Shown: positions 1-62,552 of the stretch, one piece after another
How the letters are laid out: every line of letters begins with the position of its first letter
Position numbering within the stretch: position 1 is the first letter of the stretch
Origin: Isosphaera sp.
GTDB taxonomy: Bacteria > Planctomycetota > Planctomycetia > Gemmatales > Gemmataceae
DNA: 62,552 bases
Reading direction: 5' to 3'
Assembly (NCBI GenBank): GCA_013822345.1
Contig: PNKH01000037.1
Span: 1 to 62,552 of the forward strand
Made by a program: the position numbers and the translations under genes
The notes under the pieces: generated by a model
What the model was told of the DNA's origin: nothing
Database searches by the model: none
Seen by the model: the letters and a program-made list of their open reading frames with translations, nothing else

Positions 1-1022
1 GTAGCGGCCTTCGCCGCCGCCGCGCGGAGGTGGCCGATCTGATCAGCCAGGTGCCCGTAGACCTTCGAGACCATCTCGGTGCTCGTGTGCCCGAGCAACT
101 CGGCGACCTGCGCGATGCCCACGTTGTTCTGGAGCGCCCGGGTGGCGAACGTGTGCCGGGCGGTGTACGCGACGAAGTGTTTCAGGTGCGGCAGCTTCTC
201 CCGGAGCCGCTTGAACCGGCACCGGATGTTGTTCCGGGTGAACGGCCGCTGCCCGCGGGGCCCGCGGAAGAGCGGGCCCTCGGGGAACTTGGCGACGAGC
301 GCCCGCGTGAGTTCGACGACCGCCGGGGGCAGGTAGACGACCCGCGGCCGCTTGGTCTTCTTCGCCGTTTTGTGCCGGGCGAACACCCACACCCCGAGGT
401 CCAGGTTGACGTCGGCGGCGGTGACGCGGGCGACCTCCCCGGGCCGGGCCCCCGTCTCGAACATCGCCCGCACGAACTGGCGGAACGGCTCGTCGCGGAT
501 GGCGGCGAGGATCTCCGCCTGCTCCCCGCGGGTGAGTACCCGGTCGCGGCGGCCGGCGGCCTCCTGCTCGACCCCCTTGAGCGGGTTGGGGGCGAGCAGC
601 CCCTGCTTCTCCGCCCAGGAGTAGGCCCGCTTGACGGCCAGGATGCCGTGCCGGCGGGCCCCCTTCCAAGACGGGCGGGCGTCGAGCCAGCGGGTGACGT
701 GGATGGGTTTCAGGTCGGCGGCTAGCTTGGTGCCGAACGCCTTGACGAACGACCGGAGGAAGTGGCGGTAGTTCTCGTAGGTGCCGGGGGCGTGGTGCTT
801 CTCGGAGTAGTCGAGGAAGAGCGAGCACAGCTCCGCGGTGCGGAGCTTGTCCTTCGGCGGGAGTTCTTTGAGGTCGGACCCCATCAGCCGGTAGAAGGCG
901 TCCCAGGCGGCCTTCTCGGTCTCGTCCTTGTTGCCTTTGGCCAGCCGGATTTGGCTGCCGTCGAGTTGGACGTACCAGGCGTTCTTTGACGCGCGGTACC
1001 AGGGTTCGGGCCGGTGCGGCAT
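1..1022 (-). CDS. Tyrosine recombinase / phage-type integrase (3' end beyond window)
   Basis: Site-specific recombinase of the tyrosine (phage integrase) family, expected to cut and rejoin DNA at an attachment site. About 340 codons are visible and the frame is still open at base 1. An N-terminal SAM-like DNA-binding part (about residues 60-140) precedes the catalytic domain. Visible catalytic residues are R193 (TGARPGEV), K218 (ARHKTAKK), R289 (TARHTFAT), H312 (LLGHTS) and the nucleophile Y322 (KVYGHL). The first position of the usual HxxR box is Tyr286, a variant seen in some phage integrases. The ATG at 1022 has GGGAGG 10 bases upstream. It reads leftwards, away from tRNA-Pro, the usual arrangement of an element integrated at a tRNA 3' end; so an element lying left of the window is inferred. 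A resident Xer-like protein is less likely. Confidence 0.92.
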   Translation of the reverse strand, partial: MPHRPEPWYRASKNAWYVQLDGSQIRLAKGNKDETEKAAWDAFYRLMGSDLKELPPKDKLRTAELCSLFLDYSEKHHAPGTYENYRHFLRSFVKAFGTKLAADLKPIHVTRWLDARPSWKGARRHGILAVKRAYSWAEKQGLLAPNPLKGVEQEAAGRRDRVLTRGEQAEILAAIRDEPFRQFVRAMFETGARPGEVARVTAADVNLDLGVWVFARHKTAKKTKRPRVVYLPPAVVELTRALVAKFPEGPLFRGPRGQRPFTRNNIRCRFKRLREKLPHLKHFVAYTARHTFATRALQNNVGIAQVAELLGHTSTEMVSKVYGHLADQIGHLRAAAAKAA

Positions 1023-1075
1023 CTGAGTAAACCTCCCGTGCGGAAACACGGGTGAGCCGGAAGGCTTACTCTTGG

Positions 1076-1110
1076 CCCCCTCTCCCGGTGGCTCGGGGGA
1101 GGGGGTTTTT
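1076..1110 (+). terminator. GC-rich stem-loop followed by a T run
   Basis: An 11-bp stem (1076-1086 with 1095-1105, one G·T pair) with an 8-nt loop is followed by TTTTT on the plus strand, the form of a rho-independent terminator. No plus-strand gene ends here inside the window. It may end transcription arriving from an integrated element, or mark the junction between the element and tRNA-Pro. A second perfect 6-bp hairpin lies at 1035-1052. Confidence 0.45.
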
Positions 1111-1198
1111 CAACTTCTCTGCCCAGTTCTCTGTCCAGGAGACGATTCGCGAGGTGTGCGGGTTCGCGAAGTGCTCGTTTTCCAGCGGGTTTTCTAAG

Positions 1199-1272
1199 TC
1201 GGGCTGACAGGATTCGAACCTGCGACCTCTTGGTCCCGAACCAAGCGCTCTACCAAGCTGAGCTACAGCCCG
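1199..1272 (-). tRNA. tRNA-Pro (anticodon CGG)
   Basis: A complete cloverleaf reads on the minus strand: acceptor CGGGCTG pairs with CAGCCCG, D stem GCTC/GAGC, anticodon stem CTTGG/CCAAG with loop TTCGGGA (anticodon CGG, codon CCG), and T stem GCAGG/CCTGT with loop TTCGAAT. The discriminator is A (1199). CCA is not encoded. The integrase gene begins 177 bases beyond its 3' end, so the 3' half is the likely attachment site. Confidence 0.95.
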
Positions 1273-1451
1273 CCGCATCGGTGTGGGGTATCCTAAGCAC
1301 CGCGCCGGAAATGTCAACGCCACCCGCCCGGCCGTTGCCTCCCCGCCCCCGACCGGCCATACTGAGGACACCCGACCCCTCCTCGGGTTCGCCCCGCCAA
1401 CTCCCGCGCCCGACCAGCACCCGGCCACTCACCACCCGGTAGCCACCACCC

Positions 1452-4400
1452 GTGACCCTGTTTGCCGTCCTCAGCCCCGCACTCGCCGCCGGCGCCGCCG
1501 CCGCCGCCGTCGGCGTCCCGCTCCTCATCCACCTCCTCTTCCGCAAGCGGTACCAGGTCGTCCCCTGGGCCGCCGTCCGGTTCCTCCTCGTCGCCGAGCG
1601 GCGGCACCGCCGCCGCGTCGACCAGTGGGTCCTCCTCGCCCTCCGCGCCCTCGCCCTCCTCCTCCCCCTCGTCGCCATGGCCGCCGCCACCGACTGGGCC
1701 GAGAAGCTCTGGCAGGCGATCAAGCCCGGCGAGACCCAGGTCGTCGCCAACGTCCCCCGCACCCACCACGTCCTCGTCCTCGACGCCTCCCTGTCCATGA
1801 CCGCCCGGCCCGGCGGCGGGCCGTCCCGGTTCGAGACCGCCGTCGCCCACGCCGAGGCCGTCGTCCGCGCCGCCGGGCCCGGCGACGGGTTCACCCTCCT
1901 CGTCCTCCCCGGGAACGTCCAGAACCCGGCCGTCCGCGGCCCGTCCAACGACCCGGACAAGGTCGTCGCCGAGCTGCGGAAGGTCAAGCCGACCCACGCC
2001 CCGGCCGACACCGCCGCCGCCCTCTCCGCCGTCGCCGAGGTCCTCTCCCAGTCCCCCCGGGCGTACCCCCGCCGGCAGGTCACCTTCCTCACCGACCTCC
2101 AGAAGTCCGCCTGGGCCAACGCCCTCCCGCGCGGCGACGGCCCGCCCCCCGAGGCGTGGCAGCGGGTCGCCGGCCGGGCCGACGCGGTCGTCGTCGACGC
2201 CGCCCGCGCCGACCTCGACAACCTCGCCGTCGCCGACCTCGCCCTCGCCGACCCGCTCCCGTTCGTCCACGCCCCCGCCGCCGTCACCGCCGTCGTCGTC
2301 AACCACGGCCGGTCCGAGCGGCGCGACGTCCGCGTCCAGCTCCTCCTCGGCCGACCGGACCGGCCGGCCGAGCCCGTCGCGGTCGAGCAGCAGACGGTCA
2401 AGGTCCTCGCCCCCGGGGAGCGGGCCGCCGTGGGCTTCGGGGCCGACGGCCAGGTCCGGTTCCGCGACCCCGGCACCCACGTCCTCCAGGTCCGGCTGGT
2501 CGAGCCCGACGACCTGCCGGCCGACGACGCCCGGGCGCTGGCCGTCCGGGTGCGGGAGGGGCTGACCGCCGTCCTGGTGGACGGGAAGCCGACCGACCCG
2601 GCCCCGGCCCGGCGGGCCGCGTGGTACCTCCACCGGGCGCTGCGGCCGCCGGACGCCCGCCCGTCCCAAACCCCGGCCCGGCCCGGCGACCGCCCGCTCG
2701 CCCCGGCCGACTTCGCCGCCGCCGACCTCGCCGGGGTCGACTGCGTCTACCTGTGCGACATCCCGGCCCCGGACGCCGACCTCGCCGCCCGACTCGACGC
2801 CGTCTTGCGCCGCGGCGGCGGGGTGGTGATCGGCCTCGGGCCGACCGCCGCCGCCCACCGCGACGCGTACAACCGGCACCTGTTCGCGGACGGCAACGGC
2901 GTCCTCCCCGGCCCGCTCGCCGATGTCGTCACCGCCGGCCCGAACGACCCCGGGTTCCGCCTCGCCGCGGAGGAAGAGGAGTACCGCCGGCCGCCGCTCG
3001 CCCTGTTCCGCGACGAGGACGTGCGGGCCGGCCTGGTCACCGTCCCGTTCACCTCCTACCTCCGGCTCGACGTGCCGCCGGACGGCCGGGCCCGCCGCCT
3101 CCTGTCGTTCGTCCCGGCCGGGGCGCCGGGCGGGAGCGCCGCCCGCGGCAAGCCCGACCCGGCGGTGGTCGAGTGGACCAAACACCGCGGGCGGGTCGTG
3201 GTGTACACCAGCTCGTTCAACGAGGACTGGAACATCTGGCCGACGCTCCCGACCTACCTGCCGTTCCAGGACCAGCTGCTGAAGTTCGTCGCCGCCACCC
3301 CGGACCGGCACACCGTCCCGGTCGGCGACACCCTGGAAGAGTTCTACCCGCCGGCCGGCGGCGACCGGACGGCCAGCCTGGTCGGGCCGGAGGGGCTGAC
3401 CGCCGACGTGCCGCTCGCCCTCCGCGATGAGGCTGAGGTCGCCCGGTTCCCGGACGCCCGGCTCGCAGGGCTGTACCGGTTCCGGCTGAAGGGGGCGGCG
3501 GACGCGGTGTTCGCCGTCAACACGCCCGAGTCCGCCACGGGGGCCGGCCCCGAGTCCGACCTGCGGCGGATCGACCCGACCCTGTTCCGGTCGGTCGGCC
3601 CGGTCCAGGTGGTCGCCGACCCGGCCGACATCCGGGCGTCGGCGGCGAGCGGGGCGGAGCTGGTGTCGGCCCCGAAGCCGCACGGCCCGGCGGTCGCCCG
3701 GGTCGCGGTCCTCCTCGCGCTCGCCGTGCTGGCGGCCGAGCTCTTCCTGGCGTGGCGGTGGGGCCCGGCCCGGAACGCGGCCGGGGCCGTTCGGGGGGTC
3801 GACCGGAAGTGGATCGTCCGGGTGCTGTCTACCGCGGCCGCCCTCGTCCCGCTCGCCGCCGCAGTGTTCGTCCTCGGAACGCTGGTTCACTACGAGCGGA
3901 CCGGCGACCTGCTCGGGTTCCTCCCGGACGGCACCCGGCGGTGGGCCGAGGCCGCGGCCGGGGTGCCGGCGGCCCAGCCGGGCGAGGGGACCCGGTGGCG
4001 GCTGGAGTGGTTCACCACCTTCTCCCGGAACGGCACCGTCGACCGCCGGGTCGTGCTCGGCCTGGCCGCGGCCGCCCTGGTCCTGACCGTTGCGGTCTAC
4101 CGGCTCGAGCGGCGGGCGGTCGCCGGGGCGGGGCGGGTCGTCGTCCCCGGGCTGACCCGCCTGGCCGTGTTCCTGCTGGCGCTGTTCGTGCTGCTGCCGC
4201 AGGTCCGGCTGGCGTTCGACCGGGAGGGGTGGCCGGAGGTCGTCATCCTGGTCGACACGTCCGCCAGCATGGGCCACGAGGACGACTACAAGGACCCGGC
4301 GGTCCGGGCGAAGGCGGAGGAACTCGTGGCCGCGGCCGGGCTGCCGAAGGCCGACCGGCTCCGCCTCGCCCAGGCGGTGCTGACCCGGCCCGGGGCCGAC

Positions 4401-6470
4401 TGGCTCGACCGGCTCCTGCAGGAGAAGCAGGTGAAGGTCCACCTGTTCACGGTGGACATGACCACCCGGCACGTCGGGTCGGCGGACCAGTCGGCGGACG
4501 CGGCGGACGTCCGGGCGGCGCTGCGGAAGCTCACCCCGGACGGGGAGGCGTCGCGCCTCGGGGAGGGGGTCGAGGCGGTGCTGAAGGCGTTCAAGGCGCG
4601 GTCGCTGGCCGCGGTCGTCATGTTCACCGACGGGGTGACGACGGCCGGGGACGGGCTTCGGGAGGCGGGGCGGGAGGCGGCCCGGGCCGGGGTCCCGCTG
4701 TTCCTGGTCGGGGTCGGGGACGCGTGGGACGTGCCGGACCTGGAGCTGACCGACGTGCAGGCCGAGGACACCGTCACGGTCGGGGACCGGCTGGTGTTCG
4801 ACGCCCGGCTGGCGGCCCGCGGCCAGGTCCCGCCGGACCCGGTCGCGGTGGTCCTGTACGAGCGGGTGAACGGCGAGCTGGTCGAGCGCGGGCGGCAGAC
4901 GGTGACCCCGGACCCGGGCGGGAACCGCGTCCCGGTGACCGTCGCCCACACCCCGACCGAGGCGGGGGTGAAGACGTTCATCCTCGCCGCCCCGACCGTC
5001 CCCGGGGAGACGGACGGGTCGAACAACCGGGTCGAGCGGACGGTGGTGGTGACCGACTCGAAGCGGCTCCAGGTGCTGTACATCGAGGGGTATCCGCGGT
5101 ACGACTTCCGGTTCGTGAAGACGCTCCTGGAGCGGGAGGCGGAGCGGTCGGCCGGGGGGAAGGGGGTGGAGGTCCACGTCCTGTTGCTCGGGGCGTCGGC
5201 CGGGTGGGCGACGACCGACCGGAGTGCCCGGTTCCTCCAGGGGTCCGGCCGCGGCGACTTCCCGACCCGGGACCAGTTGTTCGCCTACGACGCGGTCATC
5301 CTCGGGGATGTCGACCCGAAGCAGATCCCGAAGGCGGCGACGGCGCTGCAGGACCTGGCCGACTTCGTCCGGGTGCGGAAGGCGGGGGAGGGCGGGGGGC
5401 TGCTGTTCCTGTGCGGCGAGCACGGCACCCCGGCGGCGTACGCCGACACCCCCTTGGCCGACATCCTGCCGGTCACCCCGGACCCGGCCGCGGCGCGGGC
5501 CGCCCCGGCGGACGACGGCCCGTCGGCGGAGCCGTTCCGCCCGCGGCTGACCCCGGCCGGCGAGCAGCACCCGCTGTTCCGGTTCTCCCCGGACCCGGAG
5601 GAGTCGAAGGCGGTGTGGAAGCGGCTGCAGCCGCTGTACTGGGCGGCGAGCGGGTACCGGCGGAAGGCGAACACGGTGGTGCTGGCCGAGCACCCGGACC
5701 GGCCGGCGGAGGGGGCCGGGGCGGGGGAGCGGCACCCGCTGGTGGTGCAGGCGTTCGCCGGGGCCGGGCTGGTGCTGTTCTTCGGGTTCGACGACACCTG
5801 GCGGTGGCGGTACCGGAACGACGAGGAGTACTTCGACCGGTTCTGGGTGCAGGCGGTGCGGGTGCTGTCGAAGGCCCGGAGCCGGCGGGTGGAGCTGCGG
5901 GTCGAGCCGAAGTCCGACTTCCGCCGGGACGAGAAGATGACGGTGGTGGTGCGGTTCCCGGTGGAGGCCCCGGCCCCGCCGCCCGGCCAGCCGGTGCGGG
6001 TGGCGCTGGCCCGCGGCCCGCTGCCGCGGCCGGACGGGAGCCCGGGGGTCGGGCCGACGGAGTCGAGCACCCTGTCGCTGGCCCGGGTGGAGGGCCCCGG
6101 GGTACAGTACGCGACGACGCTGACCCGCACCCCGGAGGGCGAGTACCGGTTCACCCTGGTGGACCCGGAGCCGCCGCCCGGGACGGCCGCCCCGACGGCG
6201 GTGGCGCGGGTGCGTCCGCCGCTGGCCGAGCGGGACCGGGTGCAGCTGAACAAGCCGGACCTGGCGGCGGCGGCGGCGCTGTCGCCGGGCGGGTTCTACA
6301 CCCTGGCGGACGCCGACCGGGTGCTGGACGACCTGAAGGACCTGAACCGGGTGCCGCTGAACCAGCCGTGCGACCCGGTGCCGCTGTGGAACCACCCGCT
6401 GACGTACCTGCTGCTGCTGGCGCTACTGGCGTCCGAGTGGCTTTTGCGGAAGCGCGAGCGGCTGTTATGA
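1452..6470 (+). CDS. BatA N-terminal / double von Willebrand factor A membrane protein
   Basis: Large envelope protein of 1672 aa. Residues 1-80 match the BatA (aerotolerance regulator) N-terminal membrane segment (PLLIHLLFRKRYQ, then a hydrophobic helix). A first VWA-like domain has DASLS at 111-115, and a second has a canonical MIDAS motif DTSAS at 935-939. Membrane helices lie near 751-770, 790-810, 867-885 and 897-920. A class-I glutamine amidotransferase-like stretch runs from about 1207 to 1470, and a last helix lies near 1650. The protein reads as two usually separate proteins, BatA-like and VWA/GATase-like, joined near residue 780 without a stop. Start is GTG at 1452, chosen because the BatA helix begins there. 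VWA/BatA proteins often work with MoxR ATPases, and a MoxR gene lies at 16136-17110. The exact function is unknown. Confidence 0.85.
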   Translation: MTLFAVLSPALAAGAAAAAVGVPLLIHLLFRKRYQVVPWAAVRFLLVAERRHRRRVDQWVLLALRALALLLPLVAMAAATDWAEKLWQAIKPGETQVVANVPRTHHVLVLDASLSMTARPGGGPSRFETAVAHAEAVVRAAGPGDGFTLLVLPGNVQNPAVRGPSNDPDKVVAELRKVKPTHAPADTAAALSAVAEVLSQSPRAYPRRQVTFLTDLQKSAWANALPRGDGPPPEAWQRVAGRADAVVVDAARADLDNLAVADLALADPLPFVHAPAAVTAVVVNHGRSERRDVRVQLLLGRPDRPAEPVAVEQQTVKVLAPGERAAVGFGADGQVRFRDPGTHVLQVRLVEPDDLPADDARALAVRVREGLTAVLVDGKPTDPAPARRAAWYLHRALRPPDARPSQTPARPGDRPLAPADFAAADLAGVDCVYLCDIPAPDADLAARLDAVLRRGGGVVIGLGPTAAAHRDAYNRHLFADGNGVLPGPLADVVTAGPNDPGFRLAAEEEEYRRPPLALFRDEDVRAGLVTVPFTSYLRLDVPPDGRARRLLSFVPAGAPGGSAARGKPDPAVVEWTKHRGRVVVYTSSFNEDWNIWPTLPTYLPFQDQLLKFVAATPDRHTVPVGDTLEEFYPPAGGDRTASLVGPEGLTADVPLALRDEAEVARFPDARLAGLYRFRLKGAADAVFAVNTPESATGAGPESDLRRIDPTLFRSVGPVQVVADPADIRASAASGAELVSAPKPHGPAVARVAVLLALAVLAAELFLAWRWGPARNAAGAVRGVDRKWIVRVLSTAAALVPLAAAVFVLGTLVHYERTGDLLGFLPDGTRRWAEAAAGVPAAQPGEGTRWRLEWFTTFSRNGTVDRRVVLGLAAAALVLTVAVYRLERRAVAGAGRVVVPGLTRLAVFLLALFVLLPQVRLAFDREGWPEVVILVDTSASMGHEDDYKDPAVRAKAEELVAAAGLPKADRLRLAQAVLTRPGADWLDRLLQEKQVKVHLFTVDMTTRHVGSADQSADAADVRAALRKLTPDGEASRLGEGVEAVLKAFKARSLAAVVMFTDGVTTAGDGLREAGREAARAGVPLFLVGVGDAWDVPDLELTDVQAEDTVTVGDRLVFDARLAARGQVPPDPVAVVLYERVNGELVERGRQTVTPDPGGNRVPVTVAHTPTEAGVKTFILAAPTVPGETDGSNNRVERTVVVTDSKRLQVLYIEGYPRYDFRFVKTLLEREAERSAGGKGVEVHVLLLGASAGWATTDRSARFLQGSGRGDFPTRDQLFAYDAVILGDVDPKQIPKAATALQDLADFVRVRKAGEGGGLLFLCGEHGTPAAYADTPLADILPVTPDPAAARAAPADDGPSAEPFRPRLTPAGEQHPLFRFSPDPEESKAVWKRLQPLYWAASGYRRKANTVVLAEHPDRPAEGAGAGERHPLVVQAFAGAGLVLFFGFDDTWRWRYRNDEEYFDRFWVQAVRVLSKARSRRVELRVEPKSDFRRDEKMTVVVRFPVEAPAPPPGQPVRVALARGPLPRPDGSPGVGPTESSTLSLARVEGPGVQYATTLTRTPEGEYRFTLVDPEPPPGTAAPTAVARVRPPLAERDRVQLNKPDLAAAAALSPGGFYTLADADRVLDDLKDLNRVPLNQPCDPVPLWNHPLTYLLLLALLASEWLLRKRERLL

Positions 6471-6532
6471 TCGGGAGTGGGGCGGTGGCAGACTCGCGGC
6501 GTTCCCTCCCGTGGACACGAAAGGGGTATGAC

Positions 6533-7297
6533 GTGGCCAGGTTCACCGCACTGTGGTTCGTGCTCGCCGCCGCGGCCCCGGCGGCCGCGCAGGACAAGGC
6601 CGACGCGAAGCGGGCCGCCGAGCTGAAGGACCGGATCGCGGCGAAGAAGGCCGAGCTGGCCGGGCTGGAGGCCGAGCTGGTGAAGGTCGCCCCGCCGACC
6701 GAGAAGTCGAAGGCCGCGGCCGGCGACGCCGAGCAGAAGGCCCGGCTGTACCGCATCCTGCTCGGGGTCACCGAGGGGGACGACTGGGCCGCCCTGCTGG
6801 CCGGGCACACGCCCGGGGACGGGCTGTCGGCGGAGCTGAAGCGGGTGAACGACATCCTGCTCACGAAGTTCGGGCCGGAGGACGCGAAGCTGGCGGAGGC
6901 GGTGCGGGTGCTGACGGTGGACGCGAAGGGGAAGATCGGGGCCGGGCCGGCGGACCGGGGGGTGCTGGACGCGGCCGTCGCCGCCGTGCGGTCGGCCGAC
7001 TGGAGGGCGTCGGGGGAGGTGGCCAAGGCGCAGGCCGCGGCGAAGGCGGCGGACAAGGCGAAGGACGAGTTCCTGAAGCTGTTCGACGCCCTCCCGAAGG
7101 CGTACCGGGCGGCGCTCGACGAGGAGGTCAAGAAGTTCGACGCCCGGAAGGCGTTGTTCACCCAGACCGAGGCCGAGTACTGGAAGAAGCTGGAGGAGGC
7201 CCAGGAGCGGGCCGGGATCGCCGAGCGGGAGCGGGAGCGGGCGCGGATCCAGTTGAAGGCGGTTATGGACGAGCTCGCGAAGCTCAAGAAGGGGTAG
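6533..7297 (+). CDS. Secreted coiled-coil protein, function unknown
   Basis: A 254-aa product with a Sec signal peptide (ARFTALWFVLAAAAPAAAQ) and then an almost entirely helical, Lys/Glu/Ala-rich sequence with predicted coiled coils near residues 20-60 and 150-254 (ending DELAKLKKG). GTG at 6533 is chosen because AAAGGGG lies 7 bases upstream and the signal peptide begins there. An in-frame ATG at 6467 overlaps the previous stop, but would add 22 residues in front of the signal peptide. It sits 62 bases after the VWA gene and probably shares its operon. No family is recognised. Confidence 0.72.
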   Translation: MARFTALWFVLAAAAPAAAQDKADAKRAAELKDRIAAKKAELAGLEAELVKVAPPTEKSKAAAGDAEQKARLYRILLGVTEGDDWAALLAGHTPGDGLSAELKRVNDILLTKFGPEDAKLAEAVRVLTVDAKGKIGAGPADRGVLDAAVAAVRSADWRASGEVAKAQAAAKAADKAKDEFLKLFDALPKAYRAALDEEVKKFDARKALFTQTEAEYWKKLEEAQERAGIAERERERARIQLKAVMDELAKLKKG

Positions 7298-7342
7298 GCG
7301 GAGTGAGGGGGTGTCGTCGCCGGGTGGTCTCGGTGGGTGGCG

Positions 7343-7752
7343 CCCCTCACCCGCCGGCGAAGCGCCGGCGACCTCTCCCCGGCGGGGAGAGGTGAAGACA
7401 CCGGCCGCCTCTTCAGCTACCCGGGTCGGTAACCTGGGGAGAGGTGCCCCGAGCCCCACCTCTCCCCGCTGGGGAGAGGTCGGCCCGGCGCTTCGCCGGG
7501 CCGGGTGAGGGGCGCCACGCACAGAGACGCCCGGTCGGCTGAGCGGCGCGGGGTGGCGACCCGGGTTTCTCCGGAGGTGGTCCCCCCTCACCCGCCGCTC
7601 CGCGGCGACCTCTCCCCAGCGGGGAGAGGTGGGGGTCGCCGGCCCCCTCGGTCGCTGCCCGGGTCGGTGACGTTTCGAGGGGCTGCATGAGCCCCACCTC
7701 TCCCCGCTGGGGAGAGGTCGGCCCCGGCGCTTCGCCGGGGCCGGGTGAGGGG
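7343..7752. repeat. REP-like array, four units in alternating orientation
   Basis: Four units at 7343-7393 (forward), 7458-7512 (reverse), 7584-7630 (forward) and 7696-7752 (reverse). Each unit is CCCCTCACCC, a variable hairpin, GACCTCTCCCC, 2-3 bases, GGGGAGAGGT. Spacers are 64, 71 and 65 bases, and the two forward-to-reverse spacers share CCCGGGTCGGT. This fills the 517-base gap between the coiled-coil gene and the DUF559 gene. The layout resembles a bacterial BIME (paired inverted REPs), not a CRISPR array. Confidence 0.88.
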
Positions 7753-7814
7753 CGCCACCTGCCGAGACGACCCGGCCCCCATCGCGCTGGGGGCACCACC
7801 TGCGGAGGCCACCG

Positions 7815-8231
7815 GTGGCCGACCCCGACCGACTCCGCCAGTTCGCCAGGGCGATGCGGAAGGATCCGACGCCGGCCGAGCGCATCCTGTGGCGGCTCGT
7901 CCGCCACCGCCGCCTGGCCGGATACCGGTTCCGCCGGCAGCACCCGTTCGGCCCATACGTCCTCGACTTCTACTGCCCGGTGGCGACGCTGGTGGTCGAA
8001 CTCGACGGCGACACCCACACCGGCCGGGAGGAGCGGGACAAAACGCGGGACGACTTCCTGTCGGCCCACGGCTTGTTCACGCTCCGCGTCACGAACGACA
8101 CGCTGTTCGAAGACGAAGATGCCGTCCTGGACCTGATCGCCCGGACTTGTGCCGAGCGGGCCGCCGTGAACCCGGCGGTCTCCCACAAACTCGGCGCCGA
8201 CGGCCGGTTCCGCCCCGCCCCGACGGAGTAA
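7815..8231 (+). CDS. DUF559 (Vsr-like) endonuclease-domain protein
   Basis: A 138-aa protein of the DUF559 family, a small fold related to Vsr/PD-(D/E)XK nucleases. Visible family features are TPAERILWRLVRHRRL, YRFRRQHPFGPYVLDFYC and LVVELDGDTH, where Asp (LDF) and Glu-x-Asp (VELDGD) are the probable metal ligands. Start is GTG at 7815 with GGAGG 7 bases upstream. The gene begins 62 bases after the last REP unit, about one array spacer, and its TAA is 3 bases before the next ATG, whose GGAG lies inside this gene's last codons. It therefore looks like a cassette placed inside an envelope-gene operon. Nuclease activity is inferred from the family, and no substrate is known. Confidence 0.88.
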   Translation: MADPDRLRQFARAMRKDPTPAERILWRLVRHRRLAGYRFRRQHPFGPYVLDFYCPVATLVVELDGDTHTGREERDKTRDDFLSAHGLFTLRVTNDTLFEDEDAVLDLIARTCAERAAVNPAVSHKLGADGRFRPAPTE

Positions 8232-8234
8232 CCG

Positions 8235-11200
8235 ATGGCCCTCGTCCTCCGCCCGCCGGGCAGCCGGGAGTCGCTCCCGGACACCCTCGCCGACCTCGGC
8301 CGGTTCCGCAAGGCCGTCAGCCTCGCCGCCGGGGCGTTCGGTCTGGCCGCCGCCGCCCTGTTCGGGGTCGCCCTCGCCTGCGGCCTCGACGCCGCCCTCG
8401 ACCTCCCCCCGGCCGCCCGCGCCGCCGCCCTCGCCGCCGTCCTCACCCTGGTCGGCGTCGCCTGGCTCCGCGGCGTCGGCCGGGCCCGCCGGCTCCGCAC
8501 CGACGCCCTGTCCGTCGCCCTCGAGCTCGAGGAAAAGTACCCCGCCCTCAACGACTCCCTGGCGTCCGCCGTCGCGTTCCTCCAAGCCGACGACGCCGAC
8601 GCCCGCGGCCTGTCCGCCCGCCTCCAGCAGGCGACCGTCGCCCGCGCCCGCCGCCAGGCAGACCGGCACAACTTCGACTCCCTCGCCCCGACCGGCCGGG
8701 CGTGGCGCGCCTTCTGGGCCGGCGTCGCCGCCGCCGCCACCGCCGCCGGCCTCGCCCTCGCCGACACCGACCGGGCCGGCGCCGCCCTCGCCCGCCTCGC
8801 CGACCCGTACGGCACCCACCCCTGGCCGACCAAGACCCGCGTCGACATCCTCGCCCCCGACGCCCCGCACGTCCGCCTCCCGAAGGGCGATGCGTTCGAC
8901 CTCAGGTTCGCCGTCCGCGGGGTCGTCCCCGAACGGGCGGTCGTCACGTTCCGCCTCGCCGGCGGCGAGGAGTTCGACGAGCCGTACCCGCTGGCCGCCG
9001 GGAACGACCCCCGCACCCCCGGGGCGGCCGTGGTCTCCGCCCGGGTCGAGCCGGGCCGGCTCCCGGTGTCGTTCGCCTTCCGGGTCGCCGCGAACGACGC
9101 CGCCACCGACTGGCGGCGCGTCGACATCGTCCCGCCGCCCCGCCTGGTCCCGGTCGACGGCCGGCAGAGCCCGCTGTTCCGCGTCACCCCGCCGGCCTAC
9201 ACCGGCCTGCCGCAGGCCGACCTCCCGGACGGGGCGACGGCCCTCGAAGTCCCGGTCGGGTCGGCGATCACCCTCCGGGCCGCGACCGATGTCCGCGTCA
9301 CCACCGCCGTCCTCGCCTTCGCCGGCGACCGGGACGCCCTCGCCCGCACCGCCGGCCTCGCCCCGGCCGGGCACACCAACCCGTTCGCCGCAGCCGCCGC
9401 CCAGGCCCTCGCCGACGCGGTTGCCCGTGACATTCCGGTGTCAATCGACGCGTCCGGCCGCGGCCTGGCGGCGGCCTTCGCCCCCTCCGCGTCCGGCCCG
9501 TACGCCCTCCGGCTGACCGACGAGACCGGCATCACCGGCACCCGGGCGATCGACATCCGGCTCGTCCCCGACCCGGCCCCGGCCGTCACCCTGATCCGCC
9601 CGGCGGCCGCCACCGACCCGGCCGTCCTCACCCCGGCCGCGACCCTCACCGTCCACTTCACCGCGGACGACAAGGTGTACGCGGTCCGCCGGACGTTCCT
9701 GGAGTACAAGGTGAACGACGGCCCGGTCCGGGCGGTCCCGCTCGCCGAGCCGCTCGACCTCGGCGGGCCGCTGGCGGCGGTGGCCGGCGGGCCGGGCGTG
9801 CTGACCCGGTTCCGCCCGCCGTCGGCCGAGGTGCGCGGGGCGGTCGGGCTAACCCGCTTCACCCGCGACGGCAGCAACCCGGTCCGGGACGGGGACGTGC
9901 TCCTGGTCCGCGGGGCGGCCGACGACTGGGACGATGTCTCCCCGGCCAAGGCCCCCGGGCGGAGCGACTGGTTCGAGGTCCGGGTCGCGTCCCCGGACGC
10001 GGTCGAGGCGTGGCTCCAGCGGGAGCTGGCCGCCCTCCGCCCGGACCTCGCCCGCCTCCTCGGCCAGCAGCGCGACGCCCGGCAGAAGGCCGGCGAGGTC
10101 GCCCCGCGGCCGGACGGCGGCCTCGACCCGGCCGACCGCGACCGGCTGCTGGCCGCCGAGCAGGCCCAGCGGCAGATCCGCGGCAAGGTGAGCGACCCGC
10201 GGGACGGGCTGCGGGCCCGGGCCGACGCCCTCCGCCGGGTGGTCCGGGTGAACGACCTCCCGCCGTCCCGCGCCGCCGACCGGGCCGAGGCCGTCGCCGA
10301 CCTCCTCGGCCGGGTCGCCGACCGCGACCTGCCGGTGATCGAACCGGCCCTGTCCGACGCCCGCCAGGCCGGTGCCCAGCCGGCCGGCCGAGAGGCGACC
10401 GCCGACCCCCTGCGGCGGGTCGCCCGCCACCAGAAGGCGGCCGAGGACGCCTTGACCGACCTGCTCGACCTGCTCGGCGTGTGGGGCGGGGCCGGGGAGA
10501 TGCGCGGCGAAGCCCGGGCACTCCGCGACTTCGTCCGGAAGCAGGCCGCCGACCTCGAGAAGATGGACGGCAAGCCGGCCCGGACCGACCTCGACCGGGC
10601 CGGTACCCGCGCCGGCCAGGCGGCCGAGCAGGCCGGCCGGCTCGTCGCCCGCGCCGGCCGACTCGCGGCCGAGAAGGAGGGTCAGGCGGACGCGGCCCGC
10701 TCCGCGGCCGGGGAGAAGTCCGACGAGGCGTCGGCCCTCCGGGCGAAGGCGGCCGGGCTGCCGCCGGGGACGCCCGAGAAGTCGGCGCTGAACGCGAAGG
10801 CCACCACCTTCGACGCCGAGGCCGCGGAGCTGAAGGCCGCCGCGGACAAGGCCGCCGCCGAGGCCGCCGCCCTCCGCGCCGGGGTGAAGGCGGCCGGCGG
10901 GCAGGGGCTGCCGGACGAACTCCGGTCCGCCGCCGAGGCGGTCCGCAACGACCGCCGGTCCGACGCCGCCGAGCACCTCCAGGCCGCCGCCCGCCGGCTG
11001 GAGCAACTGATCGAGCAGCTGACCGAGAAGCCGCCCGAGGCCGCCCCCGACCTGGCCAAGAAGCTGAAGGCCGCGGCCGACGACATCGACGCCCTCGCCG
11101 CCGCCCAGGACGACCTCCGCCGGCGGTCGGCGGAGGCGGCCGCGATCAAGGACCCGGCCGAGCGGGCGGCGGCGCTGAAGGCACTGGCGGCCGAGCAGGA

Positions 11201-12167
11201 GAAGCTGATCGCCCGCGGCCGGGAGCTGTTCCAGCGGCTCACCCGTGAGCGGGCGCCGGCCGCCCGGGCGGTGCGGGACGCCCTCGACCAGATGGAGTCG
11301 GCCCGCACCGACCTGGAGAACGGCAACCCCGGCATCCGCCCGCAGAACGACGCGGTCGACGCCCTCGACGGGGCCCGCGACCGGCTCGACGCCGCCACCG
11401 CCGCCGCCCCCCAGCAACTGTCCGACGAGAAGCGGCGGAAGCTGGCCGACCGGGTGAAGGGGCTCGCGGAGCGGCAGAAGGCGGCGGCAGCCGAGGCCGA
11501 CCGGGTCCACGCCCTAGTGGCCAGGGACAAGAAGTGGGACCGGGACGCCCTGACCGCGTACGCCGACCTGGAGGACCGGGAGCGGGCGATCGCCGCGGAG
11601 GTGCGGGCACTCGGCGAGAAGGAGTTCGCCCCGCTCCCGGTCCTCGCCCGGCTCCTCGCCGAGGCCGCGAAGGCGGCCGAGACCGCCGCGGACAAGGCCA
11701 AGGCCCGCCGCGAGGACGCCGACCCGAACCTCGCCTTCGACGCCGACCTGGAGGCGGTGAACGACCGGCGGGTGAAGCGGCCGATCGACCTGGCGGCCCG
11801 CCGCCTCGACCAGCTCCTCGACGCCCTGAAGCCGGACGACCCGAAGGCCGCGGCGAAGAAGGAGTCGGCCCCGAAGGGGACCGACCCGATGCCGCCCGCC
11901 GGCGGGGGCGGGGACGTGGTCCCGCCGCTCGCCCAGTTGAAGGTGCTGCGGGCGCTGCAGGCGGAATTGAACAAGCACACGGCGGAGTTCGCCAAACTCC
12001 ACCCGGACCCGGATAAACTGACGGAGGAGGAGCGGGCGGAGCTGAAGGAGTTGGAGGACGCCCAGCGCGACATCGCCGCCCTGTTCGAGAAGATGGCCGC
12101 CCTGCTCCGCGGAGCCGGCGGCGAGAAGCCGGACGCCCCCGACGCCCCCGCCCCGGAGAAGCCATGA
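8235..12167 (+). CDS. DUF4175-like large membrane protein with long coiled coils
   Basis: A 1310-aa protein. Three hydrophobic helices lie near residues 31-55, 60-80 and 157-180. A beta-rich part follows to about 580 (PLFRVTPPAYTGLPQADLP, YALRLTDETG) and then a very long Ala/Arg/Glu/Lys-rich coiled-coil part to about 1260, ending in a Pro-rich tail. This matches the DUF4175 / planctomycete large coiled-coil pattern; the function is unknown. The ATG at 8235 is preceded by GGAG inside the DUF559 gene. Its 3' end overlaps the next gene by four bases (ATGA), so the two are translationally coupled. Position beside VWA proteins suggests an envelope or assembly role. Confidence 0.75.
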   Translation: MALVLRPPGSRESLPDTLADLGRFRKAVSLAAGAFGLAAAALFGVALACGLDAALDLPPAARAAALAAVLTLVGVAWLRGVGRARRLRTDALSVALELEEKYPALNDSLASAVAFLQADDADARGLSARLQQATVARARRQADRHNFDSLAPTGRAWRAFWAGVAAAATAAGLALADTDRAGAALARLADPYGTHPWPTKTRVDILAPDAPHVRLPKGDAFDLRFAVRGVVPERAVVTFRLAGGEEFDEPYPLAAGNDPRTPGAAVVSARVEPGRLPVSFAFRVAANDAATDWRRVDIVPPPRLVPVDGRQSPLFRVTPPAYTGLPQADLPDGATALEVPVGSAITLRAATDVRVTTAVLAFAGDRDALARTAGLAPAGHTNPFAAAAAQALADAVARDIPVSIDASGRGLAAAFAPSASGPYALRLTDETGITGTRAIDIRLVPDPAPAVTLIRPAAATDPAVLTPAATLTVHFTADDKVYAVRRTFLEYKVNDGPVRAVPLAEPLDLGGPLAAVAGGPGVLTRFRPPSAEVRGAVGLTRFTRDGSNPVRDGDVLLVRGAADDWDDVSPAKAPGRSDWFEVRVASPDAVEAWLQRELAALRPDLARLLGQQRDARQKAGEVAPRPDGGLDPADRDRLLAAEQAQRQIRGKVSDPRDGLRARADALRRVVRVNDLPPSRAADRAEAVADLLGRVADRDLPVIEPALSDARQAGAQPAGREATADPLRRVARHQKAAEDALTDLLDLLGVWGGAGEMRGEARALRDFVRKQAADLEKMDGKPARTDLDRAGTRAGQAAEQAGRLVARAGRLAAEKEGQADAARSAAGEKSDEASALRAKAAGLPPGTPEKSALNAKATTFDAEAAELKAAADKAAAEAAALRAGVKAAGGQGLPDELRSAAEAVRNDRRSDAAEHLQAAARRLEQLIEQLTEKPPEAAPDLAKKLKAAADDIDALAAAQDDLRRRSAEAAAIKDPAERAAALKALAAEQEKLIARGRELFQRLTRERAPAARAVRDALDQMESARTDLENGNPGIRPQNDAVDALDGARDRLDAATAAAPQQLSDEKRRKLADRVKGLAERQKAAAAEADRVHALVARDKKWDRDALTAYADLEDRERAIAAEVRALGEKEFAPLPVLARLLAEAAKAAETAADKAKARREDADPNLAFDADLEAVNDRRVKRPIDLAARRLDQLLDALKPDDPKAAAKKESAPKGTDPMPPAGGGGDVVPPLAQLKVLRALQAELNKHTAEFAKLHPDPDKLTEEERAELKELEDAQRDIAALFEKMAALLRGAGGEKPDAPDAPAPEKP

Positions 12168-12988
12168 CCCGCGCCGCGTCGTTCGTCCTGCTGGCGGCCG
12201 GGGTCGCGTCCGCGGCCCGGGCCGAGGTGCCGGTCGCCCCGCCCCCGCGCGAGGTCCGCCCGGACGGCACCCGCGACCCGGTCCCGGCCGCCGAGCCGGT
12301 CCAGCGCGAGGACCCGCTGGAGGTCGTCGACCGGATCGTCAAGAACTCGAAGGCGGTCGGCGACCGGCTGGCGAAGACCGACACCGGGGCCGACACCCGC
12401 AAGACCCAGGACGGCATCCTGAAGGACATCGACGCCCTGCTGAACCCGCCGCCGGACGACCAGCCCCCGCCGCCGAAGCCGGACGAGAACAAGGACAAGG
12501 AGAAGGAGAAGAAGGACCCGAAGGACAAGGACGACATGCCGGACCCGATGAACAAGTCGGGCGACCCGATGCCGCCGCCGAAGGGCGGGATGAACGACAT
12601 GCCCGACCCGAAGAACGGCATGGGCGGCGGGATGGGGAACATGAACGAGTCGCCGGCCGGCGGCGACCGGCCGCGCGACCGGAAGCCGCGGCAGGGCGGC
12701 GGGCAGGCGAAGCAGGAGCCGGCGAAGCCGGAGAAGGACCCGGCCGGCAAGGTGGGGTCCGGCGGGCAGGCGAGCAAGGCCGGCGGCGCCATGCCCGACA
12801 CGAAGGGCGGCAAGCCGGACCCGTCGCCGACCGGGCCGCCGCCCGAGGACCAGGTGGTGAAGGACGTGTGGGGCCACCTGCCGGACAAGCTCCGCCAGCA
12901 GGCCACCCAGTACTACAAGCAGGAGTTCATGCCGCGGTACGCCGAACTCCTCCGGCTGTACTACGCGTCGCTCGCCGAGAAGAAGTGA
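12164..12988 (+). CDS. Secreted Pro/Lys/Asp-rich protein, function unknown
   Basis: A 274-aa product with a Sec signal peptide (RAASFVLLAAGVASAARA). A short conserved-looking helical block follows (DPLEVVDRIVKNSKAVGDRL, near residues 47-66), then a low-complexity region of KDKEKEKKDPKDKDD and Met-Pro-Asp repeats (about 100-220), then a compact C-terminus (VWGHLPDKLRQQATQYYKQE, near 225-250). C-termini of this type recur in planctomycete secreted proteins, but I know no function. The start overlaps the DUF4175-like stop, so it is the last gene of that operon; a perfect palindrome follows at once. Confidence 0.7.
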   Translation: MTRAASFVLLAAGVASAARAEVPVAPPPREVRPDGTRDPVPAAEPVQREDPLEVVDRIVKNSKAVGDRLAKTDTGADTRKTQDGILKDIDALLNPPPDDQPPPPKPDENKDKEKEKKDPKDKDDMPDPMNKSGDPMPPPKGGMNDMPDPKNGMGGGMGNMNESPAGGDRPRDRKPRQGGGQAKQEPAKPEKDPAGKVGSGGQASKAGGAMPDTKGGKPDPSPTGPPPEDQVVKDVWGHLPDKLRQQATQYYKQEFMPRYAELLRLYYASLAEKK

Positions 12989-12993
12989 CCCCC

Positions 12994-13059
12994 GCCGTCC
13001 GAGCCGGACGCGTCAGCGACGGAAAGCAACACCGTCGCTGACGCGTCCGGCTCGGACGG
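12994..13059. repeat. Family B palindrome (28-bp arms)
   Basis: A near-perfect inverted repeat with the core CCGTCCGAGCCGGACGCGTC in each arm and a 9-nt loop (13023-13031). Only the outermost base fails to pair. It lies between two plus-strand genes and could act as a terminator. Sister copies are at 15991 and 31465. Confidence 0.9.
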
Positions 13060-13079
13060 AATCCGACCCCCGGTGCCCC

Positions 13080-14219
13080 ATGACCCCGTCCGCCACCCGC
13101 CGGGACTTCCTCCGCCTCGGGGCCGCCGGGGCCGCCGGGGCGTTCGCGGTGTCCGGCCACGCCCGCCAGCCGGCCGCCGCGCCGGCCCCGGCCGCCGCCC
13201 GCCCGAAGACCGGGGCCGAGTTCATCACCAAGGAGACGCAGGAGGCGATCAACGCCGGGCTCGACCTGATCGCCCGCGGCCAGCTCGCCGACGGGTCGTT
13301 CTTCGACCGCCCGGCGGGCGGGGCGGCGGCGGTCGGGGTTACCGCCCTGGCCGGGCTGGCCCTGATGGCCGCCGGGAACCAGCCGGGCCGCGGCCGGTAC
13401 GGGAAGGCCGTCGCCCGGGCGGCCGAGTACGTCGCCGGGATGGCCGACGGCCCCCGGGCCGGGTTCCTGACCGCGCCGGACGCCCAGTTCCGCGGGCTGA
13501 TGAACCAGCCGGCCCCGATGTACAGTCACGGGTTCGGGACGCTGTTCCTGGCCGAGGTGTGCGGGATGCTGCCGGCGGCCGGGAAGGACGCGAAGGTGCG
13601 GGCGGCGCTGGAGAAGGCGGTGGCGTTCACGGTCGCCGCCCAGAACCAGGAGGGCGGGTGGCGGTACGAGCCGCTCGCCCAGTTCGCGGACGTGTCGGTC
13701 ACCACCGCCATGATGATGGCCCTGCGGGCGGCGAAGAACGCCGGGCTGTTCGTCCCGAAGGAGGCGGTGATCGACAAGGGGGTGGCGTACATCAAGGCGT
13801 GCCAGATGCCGGACGGCGGGTTCAGCTACTGGAAGGGGCACCCGGGGGCGTACTCGGCGTTCGCCCGGACGGCCGCGTCGGTGGTCGGGCTGTACTCGGC
13901 CGGGGTGTACGACGGGCGGGAGGTGGAGCGGGGGCTGAAGTACCTGCGGCAGTTCACCCCCGGCCGGCACTTCAACGTCCGGGAGATCCCGCCGCACCAC
14001 TACTGGTACGGCCAGTACTACGCCGCCCTGGCGATGTGGACCGCCGGGGACGACTACTGGACCCCGTGGTTCCCGGCGATCCGGGACGAGCTGCTGGCGA
14101 AGTACCAGGCCGGCGGCCGCGGCTGGACCGACACCCACCACGGCCCGGTGTACGCCACCGCCATGGCCCTCATCGTCCTGCAGCTGCCGAACAACTACCT
14201 GCCGATCCTGCAGAAGTGA
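13080..14219 (+). CDS. Tat-exported prenyltransferase/squalene-cyclase-fold protein
   Basis: A 379-aa product. A twin-arginine signal (ATRRDFLRLGAAGAAGAFAV) is followed by an alpha/alpha-toroid of prenyltransferase/squalene-oxidase repeats; repeat motifs include QNQEGGWRYEPLAQFADVSV and CQMPDGGFSYWKG. No terpene-cyclase DxDD or QW series complete enough for catalysis is seen, so it may be a non-enzymatic member of the fold, as is common for secreted planctomycete copies. ATG at 13080 is the only start compatible with the RRxFLRLG motif. A second protein of this fold is at 59246-60352. Confidence 0.82.
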   Translation: MTPSATRRDFLRLGAAGAAGAFAVSGHARQPAAAPAPAAARPKTGAEFITKETQEAINAGLDLIARGQLADGSFFDRPAGGAAAVGVTALAGLALMAAGNQPGRGRYGKAVARAAEYVAGMADGPRAGFLTAPDAQFRGLMNQPAPMYSHGFGTLFLAEVCGMLPAAGKDAKVRAALEKAVAFTVAAQNQEGGWRYEPLAQFADVSVTTAMMMALRAAKNAGLFVPKEAVIDKGVAYIKACQMPDGGFSYWKGHPGAYSAFARTAASVVGLYSAGVYDGREVERGLKYLRQFTPGRHFNVREIPPHHYWYGQYYAALAMWTAGDDYWTPWFPAIRDELLAKYQAGGRGWTDTHHGPVYATAMALIVLQLPNNYLPILQK

Positions 14220-14298
14220 CCGGCGGGTCGGCGCGTCGGCACCGAAACCACCGGCCACCTGCGGGGTGACACGCGCCCGGCGGACCCGGGACGTGGCG

Positions 14299-14598
14299 CC
14301 CCTCGCCCGCCGCCGCGGGGCGCGGCGGCGACCTCTCCCCAACGGGGAGAGGTGGGTGCACCGCGACCCCTCTCCAGGTCACCGACCCGGGCAGCTGTCG
14401 AGGCGGCCAATCACCCCCACCTCTCCCCGCCGGGGAGAGGTCGGCCCCGACTCGGTCGGGGCCGGGTGAGGGGCGACCACCTCCCTCGAAGTCCGGGCCG
14501 CCACACCGCCGCTCGGCCGACCGGTCGTCCCGGCAGGTGGTTTCCCCTCACCCGCCGCCGCGGGGCGCGGCGGCGACCTCTCCCCAACGGGGAGAGGT
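14299..14598. repeat. REP-like array, three units in alternating orientation
   Basis: Units at 14299-14353 (forward), 14419-14473 (reverse) and 14544-14598 (forward), with spacers of 65 and 70 bases. They have the same consensus as the array at 7343-7752. The central hairpins differ (GCCGCCGCGGGGCGCGGCGG twice, GCCCCGACTCGGTCGGGGC once). The spacer at 14354-14418 carries ACCGACCCGGG, the inverse of the motif in the first array. It fills the whole gap between two convergent genes, and no nuclease gene is attached. Confidence 0.87.
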
Positions 14599-14609
14599 GA
14601 AGACACCCG

Positions 14610-15971
14610 TCACGCCTTCGGGTCGGTAGCCGGTGCCGCGGGCGGCGCCTCCGGCCTCGCCTTCCACCGCGAGGGCATCACCCGCCACAGGTACACCTCG
14701 ATCGCCGCCGCGGCGGCCAGCACGACCACGCTCCCCCACTGCGACAGCGTCAGCCCGCCGGTGTACGACGGCTCGATCCGCAGCGACTCGTTCACGTACC
14801 GGTGGACCGCGTACCCGACCATCACCAGCACCATCAGCTGCCCGTCGTGCCGGCGGTACGGGTAGTACGCCAGCAGCAAGAACGTCAGCAGCACCATGCT
14901 GACCGTCTCGTACAGCTGCGTCGGGTACAGCCCGACCGTCTCCGGGGTGAACGGCGGGAGGTCGACCCTCTGCTTCTCCCGCTCGACCACCAGCGTCAGC
15001 CGGGCCTTCCCCTTCGGCCGCTCCCGGGCCAGCTCGTCCAGCCGGTCGGTCACCACCGCGGTGACCTCCGGGCCTACCCGCGCGAGGTCCGACCGCCCCT
15101 TGACGTACGCGGCCAGGTCGTCGAACTCGACCCGGGGCCGGCCGTCCCGCCCGACCCCGGGCCGCCCGCCCGCCGCCTGCAACGCCTCCCGCCCGGCCCG
15201 CACCGGCTCGTCGGCCCCGACCACCTCCACCAGGATCGCGTTCGGCCCGCCGTTCAGCCCGACCACCGTGTCCCCCGGCCGCACCCCGGCCCGGGCGGCC
15301 GGCGACCCTGGCTCGACCGCCGCCACCACCGTCCGCGGGTCCTCGAACGGCCCCCTCGGGCGCTCCCTGGTGGTGAACCCGGTGGTCGTCTGGAGGTGCT
15401 TCTGCTCGACCAGCGAGTCCCGGGCGTGGGCCGGCAGGAGCGGGAAGTGGGCCGCCCCGAGCGGCACGGCGCACGCCTCCTCGTTCGCCACCTGGCCCCA
15501 GCAGCAACCGTTCAGGTAGCAGCCGACCCGGCCGACCGCCAGCCCCACGGCCAGGAGAGGGGCGACCGCGTCGGCCAGCTGCCACCCGGACACCTTCGTC
15601 CGCCGCATCACGAACCAGTAGAAGAGGCCGTACCCGACCGCCCCGCCGAGGGCCGACCCGTAGAAGACGATCCCGCCCTCCCAGATCTTGAAGAACGCCC
15701 CGGCCAGGGCCCCGACCGACTTGTCCGGGAACTGGTTGGCGTACTGGATCATGTACAGGACCCGGGCCCCGACGATCCCGGACAGGAAGACGACGACCGC
15801 GAAGTCCTGGAACCGGGCCGGCTCCATCCCGATCCGCTTCGCCCGGGCCGACCCCCACACCGCCACCATGATGAAGGTGACGAACAGGGTCGCCCCGAAC
15901 CCGTAGATCGGCAGCCCGTCCGGTGGGAACGTGTCCCTCAGGACCGGGATGGTGAACAGGACTTGCTGCAT
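14610..15971 (-). CDS. lgt: Prolipoprotein diacylglyceryl transferase with inserted PDZ domain
   Basis: Inner-membrane Lgt moves diacylglycerol from phosphatidylglycerol to the lipobox cysteine of prolipoproteins; several lipoproteins are encoded nearby. The 453-aa protein has multiple membrane helices and the Lgt signatures GRVGCYLNGCCWG (147-159) and YPTQLYE (349-355). Where many Lgt proteins have HGGL this one has FYGSALGG (103-110), so the usual His is Tyr. A PDZ-like domain (VEPGSPAARAGVRPGDTVVG, from 219) plus a charged segment occupies about 210-340, between the catalytic core and the last helices, making the protein about 170 residues longer than usual. ATG 15971 is chosen over an upstream GTG frame because it begins directly before the first Lgt segment. 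Confidence 0.92.
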   Translation of the reverse strand: MQQVLFTIPVLRDTFPPDGLPIYGFGATLFVTFIMVAVWGSARAKRIGMEPARFQDFAVVVFLSGIVGARVLYMIQYANQFPDKSVGALAGAFFKIWEGGIVFYGSALGGAVGYGLFYWFVMRRTKVSGWQLADAVAPLLAVGLAVGRVGCYLNGCCWGQVANEEACAVPLGAAHFPLLPAHARDSLVEQKHLQTTTGFTTRERPRGPFEDPRTVVAAVEPGSPAARAGVRPGDTVVGLNGGPNAILVEVVGADEPVRAGREALQAAGGRPGVGRDGRPRVEFDDLAAYVKGRSDLARVGPEVTAVVTDRLDELARERPKGKARLTLVVEREKQRVDLPPFTPETVGLYPTQLYETVSMVLLTFLLLAYYPYRRHDGQLMVLVMVGYAVHRYVNESLRIEPSYTGGLTLSQWGSVVVLAAAAAIEVYLWRVMPSRWKARPEAPPAAPATDPKA

Positions 15972-15990
15972 GAAGGTTCCCTGATCTGGT

Positions 15991-16056
15991 CCGTCCGAGC
16001 CGGAAGCGTGAGCGACGGCGGAGCGGAGCCGTCGCTCACGCTTCCGGCTCGGACGG
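15991..16056. repeat. Family B palindrome (perfect 29-bp arms)
   Basis: Arms 15991-16019 and 16028-16056 are exact inverse copies (core CCGTCCGAGCCGGAAGCGTG) around an 8-nt loop. It lies 20 bases upstream of the lgt start, between lgt and the MoxR gene. Because it precedes rather than follows lgt on the minus strand, it would sit in the mRNA leader if the genes are cotranscribed. Confidence 0.92.
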
Positions 16057-16150
16057 TCACGGCACCGGGAGTCTGCGGGCCGGTGGGACTCGGTCCGAAG
16101 CGGACCTCGGCCCACCCTACCCTTGCCGTGTCGGGTCACGGCACCGGGAG
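16057..16150. repeat. 15-bp direct repeat flanking a single family E-type arm
   Basis: TCACGGCACCGGGAG occurs at 16057-16071 and again at 16136-16150, where it is the end and stop codon of the MoxR gene. The 64 bases between hold GTAGGGTGGGCCGAG, a hairpin GGTCCGCTTCGGACC and GAGTCCCAC (read on the minus strand), which is one arm of the family E palindrome found whole at 32543. This looks like an insertion with a flanking duplication. Confidence 0.75.
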
Positions 16151-17110
16151 CTTGTCCAGCACCTGCCGGACCAGGTGGTCCGGGCGGAGGTCCTCGGCCT
16201 CCGCCTCGAACGAGATCACGACCCGGTGGCGGAGCACCTCGGCGGCCGTTCCCTTCACGTCCTCCGGGGTGACGTACCCGCGGCCGGCGAGGAACGCGTG
16301 GGCCTTCGCCGCCCGGTGCAGGGCGATCACCGCCCGGGTGCTCGCCCCGAGCTGGATCAGCCCGCCCAGGTCCAACCCGTAGTCGGCCGGCCGCCGCGTC
16401 GCCCGGACCACGTCCACCACGTACCCCTTCACCTTCGGGTCGACGTATACCGCGTCCGCCGCCGCACGCAACGCCGCCAGGTCGGCCGCCGACAGGACCG
16501 GGTCGATGTCGGTCTCCGCCCCGAGCCCGCCCATCCGGTCGAGCACCGCCAGCTCGTCCGCCCGGCTCGGGTAGTCGACCACCAGCTTCAGCATGAACCG
16601 GTCGACCTGGGCCTCGGGGAGCGGGTACGTCCCCTCCTGCTCGACCGGGTTCTGCGTCGCCAGCACGAAGAACGGGCGGGGCAGGGCGAGGGTGGTGTCG
16701 CCGATCGTCACCTGCCGCTCGGCCATCGCCTCCAGCAGGGCCGACTGCACCTTCGCCGGGGCCCGGTTCACCTCGTCGGCGAGGACCACGTTGGCGAACA
16801 CCGGCCCGGGCTTGACCGTGAACTCGCCGGTCCGCGGGTGGTACACCTGGGTCCCGACCACGTCCGCCGGCAGCAGGTCCGGGGTGAACTGGACCCGCTG
16901 GAACTTCAGGTGGAGGGCCCGGGCGACGGTCCGGACCGCGAGCGTCTTGGCCAGGCCCGGGACGCCCTCCAGGAGGACGTGCCCGTCGGTCAGCAGTCCG
17001 ATCAGCAGCCCGTCCACGAGCTTCCGCTGGCCGATCAGGACGCCCTCGACCGCCCGGTAGAACGGGTCGAGTCGGGGGCGCAGCTGCTCGGCGGGCGGCG
17101 GCTCGGTCAT
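16136..17110 (-). CDS. MoxR-family AAA+ ATPase
   Basis: Cytoplasmic MoxR ATPase of 324 aa, a chaperone-like family that usually acts with VWA/BatA membrane proteins. Walker A is GVPGLAKT and Walker B is VVLADEVNRAP, followed by sensor sequence ATQNPVEQEGTYPLPEAQ and a C-terminal lid domain. ATG 17110 gives a standard-length protein beginning TEPPPAEQLRPRLDPFY; upstream frame sequence is Pro/Arg-rich and not conserved-looking. The stop and last four codons are duplicated downstream at 16057-16071. The VWA/BatA protein it might serve is 9 kb away at 1452-6470, so the pairing is inference. Confidence 0.93.
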   Translation of the reverse strand: MTEPPPAEQLRPRLDPFYRAVEGVLIGQRKLVDGLLIGLLTDGHVLLEGVPGLAKTLAVRTVARALHLKFQRVQFTPDLLPADVVGTQVYHPRTGEFTVKPGPVFANVVLADEVNRAPAKVQSALLEAMAERQVTIGDTTLALPRPFFVLATQNPVEQEGTYPLPEAQVDRFMLKLVVDYPSRADELAVLDRMGGLGAETDIDPVLSAADLAALRAAADAVYVDPKVKGYVVDVVRATRRPADYGLDLGGLIQLGASTRAVIALHRAAKAHAFLAGRGYVTPEDVKGTAAEVLRHRVVISFEAEAEDLRPDHLVRQVLDKLPVP

Positions 17111-17287
17111 GGGCTCCTCGGGGCGGACAGAACCATGATACGGACGCGGCCGGTCCGGGTGTGCGGGTCGGGCCGGGGTTGCCGGCCGGGGAATTCGGGC
17201 GGGCGGGGCGAAAACCGCTGGCGGGGGGCGGGGCGGGCGGGATAAACCTGAGGGGAAGCCCCCTCCGTCCCGCACCCCGGAGTTCCC

Positions 17288-20200
17288 GTGAGACACGCTG
17301 CCCGCGCCGTCGCCGCCTTCGGCCTGTTCCTCCTCATCACGACATCAGCACCGGTCACCGCCCAGCCCGCCGCGAAGAAGGTCCTCACCTTCGCCGACGA
17401 GAGCGTCTGGCGGACCGCCTCAACCCCGGTCCTGTCCCCGGACGGCACCCACCTCGCCTACAGCGTCTGGCCGGCCGACGGCGACGGCGAGTCGGTCGTC
17501 CGGCACGTCCCCAGCGGGAAGGAGTACCGGTTCCCGCGCGGCGGGGGCGCCCCGGGGGCCGAGCCGAAGTTCACCCCGGACGGCAAGCGCGTCCTCCTCC
17601 CGCTCACCCCGACCAAGGCCGAGACGGACAAGGCCAAGGCGGACAAGGTGAAGCCCGGCGAGGGGCCGCAGCCGGCGGTCGCGGTCGTCGACCTGGCGAC
17701 CGGGGCCGTCGCGGACAAGTTCCCGCAGTCCGGGGCGCTGGCGGTCGGCGGCGACGGGGCCGGGTTCGTGGTCTACCGCAAGCCGGCCCGGCCGGAGCCC
17801 GGCAAGGAGAAGGACGACGGCAAAGCCACCCCGCCCGCGCCGCCGACCAAGGGGAAGTTCCCGTTCCCGACGAAGGGCGGCACCGGGACGCCGGGCGGGG
17901 CCGCGTCCGGCGGGACGACCTTCGGCACCGACCTCGTCGTCCGCGACCTGGCGACGAAGGCCGAGCGGACGCTGACCGAGGTGTCCGAGTTCAGCCTGAC
18001 CCGCGACGGGAAGCAACTCGTCTACGCCGTCGCGTCGCGGAGCGAGGACCGGAACGGGGTGTTCGCCGCCGACCCGCGGTCGCCGTCGGCCGGCGGGGTG
18101 GTGAAGTCCGGGCCGGGGCGGTACTCCGGGCTGACGTGGGACGAGAAGCAGACGAAGCTGGCGTTCCTGTTCGACGACAGCGCGGTCCGGCCGCCGAACC
18201 AGGCCCCGCCGCCGCGGCCCAAGGGCGTCCCGTTCGGCACGGTCGTCCCGAGCACCACGCCCCCGCCGCCGGCCCGCTACCGGGCGTTCGTGTGGGACCG
18301 CGGGGCGAGGCCGGCCGAGCCGGCGGCGACCGTCCCGGTCGGGGCGACCGGCGGGTTCTTCGCGGTCGTCCCGGCGCTGCTGTTCGCCCCGCCGGCGGTG
18401 GCCCCGGCCGACGAGGTGCTCGGCCCGACCACGCCCGGCCAGCGGCCGGGGTGGGTGTTCGCCGGCGGGTCGCTGGCGTTCTCGGCCGACGGCTCGATGC
18501 TGTTCGTGAACACCGGCCCGAAGCGCGAGCCGGCGCCGCCGGCCGGCCCGCCGAACCCGGCCGACTTCCAGCTCGACCTGTGGCACTGGAAGGACGAGCG
18601 GCTCCAGCCGGCGCAGAAGCTCCAGGCCGAGTCCGACCGGGCGAAGACGTACTCGGCCGTCGTTCACCTGAAGGACAAGCAGTTCCGCCAACTCTCCGAC
18701 GACGCGGCCACCGTCGGCCGGCCGCCGTCCGGGAGCGACTGGGCGGTCGCGTCGGACGACCGCAAGTACCGGGCGACCACCGGCTACGGCCAGCCGCAGA
18801 GCGACTACGCGGCGGTGAACGTCCGGACCGGGGAGCGGAAGCCGCTCCTGACCGGGTTCGGCGGGTACTCGACCCCGAACCCGAACCTGTCGCCGACCGG
18901 CGGGCACCTCCTCGGGTTCGACGGCAAGAACTGGTTCACCGTCGCCGTCGCCGACGGGAAGCGGGCGGACCTGACCGGGAGGCTGAAGGAGAAGTTCTTC
19001 GACGAGGAGGACGACCACCCCGGGAACCCGCGGCCGGCCGGCCAGCCGCTGTGGACCGCGGACGGGAAGTCCGTGCTCGTCAGCGACCGGTACGACTTGT
19101 GGAAGCTCGCGGCCGACGGGTCGTCCGCCGAGAACCTGACGAAGGTCGGGCGCGGGCTGGGGGTGCGGTTCACGCTGCTGACGGTGCGGGCGGCGGACGA
19201 GTTCGTGCCGTTCCGCGGGGTCGACCTGGCGAAGCCGCAGCTGCTCGGGGCGGAGAACCTCCGGACCCGCGACACCGGGTACTACCGGCTGGAGCCGGGG
19301 GCGGCGGAGGCGAAGCTCCTCATCATGGGGCCGCGGCGGTACGGCCAGCCGACGCGGGCGAAGAACGCCGACGTGTACCTCCTCACCGTGCAGACGTTCT
19401 CGGAGTACCCCGACTACTACGTCACGACGCCGGACTTCCACGAACTGAGGCGGGTGACGGACATCAACCCGCGGGTGAAGGAGTACAACTGGGGCCGGGC
19501 CGAGCTGGTCCACTACACCAGCGCCGACGGGGCGAAGCTGTCCGGGGTGCTGGTGAAGCCGGGGGACTTCGACCCGGCGAAGAAGTACCCGATGGTGGTG
19601 TACATCTACGAGCGGCTGTCCGACACGCTGCACAACTTCCGGCTGCCGGTGGTGACCCGCGGCCAGGTCATCAACCCGACGTTCTACGCCAGCAACGGGT
19701 ATCTCGTGTTGATGCCGGACATCGCGTACAAGGTCGGGGCGCCGGGGCAGAGCGCCATCAAGTGCGTGTTGCCGGCGATCCAGGCGGTGGTCGATAAGGG
19801 GTGTGTTGATGAGGCGGCGATCGGCATCAACGGCCAGTCGTGGGGCGGGTACCAGATCGCGTACATGGTGACGCAGACGGACCGCTTCAAGGCGGCGGTC
19901 GCCGGCGCCCCGGTGTCGAACATGGTGAGCGCGTACGACGGCATCCGCTGGGGGTCGGGGCTGACGCGGCAGTTCCAGTACGAGTGGACGCAGAGCCGGA
20001 TCGGCGGCACCCTGTGGGACGCCCCGATGAAGTTCGTGGAGAACAGCCCGGTGTTCATGGCCGACCGGGTGAGGACGCCGCTGCTGATGATCCACAACGA
20101 CCAGGACGACGCGGTCCCGTGGTACCAGGGGATCGAGTATTACCTCGCGTTGCGGCGGCTCGAACGGGAGTGCTACCTGCTGAACTACAACGGGCAGCCG

Positions 20201-20377
20201 CACAACCTGACGAGCCGGGCCGCGGCCCGCGACTTCGCCGCCCGGATGTTCCAGTTCTTCGAGCACCACCTGAAGGGGAAGACGTCCCCGGCGTGGATGG
20301 CGAAGGGGGTGCCGTACCTCGACCGCGACAAGGACAAGGAGGAGATCAAGAAGCTGCTCGGGCCGGAGAAGAAGTAA
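17288..20377 (+). CDS. Secreted S9 family (prolyl oligopeptidase-type) peptidase
   Basis: A 1029-aa serine peptidase with a Sec signal peptide (AVAAFGLFLLITTSAPVTAQ). An N-terminal beta-propeller (about 40-700) has several WD/PD40-like turns such as SPDGTHLAYSVW. The C-terminal alpha/beta hydrolase domain has the nucleophile Ser851 in NGQSWGGYQ, the acid in HNDQDDAVPW (about 940) and His in NGQPHNL (about 972). A Pro/Gly/Lys-rich insertion near 170-215 interrupts the propeller and is probably disordered. GTG 17288 directly precedes the signal peptide. Expected role: extracytoplasmic peptide breakdown, next to a second S9-containing peptidase. Confidence 0.9.
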   Translation: MRHAARAVAAFGLFLLITTSAPVTAQPAAKKVLTFADESVWRTASTPVLSPDGTHLAYSVWPADGDGESVVRHVPSGKEYRFPRGGGAPGAEPKFTPDGKRVLLPLTPTKAETDKAKADKVKPGEGPQPAVAVVDLATGAVADKFPQSGALAVGGDGAGFVVYRKPARPEPGKEKDDGKATPPAPPTKGKFPFPTKGGTGTPGGAASGGTTFGTDLVVRDLATKAERTLTEVSEFSLTRDGKQLVYAVASRSEDRNGVFAADPRSPSAGGVVKSGPGRYSGLTWDEKQTKLAFLFDDSAVRPPNQAPPPRPKGVPFGTVVPSTTPPPPARYRAFVWDRGARPAEPAATVPVGATGGFFAVVPALLFAPPAVAPADEVLGPTTPGQRPGWVFAGGSLAFSADGSMLFVNTGPKREPAPPAGPPNPADFQLDLWHWKDERLQPAQKLQAESDRAKTYSAVVHLKDKQFRQLSDDAATVGRPPSGSDWAVASDDRKYRATTGYGQPQSDYAAVNVRTGERKPLLTGFGGYSTPNPNLSPTGGHLLGFDGKNWFTVAVADGKRADLTGRLKEKFFDEEDDHPGNPRPAGQPLWTADGKSVLVSDRYDLWKLAADGSSAENLTKVGRGLGVRFTLLTVRAADEFVPFRGVDLAKPQLLGAENLRTRDTGYYRLEPGAAEAKLLIMGPRRYGQPTRAKNADVYLLTVQTFSEYPDYYVTTPDFHELRRVTDINPRVKEYNWGRAELVHYTSADGAKLSGVLVKPGDFDPAKKYPMVVYIYERLSDTLHNFRLPVVTRGQVINPTFYASNGYLVLMPDIAYKVGAPGQSAIKCVLPAIQAVVDKGCVDEAAIGINGQSWGGYQIAYMVTQTDRFKAAVAGAPVSNMVSAYDGIRWGSGLTRQFQYEWTQSRIGGTLWDAPMKFVENSPVFMADRVRTPLLMIHNDQDDAVPWYQGIEYYLALRRLERECYLLNYNGQPHNLTSRAAARDFAARMFQFFEHHLKGKTSPAWMAKGVPYLDRDKDKEEIKKLLGPEKK

Positions 20378-20386
20378 CAACCCCCC

Positions 20387-20434
20387 CCGGTTAGCGACGC
20401 GTCGAAGACGCGTCTTCGACGCGTCGCTAACCGG
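20387..20434. repeat. Perfect 24-bp palindrome, no loop
   Basis: 20387-20410 and 20411-20434 are exact inverse copies (CCGGTTAGCGACGCGTCGAA and so on), giving a continuous 48-bp palindrome. It lies in the 101-base gap between the two peptidase genes and may stop transcription of the first. Confidence 0.92.
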
Positions 20435-20435
20435 C

Positions 20436-20441
20436 TACAAT
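20436..20441 (+). promoter_or_regulatory. Possible -10 box (TACAAT) for the M14/S9 peptidase gene
   Basis: TACAAT lies 38 bases before the GTG start at 20479, immediately after the palindrome. No good -35 hexamer is seen, since its place falls inside the palindrome. An AT-rich hexamer stands out in this GC-rich sequence, but the assignment is weak. Confidence 0.3.
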
Positions 20442-20478
20442 CACCTCTCCCCTCAGCCCCACCCGCGGAGTCCCCGCC

Positions 20479-23400
20479 GTGCCCCGCTTCGTCGCGCTGG
20501 TCGCCGTCGCCCTGTTCGCGCCGGTCGCACCCGCCCAACCCCTCAAGACCGTCGCCGAGAAGACCGACTACGCGGCCACCTCGCGGTACGCCGACGTGGT
20601 CGCGTTTTGCGAGGCGGTGGCCAAGCGCGGCCCGGCCCGGCTGTCGTACTTCGGCACCAGCCACGAGGGCCGGAAGCTGCCGCTGCTGGTCGTCGCCGAC
20701 CCGCCGGTCACCACGCCCGAGGACGCGAAGAAGGCCGGCAAGACCGTGGTGATGGCGTTCGCGAACATCCACGCCGGGGAGGTGGACGGGAAGGAGGCGC
20801 TGCTCGCCCTGGCCCGCGACCTGACCGACAAGCCCGGCCACCCGCTCCTGAAAGACCTGGCCGTCCTGCTGGTGCCGGTCCTGAACGCGGACGGGAACGA
20901 GAAGATCGACCCGAAGAACCGGCCCGGCGACAACGGCCCGGCCGACGGGGCCGGCACCCGGGCGAACGCCCAGGGCCTCGACCTGAACCGCGACTTCGTC
21001 AAGCTCGACACCCCCGAGGTGCGGGCGCTCGTCAAGCTGTTCAACACCTGGGACCCGGCCCTGGTCGTCGACTGCCACACCACCAACGGCAGCAGGCACC
21101 GCTACACCCTGACCTACGACGGCCCGCGGTATCCGTCGACCGACACGGCGCAGGCCAAGTGGGCGAACGCGACGCTGTTCCCGGCGGTCACGAAGAAGGT
21201 GAAGGCGGCAACCGGGTTCGACATCGCCCCGTACGGGAACTTCGACGCCGAGCGGAAGCGGTGGGAGACGTACCCGGCGCTGCCGCGGTACGGGGTGCAA
21301 TACCTCGCCCTCCGCGGCCGGGTCGGGGTGCTGAGCGAGTCGTACGCGTACGCCCCGTTCGAGGACCGGGTCGGCGCGACCAGGGCGTTCGTGGCGGCGT
21401 GCTTCGAGGTCGCGGCCGAGAAGCGGAAGGAACTGGCCGAGGCGGTTGCGGCGCCCGTCCGGCGCGCCCTCACCACGTTCGCCGACGCCTACCCGGACAA
21501 GCTCACCATCAAGGGGTTCGAGGAGGTGGTGAAGGACGGCAAGCGGGTCGCCACGGACAAGCCGAAGGACTACGCCCTGGAGTTCCTCGGGCGGGTCGAG
21601 GTGGACGAGTGGCCGTTGCGCGCCACCGCGTACCTGTTCCCCCCGACCCCCGCCGGGGTGCGCGAGACCCTACAGCGGCACGGCGTCGTCGTCGAGGAAC
21701 TGCGGGAGGACCTGGACATCGAGTTCGAGTCGTTCCTCGTGGCCGCCGTCGACCCGGCGAAGGTTGCGTACCAGAACCGGACGCAGACCACGGTTCAGGG
21801 CCAGTGGGTGATCGACCAGGGGCGGGTCCCGGCCGGCACCCTGGTGGTCCGGACGGCCCAGCCGCTCGGCCGGTTCGCCGCCTACCTGCTGGAGCCCGAA
21901 GCCGAGGACGGGCTGACCCGGTGGGGCTTCTTCGCCGCGGACCTGAAGCCGGGCGGGAAGGCCACGGTCCTGAAGTTTAGCGGGACCGTGCCGTTCGCCC
22001 ACGTTGGCCCGGCCCCCGGGCTGCCCGAGGACCAGGTCACCGGCCGGCCGGTCACCGAGGCGCTTCTGGTCGGCCACGGCGGGGCGCTCACGTTCGGCCT
22101 CCAGGGCACGCCGGTCAGCGTCGGGGCGTGGCTCGACGCCGACCACTTCCTCCAGGTCAAAGACAACCGCCTCTGCCGGGTCGACGCCCGGACCGGCCTC
22201 TCGGTCTGGTTCGCCGACCCGGAGAACATCAAGAAGTCGCTGTCCGCGGTGAAGGGGCTGGAAGCCGGTGTGGCCGACCGCCTGGCGAAGTCGACGACCT
22301 TCCGGATGAGCCCGGACCACGCCGCGTTCCTGTTCACCGTCGGCCCGGACCTCGCCGTCGGGTACTTCGACGGCCGGCCGGCGGTCCGGCTCTCGAAGAG
22401 CGACGGGTTCAAGGAGTTCGCCACCTTCTCCCCGGACGGCAAGCGGGTGGCGTTCGTCCGCGGCGGCAACCTGTTCGCGGCCGACGTGGGGAAGGGCGAG
22501 GAGCAGCAGCTGACCCACGACGGCGGCGGCGACGTGCTGAACGGCAAGGCCGACTGGGTGTACGAGGAGGAGATCTTCAACCGCGACGGGCGGGCGTTCT
22601 GGTGGTCCCCGGACGGCAAGCACCTCGCCTTCCTCCGGTTCGACGACACCCCGGTCAAGCGGTTCACGATCGGCAACCCGACCGCCCCGCGCGGGCAGGT
22701 GGAGGCGTACCCGTACCCGAAGGTCGGCGACCCGAACCCGGTCGTCCGGCTCGGGGTCGTGCCGGCGGCCGGCGGGAAGCCCGTGTTCCTCGAACTCGCC
22801 GAGAAGCCGGACGAACTGATCGTCTCCCGCGTCGGCTGGCTCCCCGACTCGAAAGGCGTGTTCGCCTACGTGCAGAACCGCACCCAGACGTGGCTCGACC
22901 TCACCACCTGGCCCGCGGCCGGCGGGAAGCCGACGGTGCTGTTCCGGGAGACGACGGAGGCGTGGGTCGAGGACGCCGGCCCGCCGCGGTTCCTGGCCGA
23001 CGGGTCGTTCCTGTTCCCGAGCGACCGGAGCGGGTGGCGGCACCTGTACCACTACGCCGCCGACGGCAAGTTGCTCGGCCCGGTCACCGCCGGGGAGTGG
23101 GAGGTGCGCGAGGTGCTCCGCGTCGACGCCGACAAGACCGTCTACTTCACCGCCGGGTTCACCCGCCCGACCGGGACCGACCTGTGCCGGGTGAAGGTCG
23201 GCGGGGCGGTCGAGCTGCTGACCGAGAAGGGGAAGTCGCACCGCGTCAGCCTGGCCCCGGCCGGGCCGCTGTTCGTCGACCGGTTCACCGACCCGACGAC
23301 CCCGACGAAGGCGGCGCTGGTCGAGGCGGGTAAGGGGGTGGTCCGCACGCTCGACACGAACCCGGTGCGGGAGCGCGGGCAGTTCAAGTTCGGGCGGTTC

Positions 23401-24147
23401 GAGCGGGTGAAGATCCCGACGGCGGACGGGTTCGAACTGGAGGCGGCGGTGACGTACCCGCCGGACTTCGACCGGAAGAAGAAGTACCCGGTGTGGGTGT
23501 TCACCTACGGCGGGCCGCACGCCCCGACCGTCCGGGACGAGTACGGCGGGGGCCGGATCCTCGACAACACCCTGGCGACGAGCGGCATCATCGTCTTCCG
23601 GGTCGACCCGCGGAGCGCGAGCGGCAAGGGGGCCCGGTCCGCGTGGGCGTGCTACAAGCAACTCGGGGTGCGGGAGCTGAAGGACCTCGAAGAGGCGGTG
23701 GCGTGGCTCGGGAAGAACGAGTCCGTGGACCTGACCCGGGTCGGGATCAGCGGGCACAGCTACGGCGGGTTCATGGCCGCCTACGCCCTGACCCACTCGA
23801 AGACGTTCTCGGCCGGGATCGCGTCCGGCCCGGTGACCGACTGGGCGCTGTACGACTCGATCTACACCGAGCGGTACATGCTGACCCCGAAGGAGAACCC
23901 GGACGGGTACGCGAGGTCGAGCTGCGTGGCGGCGGCGAAGGACCTGCACGGCCGGCTGCTGGTCGTCCACGGGATGATGGACGACAACGTCCACCTGCAG
24001 AACAGCGTGCGGCTGGTGACCGCGCTGCAGGGGGCGGGGAAGGAGTTCGAGATGATGTTCTACCCGCAGGCCCGGCACGGGATCGGCGGGCCGCACTACC
24101 TGAGGCTGCAGGTCGAGTTCATCCGCCGCACGATGGGAGTCAACTGA
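20479..24147 (+). CDS. Secreted fusion: M14 zinc carboxypeptidase + S9 DPP-IV-like peptidase
   Basis: A 1222-aa protein joining two peptidases. After a signal peptide (FVALVAVALFAPVAPAQP), residues about 25-470 form an M14 carboxypeptidase: zinc ligands H98 and E101 (NIHAGEVDG) and H200 (VDCHTTNG), the family motif GLDLNRDFVKL, and a candidate catalytic Glu in GVLSESYAY. Residues about 500-950 form a DPP-IV type propeller (DWVYEEEIF, FWWSPDGKHLAFLRFDDTPV), and about 960-1222 the S9 hydrolase with Ser1094 (GHSYGGFM), Asp in GMMDDNVH (1168/1169) and His1200 (ARHGIGG). Both active sites look intact. The frame is uninterrupted, so this is a real fusion. It may take peptides apart from both ends outside the cytoplasm. 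GTG 20479 fits the signal peptide. Confidence 0.9.
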   Translation: MPRFVALVAVALFAPVAPAQPLKTVAEKTDYAATSRYADVVAFCEAVAKRGPARLSYFGTSHEGRKLPLLVVADPPVTTPEDAKKAGKTVVMAFANIHAGEVDGKEALLALARDLTDKPGHPLLKDLAVLLVPVLNADGNEKIDPKNRPGDNGPADGAGTRANAQGLDLNRDFVKLDTPEVRALVKLFNTWDPALVVDCHTTNGSRHRYTLTYDGPRYPSTDTAQAKWANATLFPAVTKKVKAATGFDIAPYGNFDAERKRWETYPALPRYGVQYLALRGRVGVLSESYAYAPFEDRVGATRAFVAACFEVAAEKRKELAEAVAAPVRRALTTFADAYPDKLTIKGFEEVVKDGKRVATDKPKDYALEFLGRVEVDEWPLRATAYLFPPTPAGVRETLQRHGVVVEELREDLDIEFESFLVAAVDPAKVAYQNRTQTTVQGQWVIDQGRVPAGTLVVRTAQPLGRFAAYLLEPEAEDGLTRWGFFAADLKPGGKATVLKFSGTVPFAHVGPAPGLPEDQVTGRPVTEALLVGHGGALTFGLQGTPVSVGAWLDADHFLQVKDNRLCRVDARTGLSVWFADPENIKKSLSAVKGLEAGVADRLAKSTTFRMSPDHAAFLFTVGPDLAVGYFDGRPAVRLSKSDGFKEFATFSPDGKRVAFVRGGNLFAADVGKGEEQQLTHDGGGDVLNGKADWVYEEEIFNRDGRAFWWSPDGKHLAFLRFDDTPVKRFTIGNPTAPRGQVEAYPYPKVGDPNPVVRLGVVPAAGGKPVFLELAEKPDELIVSRVGWLPDSKGVFAYVQNRTQTWLDLTTWPAAGGKPTVLFRETTEAWVEDAGPPRFLADGSFLFPSDRSGWRHLYHYAADGKLLGPVTAGEWEVREVLRVDADKTVYFTAGFTRPTGTDLCRVKVGGAVELLTEKGKSHRVSLAPAGPLFVDRFTDPTTPTKAALVEAGKGVVRTLDTNPVRERGQFKFGRFERVKIPTADGFELEAAVTYPPDFDRKKKYPVWVFTYGGPHAPTVRDEYGGGRILDNTLATSGIIVFRVDPRSASGKGARSAWACYKQLGVRELKDLEEAVAWLGKNESVDLTRVGISGHSYGGFMAAYALTHSKTFSAGIASGPVTDWALYDSIYTERYMLTPKENPDGYARSSCVAAAKDLHGRLLVVHGMMDDNVHLQNSVRLVTALQGAGKEFEMMFYPQARHGIGGPHYLRLQVEFIRRTMGVN

Positions 24148-24155
24148 AGAGTTTA

Positions 24156-24170
24156 GACAGGATAACAGGA
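24156..24170 (+). repeat. GACAGGATAACAGGA repeat half-copy
   Basis: This 15-base AT-richer motif sits between the M14/S9 stop codon and the transposase remnant. The same motif appears as an inverted pair at 59111-59211, so it is a dispersed repeat of this genome. Confidence 0.7.
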
Positions 24171-24211
24171 AGGGGGGGTGGGCTACGGGTACGAACCCGC
24201 CCCGGTGTTCG

Positions 24212-25140
24212 TCGGAGGAGTACACCCAGTTCTCGCCGGCGACGCCCAGGGTCTGTTCCGCGACGGAGGCCGCCCGCGTGCGACCCGATTCCCCCGACGC
24301 CCCGCCCACGACGCGTTCACCCGACTGCCCCGCCGGCTCGAACCCGACCCCCAAGTCCTCTGCTCCGAAGTCCGAGCCCTGGTCGGCCGGCCCGGCGGCC
24401 GGCCGGTACTCGACGACGGCGTCTCCGACAAGCCGCACGCCCGGCACATCGGGCTGGCCGGCCCGTTCTGGTCGGGCAGGCACAACCGGGTGGTGCGGAA
24501 CATCAACCTGGTCACCCTGGCCTGGACCGACGGCAACCGCGTCTACCCCACCGACTACCGGCTGGTCGGCCCGGCCGAGCGGCCCGAGCGGACCGAGAAC
24601 GACCCGTTCCGGGAGCCGCCGGCCGCCGCCCACGAGCGCGGGTTCTCCCCGCCGTGCGTGGTGTTCCACGCGTGGCACTCGGGCGGGGACAACCTGAAGG
24701 CGGTCCGGGACCGCGGGTGGACGTTCCCCACCCGGGTGCGAGGCAACCGGAGGTGAACCCGGACCGCGCGGCGACCGCCCGATCCGGGAGTGCGAGGTTG
24801 CGGCGACGGGCACGGTCGTGTACCCGGAGGGGTTCGGGCTGGTCCGGGCGTTCCGCCGCCACAGACGGTGGCGCGGAGCACGGGACCACCAACGACCTGG
24901 GGATGGGAGGAGACCCGTCCGGCTTGGGCCGAGCGGGCCCGGGGGATCGAGGCGTAACACCGCGGGCTCGAGCAGTGCACGGGGGCGGGGCGCTGCCAGG
25001 TGCGGATGGGCCGGGCGCGGCGGGTCCGCATCGGGTGGCGATCCGGGCGTTCGTCCGCCTGGAGCGTCACCGGTTCACCGCCGGGGTCAACCGGGTCGAG
25101 GCCGGGCTCCGGGTCGCCCGGGGCGCCGTGTCGATATTCT
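24212..25140 (+). pseudogene. Decayed DDE (IS4/IS701-like) transposase
   Basis: Pieces of one transposase can be read in order in different frames: SEEYTQFSPATPRVCSATEA (from 24212), then HDAFTRLPRRLEPDPQVLCS and VLDDGVSDKPHARHIGL, NLVTLAWTDGNRVYPTDYR, LKAVRDRGW (24300-24755), then ECEVAATGTVVYPEGFGLVR (about 24790), and finally NDLGMG and VAIRAFVRLERHRF (to about 25100). At least three frame changes separate them. The second catalytic Asp, which I recall in these proteins as FDxWY, reads FHAWH here. It is therefore a dead insertion-sequence copy filling the 1-kb gap. No clear terminal inverted repeats are seen; a GACAGGATAACAGGA motif lies just left of it. Confidence 0.85.
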
Positions 25141-25154
25141 TCCTCTTCACCCCA

Positions 25155-28100
25155 TCAGTTCCGCGTCACCGTCTCGTCCAGATTGAGCACCAGGTTCGCG
25201 ACCATCGTCCACGCCGCGGTCTCGTCGTCGGGGGCGAGACGCTTCGGCTTCGACTCCCCGGCGTGCACCACCTTCCTCGCGGCGTCCGGGTCGGCCCGGT
25301 ACAGCTCCCGCTGCCGGGCCACCGCGGCCGACACCAGCCGCAGCTCGTCCGCGTCGGGCTTCCGCGCCAGCACCGCCCGGTACAGGAAGGTGATCCGCTC
25401 CTCGGTCGTCTGGCCCGCCGCCAGAGCCCGCTCGGCCACCGCCCGGGCGGCCTCGAAGTGCTGCACGTCGTTCATCAGCTGCAGCGCCTGCAGCGGGGTG
25501 TTCGTCCGGTCGCGTACGGCGCACAACTGCTCCCGGTTCGGGGCGTCGAAGTTCGCCAGGAACGGGTGCGGGGCGGTCCGCTTGAGGAACACGTACAGGC
25601 TCCGCCGGTACAGCGCCGCCCCGTGGTCCTGAAGGTAGTACCGGGTGTTGCTGTCCCCGTACCCGACCGGCTCCCAGATGTTCGCCGGCTGGTACGGCCG
25701 CACCCCGCGGCCGCCGACCGTCAGGTCGATCAGCCCGCCCACGAACAGGGCGTTGTCGCGCACCTGCTCGGCGTCCAGCCGGAACCGCGGGCCGCGCGCC
25801 AGGAGCCGGTTCTCGGGGTCCTTCGCCCGCTCCGCCGGGGACTGGGCGGCGGCGCGGCGGAACGCGGCGGACGTGACGAGTAGCCTCACCAGCTTCTTCG
25901 TGTCCCACCCGGAGGTGCGGTACTCGTCGGCCAGCCAGTCGAGCAGTTCGGGGTGGCTCGGCGGCTCGCCCTGTGTCCCGAAGTCGGAGCTGGTCTTGAC
26001 CAGCCCGACCCCGAAGAACTGCTGCCACAGCCGGTTCGCCGCGACCCGGGCGGTCAGCGGGTTCTCGGGGGCGACGAGCCAGTTCGCCAGGTCGAGGCGG
26101 GTCGGGCTGCCGGGCTTGGCCGGCTTCAGCGGCGGGAGGACGGCCGGGACGTTCGGGACGACCTTCTCGCCGGGCTTGTCGTACTGCCCGCGGACCATCA
26201 CGAAGGCGTCCCGCGGGGCGCCGTCCTGGAACACCATCGTCCCGGGGACGGCGGCGTCGGCGGCCTCGCGGTCGGCCCGGGCCCTGTCCCACTCCGCCCG
26301 CCGGGCCGCCAGGTCGTCGGTCACCGGGCGGGCGACGTGCGCGAGGTAGAACGCCCGCAGCTTCGCCACCGTCTCGGGCCGGTGCTTGACGTCCGGGCCG
26401 CCGGCGGCGACCGCGTGCAGCTCCGCGGGCAGCTCCGCCGGCCCCTTCTTGCCGAGGCCGCGCCACCAGGTCTTGCACGACGCGAGCGGGTCGGTCGCGG
26501 GGTTCACCTCGCCGCTGACGGTCACCGCGTCCCAGTACGCCACCCCGCCGTACTCCTGCAGGGCGAGGGCGGTCAGCGGTCCGTCGTCCGCCAGCCCGAA
26601 GTCGGCCGCCGGGGCACTGAGCAGGACCCACGAGCCCGGCGCCGGAAGGGCGCCCTTCCGCGTCCCCAGGCCGCCGCCGCTGTACCGCGAGTCGGCCGAC
26701 GGGTCCGTCCCCCACCACACCTTCTTCCCGTTCACCACGACCGCGACCGCCAGCGGCGGGTGCCTCGGGTCGAGCCGGACCCAGGCCTCGACCGTCCCGC
26801 CCGCCGGCACCACCACCGGCTTGAGCCGGAACTGGACGCTGTCCTCGTGGAAGTACGAGTTCGCCTGCCGCAGCACCCGCCGCCCGGACTTCGCACCGAA
26901 CGGCGGGTCGGCCACCCAGTCGGCGGCGTTGCGGGTGGTGTTCCGGTTCGTCGACCCGGCCGGGAAGAAGTCGTCGAACACCACGTCCGTCACCCGCCGC
27001 TTGTCCGGGGTGTCGGGGGCGTCGGCGGGGTCGGCGTACTCGGCCGCTGTCGCCGCGGCCTCGACCCGCGCCCGGGCGGCGGCCTCGGCCTTCGCCGCGG
27101 CGTCGAGCGCGGCCTTCTGGGCGGCCGTCGGGAGCTTCGCGAACGGGCCGTGGGTGCTGACGTTCCCGTCGAGCGGCGGGTCGGCGGAGCTGGAGAAGAA
27201 GGCGTAGAGCGAGTAGAAGTCCTTGGCCGAGATCGGGTCGAACTTGTGGTCGTGGCAGACGGCGCACCCGGCGGTCAGCCCGAGCCACGCCTGGGCGGCG
27301 GTCGCGGCCCGGTCGACCGCGTTCCGGTACCGCCACTCGTCCTCGATCGACCCGCCCTCGCCGGTCGACACGTTGCACCGGTTGAACCCGGTCGCGGTGA
27401 GCTGGTCCGGGGTCGGGTCGGGGAGGAGGTCGCCGGCGAGCTGCCAGACGGTGAACCGGTCGAACGGCAGGTTCTGGTTGAACGCCCGGACCACCCAGTC
27501 CCGGTACGCCCACATCTGCCGCTCGTTGTCGAGGTGCAGGCCGTGGGTGTCGGCGTACCGGGCCACGTCGAGCCAGTGGCGGGCCATCTCCTCGCCGAAC
27601 CGGGGCGACGCCAGGTACCGGTCGACCATCCGCTCGTAGGCGGTCGGCGACTTGTCGGCGAGGAACTCGTCTAGCTCCTTGATGGTCGGCGGCAGGCCGG
27701 TCAGCGCGAACGCGACGCGGCGGACGAGCGTCTCGCGGTCCGCCTCCCGCGTCGGCTTCAGCCCGGCCTTCGCCATCCGCCCGGCGAGGAGGGCGTCGAC
27801 CGGGTGGGCCGCGGACTTCGGTACGGCGGGGCGCGTGACGGGTTCGAACGACCAGTGCTTCTGGTACTTCGCGCCCTGCTCGATCCACTGCCGGATCGTC
27901 TCCTTCTGCGCCGCGGTGAGCTTCTTGTTGCTGTGCGGCGGGGGCATCACGAGGTCCGCGTCGGCGGACGTGATGCGGCTCCAGACCTCGCTCCCCTTCG
28001 GGTCGCCGGGCTTGATCGGCGTCACGCCGTTCCGCTCGGTGAAGGCCACGTCGGGGACATCGAGGCGGAGCCGGGCCTTGCGGGCCTTGGCGTCGAACCC

Positions 28101-28220
28101 GTGGCAGTTGAAGCAGGCGTCCGACAGGATCGGGCGGACGTCCCGGTTGAACTCGACGTCGGCGGCCCGGCCGGCGGCCGGGGCCGCGGCGGCGAGGAGG
28201 AGCGCGGAGAGTGATTTCAT
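25155..28220 (-). CDS. Planctomycete cytochrome protein: PSCyt1 + DUF1549 + DUF1553
   Basis: A 1021-aa secreted protein characteristic of planctomycetes. A signal peptide (KSLSALLLAAAAPAAGRA) is followed by a haem-c domain with CFNCH (C36, C39, H40), then DUF1549/PSCyt2 (PVDALLAGRMAKAGLKPTRE; WLDVARYADTHGLHLDNERQ), a lectin/LamG-like beta insert (about 490-620) and the C-terminal DUF1553/PSD1 (LDLANWLVAPENPLTARVAA; REQLCAVRDRTNTPLQALQL). The role is probably extracytoplasmic electron transfer or carbohydrate oxidation; no substrate is proven. ATG 28220 starts the signal peptide. DUF1501 is often its partner in other genomes, but none is seen here; a metallophosphoesterase gene lies upstream. 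Confidence 0.92.
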   Translation of the reverse strand: MKSLSALLLAAAAPAAGRAADVEFNRDVRPILSDACFNCHGFDAKARKARLRLDVPDVAFTERNGVTPIKPGDPKGSEVWSRITSADADLVMPPPHSNKKLTAAQKETIRQWIEQGAKYQKHWSFEPVTRPAVPKSAAHPVDALLAGRMAKAGLKPTREADRETLVRRVAFALTGLPPTIKELDEFLADKSPTAYERMVDRYLASPRFGEEMARHWLDVARYADTHGLHLDNERQMWAYRDWVVRAFNQNLPFDRFTVWQLAGDLLPDPTPDQLTATGFNRCNVSTGEGGSIEDEWRYRNAVDRAATAAQAWLGLTAGCAVCHDHKFDPISAKDFYSLYAFFSSSADPPLDGNVSTHGPFAKLPTAAQKAALDAAAKAEAAARARVEAAATAAEYADPADAPDTPDKRRVTDVVFDDFFPAGSTNRNTTRNAADWVADPPFGAKSGRRVLRQANSYFHEDSVQFRLKPVVVPAGGTVEAWVRLDPRHPPLAVAVVVNGKKVWWGTDPSADSRYSGGGLGTRKGALPAPGSWVLLSAPAADFGLADDGPLTALALQEYGGVAYWDAVTVSGEVNPATDPLASCKTWWRGLGKKGPAELPAELHAVAAGGPDVKHRPETVAKLRAFYLAHVARPVTDDLAARRAEWDRARADREAADAAVPGTMVFQDGAPRDAFVMVRGQYDKPGEKVVPNVPAVLPPLKPAKPGSPTRLDLANWLVAPENPLTARVAANRLWQQFFGVGLVKTSSDFGTQGEPPSHPELLDWLADEYRTSGWDTKKLVRLLVTSAAFRRAAAQSPAERAKDPENRLLARGPRFRLDAEQVRDNALFVGGLIDLTVGGRGVRPYQPANIWEPVGYGDSNTRYYLQDHGAALYRRSLYVFLKRTAPHPFLANFDAPNREQLCAVRDRTNTPLQALQLMNDVQHFEAARAVAERALAAGQTTEERITFLYRAVLARKPDADELRLVSAAVARQRELYRADPDAARKVVHAGESKPKRLAPDDETAAWTMVANLVLNLDETVTRN

Positions 28221-28303
28221 CGGGGGTGACCAGGCGGGGCGGGCAGGCGGAACCTCCACTGCACCACCGGCCCGCGGCGGTGTCAACGGGAGACCCTGTC
28301 CTG

Positions 28304-28357
28304 TTTCGCCGCTTGCGGCGTTGCGCGTGTTAGCTCGCAACGCCGCAAGCGGCGAAA
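28304..28357. repeat. Perfect 22-bp-arm palindrome
   Basis: Arms 28304-28325 and 28336-28357 (TTTCGCCGCTTGCGGCGTTG...) pair exactly around a 10-nt loop. It lies between two minus-strand genes, 28 bases after the metallophosphoesterase stop. Confidence 0.9.
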
Positions 28358-28385
28358 TGAGACACGACCTCCGTCCGGGTGCGTC

Positions 28386-29672
28386 TCACTTGGTCGTCAG
28401 CTCCAGGGTGAAGTCGTTCGTCCCGTCGCGGACGACGACCTTCAGCGGGGTGGTGGCGGCCGCCGCGTACCGCCCCGGCAGCTGGCTCTTCTCCGGGATC
28501 TCGCCGTCGTAGTACCCCTTCCCGGTCCGCACCACCGTGACCGCGTACTCCCCGGCCGGGCACCCGTCGAACTTCGCGTAGGTGGTCAGCTTGAACCGCC
28601 CGGCCGCGTCCGTCAGCCCGTCGGCGATCGGGTTGTACTTCTCGGTGTCCGGGTTGAAGAGGTGGAACGTGACCGTCGCCCCGGCCGCCGCCGCCCCGTC
28701 GTACAGGATCGCCCCGGCGGTCGGGTGGGTCGCCTTCTTCTTCACCGGCACCCCCTTCTCGTCCGAGTCCGGGACCTTCAGGTCGGCGGGGAGGAGGCCG
28801 TCGAGCAGGACGTTGGCGACGAGCGGGGCGTCCTTCTTCATCGTCACCCAGGCGACGTGGTCGAACTCCCCGTACTCGGCCCCGCGGAGCCGGCTCCCGC
28901 CGCCGGTGGTCGCCAGCTGGAAGTACTTCATCCCGTTCCGCTCGAACACCTGGTACCGGTGGACGTGGCCGCAGAAGACGGTGTACTTCCGCCCGGCCAG
29001 GGCCTTCTCGACCGCCCCCCACCCGTTCTTCTCCAGGTCCTTGGCGACCCACAGCGGCTTGTGCAGGAACACGAACGTCCACCGGGCGTCCTTGTTCGCC
29101 TCCACCGTCTTGGCCACCCACGCCTGCTGCTCCGGGTCGATGGTGCTCATCCCGTCAGGCGGGTTCTCGGAGTTCAGGCACAGGAACAGGGTGTTCTTGT
29201 AGGTGAAGTGGTAGTACCGCCTGCCGTACCGCTCGCCCCACTTCGTCACCATCATCTTGTTCGTGAGGTCGTGGTTCCCGGGGACGTAGAAGAACGGCAT
29301 CTCGAACCGCTTGACGTACCCGTCGAACTCGTCCCACTCCTCCTTCACCCGGTCTTCCTTGAGGGTGTACCCCTCGATCAGGTCGCCGACCGACATGACG
29401 AACTGCGGCTGGAGCAGGTTGACCTGGCCGACGGCCCGGCTGAACACCTTCTCCCGGTGCCCGCCGGTCCGGTCGGACACGACCGCGAACTGGAACTGGT
29501 CGGCGGCGTTGTTCAGCTTGAGCGAGGTCCACGGGTTCTTGTCCCCGGCCTCGATCAGGACCGCGTTCGGGTCGGGGGCGGCCTTCTGGTCGGCGGCCGA
29601 CGGGGACCGGGACAGGGCGACGACGCCGGCCATGCCGGCGGCGGTCACGAGCCCGAGGACGAACGACTTCAT
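28386..29672 (-). CDS. Secreted calcineurin-like metallophosphoesterase
   Basis: A 428-aa product with a signal peptide (SFVLGLVTAAGMAGVVALS). Metallophosphatase motifs appear in order: SDRTGG (in place of the usual DxH, so the first His is Thr), SVGDLIEG, VPGNHD and FCGHVHRY. The C-terminal 110 residues form a carboxypeptidase-regulatory-like beta domain (GAILYDGAAAAGATVTFHLF; AAGRFKLTTYAKF). Secreted planctomycete phosphoesterases with the SDRTGG variant are familiar; the substrate is unknown. ATG 29672. The next gene upstream encodes a small lipoprotein with the same type of beta domain 24 bases away, suggesting one operon. Confidence 0.88.
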   Translation of the reverse strand: MKSFVLGLVTAAGMAGVVALSRSPSAADQKAAPDPNAVLIEAGDKNPWTSLKLNNAADQFQFAVVSDRTGGHREKVFSRAVGQVNLLQPQFVMSVGDLIEGYTLKEDRVKEEWDEFDGYVKRFEMPFFYVPGNHDLTNKMMVTKWGERYGRRYYHFTYKNTLFLCLNSENPPDGMSTIDPEQQAWVAKTVEANKDARWTFVFLHKPLWVAKDLEKNGWGAVEKALAGRKYTVFCGHVHRYQVFERNGMKYFQLATTGGGSRLRGAEYGEFDHVAWVTMKKDAPLVANVLLDGLLPADLKVPDSDEKGVPVKKKATHPTAGAILYDGAAAAGATVTFHLFNPDTEKYNPIADGLTDAAGRFKLTTYAKFDGCPAGEYAVTVVRTGKGYYDGEIPEKSQLPGRYAAAATTPLKVVVRDGTNDFTLELTTK

Positions 29673-29696
29673 GGCGGCAGCTCCGGCGGGGTGGGG

Positions 29697-30119
29697 TCAG
29701 GGCTTGAGGTCGAAGTCGTACCGCCCGGGCGGGGCGTCGGCGGTCACCTCGACCGCGAACCCGGACTTCTCGGGGTCGGCGTACCGCGCCGGGGCGAGCC
29801 AGACCGGCGGCCGCGGCCCGCCGCCGTCCGGCACCTCCTCGAACGCGAACACGGCGACTTGATACCAGCCCGGCAGCGCCCCGGGTCGGCCGTCGGTGGC
29901 GAGGGCGTACGCCCCGTCCGCGTCCGCCCGGGCGCGGGCCTCCCGGCCGAGCGCGTTCCCCTTCTGCCGGTCCGGGACGAACTGCACCCGGGCGGCGGTC
30001 AGCGGCTCCCCGCCGACGGTCAGCCGGCCGGCGACCGGGACCAGCTCCGGCTCTCGCTGGCACCCGGCGGCGAGTAGCAGGGCGGCCGCGGCGAGGGCCG
30101 CGCGGCGGTCAGTCGGCAC
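29697..30119 (-). CDS. Small lipoprotein with carboxypeptidase-regulatory-like domain
   Basis: A 140-aa product. The lipoprotein signal AALAAAALLLAAGC has its lipobox Cys at residue 20. The rest is one beta-sandwich of the carboxypeptidase-regulatory type (VAGRLTVGGEPLTAARVQFV, YALATDGRPGALPGWYQVAV), common beside DUF1559 genes in planctomycetes. GTG 30119 overlaps the upstream DUF1559 gene by 11 bases, so the two are probably translationally coupled. Confidence 0.82.
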   Translation of the reverse strand: MPTDRRAALAAAALLLAAGCQREPELVPVAGRLTVGGEPLTAARVQFVPDRQKGNALGREARARADADGAYALATDGRPGALPGWYQVAVFAFEEVPDGGGPRPPVWLAPARYADPEKSGFAVEVTADAPPGRYDFDLKP

Positions 30120-31029
30120 CGAGCACCTCCCCCCCGGTCTTGGTGGAGAACGCCCGGTACAGGTCGAGCGGGAGGGACTGGCGGACGAACCGGACCGACC
30201 CGTCGGCCAGCGCGAAGTTCAGCCCGCCGGGGTGGCGGCTGCGGAACGAGTAGCTCCACTGCCACTGCCCGTCCTCGCCGTTCGCCCGGTTCCGGAACAC
30301 GTTCGGCGGGATCGCGCAGGTGCCGGTCGCGTGGTTCCCGTACGGCCACGCCAGCCACGCGCTCCACTCGGCCACGTCCTCCCCGACCAGGTAGGTGTTG
30401 CTCGTCCCGTCCGTCACCCCGGGGAGCTTGAGGGTGAACAGGACATCTGTCCGGAAGAAGATGCCGTCGCCCTTCCCGGTCCCGCCCTGGTAGAACACGT
30501 CGCACGTCCCGTCCTTGCCGGTGTTCGGGTAGTCGCCCCAGCACCAGTTCGACCCGCTCACCCCCTTGTAGTTGCTCGGCCCGCCGCGGACGGTCCCGTA
30601 GATCGTCGGGTTGGCCCGGGTGCCGCCGTGCTCCCGGGCGTTGTCCGACGGGCAGAGCAGCACCGGGACGACGGTCGCCGCCAGCGGGTTGTTGGTGATC
30701 ACCGCCGAGTCGACGCCCGCCGCGCGGGACAGCGGGTCCTGCTCCAGGTACGGGAGGGTGCGGGCGACCCAGCTCCAGGCGGTGTTCGTGCAACAGCTGC
30801 CGGACCCGGCGACGTTGCGGGCCCCGGTCTGCGGGAGCTTCCCGTTCGCGTCGTGGTAGTTGTGGACGGCGACGGCGAGCTGCTTCAGGTGGTTCTGGCA
30901 CTTCGCCCGGGCGGCCGCCTCCCGGGTCTTCTGCACCGCCGGCAGCAACAGGCCGACCAGCACCGCGATAATGGCGATCACGACCAGGAGCTCGATCAGC
31001 GTGAACCCGGGCCGAGGCGGGGGTCGCAT
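30109..31029 (-). CDS. DUF1559 protein with prepilin-type N-terminus
   Basis: A 306-aa member of the very large planctomycete DUF1559 family. The N-terminus carries a type-IV prepilin/pseudopilin cleavage motif (RPGFTLIELLVVIAIIAVLV) and then the family signature AVQKTREAAARAKCQNHLKQ and VHNYHDANGKLPQ. The C-terminus has the H-X9-DG-type motif HPGGLNFALADGSVRF. Likely exported and processed by a prepilin peptidase; its role, pilus-like or envelope scaffold, is unknown. ATG 31029 is used; an in-frame GTG three codons upstream is possible. Confidence 0.93.
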   Translation of the reverse strand: MRPPPRPGFTLIELLVVIAIIAVLVGLLLPAVQKTREAAARAKCQNHLKQLAVAVHNYHDANGKLPQTGARNVAGSGSCCTNTAWSWVARTLPYLEQDPLSRAAGVDSAVITNNPLAATVVPVLLCPSDNAREHGGTRANPTIYGTVRGGPSNYKGVSGSNWCWGDYPNTGKDGTCDVFYQGGTGKGDGIFFRTDVLFTLKLPGVTDGTSNTYLVGEDVAEWSAWLAWPYGNHATGTCAIPPNVFRNRANGEDGQWQWSYSFRSRHPGGLNFALADGSVRFVRQSLPLDLYRAFSTKTGGEVLGAD

Positions 31030-31174
31030 GACGGGCACCGTGAAGCGTGCGAGGGATGTGGCGGCCCCGAGGTTACCCGCCCGCCCCGGCCCGCGTCAAA
31101 CGGGTAACCCGAAAACCGTCCCGGCTGGCCGCCCGGCGGCCGGGCGTATGATGGGAGAATCTGGGGGGCCGACC

Positions 31175-31486
31175 ATGTCCGTCATGCGGCTGCGGCTGGT
31201 GCTCGGGCTGATGTTCCTGGTCCTGGCGGCGGCGATCTTCACCCGGGCGTGGACGGCCCCGGACCTGGACGCCCGGTTCGACCCGGTGCGGATGAACCTC
31301 GGCGGGGTGCTGGCCCTGGTGTTCGGCGGGCTGAACCTGGCCCGGTGGTACGCCGCGTACTCGTACCGGCAGGCGCGGCGGACGCCGGTCCGCACCCCGC
31401 TGCAGCCGGACCCGTCGGCGGCCGGGCCGGAGCCGCCGAACCCGGACCTGGACTTCTCGAAACGGCCGTCCGAGCCGGACGCGTGA
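31175..31486 (+). CDS. Small two-helix membrane protein, unknown function
   Basis: A 103-aa product with two hydrophobic helices (LRLVLGLMFLVLAAAIFTRA at about 6-25; LGGVLALVFGGLNLARWY at about 42-59) and a polar, Pro-rich tail. ATG 31175 is preceded by GGGGGG. Its last residues PSEPDA and the TGA come from the left arm of the palindrome at 31465-31533, so the original C-terminus may have been different. No family is recognised. Confidence 0.7.
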   Translation: MSVMRLRLVLGLMFLVLAAAIFTRAWTAPDLDARFDPVRMNLGGVLALVFGGLNLARWYAAYSYRQARRTPVRTPLQPDPSAAGPEPPNPDLDFSKRPSEPDA

Positions 31487-31533
31487 GCGACGGGTCTTGC
31501 CGGGCCGTCGCTCACGCGTCCGGCTCGGACGGC
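31465..31533. repeat. Family B palindrome forming the ends of two genes
   Basis: Perfect 29-bp arms (31465-31493, 31505-31533) surround an 11-nt loop. The left arm contains the last codons and stop of the plus-strand gene, and the right arm contains those of the minus-strand gene, so both proteins end PSEPDA. It also has the form of a bidirectional terminator. Confidence 0.95.
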
Positions 31534-32531
31534 CACCTCACCGGCGGGAGGCCGAGCACCTCGACCGGCTGCCGCCCGGCCGCGGTCTCCGCCCCCATCC
31601 GCGTCCCCGGGTCCTGGTGCTTCCACCTCAGGTACGCCAGGGCGACCGGCGCCCCGAGCCGCGGCGAGTGACAACTCGACGTCACGACGCCGACCTCCTG
31701 CCCGTCGTGGAACAGCTTCGCCCCGGCCGGGAGCGGCCCGCCGTCCAGCACCTTCAGCCCGAGGAACGACCGCACCGCGTGCCCGGTCCGGTCGCGGGCC
31801 ATCACGATCGGCTCCTGCCCCAGGAAGCAACCCTTGCCGTAGCTCACCGCCCGGGCGAACCGGCCCACCTCCATCACCGCCCGGTTCGCGTCGATGTCGA
31901 CGCCGAACACCGGCGTGCCCGCCTCGACCCGCAGCGTCTCGAGCGTGTCGGCCGTGCCCGGCGTCGCCCCCGCGGCTTCGAGCTGTCGGCGGACCACCTC
32001 CGCGCGCTCCGCCCGGCAGACCAGGTCGAACCCCGGGAGGCCGAGCTGGTCGCGGCGGCGGATCGAACATGTCGCGTCGGCCCCGAGCGTCCGCTCCATG
32101 TGTGCGAACTCCGGCAGCTCCGGGACGGCCTCGCCGAGCATCTTCCCCAACACCTCCGCGGCCTTCGGGCCGGCGAGGTGGAACTGGGCGAACGCTGCGG
32201 TCTCGTCGGCGATCTCGACCTGCTCGGAGATCAGGTAGCGGTCGAGATACCGGACGAGGTCGGCGTTCCGGCCGGCGGTCGTCTCGACCCACAGGGCGTG
32301 CCGGCCGTCGGCCAGGCGGACGTGGTAGATCCACGCCGCGAACTGGACCTTCGCCCGGGCGTCGCAGAAGTACGCCTCGCACCCGCCGCCGAGCGGCAGG
32401 TCGGCGGTGTCGGCGGTGCTGAGGTTCCCGAGGAACAGCGGGGCGTCGGGGCCGGTCAGCAGGAGCTTGCCGGCGGCCGACGTGTCGAACACGGCGGCGG
32501 ACGCGACGGCGGCGGCGTAGTCGGGGGACAT
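31512..32531 (-). CDS. YgfZ/GcvT-like folate-binding protein
   Basis: A 339-aa cytoplasmic protein of the YgfZ/GcvT family, tetrahydrofolate-dependent proteins that help iron-sulphur enzymes such as MiaB. The YgfZ signature KGCFLGQEPIVMARDRTGH (about 253-271; compare the KGCYxGQE consensus) is intact. N-terminal GcvT-like fold sequences include AVFDTSAAGKLLLTGPDAPL. ATG 32531 removes a Pro/Arg-rich upstream extension that overlaps a palindrome. The final PSEPDA and stop are encoded by the palindrome arm. Confidence 0.87.
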   Translation of the reverse strand: MSPDYAAAVASAAVFDTSAAGKLLLTGPDAPLFLGNLSTADTADLPLGGGCEAYFCDARAKVQFAAWIYHVRLADGRHALWVETTAGRNADLVRYLDRYLISEQVEIADETAAFAQFHLAGPKAAEVLGKMLGEAVPELPEFAHMERTLGADATCSIRRRDQLGLPGFDLVCRAERAEVVRRQLEAAGATPGTADTLETLRVEAGTPVFGVDIDANRAVMEVGRFARAVSYGKGCFLGQEPIVMARDRTGHAVRSFLGLKVLDGGPLPAGAKLFHDGQEVGVVTSSCHSPRLGAPVALAYLRWKHQDPGTRMGAETAAGRQPVEVLGLPPVRWPSEPDA

Positions 32532-32542
32532 GCCGGACCTCG

Positions 32543-32638
32543 TAGGGTGGGCCGAGCCGGCGCCTCGCCGGCGAGTCCCACCGGGGTTCGCGGGGCGGTG
32601 GGACTCGCCGGCGAGGCGCCGGCTCGGCCGCACCCTAC
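32543..32638. repeat. Family E palindrome with 41-bp arms
   Basis: Outer ends are GTAGGGTG and CACCCTAC. Each arm also contains its own hairpin (GAGCCGGCGCCTCGCCGGCG and its inverse). Arms pair along about 41 bp with one mismatch, around a GC-rich loop. The right end supplies the TAG stop of the LarA-like gene (32635-32637). Confidence 0.9.
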
Positions 32639-33831
32639 CCGACGGTCACCATCATCCTGTGGGCGTCGGGGAGGAGCAGGACACGGCCGCCGCCGTCGAT
32701 CAGCCGCTGCGCCTCCGACGCGGTCCGGATCGGCGTCGCGAACAGCTCCTCGACCACGTCGTCCGGGTAGCCGCTCGCCAGGTACAGGCTGTGCTTCTTC
32801 GCCGCGAACAGCCACAAGAGGCACGCCGCCCAGTCGGACGGCTTCTCCTTCGCCAGCAGCTTGCGGGCGCCGGTCGGGCCGTCGAGCGTCCGCAGCAGCC
32901 GGGCGCCGTCGCCGAGGTCCGGGCCGGCCGCCGACAGGACCGCGATCCGGCCGCCCGGGCGCACCACCCGGGCGGCACACGCGGCCGCCTTCGCCAGGTC
33001 GAGGAAGGTGTGCCGCGACGGGTCACCGGACAGGGCCGCGACGACCGTGTCCGCCTCGCCGTCAGCGACCGACCGCCAGCGGGCGTCCTGCCGCCGGACC
33101 CCCTCCGCAGCCGCGTCCGGCAGTCCGGCGACTACCGCCTCGACGGTGTCGCCGGCGCCCGCGATCGCCTGCACCAGGAACGGCATCCCGAGCAGCCGGA
33201 ACACTTCGATCGCCTCGACCCGCGCCGGCCACGGGTCAGGCCCCGGTGCGTCGGTCGACGCCGGCCCAGCGAACTCGGCCCGCGTTTCTTCGTCCGAGAG
33301 TACCGGGAAGACTGCCGCCTCGGCCCCGGCGTACCCGGTCAGCGGGTCGTACCCGCGGCCGGTCACCACCACGACGAAGTCGGCGTCCACCAAGGTGCGG
33401 TTCAGGTACAGCCGGCGGCCCGCCTTCGTGGTCGCGAGGTACGCCAGCTTCTGCCGGTCGGCCGGGTCGTGGACCTCGTGGTTTGCCGGTTGCCAGTTGC
33501 CGGTTGCCGGTTGTTCACAACCCGGCGGGACGAGGACCGTCACGGCGTCGGGGTTGACGCCCCCGGAAACCAGATGGGCCAGCACTTCCGACAGGATCGT
33601 TTCGACCGCCGGGAGCGACGGGTCGAGGATGACCGTGACGCGGTCGTCCGGGGTAACGGCCCGGCGCATCGCCTCGAACCCGTGCGGGTGTTCGAGTGCG
33701 GCGCGGACCAAGTCGGCCGGGAGGGCGGTCGGGGCGGGGGCGGTGCCGCCGCGGAGGCCGACCCGGCGGTCGGCGGGGACGGTCAGCGCCCACGGGGTGT
33801 GGCCGACGATCAGCGCGTCCGGCGCGGGCAT
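32635..33831 (-). CDS. LarA-like (DUF2088) lactate-racemase family protein
   Basis: A 398-aa member of the LarA/DUF2088 family, whose founder is the nickel-pincer lactate racemase. Visible stretches are DRVTVILDPSLPAVETILSE, NPDAVTVLVPPGC, HEVHDP (the HDP box) and ADFVVVVTGRGYDPLTGYAG. I cannot assign all nickel and cofactor ligands, so it may racemise another 2-hydroxy acid. No larB/C/E genes are in the window. Four tandem copies of a 7-base repeat (33483-33510) lie inside the frame and encode part of CEQPATGNWQPAN, just before HEVHDP; this looks like an added segment. ATG 33831. A TATAAT box lies 27 bases upstream. Confidence 0.82.
   Translation of the reverse strand: MPAPDALIVGHTPWALTVPADRRVGLRGGTAPAPTALPADLVRAALEHPHGFEAMRRAVTPDDRVTVILDPSLPAVETILSEVLAHLVSGGVNPDAVTVLVPPGCEQPATGNWQPANHEVHDPADRQKLAYLATTKAGRRLYLNRTLVDADFVVVVTGRGYDPLTGYAGAEAAVFPVLSDEETRAEFAGPASTDAPGPDPWPARVEAIEVFRLLGMPFLVQAIAGAGDTVEAVVAGLPDAAAEGVRRQDARWRSVADGEADTVVAALSGDPSRHTFLDLAKAAACAARVVRPGGRIAVLSAAGPDLGDGARLLRTLDGPTGARKLLAKEKPSDWAACLLWLFAAKKHSLYLASGYPDDVVEELFATPIRTASEAQRLIDGGGRVLLLPDAHRMMVTVG
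33483..33510 (+). repeat. Heptanucleotide tandem repeat (TTGCCGG x4) inside a coding region
   Basis: TTGCCGG, TTGCCAG, TTGCCGG, TTGCCGG follow each other without gaps. The unit is not a multiple of three, so gain or loss of one copy would shift the frame of the LarA-like gene. Present copy number keeps the frame open. Confidence 0.85.
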
Positions 33832-33857
33832 CCGTCTTCCTCCGCGGGGGCACAGGC

Positions 33858-33863
33858 ATTATA
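33858..33863 (-). promoter_or_regulatory. Possible -10 box (TATAAT) for the LarA-like gene
   Basis: A perfect TATAAT followed by G reads on the minus strand 27 bases before the ATG at 33831. It stands out in DNA this GC-rich. No convincing -35 box is seen. Confidence 0.4.
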
Positions 33864-33934
33864 GCCGGACCCGGCGGCCGGCGGTTTCGCCCGGGGCGGC
33901 GGACAAACCCTCCCCCCGGCCACCCCGCGTGACG

Positions 33935-33940
33935 TAGAAT
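33935..33940 (+). promoter_or_regulatory. Possible -10 box (TAGAAT) for the aldehyde dehydrogenase gene
   Basis: TAGAAT lies 43 bases before the GTG at 33984, in the intergenic region shared with the divergent LarA-like gene. No -35 match. Weak evidence. Confidence 0.28.
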
Positions 33941-33983
33941 GCAACATCCGCAAGTCCGCGCGCCTCGCCCCCGGAGGTCCTTC

Positions 33984-35879
33984 GTGCCCGACCCGTCCCC
34001 CGTCAAGGGCCGGCTCGCCGTCGCCGGCGAGTGGTCCGCCCCGCGCGCCGACTTCGAGAGCCGCAACCCGGCCGACCTGGCCGAGGTGGTCGGGGCGTTC
34101 CCGGCCGCCCGCCCGGCCGAAGTGGCGGCCGCGGTCGACGCCGCCCGGGCCGCGTTCCCGGCGTGGCGGCGGACCAGCCGGATCCTTCGGGCCGAGTGCT
34201 TCGACCGCCTCGCCCAGCTCGTCAAGCGCGACACCGACGACCTCGCCGATCTGATGGCCCGGGAGTGCGGCAAGAACGTCACCGAGTGCCGGGCGGAGGT
34301 GGTCGAAGGCTTGCACATGATCCAGTACGTGTTCGGCTCCGGCCGGCACGGGGTGTACGGCGAGGTGGTCGCGTCCGAGATCGCCGAGAAGGACGCGTTC
34401 GTCCGCCGGAAGCCGTGGGGCGTGGTGGCCGTCATCACCCCGTGGAATTTCCCGTTCGCCGTCCCGCTCTGGATGCTCGGGCCGAGCCTGCTGGAAGGCA
34501 ACACCTGCGTGTTCAAGCCGAGCGAGGACACCCCGGCCGTCGGGCAGCGGCTGGCCGAGTTGTTCGCCGAGGCCGGGTTCCCGGCCGGGACGGTGAACCT
34601 CCTGCACGGGGCCGCCGAGGTCGGCGAGGGCCTGGTCCGGAACCCGGGGGTGAACGTCGTCTGCTTCACCGGCAGCAGCGAGGTCGGGCGGCGGATCCAG
34701 GAGATCTCCGCCGCGATGCCGGACCGGACGGTCGCCGCCGAGATGGGCGGGAAGAACGCGGTCATCGTGTGCGACGACGCCCGGTTCGACCTCGCGGTGA
34801 CCGCCGGCATCCTGTCGGCGTTCAAGACGACCGGGCAGCGGTGCGTGTCGGCGAGCCGCATCCTGGTGCACGAGTCGCTGATCGACCGGTACGCCAAGGC
34901 GTTCGTGGACGCGACGAAGCGGCTCCGGTTCGGCGACCCGCTCGACCCGCGGAACTTCGCCGGCCCGCTGATCCACACGGAGGCGGTGGAGAAGGTGTTG
35001 CGGTACAACGCGCTCGCCAGGAAGGAGGGGGCGAAGGTCCTGCTCGACGCCGGCGAGTTCCGGCCGGAGCCGGACCGGAACGGCTGCTTCCTGTCGCCGT
35101 TCGTGTACCGGGCGGACTGGCGGCCGGGGATTCGGTCGCTGCGCGAGGAGGTGTTCGGCCCGCACGTCGCCCTGATCCCGTTCCGGGACGACGCCGACGC
35201 GGCCCGGATCGCCAACGACACCGACTACGGGCTGTCGATGGCGGTGATCACCGAGAGCTACCGGCGGATGCGGTTCTACCGCGACGAGTGCGACTACGGG
35301 ATGGGGTACGTGAACCTGCCGTGCATCGGGGCAGAGGTTCACCTGCCGTTCGGCGGGGTGAAGCGGAGCGGGAACGGGCACCCGTCGGCGGCGGCGCTGG
35401 CGGCGGCGGTCACCCACCCGACGGCGTGGACGGTGAACCACGGGACCGAGATCAAGATGGCCCAGGGGCTGGCCGCCGACATCGCCGAGGACGCGGACGT
35501 GCCGGCCATCACCGGGCCGGAGCACCGGAACGGCCCGGCCGCGACCCCGACCGGGCTGCCGGAGGCCGCCGAGGCGCCGCGGGCGTCGGCGTCCGCGGAG
35601 GAGAAGCCGTTCCAGACGCCGGAGCTGTGGGCGCTGGTGACCACCGCCCGGGTTCTGCCGACCGACCTGGTCCGGCAGGTGGCCGACTTCGCCGAGTTCG
35701 TCGGGACGCGGCACGGGAAGCCGCCGGCGGCCCGGCCGCCCGCGAAGCTCGTCGCCCCACCGCCGCCGGTCGACGACGACGAGGTCGACCTCGGGTCGGT
35801 GCCGATGGCCGAGGAAGTGGTGGACCTGAGCGGCGTGTACTACGGCACTGGCAGCATGTCCTCGATCGGGCTGATCTGA
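33984..35879 (+). CDS. NAD(P)-dependent aldehyde dehydrogenase with C-terminal extension
   Basis: A 631-aa aldehyde dehydrogenase that oxidises an aldehyde to its acid. Motifs: VVAVITPWNFPFAVPLWM (cofactor entry), VCFTGSSEVGRR, general base Glu253 (AAEMGGKN) and nucleophile Cys287 (TGQRCVSA), at the usual 34-residue spacing. The stretch GAEVHLPFGGVKRSGNGH resembles ALDH7-type (semialdehyde) enzymes. The catalytic domain ends near residue 500; about 130 further residues, Ala/Pro-rich and then a conserved-looking end, are not part of the standard fold. GTG 33984 has GGAGG 6 bases upstream and is preferred to an ATG at 33939. With the aminotransferase at 36705 it could form an amino-acid or amine degradation pair, but they are not adjacent. 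Confidence 0.9.
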   Translation: MPDPSPVKGRLAVAGEWSAPRADFESRNPADLAEVVGAFPAARPAEVAAAVDAARAAFPAWRRTSRILRAECFDRLAQLVKRDTDDLADLMARECGKNVTECRAEVVEGLHMIQYVFGSGRHGVYGEVVASEIAEKDAFVRRKPWGVVAVITPWNFPFAVPLWMLGPSLLEGNTCVFKPSEDTPAVGQRLAELFAEAGFPAGTVNLLHGAAEVGEGLVRNPGVNVVCFTGSSEVGRRIQEISAAMPDRTVAAEMGGKNAVIVCDDARFDLAVTAGILSAFKTTGQRCVSASRILVHESLIDRYAKAFVDATKRLRFGDPLDPRNFAGPLIHTEAVEKVLRYNALARKEGAKVLLDAGEFRPEPDRNGCFLSPFVYRADWRPGIRSLREEVFGPHVALIPFRDDADAARIANDTDYGLSMAVITESYRRMRFYRDECDYGMGYVNLPCIGAEVHLPFGGVKRSGNGHPSAAALAAAVTHPTAWTVNHGTEIKMAQGLAADIAEDADVPAITGPEHRNGPAATPTGLPEAAEAPRASASAEEKPFQTPELWALVTTARVLPTDLVRQVADFAEFVGTRHGKPPAARPPAKLVAPPPPVDDDEVDLGSVPMAEEVVDLSGVYYGTGSMSSIGLI

Positions 35880-35895
35880 GGGTGCGGCGGAACCC

Positions 35896-35955
35896 GGGAG
35901 GGCGAGGCTCCTGCCGAGCCGGAGGTGGACGGCTCGGCAGGAGCCTCGCCCTCCC
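35896..35955. repeat. Family C palindrome (perfect 25-bp arms)
   Basis: Arms 35896-35920 and 35931-35955 (GGGAGGGCGAGGCTCCTGCC...) with a 10-nt loop GGAGGTGGAC. A sister copy with nearly the same loop is at 54331. It follows the aldehyde dehydrogenase gene and may terminate it. Confidence 0.92.
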
Positions 35956-36034
35956 ATTCGCCCGGCTTGACACGGCGGCCGGCCGGCGGCATACCCCCGC
36001 TCTCACGACGGTGATACCGGGCGAGGGCGTGCCG

Positions 36035-36676
36035 ATGCCGGGGCGTGCGTGGGTGGTCGCGGCCGTCCTGGCGGCCGGGTGTCGCGGCCCGCGGTTCTAC
36101 GACCCGCCGGCCGAAACCCTGCCGCCGCCCGCGGCCGTCGGCGGCACCGAGGTGGTCGTCACCGACCACCGCCCGGCGTGGGAGAAGAAGCCGTTCACCG
36201 GCAAGGCCGCGCTGTACTACCCCGGGAAGGTGCGGCCGAGCCCGTGGGAGCAGCTCGCCGCCGAGGCCGGGGCGGTCGCCGCCGAACTCCCCGACAGGCC
36301 GCACCGGGTGACGGTCGCCGTGACCTCCCTCCGGCTGGTCCGGACCGACGCGGCCGCGGTCGACGGCGAACTCCGGACGAGCACCTTCCAGCTTATGCCC
36401 GGGGTCGCCTGGACGTGGAACCTGGAGAAGGCGGAAGACCTGTACCCGGAGGCGGTGCTCGACCACCCGGACGGGGCGAGCTGTGCGGTCGAGGCGACCG
36501 TGACCGTCGAGGCCGCCGGGCGCCCGCCGCAGGTGTTCGAGGTCAAGACCATCGCGTCCGGGCCGGGGTTCACCGGCACCGCGTACACAGGCGACGTGTT
36601 CGACCAGCCGGTCCGGACCGCGGTGATCCAGTTCGGCCGCAAGTTCCGCTCCGCCGCCGGCCTCCCCGGCGGCTGA
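36035..36676 (+). CDS. Lipoprotein of unknown function
   Basis: A 213-aa product. RAWVVAAVLAAGC is a lipoprotein signal with the lipobox Cys at 16. The mature part is mostly beta (HRVTVAVTSLRLVRTDAAAV, ASCAVEATVTVEA) with no recognised motif. ATG 36035 is preceded by GAGGG; an in-frame GTG two codons earlier is possible. It is 28 bases upstream of the aminotransferase gene and could be cotranscribed with it. Confidence 0.72.
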   Translation: MPGRAWVVAAVLAAGCRGPRFYDPPAETLPPPAAVGGTEVVVTDHRPAWEKKPFTGKAALYYPGKVRPSPWEQLAAEAGAVAAELPDRPHRVTVAVTSLRLVRTDAAAVDGELRTSTFQLMPGVAWTWNLEKAEDLYPEAVLDHPDGASCAVEATVTVEAAGRPPQVFEVKTIASGPGFTGTAYTGDVFDQPVRTAVIQFGRKFRSAAGLPGG

Positions 36677-36704
36677 CCCCTCCGCTTCCGGGAGGTGACC
36701 CACG

Positions 36705-38069
36705 ATGACCACCTTTGCCTTCGACCACCTCCCGGTGCCGGACGTCCGCACCCCGCTCCCGGGGCCGCAGGGGGCGGAACTCCTCGCGCGCGACCTGCAG
36801 TACGTATCCCCGTCGTACACCCCGGCGTACCCGCTGTTCGTCGACCGGGCGAGCGGGTGTGTCGTCCGCGACGTGGACGGGAACCTGTTCCTCGACTTCA
36901 CCGCCGGGATCGCGGTCACCAACACCGGGCACTGCCACCCGGAGGTGGTGGCGGCGATCAAGGACCAGGCCGACAAGCTGCTCCACATGAGCGGCACCGA
37001 CTTCTACTACCGCCCGCAGATCGACCTCGCCGAGCGGCTGGCGAAGGTCGCCCCCGGGCCGACGCCGAAGAAGGTGTTCTTCGCGAACAGCGGGGCGGAG
37101 GCGGTCGAGGGGGCGCTGAAGCTCGCCCGGTGGCACACCCGGCGGAACCGGGCGGTCGCGTTCTTCGGGGCGTTCCACGGCCGCACCTACGGGGCGATGT
37201 CGCTGTCCGGGTCGAAGCTCGCCCACCGCCGCGGGTTCTCCCCGCTCGTCCCGGACATCCACCACGTCGAGTTCCCGCGCGGCTGCCCGCCGGAGTGCCC
37301 GGCGAACCGCGACCGTCAGGGAGCGGGTGAGGGCGGCGCACACCCGCTCCCTGACGGTCGCGGTTCGCCCGGCTGCCACCTCGCCGCCGACATCGGGGAG
37401 ACGCTGTTCCGCCGGACGTGCCCGCCGGAGGAGGTGGCCGCGATCTTCGTCGAGCCGGTGCAGGGGGAGGGCGGGTATCACCCGCTGCCGCCCGGGTGCC
37501 TGCCCGCCCTCCGTGAGCTGTGTGACCGGCACGGCATCCTGCTGGTCGCCGACGAGGTGCAGTCCGGGATGGGGCGGACCGGGAAGATGTTCGCGGTCGA
37601 GCACTACGGGGTCGAGCCGGACATCATCTGCTCGGCGAAGGGGATCGCCAGCGGGATGCCGCTCGGGGCGATCATCGCCCGGGCGCGGGTCATGGACTGG
37701 CCGAGCGGCAGCCACGCGAGCACGTTCGGCGGCAACCCGGTCGCCTGCCGGGCGGCGCTGGCGACGATCGACCTGCTGGAGCGCGAGTACCTCGCGAACG
37801 CGGCGGCGCGGGGCGAGCAGCTGCGGGCCGGGCTGCGGGAGCTGGCGGCCCGGCGCCCGGAACTGACCGGGGTCCGCGGGCTGGGGCTGATGACAGCGGT
37901 CGACCTGCCGACCGGGCCGCGGCGGGACGAGGTGATCCAGGCGGCGTTCCGCCGCGGGCTCTTGTTGCTCGGGTGCGGGGAGCGGGCGGTGCGGTTCTGC
38001 CCGCCGCTGTGCGTGACCGCGGACCAGGTCGGGACGTGCCTGCGGCTCCTCGACGGGGTGCTCGGGTAG
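36705..38069 (+). CDS. Class-III PLP aminotransferase, interrupted in frame by a palindrome
   Basis: A 454-aa aminotransferase of the acetylornithine/4-aminobutyrate type. Motifs: FFANSGAEAVEGALKLAR, FFGAFHGRTYGAMSLSGSK, VAAIFVEPVQGEGGY, the cofactor Asp in VADEVQSGMGRTG, and PLP lysine K312 in ICSAKGIASG. The substrate cannot be told. Residues about 199-222 (NRDRQGAGEGGAHPLPDGRG) are encoded by a perfect 69-base palindrome (37301-37369) inserted between family-typical blocks. The frame stays open because 69 bases is 23 codons, so the enzyme may still be active. ATG 36705 with GGAGG upstream. Confidence 0.92.
   Translation: MTTFAFDHLPVPDVRTPLPGPQGAELLARDLQYVSPSYTPAYPLFVDRASGCVVRDVDGNLFLDFTAGIAVTNTGHCHPEVVAAIKDQADKLLHMSGTDFYYRPQIDLAERLAKVAPGPTPKKVFFANSGAEAVEGALKLARWHTRRNRAVAFFGAFHGRTYGAMSLSGSKLAHRRGFSPLVPDIHHVEFPRGCPPECPANRDRQGAGEGGAHPLPDGRGSPGCHLAADIGETLFRRTCPPEEVAAIFVEPVQGEGGYHPLPPGCLPALRELCDRHGILLVADEVQSGMGRTGKMFAVEHYGVEPDIICSAKGIASGMPLGAIIARARVMDWPSGSHASTFGGNPVACRAALATIDLLEREYLANAAARGEQLRAGLRELAARRPELTGVRGLGLMTAVDLPTGPRRDEVIQAAFRRGLLLLGCGERAVRFCPPLCVTADQVGTCLRLLDGVLG
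37301..37369. repeat. Family D palindrome inside the aminotransferase gene
   Basis: Arms 37301-37329 and 37341-37369 are exact 29-base inverse copies (GGCGAACCGCGACCGTCAGG...) around an 11-nt loop. It lies wholly inside a reading frame. The same family is intergenic at 40934-41001. Confidence 0.96.
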
Positions 38070-38157
38070 GCGAGCCGGGGGCGTATTCCTGGCCGCGAAA
38101 CCCGCCGGTGCGGATTGTCGGTACGAAGACCCTCGCGCCACGAAAGGATGCCCCCGC

Positions 38158-39177
38158 ATGTCCGCCGCGCCGGCCCTCCCCCCGGAACAGCGCCTGATGC
38201 AATTGGTGTTCGGCAAGGCCGTCACGCAGGCGGTGTCGGTCGCCGCCCGGTTCGGGGTCGCCGACCACCTCGCGGCCGGACCGAAAACGGCCGACGAACT
38301 CGCCGCCGCGACCGGCCTCCACCCCGGCCACCTGTACCGCGTGATGCGGCTGCTCGCTGGCCTTGACGTGTTCACCGCCGACGCCGACGGGCGGTTCGGC
38401 CTCAGCCCGGTCGGCGAGCTGCTGCGGACCGGCGTGCCCGGGTCGGCCCGGCCGATCGCCACCTACGTCTGCGACCCGTGGAGCTGGAAGCCGTGGGGCG
38501 ACCTGGCCGGGGCGGTGAAGACCGGCGGGCCGGTGTTCGATCGGATGTTCGGCGAGGGGGTGTTCGATTACCTCGCCAAGCACCCGGACGAGGCGGCCAC
38601 GTTCAACGCCGGGATGACCGGGTTCTCGCAGCAGGCGGCGGCCGCGGTCACCGCGGGGTACGACTTCTCCGGGTTCGGCACGGTGGTCGATGTCGGCGGC
38701 GGACACGGGTCGCTCCTGCTCGCGATCCTGCGGGCGAACCCGGGGGTGAAGGGGGTGGTGTTCGACGCCCCGCAGGTGGCGGCCGGGGCCGCCGACGCGA
38801 TCCGGGCCGCGGGGATGGGCGACCGCTGCCGGGCCGAGGGCGGCGACTTCTTCGCGGCCGTGCCGGCCGGCGACCTGGTGGTGATGAAGAACATCATCCA
38901 CGACTGGAACGACGCCAAGGCGGCGACGATCCTGCGGGCGTGCCGTGCCGCCCTGCCCGCGTCCGGCCGGCTGCTGCTGGTCGAGTTGGTCGTGCCGCCG
39001 GGATTCGCCCCGCACCTGTCGCACGTCCTCGACCTGGAGATGATGGTGCTGTGCGACGGGAAGGAGCGGACCGAGGCGGAGTACCGGGAGCTGCTCGCCG
39101 GGGCCGGGTTCCGGCTGACGCGGGTGGTCCCGACCGAGAACGGCCCGTTCTCGCTGGTCGAGGCGGTCCCGGCGTGA
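38158..39177 (+). CDS. SAM-dependent O-methyltransferase (plant-OMT-like family)
   Basis: A 339-aa protein. The N-terminal dimerisation/winged-helix part (FGVADHLAAGPKTADELAAA, HLYRVMRLLAGLDVF) is followed by a Rossmann domain with the SAM-binding motif VVDVGGGHGSL (D178, GGGHG 180-184). The conserved HDW (MKNIIHDWND, H248) matches the catalytic His of acetylserotonin/hydroxyneurosporene-type O-methyltransferases. The acceptor is unknown; such genes occur in carotenoid, quinone and secondary pathways, but no pathway partners are seen here. ATG 38158 with AAAGGA upstream. Confidence 0.9.
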   Translation: MSAAPALPPEQRLMQLVFGKAVTQAVSVAARFGVADHLAAGPKTADELAAATGLHPGHLYRVMRLLAGLDVFTADADGRFGLSPVGELLRTGVPGSARPIATYVCDPWSWKPWGDLAGAVKTGGPVFDRMFGEGVFDYLAKHPDEAATFNAGMTGFSQQAAAAVTAGYDFSGFGTVVDVGGGHGSLLLAILRANPGVKGVVFDAPQVAAGAADAIRAAGMGDRCRAEGGDFFAAVPAGDLVVMKNIIHDWNDAKAATILRACRAALPASGRLLLVELVVPPGFAPHLSHVLDLEMMVLCDGKERTEAEYRELLAGAGFRLTRVVPTENGPFSLVEAVPA

Positions 39178-39189
39178 CCGCCCAGACCG

Positions 39190-39588
39190 TCACCCGGCGG
39201 CGGTCGGGGGCGGCATCACCCCGTTCGCGGCGGCGGCCCACAGGGCGGCGGCCCACGCGAACTTGCACCCGACGTGCAGCGCCTGGTCGACGTGGATGCC
39301 GAACCACCGCTGGCACTTGGCGAAGTCGATCAGCCAGTGGACGGCGGTCTCGGTGGCGGCGACCGCGGCGACCGCGTCCCACCCGTACCCGAACCACCGC
39401 ACCACCACCCCGACCGCCGCCCCGTGCACGAACGCGTGGGCGGACAGCCAGTAGAACCACGGGACGGACTTCGCCACCGGGTTGTCGGACCCCCGGCACT
39501 TGCAGGTGGCGATCGCCTCCGTCTGGAGGGCGTAGTCCGCCAGGGCGTGGGCGGCGACCAGGAAGAAGAGCAGCGCGAGCAGCGTCAT
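39190..39588 (-). CDS. DUF3307-type membrane protein
   Basis: A 132-aa product with four hydrophobic helices: TLLALLFFLVAAHALADYAL, WFYWLSAHAFVHGAAVGVVV, AVAAVAATETAVHWLIDFAK and CKFAWAAALWAAA. HALADYALQT and HWLIDFAK match the DUF3307 membrane family of unknown function, seen in many bacteria and phages. ATG 39588 overlaps the stop of the transporter gene by four bases, so the two are coupled. Confidence 0.78.
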   Translation of the reverse strand: MTLLALLFFLVAAHALADYALQTEAIATCKCRGSDNPVAKSVPWFYWLSAHAFVHGAAVGVVVRWFGYGWDAVAAVAATETAVHWLIDFAKCQRWFGIHVDQALHVGCKFAWAAALWAAAANGVMPPPTAAG

Positions 39589-40922
39589 GGGGCGACCTCG
39601 CGGGCGCGATTGTACCCGCCCGCGGCGGGGGGCGACACCCCGATTCCCGGCCTCCGCACCCCCCGGCTGACGACCACCGCCGCCGCCAGCAGCCCGCCGG
39701 ACAGGTAGAACGCCGCGTCCAGGTTCCCGGTCGCGTCCCGGATCGACGCGGCCGCCTGCGGGACGAAGAACGCCAGGCCCCACCCGACGAACACCAGCCC
39801 GTAGTTCAGCCCCAGGTTCTTCGACCCGAAGTAGTCGGCGGTGACCGCCGGCATCAGGGCCAGCGTCCCCCCGTACTGCCAGAACATCACCCCGATGATG
39901 GCGAACAGCAGGCCGACGTCCTGCTGGGCGATCACCCACGGGGCGGCGAACAGGCACCCGGCCGACACCAGCCCGTTCAGGGCGTACGCGTTCAGCCGCC
40001 CGACCCGGTCCGAGTACCGCCCGGTCCCGACCCGCCCGGCCGCGTTCACGAACCCCCCGAAGGTGGCCAGCAGCCACGCGTTCTCGGCGAAGAACCCGGT
40101 CGGCCCGGCCGCCCCGGCCAGCAGCGGCTTGGCGTTGGCGATCACCAGGAGGCCGGACTGCGCCGACCCGACGAACAGGAACACCAGGGCGTAGAACTGC
40201 CACGTCCCGAGCACCTGCCGGGCGGACCAGTCGGCGGCCGCGGGCGGGGCGGCCGGGGCGTCGGCCCGCGGCGGCGGGGCCGGCGGGACGTACCCGGCCG
40301 GGGGCGGGGTGAGCAGGCACCCGGCGACGACCACCACCACCGCGAACAGGACCCCGAGGCCGACGAAGCTGCCGGTCAGCCCGTGGGCCCGGATCAGGTA
40401 GTCGGCGAGCGGGGAGATGTAGACCGCCGCCGCCCCGTACCCGGCGACCACCAGCCCGACCACCAGCCCGCGCCGGTGCGGCGGGAACCACTTCACCGCC
40501 GCCGGCGTCGCCGCCGCGTACCCGAGCCCCATCCCGATCCCGCCGAGCACCCCGAACCCGACGACCAGCCCGGTGTAGCTCTTCATCAGCCCGGCCAGGA
40601 CGCACCCGGCCGCCAGGCACAGCCCGCCGGCGACCGCCCCGGCCCGTGGCCCGAACCGGTCCTGGATCCGCCCGCCCGGGATCATGAACAGGGCGAACGT
40701 CAGCCCGCAGACCGAGTACGCCCAGTTCCCTTGGGGCGGGGACAGGTACGTCCACCCGTCGTTCGGGGCCGGCATCGGGGCGCCGTACAGGGCCTTGTCC
40801 TTCGGCACCAGCGCGGCGTTCCAGACGCTCCACGCGTACAGGATGCCGAGGCACAGGTTGACGGCCGTGCCGGCGGCCGTGACCACCCACGCCCGGGCCG
40901 GGACCGTCGCCGGCGGTGTCAT
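39585..40922 (-). CDS. MFS transporter, oxalate/formate antiporter (OFA)-like
   Basis: A 445-aa inner-membrane protein with about 12 helices. OFA-type features: N-terminal NLCLGILYAWSVWNAALV, motif-A-like GGRIQDRFGPRAGAVAGG after helix 2, GIGMGLGYAAATPAAVKWFP in helix 4, and the large loop before helix 7 (about 200-230, Pro/Ala-rich). OFA proteins exchange small monocarboxylates or dicarboxylates; the substrate here is unknown. ATG 40922 removes an upstream stretch encoded by a palindrome. Confidence 0.88.
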   Translation of the reverse strand: MTPPATVPARAWVVTAAGTAVNLCLGILYAWSVWNAALVPKDKALYGAPMPAPNDGWTYLSPPQGNWAYSVCGLTFALFMIPGGRIQDRFGPRAGAVAGGLCLAAGCVLAGLMKSYTGLVVGFGVLGGIGMGLGYAAATPAAVKWFPPHRRGLVVGLVVAGYGAAAVYISPLADYLIRAHGLTGSFVGLGVLFAVVVVVAGCLLTPPPAGYVPPAPPPRADAPAAPPAAADWSARQVLGTWQFYALVFLFVGSAQSGLLVIANAKPLLAGAAGPTGFFAENAWLLATFGGFVNAAGRVGTGRYSDRVGRLNAYALNGLVSAGCLFAAPWVIAQQDVGLLFAIIGVMFWQYGGTLALMPAVTADYFGSKNLGLNYGLVFVGWGLAFFVPQAAASIRDATGNLDAAFYLSGGLLAAAVVVSRGVRRPGIGVSPPAAGGYNRAREVAP

Positions 40923-40933
40923 GTCGTCTCCCG

Positions 40934-41001
40934 GCGAGCCGTGACCGTCAGGGAGCGGGTGCCGCCTCACCCACACCCGCTCCCTGACGGTCGCGGTTCG
41001 C
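40934..41001. repeat. Family D palindrome, intergenic copy
   Basis: The core arms 40943-40961 and 40974-40992 (GACCGTCAGGGAGCGGGTG and its inverse) are perfect. The outer part pairs with two mismatches (GCGAGCCGT against GCGGTTCGC). The loop is 12 nt. It lies between the Gfo/Idh-type oxidoreductase gene and the transporter gene. Confidence 0.92.
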
Positions 41002-41008
41002 TAAATCC

Positions 41009-42364
41009 TCACCCCGCGGGGTGCGCGTACCCGGCCCGGTACGGCCGCTTCAGTAGCTTGTTCGCCTCGGCGTCGTTCACCACCTGGTGCTTGGCCGCGT
41101 CCCACGTCAGCGACCGGCCGAGCCGCGCCGACAGGTTCGCCAGGATGCAGCTCGCCGTCGAGATGTGCCCCTGCTCGATGTCGGCGACCGGCCTCCGCTT
41201 CTCCGCCCGGGCCTTCAGGAAGTCCCGCATGTGCTCCCGCACCGCCGACGCCACGTGCCGCTCCAGGTCCTTCTCCGTCCTGTCCTCCGGGTGCTTGTCC
41301 TCCTCGAGGAGCGGCGTCCCGCTCAGCGTCGCGGCCTTCGCCCCGGCGGGGAAGAACTCGTACTTGTGGACGCTCAGCTTGAGCGTCCCCTTGTCGCCGT
41401 AGACCGTGGCGCCCCACGGGTAGTCCGGGTCGGCCGGGGCGCCGTAGGTGCGGTGGGTCCACACCACCGGGAACTCGGGGAAGTCGAAGGTGGCGGTCTG
41501 GGTGTCGGCGATGTTCGACCGGCTCTCCTTCTGGACCAGGACGCCGCCGGTCGAGGAGACGCGGGTCGGCCAGCCGAGGCCGAACATCCACCGCACCATG
41601 TCGAGCATGTGGATGCACATGTCCCCGACGATGCCGTTGCCGTACTCGGTGAACGCGCGCCACCACCGGCGGTGCGGGAGCGGGTCGCCCTTGGGGTCCA
41701 GGAACGGCGGGGCGTCGTACGGCCGGAGCGGGGCCGGGCCGGTCCACGCGTCGTAGTCGAAGTACGCCGGCGGCCGGGTGACCGGCGGGGCGGCGTTCGC
41801 CCGCATGTGGTAGTAGCAGTACACCTCGGCCATCCCGACCGTCCCGAGGAGCCCGGCCCTCGCCACCTTCTCCCGCGCCTCCATCAGGTGCGGGGTGCTC
41901 CGCCGCTGCGTCCCGACCTGCACCACCCGGTTGTGCTTCCGGGCGGCGTCGAGCATCGCCTTCCCCTCCAGCACGTCGACGCTGATCGGCTTCTGGACGT
42001 ACACGTCCGCCCCGGCCTCGACCGCCGCGATCGTCGGCAGGGCGTGCCAGTGGTCGGGGGTGGCGACCTCGACCACGTCGAGATCCTTCTCCTTCAGCAT
42101 GTCCTGGTAGTTGGTGAAGGTGCGGGGCTTCTTCCCGCCCTGCCGCTCGGCGATCAGGTCGACCGCGGCGGCCAGCATGTTCTTGTCCACGTCGCACAGC
42201 GACACGACCTCGGCCGGGGCGACCTGCAGCAGCCGGCGGATGTCGAGCTTGCCGTACCAGCCGCAGCCGATCAGCCCGACGCGGACCTTCGGGTCGGGGG
42301 CGGCCGCGGCGAACAGCGGGGCGGACGCGGCGGCGGACGCGGCGAGGAAGGAGCGGCGGTCCAC
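41009..42364 (-). CDS. Exported Gfo/Idh/MocA-family oxidoreductase
   Basis: A 451-aa product. The N-terminus DRRSFLAASAAASAPLFAAA is a Tat-like signal (RRSF). The Rossmann motif VRVGLIGCGWYG and the family block DVYVQKPISVDVLEGKAM (catalytic Lys in QKP, equivalent to EKP) follow, then the C-terminal alpha/beta domain (YGNGIVGDMCIHMLDMVRWM). Likely an NAD(P)-dependent sugar or inositol dehydrogenase, of the secreted type abundant in planctomycetes. GTG 42364 has GGAG 9 bases upstream; an earlier in-frame GTG at 42397 is possible. Confidence 0.9.
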   Translation of the reverse strand: MDRRSFLAASAAASAPLFAAAAPDPKVRVGLIGCGWYGKLDIRRLLQVAPAEVVSLCDVDKNMLAAAVDLIAERQGGKKPRTFTNYQDMLKEKDLDVVEVATPDHWHALPTIAAVEAGADVYVQKPISVDVLEGKAMLDAARKHNRVVQVGTQRRSTPHLMEAREKVARAGLLGTVGMAEVYCYYHMRANAAPPVTRPPAYFDYDAWTGPAPLRPYDAPPFLDPKGDPLPHRRWWRAFTEYGNGIVGDMCIHMLDMVRWMFGLGWPTRVSSTGGVLVQKESRSNIADTQTATFDFPEFPVVWTHRTYGAPADPDYPWGATVYGDKGTLKLSVHKYEFFPAGAKAATLSGTPLLEEDKHPEDRTEKDLERHVASAVREHMRDFLKARAEKRRPVADIEQGHISTASCILANLSARLGRSLTWDAAKHQVVNDAEANKLLKRPYRAGYAHPAG

Positions 42365-42519
42365 GGCGGGGCTCCGGGTAGAGAGGGGCTGAGGCACAGG
42401 GTAAGGGGGCGGGGGGCCGGGGGAAATGGGAAAACGGCGAGCGCGGGGCGTCGGCCCGGCGCTCGCCCCGGAACCGGCGGCGCGTTACGCTATCCGCCAA
42501 CCTCCCCCGGAGCGCCGCC

Positions 42520-44580
42520 ATGCGCCGCCTCGCCGTCCTCGCGCTACTCGCCACCTGGTCCCCCGCGGCCGCCGCCGACTACGACGTGGTCGTGTACGGC
42601 GGGACCGCGTCCGGGGCGGCGGCCGCCGTCCAGGCCGCCCGGATGGGGAAGACCGTCGTGCTGGTCGAACCCGGCCGGCACGTCGGCGGGCTCACCTCCG
42701 GCGGGCTCGGGTGGACCGACAGCGGGAACAAGGCGGTGATCGGCGGCATCTCGCGCGAGTTCTACCAGCGGGTGAAGAGGCACTACGACGACCCGAAGGC
42801 GTGGGTGCACGAGAAGCGCGACGAGTACAAGTTCTACCGCAAGGACGAGGACGCGATGTGGACGTTCGAGCCGAAGGTGGCCGAGCGGATCCTCCGCGAG
42901 CTGCTGGCCGAGGCGAAGGTGCCGGTGGTGTTCGGCGAGCGGCTCGACCGCGCCCCGGGCAAGGGGGTCAAGCTCGACGGCAAGCGGATCGTGTCGCTGA
43001 CCACAGAGAGCGGGAGGGCGTTTAGTGGCAAAATGTTCATCGACGCGACTTACGAGGGCGACCTGATGGCCGCCGCCGGGGTGAGCTACGCTGTCGGCCG
43101 GGAGCCGAACAAGCAGTACGGCGAGACGCTGAACGGCGTCGCCCGGAAGTGGAACACCCACCTCCACCGGTTCACCGCGAAGGTCGACCCGTACGTCAAG
43201 CCGGGCGACCCGAAGAGCGGGCTGCTGTTCGGAATCGACCCCAACCCGCTCCCGGCCGACGGCGAGGCGGACAATCGACTCCAGGCGTACTGCTTCCGGA
43301 TGTGCATGACCGACGTGGAGGCGAACCGCGTTCCGTTCGAGAAGCCGGCCGACTACGACGAGCGGTGGTACGAACTCTTGTTCCGGAACTTCGAGGCCGG
43401 CGACCTGCGGATCCCGATGAAGCCGGACCGGATGCCGAACGGGAAGACGGACACGAACAACAACTGCGCGGTGAGCACCGACTTCATCGGGCAGAACTAT
43501 CGGTATCCGGCGGCGAGCTACGCCGAGCGGGAGAAGATCGTCGCCGCCCACTTGTCGTACCAGAAGGGGCTGATGTGGTCATTGCTGAACCACCCGCGGG
43601 TGCCGGAGAAGGTGCGCGGGCAGATGGCGAAGTGGGGCCTGGCGAAGGACGAGTTCACCGACACCGGGCACTGGCCGCACCAGCTCTACATCCGCGAGGC
43701 CCGGCGGCTGGTCGGCGACTACGTCCACACGGAGCTGGACTGCCGGCGGAAGCGGGAGACGCCGAAGTCGGTCGGGATGGGGTCGTACAACATGGACTCG
43801 CACAACTGCGCCCGGTACGTGACGCCGGAGGGGACGGTGCAGAACGAGGGCGACGTGCAGGAGGGGACGGGCGGGCCGTACCGGATCAGTTACGGGTCGA
43901 TCGTACCGAAGGCCGGGGAGTGCCCGAACCTGCTGGTGCCGGTGTGCGTGAGTAGCTCGCACATCGCCTACGGGTCGATCCGGATGGAGCCGGTGTTCAT
44001 GGTCCTCGGGCAGAGTGCCGCGACCGCCGCCGCGGTCGCCATCGACGACAAGGTCGACGTGCAGGCGGTGGACTACGAGAAGCTGCGGAAGCGGCTGGTG
44101 GCGGACAAGCAGGTGGTGGAGTACGCCGGGGCGGTGAAGGAGGGCGGGATCGACCCGAAGAAGCTGCCGGGCGTGGTGGTGGACGACGCGGACGCGGAGC
44201 TGAAGGGGTTCGCGTCGGCGAGCGGCAGCGTCGCCCCGTTCGTCGGGAGCGGCTACCGGCACGACGGGAACGCGGACCGGGGGAAGCAGACGGCGACGTT
44301 CACCCCGGACCTGCCGGCGGCGGGGTGGTACGAGGTGCGGCTGGCGTACACGGCGAACCCGAACCGGGCGTCGAACGTGGTGGTGACGGTGACGCACGCC
44401 GACGGGAGGACGGGGGTGAAGGTGGACCAGCGGAGGAAGCCGGGGGCGGACGGGCTATGGGCGTCGCTCGGGACGTTCCGGTTCGAGAAGGAAAAGCTTG
44501 GGTCGGTGACGGTGTCGAACGCGGACGCCGACGGGTACGTGGTGGTGGACGCGGTGCAGTGGCTGCCGGCGAAGGAGTAG
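42520..44580 (+). CDS. Secreted FAD-dependent oxidoreductase with golvesin/Xly-like domain
   Basis: A 686-aa product. Signal peptide (RRLAVLALLATWSPAAAA), then the FAD-binding Rossmann motif YDVVVYGGTASGAAAAVQAA (residues about 20-39) with HVGGLTSGGLGWTD, and a family C-terminal FAD block (SSHIAYGSIRMEPVFMVLGQ). The last 115 residues (YRHDGNADRGKQ, AGWYEVRLAYTANPNRASNV, YVVVDAVQWLP) match the golvesin/xanthan-lyase beta domain, thought to bind carbohydrate. Suggested role: extracytoplasmic carbohydrate oxidation. ATG 42520. Confidence 0.88.
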   Translation: MRRLAVLALLATWSPAAAADYDVVVYGGTASGAAAAVQAARMGKTVVLVEPGRHVGGLTSGGLGWTDSGNKAVIGGISREFYQRVKRHYDDPKAWVHEKRDEYKFYRKDEDAMWTFEPKVAERILRELLAEAKVPVVFGERLDRAPGKGVKLDGKRIVSLTTESGRAFSGKMFIDATYEGDLMAAAGVSYAVGREPNKQYGETLNGVARKWNTHLHRFTAKVDPYVKPGDPKSGLLFGIDPNPLPADGEADNRLQAYCFRMCMTDVEANRVPFEKPADYDERWYELLFRNFEAGDLRIPMKPDRMPNGKTDTNNNCAVSTDFIGQNYRYPAASYAEREKIVAAHLSYQKGLMWSLLNHPRVPEKVRGQMAKWGLAKDEFTDTGHWPHQLYIREARRLVGDYVHTELDCRRKRETPKSVGMGSYNMDSHNCARYVTPEGTVQNEGDVQEGTGGPYRISYGSIVPKAGECPNLLVPVCVSSSHIAYGSIRMEPVFMVLGQSAATAAAVAIDDKVDVQAVDYEKLRKRLVADKQVVEYAGAVKEGGIDPKKLPGVVVDDADAELKGFASASGSVAPFVGSGYRHDGNADRGKQTATFTPDLPAAGWYEVRLAYTANPNRASNVVVTVTHADGRTGVKVDQRRKPGADGLWASLGTFRFEKEKLGSVTVSNADADGYVVVDAVQWLPAKE

Positions 44581-44606
44581 CGGTTCCGGCGCCTCCCGGC
44601 CGCGGT

Positions 44607-44612
44607 TACAAT
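44607..44612 (+). promoter_or_regulatory. Possible promoter of tRNA(CAT)
   Basis: TACAAT lies 10 bases before the tRNA, with a partial -35 (TTCCGG) 17 bases upstream. The spacing is right; the -35 match is poor. Confidence 0.45.
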
Positions 44613-44621
44613 GCCGGGGCC

Positions 44622-44693
44622 GGGCCCGAAGCTCAACGGTCGAGCAGGGTGCTCATAACACCTTGGAAGTGGGTTCGACTCCCACCGGGCCCA
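44622..44693 (+). tRNA. tRNA with CAT anticodon (Met elongator or Ile2)
   Basis: Acceptor GGGCCCG/CGGGCCC, D stem GCTC/GAGC with a short 7-base loop, anticodon stem GGGTG/CACCT with loop CTCATAA (anticodon CAT), and T stem GTGGG/CCCAC with loop TTCGACT. Discriminator A; CCA is not encoded. An initiator is unlikely because the three G-C pairs above the anticodon loop are absent. Elongator Met and lysidine-modified Ile2 cannot be separated by eye. Confidence 0.92.
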
Positions 44694-44811
44694 CTGGACC
44701 GAACCCGTAACGGTCGAGAAGCTAAAGTTACCCCCGGACGGTCCGAGGCGACGGCCGAGAACACCTGAGACTGCGGCCGGTGGCTGGTCGGTTTCCTCAC
44801 CGGGCTCGTTC

Positions 44812-45420
44812 GTGGGCGAGCGAACGGACGACGACTGGCTCGCGCTCATGGCGGCCCGCGACGGGGCCGCGGTGGCCGAGTTGCGCGACCGGCTCTGCCG
44901 CGGGTTGGTGAAGGTGCTGGCCGGGCGGACCGACCCGTCCGCCGCCGAGGATTTCGCCCAGGAGGCCACCCTCCGGGTGCTCGACCGACTGGCCGACTTC
45001 CGCGGAGAAAGCCGGTTCCTCACGTGGGCCCTGGCGGTCGCCACCCGGGTCGCGTTCTCGGAGCTGCGGAAGGCCCGGTACCGGGACGTGTCGTTGGACG
45101 CGCTGACCGCGTCCGGCGCGACTGTGCCGGAACCGGCCGCCGGGTCGGACGACGTGGCCGCGAGGCTCGACCGAACAGCGGCGATCGACACCCTCCGCCG
45201 GCTGATCGACACCACCCTGACGGACCGGCAGCGGGCGGTGATCCGCGCGGAACTCGACGGCGTCCCGCAGGCGGTCATCGCCGACCGGCTGGGGACGAGC
45301 CGGAACGCCCTCTACAAGCTCGGGCACGACGCCCGGATGAAGCTGAAGCACGGGCTGGAGGCGGCGGGAATTTCGGCGGACGAGGTAAGGGCGATGCGGG
45401 CCGGGGCGTCGAACGGGTAG
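44812..45420 (+). CDS. ECF RNA polymerase sigma factor
   Basis: A 202-aa sigma-70-like factor. Region 2 lies at about 40-85 (DPSAAEDFAQEATLRVLDRL, then FRGESRFLTWALAVATRVAF) and region 4 at about 128-185 (LTDRQRAVIRAELDGVPQAV, then the DNA-binding helix LGTSRNALYKLGHDARMKLK). It directs polymerase to a small set of promoters. The start is GTG 44812. A gene for a zinc-finger anti-sigma-like protein starts 20 bases after its stop, which suggests a regulatory pair. Confidence 0.92.
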   Translation: MGERTDDDWLALMAARDGAAVAELRDRLCRGLVKVLAGRTDPSAAEDFAQEATLRVLDRLADFRGESRFLTWALAVATRVAFSELRKARYRDVSLDALTASGATVPEPAAGSDDVAARLDRTAAIDTLRRLIDTTLTDRQRAVIRAELDGVPQAVIADRLGTSRNALYKLGHDARMKLKHGLEAAGISADEVRAMRAGASNG

Positions 45421-45440
45421 GCTTCGAGGGGGAGTGCCGG

Positions 45441-45683
45441 ATGGACCGCGCGCGGCTGACCGACGACCACCTCCGCGACCTGGCCGGCGTCCTGCTCCAG
45501 ACCCGGCCGGACGAGCTGACGTGCGACGAGTGGCTCGACCGGGTCGGCGGGTACGCCGAGGCGGTCGCGGCCGGCCGGCCGGTGCCGCCCGGGTCGGAGC
45601 TGGTCGAACACCACCTGGACATCTGCCCGGAGTGCCGCGAGGAGTTCGACGCCCTCGTCGCGGCCCTCCGGGCCGGCGGCTGA
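45441..45683 (+). CDS. Small zinc-finger (ZAS-like) anti-sigma protein
   Basis: An 80-aa product beginning DRARLTDDHLRDLAGVLLQT. The motif HHLDICPECREEFDALVAAL contains H-x3-C-x2-C, the zinc-binding core of ZAS anti-sigma factors. There is no membrane helix, so it would be cytoplasmic. GGGGGAG lies upstream of ATG 45441. It probably holds the ECF factor encoded just upstream. Redox-sensitive ZAS proteins are known, and the next genes are peroxiredoxin and NDH-2, but a redox role is only inferred. Confidence 0.8.
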   Translation: MDRARLTDDHLRDLAGVLLQTRPDELTCDEWLDRVGGYAEAVAAGRPVPPGSELVEHHLDICPECREEFDALVAALRAGG

Positions 45684-45690
45684 CGTCCGG

Positions 45691-46245
45691 TCACTTCCCG
45701 CCGACCGCCTTCAGCGCGTCGGCCGCCGACACCCGCCCGCCGTGCGTCGTGCTCACCTTCGCGAACGTCACCTTCCGGTCCTTGCCGACCACGAAGGTGG
45801 ACGGGTACGCCGTCTCGTTCTTCGCGTCCCACCGCAGCCCGTAGGCCTTGGTGAACGCGTAGTCCGGGTCGAGCAGGACGGTGAAGTGCTCGGGGTAGTC
45901 CTTCCCCTTCACGAACTCGGCGGCCTTGTCCTTGAGCATGTCCGACGGCCCGGGGTAGACGAACACCACCTTCGCCCCGGCGGCCTTGAACCCGTCCGCC
46001 TTCGCCCGGAACCCGGCGAACTGGGTCGAGCAGATCGGGCACTGGTATCCCGGGTTCCCGCGCAGTACCACCAGCACCACCGGGCCGTCCTTCGCCAGGT
46101 CGGACAGCTTCGCCGTCTTGCCGCCGAGCACCGGCAGGTCGAAGTCCTTCGCCTCGTCGCCGACCTTCGGGCCGGGGTCGGCGGCGGCCGCGCACCCGGC
46201 GGCGCCCAGGACGCCGGCGACGGCGAGCGCGATCGAACGGAACAT
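45691..46245 (-). CDS. AhpC/TSA-type peroxiredoxin, probable lipoprotein
   Basis: A 184-aa thioredoxin-fold protein. Signal FRSIALAVAGVLGAAGC has a lipobox Cys at about 18. The mature part begins GPKVGDEAKDFDLPVLGGKT. The active site GYQCPICSTQF is CPxC, with two cysteines, more like a TlpA/AhpC-TSA redox protein than a classical PxxxTxxC peroxiredoxin. It may reduce peroxides or disulfides at the membrane. ATG 46245. It is convergent with the anti-sigma gene with a 7-base gap, and follows NDH-2 on the same strand. Confidence 0.86.
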   Translation of the reverse strand: MFRSIALAVAGVLGAAGCAAAADPGPKVGDEAKDFDLPVLGGKTAKLSDLAKDGPVVLVVLRGNPGYQCPICSTQFAGFRAKADGFKAAGAKVVFVYPGPSDMLKDKAAEFVKGKDYPEHFTVLLDPDYAFTKAYGLRWDAKNETAYPSTFVVGKDRKVTFAKVSTTHGGRVSAADALKAVGGK

Positions 46246-46302
46246 GGTCGTCTCCTGCGAGGGGGAACGCCGGCGGGACCGCTCCCGCCGTCAACGGGGC
46301 GA

Positions 46303-47616
46303 TCACACCGGGGCCGGCGACTCGTGCACGCAGGCGGCCGGTTCGGGGGCGAGGTCGATCTTCGCGGCGTCCGGGCGGAACAGCAGGCCGACCGTCCAGT
46401 CGGCCATGATCCGCAGCCGCCGCTCCCACCGCGGCATCTGCAGCAGGTAGTACGTCCGCCACACCCACCACGCGGCGAACCCCCACACCTTCAGCCCCAT
46501 CAGGTTCGCGATCCCGCGGCGGTGCCCCAGGGCGGCCATCGTCCCGCGGGTCTTGTACACGAACGGCCGCGGCTCCTTCCCGGCCAGCACCGCGGCGAGG
46601 TTGTCGGCCAGGTGCTTCCCCTCCCGGAGGGCGTGCTGGGCGAGCGTCGGGTACGGGTTCCCGTCCGCGTCCGGGACGGCGGCGCAGTCCCCGACCGCCC
46701 ACACCCCGTCGTGCCCCGGCACCCGCATGCAGGCGTCGGTGACGACCCGCCCGGCCTTGTCCTTCGGCAGGTCGAGGGCCGCGATCACGGGGTTCGGGGC
46801 CAGCCCGGCGGCCAGCACCACGGTCGCCGCCTCGACCTCCGTCCCGTCGGTCAGCCGGACCCCGCCCGGGGTGATCTCCGCGGCCCCGACCCCGGTGCGG
46901 AGGTCCACGCCGCGCCGGCGGAACGTCTTCTCGGTGTACGCGGCCAGCCCGTCGGCCATCTCCGGCAGGAGCCGCTGGCCGCTCTGCAGTTGCACCAGCC
47001 GCAGCTCGTCCCGGCGGAGCCGCGGGTACGACCGGAGCAGGTGCCCGGTGAACTCGGTCAGCTCGCCGACCAGCTCGGTCCCGACCAGCCCGCCGCCGAT
47101 CACGACGAACGTGAGCTGCGCCCACCGGCGGGCGGGGTCGGTCTCGGCGTCGGCCCGCTCGAACGCCTCGATCACCCGGTTCCGCACCCGGACCGCGTCG
47201 TGGACCGTCTTGAAGGTGAGGGCGTGCTCGCTGCCGGGGGTGCGGGCGGTGTTGGTCACCGCCCCGAGGGCGAGGACGAGGTGGTCGTACGGGAGGGTGT
47301 ACATGTCCCCGGCCCGGGACTCGGCGTACACCTCCCGGCGCTCGAAGTCGACCCGCTCGACGGTCGCGTTCACGAAGTCGGTGCAGCACAGGAGCGGGCG
47401 GATCGGGTTGACCGCGTGCCGGAACTCGATCACCCCGCTGGCGGCCTCGAACAGCAGCGGGGTCATGACGAAGTAGTTGTCCCGGCTGACCAGGGTGACC
47501 TCCGCCGTCCGCCCCTTCACCGCCGGCCCGAGCCGGCGGGACGCGTACACCCCGCCGAACCCGCCGCCCAGGATCAGCACCCGCTTCAGCCCCTTGCCCG
47601 GTGACCCGCGCTCCAT
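46303..47616 (-). CDS. Type II NADH dehydrogenase (NDH-2)
   Basis: A 437-aa flavoprotein that passes electrons from NADH to quinone without pumping protons. FAD motif VLILGGGFGGVYAS at 13-26, quinone-region-like DNYFVMTPLLFEAASGVIE, a second nucleotide motif LTFVVIGGGLVGTELVGELT, and a C-terminal amphipathic membrane-association helix (WWVWRTYYLLQMPRWERRL). ATG 47616 has GAGGAGGGG upstream, a strong ribosome binding site. It may be cotranscribed with the peroxiredoxin gene 57 bases downstream. Confidence 0.92.
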   Translation of the reverse strand: MERGSPGKGLKRVLILGGGFGGVYASRRLGPAVKGRTAEVTLVSRDNYFVMTPLLFEAASGVIEFRHAVNPIRPLLCCTDFVNATVERVDFERREVYAESRAGDMYTLPYDHLVLALGAVTNTARTPGSEHALTFKTVHDAVRVRNRVIEAFERADAETDPARRWAQLTFVVIGGGLVGTELVGELTEFTGHLLRSYPRLRRDELRLVQLQSGQRLLPEMADGLAAYTEKTFRRRGVDLRTGVGAAEITPGGVRLTDGTEVEAATVVLAAGLAPNPVIAALDLPKDKAGRVVTDACMRVPGHDGVWAVGDCAAVPDADGNPYPTLAQHALREGKHLADNLAAVLAGKEPRPFVYKTRGTMAALGHRRGIANLMGLKVWGFAAWWVWRTYYLLQMPRWERRLRIMADWTVGLLFRPDAAKIDLAPEPAACVHESPAPV

Positions 47617-47685
47617 CTCGCCCCTCCTCGTGAACGCCCCGCGGCGGTGCCGCACGGCCGGTTGACGCGGCGGGGCGGCCGGGCC

Positions 47686-48438
47686 TTACCTCGTCCGGGT
47701 CATCCGGACCTCGTACTCGCGGTCCACGTACCCCCACTCCGGGTTGACGGCCGGGTCACGGAGCTTCGCCAGCAGGGCGTCGAACGCCGGCTCGTGGGCC
47801 CGCTCGAACTCGAAGTAGGTGAGGAAGTCGTGGTCCGGGGTCTCGACGGCGTACCGGGTGTGGTAGAGCTTGCGGTAGACGCGGTCGGCGTACCCGGCCC
47901 CGATGGCGGTGTGCCCCGGGTGCCCGGCCCGCTCCCGGAAGTGGGCCGCCCGTTCGTCCTGCGGCAGCGCCCACCACGCCGCCGACTTGCGGACCGGGAT
48001 GAGCACGGCGACGGTGTCCGGTCCCGCCGGCGGCGGGGGCCGTGACCCGGCCAGCGCCTCGCGGTCCGCCCGGCTCGTGTAGTCGTGGTGCCGCACCACC
48101 CCGCGGAACAGCGGGGCCGGGTCGCCGGCCGGCCAGGCGGCGTTCACCTCCACCCGCACCAGGGTCGCCCCAGGTTCGACCGCCACTCCCGGGGTGCCGC
48201 GGACCGGCGCCACCCGATCGACCCGGTACTCCCAGGTGGTGTGCGGCCGCCCGGCGAGCCGCTCCCCGACGGCCGCCCCGTGCCGGCCGTCGAACACGTA
48301 CATCCACATCCAGGCGGAGTCGGGGACGGCGGCGGGGGTCATCGGGCGGGCCTCCGGGTCGGCCGGGGCGACCGGCGGCGGGGTCCGCGACCCGCACCCG
48401 ACGACCGCCACGCAACCCAACAGCATGATCGAGCGCAT
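47686..48438 (-). CDS. Chlorite-dismutase-like lipoprotein
   Basis: A 250-aa product. The lipoprotein signal RSIMLLGCVAVVGC has a lipobox Cys at 15. The mature C-terminal half reads AWWALPQDERAAHFRER, HTAIGAGYADRVYRKLYHTR, DHDFLTYFEFERAHEPAFDA and PEWGYVDREYEVRMTR, matching the second half of the Cld/HemQ ferredoxin-like fold. His in KLYHTR is a candidate proximal haem ligand. Exported lipoprotein Cld members are unusual; function is unknown and could be haem binding rather than chlorite breakdown. ATG 48438 is preceded by GGAGGGGG. Confidence 0.68.
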   Translation of the reverse strand: MRSIMLLGCVAVVGCGSRTPPPVAPADPEARPMTPAAVPDSAWMWMYVFDGRHGAAVGERLAGRPHTTWEYRVDRVAPVRGTPGVAVEPGATLVRVEVNAAWPAGDPAPLFRGVVRHHDYTSRADREALAGSRPPPPAGPDTVAVLIPVRKSAAWWALPQDERAAHFRERAGHPGHTAIGAGYADRVYRKLYHTRYAVETPDHDFLTYFEFERAHEPAFDALLAKLRDPAVNPEWGYVDREYEVRMTRTR

Positions 48439-48478
48439 CGCCCCCTCCGAGGCCGCGAGTTTCGAGGGCGTCTGGAAG

Positions 48479-48538
48479 GTAGCAGGCACACTCCGTGTGC
48501 CGCCCGCTGGCTGGCGGCACACGGAGTGTGCCTGCTAC
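48479..48538. repeat. Palindrome with perfect 26-bp arms
   Basis: 48479-48504 and 48513-48538 (GTAGCAGGCACACTCCGTGT and so on) pair exactly around an 8-nt loop. It lies between the DedA/ATP-grasp gene and the Cld-like lipoprotein gene, both on the minus strand. Each arm holds a smaller hairpin. Confidence 0.92.
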
Positions 48539-48552
48539 TCTCGGACGCCCTG

Positions 48553-50151
48553 TCAGTCCGACAGGGCGCTCACCCGCCGGTCGCGGTAGTGCCGCCGGAC
48601 GAGCCGCAGCAGCTCGACCACCCCGACCGGGCGGTGCCCGCGGGCGCGGTTCATCGCCCCGATCCGGAACGCCAGCGCCCACTGCCGGAACAGCGTCCGG
48701 TACGCCCGCCACAGCGGCCACGACGGGTCGTACAGGTTGGTCGACTCGGACGTCGCCCCGTTCAGCTCGATCACCGAGAACCCGCAGCCGGCCCGGAACT
48801 CGTCCGGGTCGGCGTACCGCACGTCGAACCGGCCGAAGAAGAACCCGTCGAACGGGCGGACGGTCTCGTCGATCGCGGCTTCGAGGTCCGGCGTGAGCAG
48901 GTGCCCGCCGTCGCGGAACAGCGTCCCCTGGCAGTGGTTCCCGGCGGTCGCCAGCGGGAACCGCTCGCCGGCGGGGAGCACGATGTCGCCCGTCGCCGCG
49001 TGCCGGGCCAGGAACACGCCCTCCTGCATCCGGTACCGGGGGTGGGCGCGGACCAGTTCGGCGAGCGTGGACCGGCCGTCGCCGACGACGACCGGGAAGA
49101 CCTTGTCGGTGATCGAGAACACCCGGCCGCGGGCCTCGCCCGGCAGCCGGTAGTAGAAGACGCCGGCCTCGAACGGCCCGGGGTGGTACGGCTGCACGAC
49201 CACCGCGCCCGGGTTCTCCGCCAGGTACTTCTCCACGTCCGCCCGGTCGTGGGCCTTCCGCACCCCGGCCCCGCGCTCCCCGGCGTCCGGCTTCAGGATC
49301 ACCGGGAACGACCCGATCGCCCCGAGGGCGAGTCGGACCCGCACGGAGTGCGGGCCGGACGGGACGAGCACGGTCGGCAGGACCCGCCGCGGGTCGAGGC
49401 GGGCGAGGATGTCGGCCTTCGACTCGCCGACCACCCCGCCGGCCGGGATGCCGGGGTTCGCCGCGGTCCAGACGGTGAAGCTGCGGTACCGGGCGGCGAG
49501 CCAGGCCCACCACGGGACGACCGGCAGGTAGAACACCCACGCCGGCCAGAACTCCCACCGCCACGCCCGCGACAGTCCGGCCCGCCGGCGGCACCGCCCG
49601 GTCCGGCAGAACAGCTGCGGGGTGACCTTCACGGCGAGGAACCCGGCCGCGGCGACCGCCGGGATCGCCCACGCCCCGGCGCCGAGGGCGCGGGTCAGCG
49701 GGCCGGTGACCGCGTCGCCGAAGAGCGCGACGGACAGCACCACCAGCGGCACCCACATCAGGGCCGCGACCACCGCCCACAGGAGGAACCGGCCGGCGGG
49801 CACCCCGGTCAGCCCGGCCGCGAAGAACACCGCCACCCGGGTGCCGGGCAGGAACCGCGAGAGGACCGCGGTCGCCGGCCCGTGGCGGTCGAGCCACCGC
49901 CGGATCTCGTCGCGCCGATGTTCCGGCACCGCCCGCGCCAGCCGGCCGCCGAGGCCGGTCCGCGCGCCCCACCGGCCGAGCGCGAAGACGCCGAAGTCGC
50001 CGGCCAGGATTCCGACCAGGCAGCCGGCCAGCGCGACCCACGGGTCGACCCCGCCGGCCCCGACCAGCACCCCGGCCGCCACGCACGCCAGGTCCTCGGA
50101 CGCGAGCGTCGCCGCCGCCAGCCCGGCCGCCGTCAGCGCCTCGGGTGTCAC
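48553..50151 (-). CDS. DedA/VTT membrane domain fused to an ATP-grasp domain
   Basis: A 532-aa fusion. Residues 1-165 are a DedA-family (VTT) membrane domain with the motif FLPGTRVAVFFAAGLTGVPA, associated with lipid scrambling. A helical linker (about 166-250) leads to an ATP-grasp domain: SFPVILKPDAGERGAGVRKA (nucleotide-binding Lys and Gly loop), AVVVQPYHPG, and the metal-binding end FSVIELNGATSEST (Glu, Asn). ATP-grasp enzymes ligate carboxylates to amines or thiols. The pairing suggests ligation of a membrane-linked substrate, but this is a guess. ATG 50151 overlaps the upstream NRDE gene by four bases. Confidence 0.85.
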   Translation of the reverse strand: MTPEALTAAGLAAATLASEDLACVAAGVLVGAGGVDPWVALAGCLVGILAGDFGVFALGRWGARTGLGGRLARAVPEHRRDEIRRWLDRHGPATAVLSRFLPGTRVAVFFAAGLTGVPAGRFLLWAVVAALMWVPLVVLSVALFGDAVTGPLTRALGAGAWAIPAVAAAGFLAVKVTPQLFCRTGRCRRRAGLSRAWRWEFWPAWVFYLPVVPWWAWLAARYRSFTVWTAANPGIPAGGVVGESKADILARLDPRRVLPTVLVPSGPHSVRVRLALGAIGSFPVILKPDAGERGAGVRKAHDRADVEKYLAENPGAVVVQPYHPGPFEAGVFYYRLPGEARGRVFSITDKVFPVVVGDGRSTLAELVRAHPRYRMQEGVFLARHAATGDIVLPAGERFPLATAGNHCQGTLFRDGGHLLTPDLEAAIDETVRPFDGFFFGRFDVRYADPDEFRAGCGFSVIELNGATSESTNLYDPSWPLWRAYRTLFRQWALAFRIGAMNRARGHRPVGVVELLRLVRRHYRDRRVSALSD

Positions 50152-50888
50152 GGCCGCACCTCCGCGGCGAGCGGCAGTTCACACACCGTGTCGGCGGCCG
50201 GCGCGTCCGGGGCGTCGGCGTGGTAGGCGAACCGGACGCCGGCAGGGCCGACTTCGACCACCGCGTGGCTGACCGTCCGGGCCGTCGCGCGGGACATGTT
50301 CACGCTCACCTCCGGGCGGTCCGGCCAGCGGTGCCGGTGGAACGCGTCCTGGGCGGCCGGCCAACCCGCCGGCGGACCGGCGGTGAGCGCCCGGAACAGT
50401 CCGGTCCGCGGCCCGGTCACGAGGTGGTCGCCCAGCCCGGAGGACGTGAACACCGCGGGCGCCCCGCCGAGCAGCCGCGAATCGATCTCCGCCGTTCGGC
50501 CGTCCCAGACCAGGCTCGCGATCACCTCACGCCCGACCGCGACCAGCCGGAACGGGGCGAACGCCTCCAGTTCGAGTTCCTGCTCCGCCGCGGACACGGC
50601 GTCCCCCGGCGACCCGGTGGCGAGCAGTGCGGGGATGATCGTCCCGCGGCTGACCGTCCCGACTCGGGACGCACCCGGCGGGTTCCCGTTCAACACGGCG
50701 AGCACCAGCCCGGCGTCGGTGGCCGCCAGCCAGGTGCCGCCGGACGCCGGGTCGGTCGGGTACACGGCCGCCCGGGCGCCCGCCCGGACGACGGCCGGCG
50801 GCGCGGCCGCGGGGCGGGTGCGGGCCTCGTCCCGGTTGAACGCCACCCGCACCCCGCCGGCGGCCGGGACGGCGGTCAGCGTGCACAC
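50148..50888 (-). CDS. NRDE/TANGO2-family protein
   Basis: A 246-aa member of the NRDE (DUF833/TANGO2) family: it begins VCTLTAV, with Cys2 in the N-terminal nucleophile position, and contains the defining VAFNRDEARTRPAAAPP block plus PTDPASGGTWLAATDAGLVL. GTG 50888 is fixed by the family's Met-Cys start. The family may act in haem or lipid handling; the biochemical role is unsettled. It overlaps the DinB gene upstream by 13 bases and the DedA fusion gene downstream by four, so these form one operon. Confidence 0.88.
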   Translation of the reverse strand: MCTLTAVPAAGGVRVAFNRDEARTRPAAAPPAVVRAGARAAVYPTDPASGGTWLAATDAGLVLAVLNGNPPGASRVGTVSRGTIIPALLATGSPGDAVSAAEQELELEAFAPFRLVAVGREVIASLVWDGRTAEIDSRLLGGAPAVFTSSGLGDHLVTGPRTGLFRALTAGPPAGWPAAQDAFHRHRWPDRPEVSVNMSRATARTVSHAVVEVGPAGVRFAYHADAPDAPAADTVCELPLAAEVRP

Positions 50889-51442
50889 GGCTGACCCCTC
50901 TGGTGGGCGATGGTGGCCGGGGCGTACCCGAACCCCGGGGGGACGGCCGCCCCGACGGCGGCCGCGATCACCGCGATCAGGGCGTTGTGGTGGGTGGTGT
51001 GGCTGACGACGAACGCCAGCTCCCGCTCCGGGGTGGTGAGCAGCTCGACCGGGGTGCGGTCGGCGGCCGGGAGCACGGCCAGCCGCACCGCCCCCGGCAG
51101 CTCGCACCAGGCGACCCGGCCCAGGGCGAGTTCGAGCCGGCGGACCGCGGCCAGCCCGGCCTGCCGGTCGGACTCGACGGCCGTCCCCCGCTCCCGCCGG
51201 TCGTAGTCCACCGCCCCGCCGGGGAGCCCGGCCAGCAGGGCGGCCACGTGGTCCAGGTTGTGCCGGACGTGCCCGCCGATGCTGCTGGCCAGCGCCCCGC
51301 CGGGCCTCCGGGTGTACTGCTCGTCCGACATCCCGGCGATCAGGTCGTGGACCTGCCGGAGGGCGGCCCCGAGGGCCGCGACCAGTTCGTCCGCCGCCGA
51401 GCCGCTCCGCCCGACCCGGAGGGCGTCGTCCGCCGTCATCAT
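50876..51442 (-). CDS. DinB-family four-helix protein
   Basis: A 188-aa protein with three candidate metal ligands of the DinB/YfiT fold: His in GGHVRHNLDHVAAL and in VVSHTTHHNALIAV. DinB-like proteins include thiol-dependent S-transferases and many of unknown role. ATG 51442 has GGAGCG upstream; the next ATG is one codon later. It is 16 bases after the DoxX gene stop and overlaps the NRDE gene. Confidence 0.85.
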   Translation of the reverse strand: MMTADDALRVGRSGSAADELVAALGAALRQVHDLIAGMSDEQYTRRPGGALASSIGGHVRHNLDHVAALLAGLPGGAVDYDRRERGTAVESDRQAGLAAVRRLELALGRVAWCELPGAVRLAVLPAADRTPVELLTTPERELAFVVSHTTHHNALIAVIAAAVGAAVPPGFGYAPATIAHQRGQPCAR

Positions 51443-51458
51443 GGGGACTGCGCTCCGG

Positions 51459-51926
51459 TCAGCGGGTGGCGGGGGCGGCCGGCCGCGGGGCGAAGAACCC
51501 GCCGACGACCGGCAGTTCCCGCCGGCGGACGGCAAGGACGACGAGCGACCCGGCCGCGACCGCCACGGCCAGGCCGAACAGCAGCCCGCCGTCGCCCTCG
51601 CCGGTCGTCGGGTCCTTGACCTCGATGCCGAGGGCGGTGAGGTGGGTGAAGAGGGCCCCGCCGATCAGCCCGAGGGCGAGGGCCGCCCCGACCGCCGCAC
51701 GGCGGGGGATCAGCAGCAGCACGGCGGCGACCAGTTCGAGGGCGCCGACTGCGGTCGCGGCCGGGCGGCCGCCGCGGCCCTCGAAGATGTACGCCGTCTC
51801 CGGGGCGTAGGTGAACTTGAAGAACAGCGTCTGGAACAGGATGACGGCCACGACGACCTGCGCGACCCACGCCGCGACGGTCGCGGCCCGGGGGCGTCCC
51901 GACACGGTTCCGGCCCGCGGTTCCAT
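51459..51926 (-). CDS. DoxX-like membrane protein
   Basis: A 155-aa product with four hydrophobic helices: AAWVAQVVVAVILFQTLFFK, AVGALELVAAVLLLIP, AALALGLIGGALFTHL and GLLFGLAVAVAAGSLVVLAV. The FKFTYAPET and ELVAAVLLLIP stretches fit DoxX-like proteins, small membrane proteins linked to respiration and redox balance. ATG 51926 has GGAGG 8 bases upstream. First gene of the DoxX-DinB-NRDE-DedA group. Confidence 0.82.
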   Translation of the reverse strand: MEPRAGTVSGRPRAATVAAWVAQVVVAVILFQTLFFKFTYAPETAYIFEGRGGRPAATAVGALELVAAVLLLIPRRAAVGAALALGLIGGALFTHLTALGIEVKDPTTGEGDGGLLFGLAVAVAAGSLVVLAVRRRELPVVGGFFAPRPAAPATR

Positions 51927-52064
51927 CTGATCGACCTCCGGGAATGTCGGCCGACGCCGGTCGGCCACGGCGGTGAGTCGCCGCGGCCGGGCCGGGCCTT
52001 ACCCCGCCGCGCGCCGTTTTCCCGATTTCTCCAGGTCGACGGCGTCGACCCGCCAGACCCGGCC

Positions 52065-52200
52065 CTACCGCCGGAAGGAGCTGAAGTCGTCCTCCCACCG
52101 GGGCACCAGGGTGAGGACGAGCCGGTACACCCGGTGCTGGTTGGCCAGGAAGAGGCGCAGGAACGGCTCGTGCGACTCGGGACCTATACTGGGTATTCCC
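52065..52200 (-). pseudogene. Remnant of an ECF sigma factor gene (N-terminal part)
   Basis: The minus strand reads SHEPFLRLFLANQHRVYRLV then LTLVPRWEDDFSSFRR and a stop. This is the first helix of sigma-70 region 2 as found at the start of planctomycete ECF factors (family pattern FLRLFxxNQxRVYxxxxTLVP). No start codon lies in frame close upstream and the rest of the gene is missing. No other gene is seen in 51927-52430. Confidence 0.65.
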
Positions 52201-52351
52201 CGGTTGGCGGTGAACCCCCGCGGATCCGAGCGATCCCGGGTGATGAATGTTGACCCCCGCGCGGGCGGTCGGTACGCTCCAACCACCGGAAAATGGAGCG
52301 GTTCGGAGCGTCTTCCGGGGTTCCTCGGCCGCGGCTCATCGCAGACGGTAA

Positions 52352-52375
52352 GCCGGTTCGACTCCGGCCGGGCCC
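52352..52375 (+). pseudogene. tRNA 3'-end fragment (T arm and acceptor strand)
   Basis: GCCGG-TTCGACT-CCGGC followed by CGGGCCC has the T loop and 3' acceptor strand of tRNA(CAT) at 44622, and GCTCAT lies 27 bases upstream as in that tRNA's anticodon loop. The matching 5' acceptor strand GGGCCCG is absent, so it is not a working tRNA. It may be a decayed copy or an old attachment-site remnant. Confidence 0.5.
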
Positions 52376-52430
52376 GCCCGGTCAACAACCTCCCCGCCCG
52401 GCGGACCTGGTCCCGCCGCGAGGCCCCGCG

Positions 52431-53453
52431 ATGCTCCCCGCCCGGTTCGAGTCCGCCGCCGACCTCGAGGACGCGATGACGGCCCCGTCCCCGGAGCTGG
52501 CCGCCGACCTCGCCCGCGCCCCGGGCGACATCCTCGTCCTCGGGGTCGCCGGGAAGATGGGGCCGACCCTCGCCAGCCTGGCCCGCCGGGCCGCCCCCGA
52601 CCGCCGCGTCATCGGCGCCGCCCGGTTCTCCGACCCCGCCGTCCGCGCCCGCCTCGACGCGGCCGGGGTCGAGACGATCGCATGCGACCTCCTCGACCGG
52701 CGGGCGGTGGCCGCCCTGCCGCGGGCCCCGAACGTCGTCTTCATGGCCGGGATGAAGTTCGGGGCGACCGGGAACGAGCCGCTCACCTGGGCGGTGAACA
52801 CCTACGCCCCGGCGGTCGTCGCCGAGACCTTCGCCGCGTCCCGCATCGTCGCCTTCTCCACCGGGTGCGTCTACCCGTTCGTCCCGGTCGCCGGCGGCGG
52901 GGCGACCGAGGACACCCCGGTCGGGCCGCCGGCCGGCGACTACGCCCACTCGTGCGTCGGCCGGGAGCGGATGTTCGAGCACTTCTCTCGCACCCACGGT
53001 ACCACGGGCCGGCTCGTCCGGCTGAACTACGCCGTCGACCTCCGGTACGGCGTCCTCCACGACGTGGCCGGGAGGGTGCTCCGCGGGGACCCGATCGACC
53101 TGACGACCGGCCACGTGAACGTGATCTGGCAGGGGGACGCGAACGCGGCCGCCCTCCGCTGCCTGGCCCGGGTCACCACCCCCACCACCCCGCTGAACGT
53201 GACCGGCCCGGAGGTCGTCAGCGTCCGCCGGCTGGCCGAGACGTTCGGCCGGCTGCTCGGCCGGGAGCCGCGGTTCGTCGGGGCCGAGGGGGCGACCGCC
53301 TGGCTGAGCGACGCGGGGCGGATGAACGCCGAGCTGGGGCCCCCGCGGGTGCCGCTGCCGCGGATGGTGGAGTGGACGGCCGACTGGGTGGCGAACGGCC
53401 GCGGGAGCCTCGGCAAGCCGACGCACTACGAGGTGCGGGATGGGCGGTACTGA
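52431..53453 (+). CDS. NAD-dependent epimerase/dehydratase-like protein
   Basis: A 340-aa SDR-type protein. Near the start, DILVLGVAGKMGPTLASLAR is the dinucleotide-binding motif (about 34-53; GxxGxxG-like). VVFMAGMKFGATGNEPLTWA and AFSTGCVYPF correspond to the substrate-side strands; the usual catalytic YxxxK is not clear (GDYAHSCVGRERMFE has Tyr-x4-Val-x-Arg), so catalysis may be altered. ATG 52431 has GAGG upstream. Its end overlaps the acetyltransferase gene by 14 bases. Confidence 0.82.
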   Translation: MLPARFESAADLEDAMTAPSPELAADLARAPGDILVLGVAGKMGPTLASLARRAAPDRRVIGAARFSDPAVRARLDAAGVETIACDLLDRRAVAALPRAPNVVFMAGMKFGATGNEPLTWAVNTYAPAVVAETFAASRIVAFSTGCVYPFVPVAGGGATEDTPVGPPAGDYAHSCVGRERMFEHFSRTHGTTGRLVRLNYAVDLRYGVLHDVAGRVLRGDPIDLTTGHVNVIWQGDANAAALRCLARVTTPTTPLNVTGPEVVSVRRLAETFGRLLGREPRFVGAEGATAWLSDAGRMNAELGPPRVPLPRMVEWTADWVANGRGSLGKPTHYEVRDGRY

Positions 53454-54288
53454 CCGGCCGCTCGGCCCGGCCGACGCCGACGGCCTGACGCCGCTGGTCG
53501 AGGAGGCCGGGTGGAACCAGACGCCGGCCGACTGGCGGCTGATCCTCGGGGCGGGTCGCGGGGTCGGGGCGGTCGGCCCGGACGGGCGGGTGGTCGGCAC
53601 CGCGGCCGGGCTGCCGCTCGGCGGCGCGACCTGGGTGTGCATGGTGTTGGTGTCGGCCGCACACCGCGGGCGGGGCGTCGCGACCCGGCTGACGCGGGCG
53701 GTGCTCGACGCGGCCGGCGGCCCCGCCGCGCTCGACGCGACCGAGTTCGGCCGGCCGGTCTACCACCGGCTCGGGTTCCGCGACCTGTACCCGCTGACGC
53801 GGTGGCGGCTCGACCCCGTCGCACAACCGTCCTCGGTTGTGCGCCAGGGGGCACAACCGAGGACGGTTGTGCGACGGGCCGGAGACCTGCCGGCCGTGGT
53901 CGCGTTCGACCAGGCCCGGACCGGGCTGGACCGGACGCCGATCCTCGCCGACCTGGTGGCCCGCGCCCCGGAGTTGGCGTTCGCGGCCGAGGCCGGCCGG
54001 CGGGTGACGGGGTTCGTCCTCGGCCGGCCCGGTCGGGTGGCGACGCAAGTCGGGCCGGTCGTGGCCGACGACCCGGACACCGCGCTCGGGTTGTTGCGGC
54101 GGGCGGTGACGGCGGTCCGCGGGCCGGTGTTCGTCGACGTGCCGGACGCCCACACCGGGATGGCCGGGTGGCTGGCGGCGCACGGCGGGACGCGGCAGCG
54201 GAACTTCGTCCGGATGGCGCTCGGTGATGTCGGAACGCTCGCCGATCCCAGCTTGGTGTCGGCGGTGGCCGGCCCCGACCTCGGGTGA
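53440..54288 (+). CDS. GNAT-family acetyltransferase, interrupted in frame by a palindrome
   Basis: A 282-aa protein with a GNAT domain: acetyl-CoA motif ICMVLVSAAHRGRGVATRLT-like (VLVSAAHRGRGVATRLTRAV, about 70-89) and FGRPVYHRLGFRDLYPLTRW (about 102-121). A second, weaker GNAT-like half follows (about 150-282; VTGFVLGRPGRVATQVGPVV). Residues about 126-146 (PVAQPSSVVRQGAQPRTVVR) are encoded by a perfect palindrome lying between the two halves. ATG 53440 has GAGGTGCGGG upstream and overlaps the epimerase gene. Acceptor unknown. Confidence 0.85.
   Translation: MGGTDRPLGPADADGLTPLVEEAGWNQTPADWRLILGAGRGVGAVGPDGRVVGTAAGLPLGGATWVCMVLVSAAHRGRGVATRLTRAVLDAAGGPAALDATEFGRPVYHRLGFRDLYPLTRWRLDPVAQPSSVVRQGAQPRTVVRRAGDLPAVVAFDQARTGLDRTPILADLVARAPELAFAAEAGRRVTGFVLGRPGRVATQVGPVVADDPDTALGLLRRAVTAVRGPVFVDVPDAHTGMAGWLAAHGGTRQRNFVRMALGDVGTLADPSLVSAVAGPDLG
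53815..53878. repeat. Palindrome inside the acetyltransferase gene
   Basis: Arms 53815-53842 and 53851-53878 are exact 28-base inverse copies with an 8-nt loop. Each arm contains its own hairpin GCACAACCG-TCCT-CGGTTGTGC. It lies wholly inside the reading frame. Confidence 0.95.
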
Positions 54289-54330
54289 GGAGCCGCCGCA
54301 GATGACTCAGAAACGGTTCCGGAAAACGGT

Positions 54331-54390
54331 GGGAGGGCGAGGCTCCCGCCGAGCCGGAGGTCGGCGGCCCGGCGGGAGCCTCGCCCTCCC
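54331..54390. repeat. Family C palindrome, second copy
   Basis: 25-bp arms (GGGAGGGCGAGGCTCCCGCC...) with one mismatch and a 10-nt loop GGAGGTCGGC, close to the copy at 35896. It lies between two convergent genes and can act as a bidirectional terminator. Confidence 0.92.
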
Positions 54391-54411
54391 ACGCCACCTC
54401 TCAACGGGTAC

Positions 54412-55023
54412 TCACGGCCCGTCGCCGGCCGGGACCACGAGATCGGCCCGCTCCCGGCAGCCGTCGGCCAGGATCGCGTCCGCGTTCCGCCGGTCGTTCG
54501 TCTCCGCCCGGCGACGCGCCTCCGCGGCGGTCGCGGCCAGGCCGCAGGCGAAGTGCCGGTCGGCCACCCGCCGCACCGCCACCTCCGGCGGACAGTCCAG
54601 GAACACTGTGAAATCGAACAGGTCGGCGAGACGCCAGTCGCGGAGGAGGAGGTACAGCCCTTCGACGACCACCAGCGGGGTTCCCGGCGTGACCACCACC
54701 GCCCCGGGTACCGGGTCGCCGGCGGCGTGGTCGAAGCCCGGGAACGTGCCCGACCCGGTCGCCCGCAGCCGGACCAGGTTGGCCCGCAGGGCGGCCGGGT
54801 CGAACGTATCCGGGGCGCCGCGGCGGATCATTTGATCGGCGGTGAGCACGGCCCGCGGCAGGTGGTAGCCGTCCATCGGCACAACGACTGCCCCGGCCGC
54901 CCGGGCGGCGACCGCGGCCGCGACGGTGCTCTTCCCCGCCCCCGGTACGCCGGCGACGGCGACCAGCCAAGCGGCCGGGGTGCGGCCGCGGACGGCGGCG
55001 AGGACGGCGTCGGCCGGGCTCAC
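54412..55023 (-). CDS. P-loop nucleoside/nucleotide kinase-like protein
   Basis: A 203-aa kinase-like protein of the uridine kinase/phosphoribulokinase-type superfamily (YggC/FrcK-like). Walker A is AGVPGAGKST (about 25-34), the substrate loop VPMDGYHLPRAVL matches the MDGYH signature, and TPLVVVEGLYLLLRDW is the Walker-B-like strand. The substrate is not clear (fructose, pantothenate or a nucleoside). GTG 55023 overlaps the stop of the upstream gene (GTGA), so translation is coupled to the large cytochrome protein gene. Confidence 0.86.
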   Translation of the reverse strand: MSPADAVLAAVRGRTPAAWLVAVAGVPGAGKSTVAAAVAARAAGAVVVPMDGYHLPRAVLTADQMIRRGAPDTFDPAALRANLVRLRATGSGTFPGFDHAAGDPVPGAVVVTPGTPLVVVEGLYLLLRDWRLADLFDFTVFLDCPPEVAVRRVADRHFACGLAATAAEARRRAETNDRRNADAILADGCRERADLVVPAGDGP

Positions 55024-58000
55024 GGCGACTTCACCACCTCCAGCTTGACCTCGCGGAATCGCACCTCGGTCGGCCCGCCGCTGTGCAGCTGCAGCCCGAC
55101 CACCCCGCGGCGGGCGAGCTTGTCGTCCGTATAGTCCGTACACAGGTTGCCGTTGATCCACACCCGCACCCGCGGCCCGACCGCCTCGACCACGTACTCG
55201 TTCCACCCGCCTGGCCTCACGAACTTCTCGCCGCCGTCCTTCGCCAGCAGCCCGCGGCCGCTCTCCTCGTACAGCTTCCCCCACCACCCGGCCCCGATGT
55301 CCGCCTGCGGGCCGCGCATCTCGCCGCCGGCGATCGGCACACTCCGGAACTGGATCCCGCTGTTCCCCGCGTCCGGCGTCAGCTTCACCTTCAGCGACAG
55401 CTTGAAGTCCTCGACCGCCGTCTGCGACACCAGGAAGGCGTTCGCCTTCAGGCCCGTCGCGGTCTTCCCGACGATCTCGCCGTTGTCCACCTTCCACAGT
55501 GCGGGGTCGCCGTCCCAGCCCGCCAGGTCCTTGCCGTTGAAGAAGTCCTTGGCGTTGTCGGCGGTCGCCAGCTGCGGCACCTGGCCCGGCGTCTGGAGGT
55601 ACGCGACCAGCGCCCGGAACTCGGCCTCGGTCACCTGCTTCAGGATGTCGTCCGGCATCATCGACAGCTCCGACGGCTTGCGACTGGCGACATCCGCGAC
55701 CGGGATCGTCAGCGTCTCCCGGTCGGTGACCACCGTCAGCACCCCGTTCGCCTCGCCCTTGACGATGCCGATCACGCTCCGCTCGTCGGCCAGCACGAGC
55801 CGCGTGGCGGCGTACTCCTTCGGGATGACGGCGCTCGGGTCGAGGATGTTCTCCAGCAGGTAGTCGACGCTGCCGCGGTTCGCCCCGGTGATCTCCGGCC
55901 CGACCTTCCCGCCGACGCCGTACAGGGTGTGGCAGTTCAGGCACGTCCGGGCGAACACCGCCCGGCCGAGGTTCACGTCGCCGGGCGGGGCGGTCGACGC
56001 GGTCAGCAGCTTCCGCCACTTGGCGATGAGGGCCTTCCGCTCGGCGGGCGTGTCGCGGACGGTGCCCCACAGGTCGGCGACCTGCTTGTCGAGCGCCGCG
56101 TCCTCGAACGCCCGGAGTTGCCGCACCACCTCGGCCGGCACGTCGGCCGGCGGCACCTTCTTCGCCGCGACGGCGTCCATCAGCTCCCGGGCGTACCCGA
56201 CCCGTGCGGCGAGGGTGGAGACGGCGTCGCGCTTCTCGGCCGGGGTGAAGGTGCCGTAGGCCGCGAGGATGACGGCGGGGGTCTTCGGGTGGTCGAACAC
56301 GGCCAGGGCGCGGACCGCGGCGGCCCGCACGTCCTTGTCGGCGACGGCGGCGTGGAGCAGCGGCACCGTCCCGGCGTCGCGGGCGTCGGCCAGCGCGGCG
56401 ACGGCCGCGAGGCGGGCGGCGGTGTCGGCCTTGGCGTCGGCGAGGACCTTGCGGAGGGTGGCGAGGGCGTTCTTGTCGCCGAACACGGCGGCGAGGGCCA
56501 TCGTCTCGTTCCGCACGGCCGCGTCCGGCGACTTCATGAGCGCCGCGAACGCCGCGTCCCACCCGGCCGGCATCGGCACCTGCCGCTTGCCGCGCGCCGC
56601 CTCCTGCAGCCCGCGCAAATACGCGACCCGCTGCTCGTCCGTCTTCGTTTCACTGATCGACTTGGTGAGGAGGCCGAGCGCCTCGGGCGTGCCGAGCGCC
56701 CCGACCCGCCGGGCCGCACTCTGGAACACGAACGGGATCTTGCCGTCGGACGCGAGCTTCAGCCCTTTCGCCGAGTCGGCGGCGACGAGCGGTTCGAGGG
56801 CGTACCAGTACAGGTACGGCAGGTTGTGGTCGGCCGCGTCAGCCCCGGCCCCGATGAGCCGATCCAGGTAGATCCGCCGCATGTCTCGCTCGTCCTCGTC
56901 TCCGGCCGGCGTGCGGGTCAGTCGTGAAACGATGTGGCGGCGCAAGACCGGGTCTTCCGTGGACAGCCCCATGAAGAAGCTCGTCCCGCACGGCACGGGT
57001 TCGTACTTGCCGTCACCCCAGACCGTGTGGAACCAGCCGCGGACGTGCGGGGACTTGTCGGACATCAACTTCGCGCCGACTTCCGGCGGCAGGTGGCTCA
57101 CCGCGTGGAGGGTCCACAGCGCCCGCAGCCGGACACCCTCGTCCGTATGCCCGGTCGCCATCTTGACGAGGTCCGCATGCGCCTCCGCACCCGCCTTCGG
57201 GTCGCGGCTGACGCGCTCCTGCATCACCCGCCGTGCCGTCCGGGCGTACCAGTCGTTCGGGTGCTCCTGGTACTTCACCAACTCGGCCCACGTCGCCTTC
57301 GACAGGTCCACGCCCTTCACCGGCTTCGCGTCCTTGTGGCTGATCTTGTAGATCCGGCCGTTCGTCCGGTCCCACTTCTCCGGCTCCTTCAGGTGGCAGA
57401 CCTGCTTGTCGTACCAGTCGATCAGGTACACGTTCCCGTCCGGGCCGCTCTTGATCGCGATCGGGATCGACCACTTGTCGTGCGTCAGGAGGAAGTCCGG
57501 GTTGCGGTCCGCGACGTAGCCACTTCCTTTCGGTGTAAGCACGTCCACGTTGATGCGGTGGCCGTGCAGGTTCCCCATGAACAGCTTGCCGTGGTACTCC
57601 TTCGGCCACGTCCCGCCCTGGTAGCACATCAGCCCGCAGTGGGCGTGCCCGCCGCCGGCCGAGTCGCTGCGGTTGTTCCCGCCGTGCGGCGTCGCCCCGA
57701 CGTAGTGCCGGTGGACCGCGATCGTCTTGATGTCGTCGAACGTGTACGGGTTGAAGTGCGACCCCGCCTGGCGGTGGTACCGGCCGCCCTGGACGATGTG
57801 CCACATGTGCGGGATCACGCACGCCTCGGCGAAGAAGTCGCCGTTCGCGTTGTAGTCGAGGCCCCACGGGTTGCTCGTCCCGTGCGCGAACACCTCGAAG
57901 ACGTGCCGCGTCGGGTGGTACCGCCACACCCCGGCGTTGATCTTCTGCCGCTTCTCGTCCGGGTCGCCCGGCTTGCCGACCACGCTATTCGTGAACACCC

Positions 58001-59087
58001 CGTGGCAGCCGTACAGCCAACCGTCCGGCCCCCAGATGAAGCTGTTCAGCGTCTCGTGCGTGTCCTGGTAGCCCCAGCCGTCGAGCAGGACCTTCACTTC
58101 GCCGGCCTTGTCCGTCTTCTCGTCGTGCGGGACGAACAGGAGGTACGGGGCGGCCCCGACCCACACCCCGCCGAACCCGACCTCGATCCCGCTCGCCAGG
58201 TTCAGCCCCTCCAGGAACACGGTCCGCTTGTCGAACCGGCCGTCCCCGTCGGCGTCCTCGAAGATCACGATCTTGTCGCCGAGTTGGCGGTCCTTCTCCG
58301 GGAGCACGGGGCCGGGGTGCGGGTGCCGCCGCGGGTACGTGTAGGCTTCGAGTACCCACAGCCGGCCGCGGTGGTCGAGGCAGAACCCGATCGGCTGGTG
58401 GACGTCCGGCTCGCCGGCGAACAACGTCACCGAGAACCCGTCGGGCACGGTCATCGCCTTCGCCGCGTCCGCCGGCTTCAGCCCGGCGTGCTTGTACGTG
58501 TCGACCGGGGCCGGCGGCTCGGCCTTCGGCCGCGGCGGCACGTTGGGCTTCTGCTCGTGGAACCGGAAGTCGTCGAAGTTGACGTGGCCCCAGTGCCCGG
58601 TGTGCTTGTCGACGAGGCGGACGAAGATCTCGCGGCCCTTCCACTTCGCCAGGTCGACCACGACCCGCCGCAGGTCCTCCTCCTCGACCCCCGGCGTACT
58701 GAAGACCACGTCCTTGCCGCAGACGATCTCGACGAACGTCTCCTTCGCGTGCGGGCCGCCGCCGACCAGGAAGCTGGCCCACGGGTGCGTCACCGTGAAC
58801 GGTACGCTGGTGAGGGTGCCGGTCGGCTTGTCGCCGAGCTTCTCGAACCCGCCGACCCAGTACTCGCCCTGGTGCCGGCTCCGCATGTCCTTCCGCCGCG
58901 GGAAGACCGTGTCTCCCTTGACCGGCTGGCCCTTGAACGCCTCGCCGTCGAGGGTCCAGTCCTTCAGGGTGCCGGCCTCGAAGTCGAGGTTGAGCGGCTT
59001 CCCGTCGGCCCCGACCGGCAGGACGCCGGGGTCGGGGGCGGGTTGGGCCGGGGCGAGGAGCGCGACGGAGAGGAGCAGCGGGGTCAT
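55020..59087 (-). CDS. PVC-type haem-binding CxxCH protein with C-terminal DUF1080
   Basis: A 1355-aa secreted protein. Signal peptide TPLLLSVALLAPAQPAP; N-terminal beta-sandwich (LDFEAGTLKDWTLDGEAFKG, about 35-190); six-bladed propeller 'membrane-bound dehydrogenase' domain (PDGFSVTLFAGEPDVHQPIG; HRGRLWVLEAYTYPRRHPHP); HEAT-like helical repeats (about 620-1000); a haem-c site FARTCLNCHTLYG; and a C-terminal DUF1080/3-keto-disaccharide hydrolase-type domain (NGKDLAGWDGDPALWKVDNG). Such proteins are thought to oxidise carbohydrates outside the cytoplasm. ATG 59087 fits the signal peptide. Coupled to the kinase gene downstream. Confidence 0.92.
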   Translation of the reverse strand: MTPLLLSVALLAPAQPAPDPGVLPVGADGKPLNLDFEAGTLKDWTLDGEAFKGQPVKGDTVFPRRKDMRSRHQGEYWVGGFEKLGDKPTGTLTSVPFTVTHPWASFLVGGGPHAKETFVEIVCGKDVVFSTPGVEEEDLRRVVVDLAKWKGREIFVRLVDKHTGHWGHVNFDDFRFHEQKPNVPPRPKAEPPAPVDTYKHAGLKPADAAKAMTVPDGFSVTLFAGEPDVHQPIGFCLDHRGRLWVLEAYTYPRRHPHPGPVLPEKDRQLGDKIVIFEDADGDGRFDKRTVFLEGLNLASGIEVGFGGVWVGAAPYLLFVPHDEKTDKAGEVKVLLDGWGYQDTHETLNSFIWGPDGWLYGCHGVFTNSVVGKPGDPDEKRQKINAGVWRYHPTRHVFEVFAHGTSNPWGLDYNANGDFFAEACVIPHMWHIVQGGRYHRQAGSHFNPYTFDDIKTIAVHRHYVGATPHGGNNRSDSAGGGHAHCGLMCYQGGTWPKEYHGKLFMGNLHGHRINVDVLTPKGSGYVADRNPDFLLTHDKWSIPIAIKSGPDGNVYLIDWYDKQVCHLKEPEKWDRTNGRIYKISHKDAKPVKGVDLSKATWAELVKYQEHPNDWYARTARRVMQERVSRDPKAGAEAHADLVKMATGHTDEGVRLRALWTLHAVSHLPPEVGAKLMSDKSPHVRGWFHTVWGDGKYEPVPCGTSFFMGLSTEDPVLRRHIVSRLTRTPAGDEDERDMRRIYLDRLIGAGADAADHNLPYLYWYALEPLVAADSAKGLKLASDGKIPFVFQSAARRVGALGTPEALGLLTKSISETKTDEQRVAYLRGLQEAARGKRQVPMPAGWDAAFAALMKSPDAAVRNETMALAAVFGDKNALATLRKVLADAKADTAARLAAVAALADARDAGTVPLLHAAVADKDVRAAAVRALAVFDHPKTPAVILAAYGTFTPAEKRDAVSTLAARVGYARELMDAVAAKKVPPADVPAEVVRQLRAFEDAALDKQVADLWGTVRDTPAERKALIAKWRKLLTASTAPPGDVNLGRAVFARTCLNCHTLYGVGGKVGPEITGANRGSVDYLLENILDPSAVIPKEYAATRLVLADERSVIGIVKGEANGVLTVVTDRETLTIPVADVASRKPSELSMMPDDILKQVTEAEFRALVAYLQTPGQVPQLATADNAKDFFNGKDLAGWDGDPALWKVDNGEIVGKTATGLKANAFLVSQTAVEDFKLSLKVKLTPDAGNSGIQFRSVPIAGGEMRGPQADIGAGWWGKLYEESGRGLLAKDGGEKFVRPGGWNEYVVEAVGPRVRVWINGNLCTDYTDDKLARRGVVGLQLHSGGPTEVRFREVKLEVVKSP

Positions 59088-59110
59088 GCCTGGCTCCGCG
59101 GGAAGGGTCA

Positions 59111-59211
59111 CCAGAAGACGTTTGGACAGGATAACAGGATGGAAAGGATCAAGAAGCCAACAGAGACCACGTCTTCTGGCTTCTGATCCTGTTCATCCTG
59201 TTATCCTGTCA
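59111..59211. repeat. Imperfect inverted repeat with GACAGGATAACAGGAT ends
   Basis: GACAGGATAACAGGATGGAA at 59125 is inverted at 59178-59211 (ATCCTGTTATCCTGTC), with a few mismatches along 34 bases. CCAGAAGACG at 59111 is also inverted at 59170. It fills the gap between the PVC cytochrome gene start and the next gene's stop. This motif is less GC-rich than its surroundings, and a half-copy is at 24156. Confidence 0.85.
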
Positions 59212-59245
59212 AAACTCCGCCCCGACGCCAGTCGCCGCCGGCACC

Positions 59246-60352
59246 CTACTTCGGGGCGAACTTCGGCGGGAGCGGGGTCTTGTCCCCGAGCAGGGCGAGC
59301 ACCACCATCGCCGTCCCGTACCCGGCCGACCGCGGGAACACCCGGTCGTTCCAGGTGCCGTCCTTCTCGCGCGTCCGCAGCACCACCTCCAGCAGCTTGT
59401 CCCGCTCGGCCGCCCGGTCCTTCTCCGGCAGCATCTGGATCGCCTGGGCGGCGTACCGGTGGCCGTAGAAGAAGTAGTACGGGGCGATCGAGTACGGGCC
59501 GACGTGGGTGCCCTTCTGCTGGTGCCGCTTCTTCAGCTCGTCCCAGTTCGTGTGGAAGTTCCCCAGTGCCGCCTTCGGGGCATCGGCGGACCCGCCGCCG
59601 AGCAGGATCAGTGTCACCTCGCAGGCGGTCGACCGGGCGGCCGACCCGGGGAGCCCGTCGCGCGTCTTCCCGCCGGTCGCGTCCCCGGAGTAGGCGAACG
59701 CCCCGTCGCCCGCCCGGCTCTTCTCCAGCGCCGCCCGGGCGCGCGCGAACACCCCGTCCGGCACCTTCTCGCCCTGGCCCTTGGCCGTGAGCAGCGCCTG
59801 GACGACCGGGGCGGTGACGAACGGCGCCTGCTGCCGGCGGGTGGCGTAGTTCCACCCGCCGCCGGGGATTTCTTCCGTCACCAGCGTCTCGACCAGCTTC
59901 ACGACCCAGGCGTCGACCGCCTTCGCGTGGTCGCCGGCCGCCTTCGCCGCCCGCAGGAAGCAGAAGAACTCCAGGGCGGTGGCGTGGCCCCAGACCCGCA
60001 CGTCGTACGCCTCCTCCTTGCTCGGGGCCATCTTCGGGTCGTCGAGGTGCTTGAGCACGAACGGGACCGCCTTGGCGACCGCGGCCTTCGCCGCCGCGTC
60101 GTCCGGGGCGGCGTGGAGGAGCGTCCCGGCGGCCAGCGCCGTCCCGCCGATCCGGTATCCGACCGGGATGTCGCCGCCGACGCGGTACACCCCCTCGTAC
60201 ACCCACGCCCCGTCCTTCTCTTGCAGCTCCACGAGTCGGGTGATCGCGGTCTTCAGGACCTCGTCGCGGAACGGGGCGGCCGGCTTGTCCCGGGCGCCGA
60301 CCGGGTGCGCGAGCAGGACGGCGAGGCCGGCACACAGCACGACGGTTCGCAC
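59246..60352 (-). CDS. Secreted prenyltransferase/squalene-oxidase-repeat protein
   Basis: A 368-aa product with a signal peptide (RTVVLCAGLAVLLAHPVGAR). Alpha/alpha-toroid repeats follow: LVELQEKDGAWVYEG, EEIPGGGWNYATRRQQAPFV, SRAGDGAFAYSG and REKDGTWNDRVFPRSAGYGT. It belongs to the same fold as the Tat-exported protein at 13080 but is Sec-exported and has no visible DxDD catalytic motif. GTG 60352 has GGAGGG 10 bases upstream. Function unknown; possibly carbohydrate or envelope binding. Confidence 0.82.
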   Translation of the reverse strand: MRTVVLCAGLAVLLAHPVGARDKPAAPFRDEVLKTAITRLVELQEKDGAWVYEGVYRVGGDIPVGYRIGGTALAAGTLLHAAPDDAAAKAAVAKAVPFVLKHLDDPKMAPSKEEAYDVRVWGHATALEFFCFLRAAKAAGDHAKAVDAWVVKLVETLVTEEIPGGGWNYATRRQQAPFVTAPVVQALLTAKGQGEKVPDGVFARARAALEKSRAGDGAFAYSGDATGGKTRDGLPGSAARSTACEVTLILLGGGSADAPKAALGNFHTNWDELKKRHQQKGTHVGPYSIAPYYFFYGHRYAAQAIQMLPEKDRAAERDKLLEVVLRTREKDGTWNDRVFPRSAGYGTAMVVLALLGDKTPLPPKFAPK

Positions 60353-60472
60353 GGCGGGACCCTCCGGGGAAGACGTGTCGGGCGGCCGGATGATACCCCG
60401 CCGGTCGGCCCGTCCGCAAGGACGAGGTCCGGCCGGTCGGTACATTACCCCCGCCAACGGGGGGGTCGCACC

Positions 60473-61999
60473 GTGTACCGCGTCTGCCTGGCCGCACTGC
60501 TCGTCTGCCACGCCGCGCCGGCGGCCGACCCCGTCGCGTGGGCCGAGGTCCGGGTCGTCGACGCGGCCACCGGCCGCGGCGTCCCGCTGGTCGAGCTGGA
60601 GACGGTCAACGGCCTCCGGTTCGTCACCGACAACGCCGGCCGGGTCGCGTTCCACGAGCCGGGGCTGATGGGCCGCCCGGTGTACTTCGCCGTCCGCAGC
60701 CACGGGTACGAGGCCGCGAAGGACGGGTTCGGGTTCGCCGGGGCGAAGGTCACCCCGCGTGCGGGTGCGCCGGTCGAGATCAAGGTGACGCGGCGGAACG
60801 TCGCCGAGCGGCTGTGCCGGCTGACCGGGGAGGGGCTGTACCGCGACTCGGTACTGCTCGGCCACAAGACGCCGCTGCCGGACCCGCTGAACCCCGGGCG
60901 GGTCGGCGGGCAGGACTCGGTCCAGGCGGCGGTCCACCGCGGCAAGGTGTACTGGTTCTGGGGCGACACCCACCGGATGGACTACCCGCTCGGGCTGTTC
61001 CGCATGGCCGGGGCGACCACCCCGGTCCCCGACCCGAAGGACCCGAAGTCGGACCCGGCCGGCGGGGTCGCGTTCGACTACTTCACCGACCCGAAGACCG
61101 GGTTCACCCGGGCGATGATGCCGCTCCCGGAGCGGCCGCAGGGGGTCGTGTGGGTGAGCGCCGTCTTCGTCGTCCCGGACGGGAAGGGGGTCGACCGCCT
61201 GGCCGGGCACTACTCGCGGCGGAAGGGGCTGGCGGAGGAGTACGAGCAGGGCGTCGCGGTGTTCGACGACGACAAGGCGGTGTTCGGGGTGGCGAAGCAG
61301 CTGCCGCTGGCCGAGACGTGGCGGCGGCCGGCCGGGCACCCGATCGTCCACGAGGACGGCGGGACGAAGTGGCTCCTGTTCGGCAGCCCGACGCCGAACG
61401 TCCGCGTCCCGGCGACGCTGGCGGACGTGCTCGACCCCGCCAAGTACGAGGCGTTCACCTGTGCCGACGGCCCCGGGGCGGGGCCGCGCCTCGGGGCCGA
61501 CGGCACGCCGGCGTGGCGGTGGCAGAAAGAGCTGCCGCCGACCGACTCGAAGACCGAGGCCGCCTGGGTGAAGGACGGGAAGCTGAAGGCGGAGCACGCC
61601 CGGTTCTGCCCGGCCGACGCCGCGACCCCGGCCGACCGGGTGGTGCTGCACAGCGGGACGGTGCGGTGGAACGCCCACCGCAAGCGGTGGGTGCTGCTCG
61701 CCGGGCAGGTCGGGGGGAAGCCGTCGTTCCTGGGCGAGGTGTGGTACGCCGAGGCGGCCGCCCCGACCGGCCCGTTCCGGGCGGCGGTGAAGGCGGCGAC
61801 GCACGACCGGCAGACGTTCTACAACGTCTGCCACCACGCCTTCCTGGACCGGGACGGCGGGCGGACGGTCCACTTCGAGGGGACGTACACGAACGAGTTT
61901 TCCGGCAACCCGGACAAGACCCCGCGGTACAACTACAACCAGGTGCTGTACCGCCTCGACCTCGACGCCCCCGCCCTGAAGCCGGCGCGGTCAGATTGA
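60473..61999 (+). CDS. Secreted propeller-like protein, possible glycoside-active
   Basis: A 508-aa product with a signal peptide (YRVCLAALLVCHAAPAA). A short carboxypeptidase-regulatory-like domain (AEVRVVDAATGRGVPLVELE, about 20-110) precedes a beta-propeller-like domain whose repeats resemble GH43/DUF4185-type folds (VYWFWGDTHRMDYPLGLF; HPIVHEDGGTKWLLFGSPTP; HRKRWVLLAGQVGGKPSFLG). I cannot place catalytic acids. GTG 60473 has GGGGGG upstream. Divergent from the gene at 59246 with 120 bases between. Confidence 0.7.
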   Translation: MYRVCLAALLVCHAAPAADPVAWAEVRVVDAATGRGVPLVELETVNGLRFVTDNAGRVAFHEPGLMGRPVYFAVRSHGYEAAKDGFGFAGAKVTPRAGAPVEIKVTRRNVAERLCRLTGEGLYRDSVLLGHKTPLPDPLNPGRVGGQDSVQAAVHRGKVYWFWGDTHRMDYPLGLFRMAGATTPVPDPKDPKSDPAGGVAFDYFTDPKTGFTRAMMPLPERPQGVVWVSAVFVVPDGKGVDRLAGHYSRRKGLAEEYEQGVAVFDDDKAVFGVAKQLPLAETWRRPAGHPIVHEDGGTKWLLFGSPTPNVRVPATLADVLDPAKYEAFTCADGPGAGPRLGADGTPAWRWQKELPPTDSKTEAAWVKDGKLKAEHARFCPADAATPADRVVLHSGTVRWNAHRKRWVLLAGQVGGKPSFLGEVWYAEAAAPTGPFRAAVKAATHDRQTFYNVCHHAFLDRDGGRTVHFEGTYTNEFSGNPDKTPRYNYNQVLYRLDLDAPALKPARSD

Positions 62000-62008
62000 C
62001 GGCCCGTT

Positions 62009-62110
62009 CGTAGGGTGCCGTCGAGGGCCGCGCTTCGCGGCCCGACGACGCACCGGCGCCGCATGGTGCGTCGTCGCCGGGCGAAGCGCCCGGCTCGACC
62101 GCACCCTACG
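62009..62110. repeat. Family E palindrome, second copy
   Basis: The outer ends CGTAGGGTG and CACCCTACG pair, and arms of about 45 bases pair with mismatches. Each arm holds a hairpin of different sequence (GGCCGCGCTTCGCGGCC; GCCGGGCGAAGCGCCCGGC). It separates two plus-strand genes. Confidence 0.88.
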
Positions 62111-62159
62111 ATGTCAGGGCGCCCCGGCGACCTCACCTCACCTCTTCCCCGGAGCCTCT

Positions 62160-62552
62160 GTGACCCGCCTCCTCCCCGCGCTGCCGCTCCTGTTCCTCAC
62201 CGCCGCCCCGGCCACCGCCGCCGACGCCAAGCCGAACGTCGTCGTCTTCCTCGCCGACGACCTCGGGTGGGGCGACCTCGGGTGCTACGGCCACCCGAAG
62301 ATCCAGACCCCGCACCTCGACGCGTTCGCCAAACAGGGCGTCCGGCTGACGCAGTGCTACTCGGCGAGTGCCGTCTGCTCGCCGTCCCGGTCGGCGATCC
62401 TGACCGGCCGGACCCCGCACCGCAACGGCGTCTACACCTGGATCGCCGCCGGGGCCGAGGTCCATCTGCGGACGACCGAGATCACCCTGCCGAAGCTCCT
62501 CAAGGAGGCCGGGTACGCGACCTGCCACGTCGGCAAGTGGCACCTGAACGGG
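62160..62552 (+). CDS. Sulfatase (3' end beyond window)
   Basis: The first 131 codons of an arylsulfatase-type enzyme with a signal peptide (TRLLPALPLLFLTAAPATAA). LADDLGWGDLGCYG gives metal-binding Asp33 and Asp34, and CSPSRSAILTGR is the CxPSR motif whose Cys73 becomes formylglycine. HVGKWHLNG at the window edge is the conserved GKWHLG-like motif. GTG 62160 has GGAG 8 bases upstream. Secreted sulfatases of this kind desulfate polysaccharides and are numerous in planctomycetes. Confidence 0.93.
   Translation, partial: MTRLLPALPLLFLTAAPATAADAKPNVVVFLADDLGWGDLGCYGHPKIQTPHLDAFAKQGVRLTQCYSASAVCSPSRSAILTGRTPHRNGVYTWIAAGAEVHLRTTEITLPKLLKEAGYATCHVGKWHLNG

Follow-up and report, generated by a model that had tools for sequence, protein, structure and literature searches.

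The perfect palindrome at positions 37301-37369 of the window, i.e., the whole analyzed stretch of 62,552 nt from contig PNKH01000037.1 (contig 37) of Isosphaera sp. GCA_013822345.1 (genome G000), probably belongs to a family of REPIN-like miniature mobile elements that multiplied in this Gemmataceae genome and are kept within genes only in frame and at tolerant loops of the encoded proteins. A mover of the RAYT type is inferred. Movement of the family is likewise inferred from its distribution; it was never observed and no empty site at strain level is available. At least 16 protein genes in G000 carry an in-frame copy, and the data suggest that proteins with tolerant loops are lengthened repeatedly by mobile DNA.

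The palindrome is located in ORF 36705-38069 (+ strand), which encodes a product of 454 amino acids. Its best NCBIfam match is NF004426, the acetyl ornithine aminotransferase family, with 548.8 bits (the cut-off of 552 is narrowly missed). The gene was classified as a class-III aminotransferase gene (acetylornithine/4-aminobutyrate aminotransferase-like), in agreement with a preliminary description of this DNA, which had also placed a lysine about 90 residues behind the insert; the invariant lysine K312, which we take to be the PLP lysine, is found at this distance on the C-terminal side. The left arm at 37301-37329 (+ strand), a REP-like unit that represents the consensus arm of the family, is followed by an 11-nt loop at 37330-37340 and by the right arm at 37341-37369 (- strand), which is the exact reverse complement of the left arm and is read as HPLPDGRGSP. 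The perfect 29-bp stem, the 11-nt loop and the uninterrupted reading frame across the palindrome had all been claimed beforehand and were reproduced here. Flank composition and fold define an extended element of 75 nt (37298-37372), including the semi-conserved outer bases CCG and CGG, and a longer imperfect form has 38-nt arms at 92%. Folded alone, 37298-37372 reached z = -11.2 as DNA and z = -10.7 as RNA, and in both cases none of 200 shuffled sequences was equally stable. A single arm folded as DNA was no better than shuffled sequence (z = 0.26).

Within the window, the 19-nt core of the arm occurs four times at up to three mismatches, compared to 0.18 expected occurrences. A second copy, reported earlier at 40934-41001, was found at 40933-41002 with a 12-nt loop. 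It is intergenic, as had been stated, and the stop codon of the adjacent gene ends 10 nt or less away. This copy is less perfect than 37301-37369, with 28-nt arms at 93% which are exact in the 19-nt cores and differ in their outer parts. Long palindromes of several other families are also present in the window, one of them in an open coding frame (53815-53878, 28-nt arms and 8-nt loop) and others at 12995-13059, 15991-16056, 31464-31534, 32550-32629, 35896-35955, 48479-48538 and 54329-54392.

Genome G000 comprises 7,468,024 bases (7.47 Mb) in 226 contigs and is 95% complete. With up to two mismatches the arm core was found at 344 sites, 170 in forward and 174 in reverse orientation, and the reversed control pattern gave a single site; the check for the arm elsewhere in the genome, proposed with the first description, was thereby positive. 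Exact 16-nt cores were matched by 77 inverted dimers. For a closer inspection, a sample was composed of the window and 53 regions around copies among the matches listed, taken from contigs 1 to 63 in the order of listing and not by gene context. It covers 453,055 nt, about 6% of the genome length, in regions picked around elements. After removal of 36 too divergent clusters of arm matches out of 108, 72 elements remained: 61 '+-' (convergent) dimers, 10 '-+' dimers and one single unit. Both 29-nt arms equal the consensus in 49 of the 61 '+-' dimers and the outer bases CCG/CGG are semi-conserved, while all 61 loops are distinct, with a modal length of 11 nt (21 of 61). The unit ends read (CCG)GGCGAAC and GGGTG; an unpaired GTAG or CGTC end tag is absent from the unit ends of the family, CGTC being seen only within the unit. 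Base pairing that extends into the loop is weak (17 versus 14.5 expected). Copying of the loop from flanking DNA was considered and rejected, as the longest match of a loop to its own flank averages 5.70, which lies within the range for shuffled flanks (mean 5.63). Several of the '-+' dimers (L067, L077, L116 and L122) lie between G/T-rich and C/A-rich flanks resembling a further imperfect inverted repeat, and the sample also contains 84 palindromes of other families, which form 33 groups. In the proposed mechanism, the mobile element would be made up of a free spacer between two 29-nt units in inverted orientation, and it could fold into a hairpin in single-stranded DNA. According to the accessible part of PMC8049555, a REPIN is a pair of REPs in inverted orientation, separated by a short spacer of high diversity.

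Among 95 genomes of the taxonomic family, 20 contain the arm core at up to one mismatch. G000 has 316 occurrences, followed by G025 (112), G019 (24) and G090 (21), and the rest have six or fewer each. An even draw from the phylum yielded the core in eight of 392 genomes, G000 included, where the largest other count was six; the reversed control pattern was present in two genomes of the same draw.

The sampled copies were assigned to coding sequence by a score for codon usage, with 109 long ORFs as the training set, so that gene calls represent a score and not an annotation. Sixteen of the 61 '+-' copies, about a quarter, lie in frame with open coding context on both sides, and none of the ten '-+' copies does. 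Of the remaining 45 '+-' copies, which are situated between genes, 26 have co-directional neighbors, 13 convergent and 6 divergent ones. The earlier claim that the family lands both in and between genes is thus supported by a count of coding versus intergenic copies that includes their frame. Seventeen co-directional cases, including one '-+' copy, show coding signal right up to the element on either side; in these, the frame upstream ends about 45 nt or less before the element, and therefore no clear gene break by this family was found among the sampled copies; an out-of-frame copy inside a gene was not detected there either. Most of the sampled copies are found between genes, often directly behind a stop codon. 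According to the mechanism we propose, in-gene copies would persist only with an uninterrupted frame and at a position where the protein can accommodate about 23 additional residues.

The aminotransferase gene of the window is the sixteenth host gene alongside 15 others. Six of these encode products above the respective NCBIfam cut-off, namely threonine synthase, the large subunit of glutamate synthase (GltB), TreY, QueG, PurL and TIGR03936. Products below the cut-off of the nearest model are a RarA-like AAA ATPase, a PfaA-like synthase, an MmdA-like carboxylase, an SNF2 helicase and a YdiJ-like dehydrogenase. For a two-domain ABC protein the closest model is ModF, whose cut-off it misses; it exceeds that of CcmA. 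No NCBIfam match was obtained for L078, L113 and L117; the product of L078 presumably resembles BshC. The YdiJ-like gene L097 holds two in-frame palindromes (3835-3904 and 5390-5454), one of which belongs to the family described here and the other to a related subfamily.

In 14 of the 16 in-gene copies, the frame of the gene reads the right arm as HPLPDGRGSP, and in the other two as TRSLTVAVR (binomial p = 0.004 versus equal use of the two open frames). None of the 12 copies with a loop length of 1 mod 3 is coding (p = 0.017). The share of in-gene copies is 16/61 for this family and 4/84 for the other palindrome families of the sample; with an identical detector, the values are 14/66 and 4/84 (p = 0.004). 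Open frames alone were rejected as an explanation of this share, since open frames are more numerous in the other palindromes (2.24 versus 1.83 per copy).

It is conceivable that such an insert is skipped by the ribosome or removed by RNA processing and is absent from the protein, and a 29-bp hairpin is indeed an extreme mRNA structure. An open frame would be unnecessary for bypass, yet each of the 16 copies within genes has an open, matching frame, and no out-of-frame copy in a gene was found in the sample. Because the 16 copies were detected by their openness, the weight of this argument rests on the lack of an out-of-frame copy. The bias of the exit frame is a further point against a loss after transcription, which we regard as very improbable. 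In our preferred reading the aminotransferase insert would be translated and roughly neutral. Both properties are inferred.

For the aminotransferase, the best 80 named homologue loci were compared. The segment at the insertion site measures 19-43 amino acids in 74 of them and 48-58 in six, with 54 in the window protein. The six long segments belong to records of Gemmataceae or other planctomycetes. L216, which corresponds to G025, has the same palindrome family, and the other five differ in sequence. The short form was observed in homologues from Chloroflexi, Acidobacteria, Desulfobacterales and archaea. The expectation that homologues lack the additional residues was therefore met, distant phyla included. 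Two outcomes would have refuted the preliminary description, namely the same residues in distant phyla and an arm restricted to this locus; neither occurred, as the loop of distant homologues is short and the arm is widespread in the genome. A structure model, calculated with the window protein and 46 homologues, has a mean pLDDT of 89.2. All 23 residues with a pLDDT below 50 (200-204 and 206-223) fall into the insert, which is the only such stretch of the model. From the low pLDDT and the variable loop length in relatives we infer a tolerated position at the protein surface, and on the basis of the model the insert probably adds a disordered loop.

The corresponding sites in other species were identified by searching the joined flanks of the 16 host genes in seven congeneric relatives, among the matches listed, for which 60 further stretches were added. 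In total, 92 of 112 gene-genome pairs were examinable; ten of the 20 missing pairs fall in the incomplete genome G025. For the aminotransferase, 12 additional genomes were included, which brought the number of orthologous sites to 104 (19 of the aminotransferase and 85 others). All 110 rows extracted between the flanks, including repeats and G000's own row, are in frame. A strong palindrome (stem score ≥10) is present at 37 of the 104 orthologous sites and in none of 151 length-matched adjacent control stretches, and a fold z ≤ -4 was reached by 35 sites and no control. The palindromic sites cover 15 of the 16 host genes. As the sites were picked because they are filled in G000, the ratio of 37/104 cannot be read as a rate for the whole genome. 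At the other 67 sites the loop is short or is filled by an insert that lacks a strong palindrome, and GltB shows no strong palindrome among its three orthologous sites; both count against the preferred reading. Two inserts of G025, in L132 (YdiJ) and L139 (QueG), resemble a lone remaining palindrome arm and are perhaps decaying copies.

Compared with the 29-nt arm, four of the 37 palindromic inserts match 23-27 positions (as good in 0 of 200 shuffles): those in the aminotransferase of G025, in QueG of G010 and in MmdA and ThrC of G022. Five are borderline with 20-21 positions (shuffles as good 0 to 2 of 200), and 28 match 18 positions or fewer, the same as shuffled sequence. The same loops were accordingly entered by relatives of the 37301-37369 family as well as by unlike palindromes, given that four of 37 inserts are arm-like and 28 are not. 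Clustering of the inserts and the G000 arm by shared words resulted in 13, 20 and 23 groups at word lengths of 12, 14 and 16. This clustering was based on arms only, since clustering of whole elements by 12-mers chained unlike inserts; at word length 12 many arms still chain to that of G000. At one site, inserts of different species are without any common 14-mer. In the preferred reading, the related species carry palindrome families of their own, which became lodged in these tolerant loops as well.

These sites could also have been filled once in an ancestor, with arms subsequently homogenized in each genome by conversion or template-switch repair and loops left to diverge, so that every species would have arms of its own sequence. 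Near-identical arms, yet loops that all differ, would be expected in this case, and the occupation of the same sites in several species, the four arm-like and five borderline inserts of relatives and the identical change in both arms of the aminotransferase copy of G025 and of the copies L094 and L119 are in line with it. An equivalent alternative was considered by the authors of PMC3767692 for the Rickettsia elements RPE-4/6/7, as far as the available text of that paper extends. Conversion driven by homology cannot yield unlike inserts at one site, so that the 28 inserts without arm similarity and the site without a common 14-mer count against such concerted evolution, as does the short loop in many relatives. 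In a tree of eight genomes, G022, G015 and G018 form one group with G000, and G010 and G011 another with G025 (G025 is represented by 720 residues, G000 by 1,680). G000 and G025 are thus not sisters and the family they share at the aminotransferase site is most readily explained by two insertions or a transfer. We consider old insertions with concerted evolution improbable. The mostly unlike families at the same loops favor a hotspot for repeated insertion, which can be tested across many genes and genomes.

The enzyme that moves the element was sought among five Y1_Tnp matches in G000. L032 and L033 score above the RAYT cut-off of NF047646 and L034 below it; L033 is bordered on both sides by palindromes of its own. 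No core of the 37301-37369 family (≤4 mismatches) was found within 1.5 kb of any Y1 gene in the 226 contigs of this 95% complete genome, and for this reason a RAYT-type (Y1 HUH) transposase as mover is merely inferred. The hairpin and RAYT argument for REPINs was put forward in PMC3116915, of which we could draw on a part. The missing GTAG/CGTC ends and the lone arm, which unlike classical REPs does not fold better than shuffled sequence, also speak against the preferred reading. L320, a RAYT-like gene of G015 with a weaker score (42.5 bits versus the cut-off of 80), is flanked on both sides by palindromes of one family, and the downstream one has GGCGAGC...GGTG ends like several in-gene elements of the genus. 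This gene and the RAYT genes L032 and L033 of G000 count in favor of the preferred reading. Taken together, L031, L033, L035 and L320 are Y1-type transposase matches with palindromes on both sides.

Another transposition route would involve an IS transposase acting on terminal inverted repeats, as in MITEs, or a Y1 enzyme of the IS200 type. The lack of a RAYT beside the family in G000 is compatible with such a route, and neighbors of the IS200 type exist: G025 has a copy of the family about 1.3 kb from the Y1 gene L308, and L297 of G019 is preceded, at a distance of about 250 bp, by a related palindrome. A target-site duplication (abutting direct repeat of ≥3 nt) was detected in one of 61 '+-' dimers, compared to 1.6 expected, which argues against MITE-type movers but not against the IS200 type. 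Architecture and diverse spacer fit REPINs, and we judge a route without a RAYT-type enzyme to be rather unlikely.

From the preferred reading of a REPIN-like element we derive a more tentative proposal, which we doubt slightly more than we trust: housekeeping proteins of Gemmataceae would contain landing loops for mostly unlike palindromes, which enter them repeatedly and in frame, and the 37301-37369 family may be adapted to coding sequence. Such an adaptation is possible in view of the usual length, a multiple of three with two of three frames then open, the hydrophilic exit frame in 14 of 16 copies and the excess inside genes. If the landing-loop proposal holds true, mobile palindromes would continually supply Gemmataceae with new protein loops. 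The shared sites also offer a naturally made chart of the places at which conserved enzymes accept insertions, and a way in which selfish DNA gives rise to protein sequence. That unlike families have entered one and the same loop, on such a scale, appears to be new.

Comparison with known systems shows the closest likeness in anatomy to REPINs. The preliminary description had pointed to the palindromic elements of Rickettsia (RPEs); the likeness holds for in-frame insertion in conserved proteins, whereas the anatomy, two REPs in opposite orientation flanking a diverse spacer, is more like that of a REPIN. Its remark that no such account was known for planctomycetes is valid insofar as no account of in-gene palindrome copies in this phylum was found in the literature available to us; the nearest source is PMC3733652, whose accessible part records REPs themselves in planctomycetes. 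The same part describes intragenic REPs in a verrucomicrobium (Opitutus terrae) and in Xanthomonas recB, with different REPs at about the same site. A true RPE, acquired by descent or transfer, would likewise be inserted in frame in conserved proteins, at likely exposed loops. RPEs are Rickettsia-specific and have a length of 105-146 bp according to the portion of PMC2229807 at hand, compared to 69-75 bp here, and their anatomy differs. Without a comparison of sequences, we therefore consider this origin barely credible. The portion cited also reports translation and activity for a guanylate kinase that contains an RPE. For shared RPE sites, a hotspot for different insertions and one old, diverged insertion were both weighed, and extended RPE-4 was found at the same sites in Rickettsia (PMC3767692, consulted in part). 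RPE fusions are reviewed in PMC10969869 and RPE genes listed in PMC2635572, both available in excerpts.

RPEs and the family presented here have in common that they are palindromic, lie in frame in conserved genes at exposed protein positions and occupy sites shared between species. They differ in length (105-146 bp versus 69 bp, or 75 bp with outer bases) and anatomy, and the same-site inserts of Rickettsia are one extended element, as far as PMC3767692 could be evaluated, while mostly unlike families were observed here. A MITE of a transposon that generates target-site duplications is distinguished by these duplications, which the family lacks above chance. With the intragenic GTAG/CGTC-tagged REPs of Opitutus terrae and Xanthomonas recB the family shares REP dimers in genes and 20-30 added residues, on the evidence of the accessible part of PMC3733652. 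It differs by the lack of tags, and for 15 of its 16 host genes one relative or more has a palindrome at the corresponding site. REPINs of Pseudomonas and others, as characterized in the available parts of PMC3116915 and PMC8049555, correspond to the family in their inverted conserved units, diverse short spacer, single-strand hairpin and many, mostly extragenic copies. In contrast to them, the family of 37301-37369 has no GTAG-type tag, a weak hairpin within the unit, almost no singlets among the sampled elements (1/72) and no RAYT that was found next to it, and about a quarter of its sampled convergent copies are placed in frame within genes.
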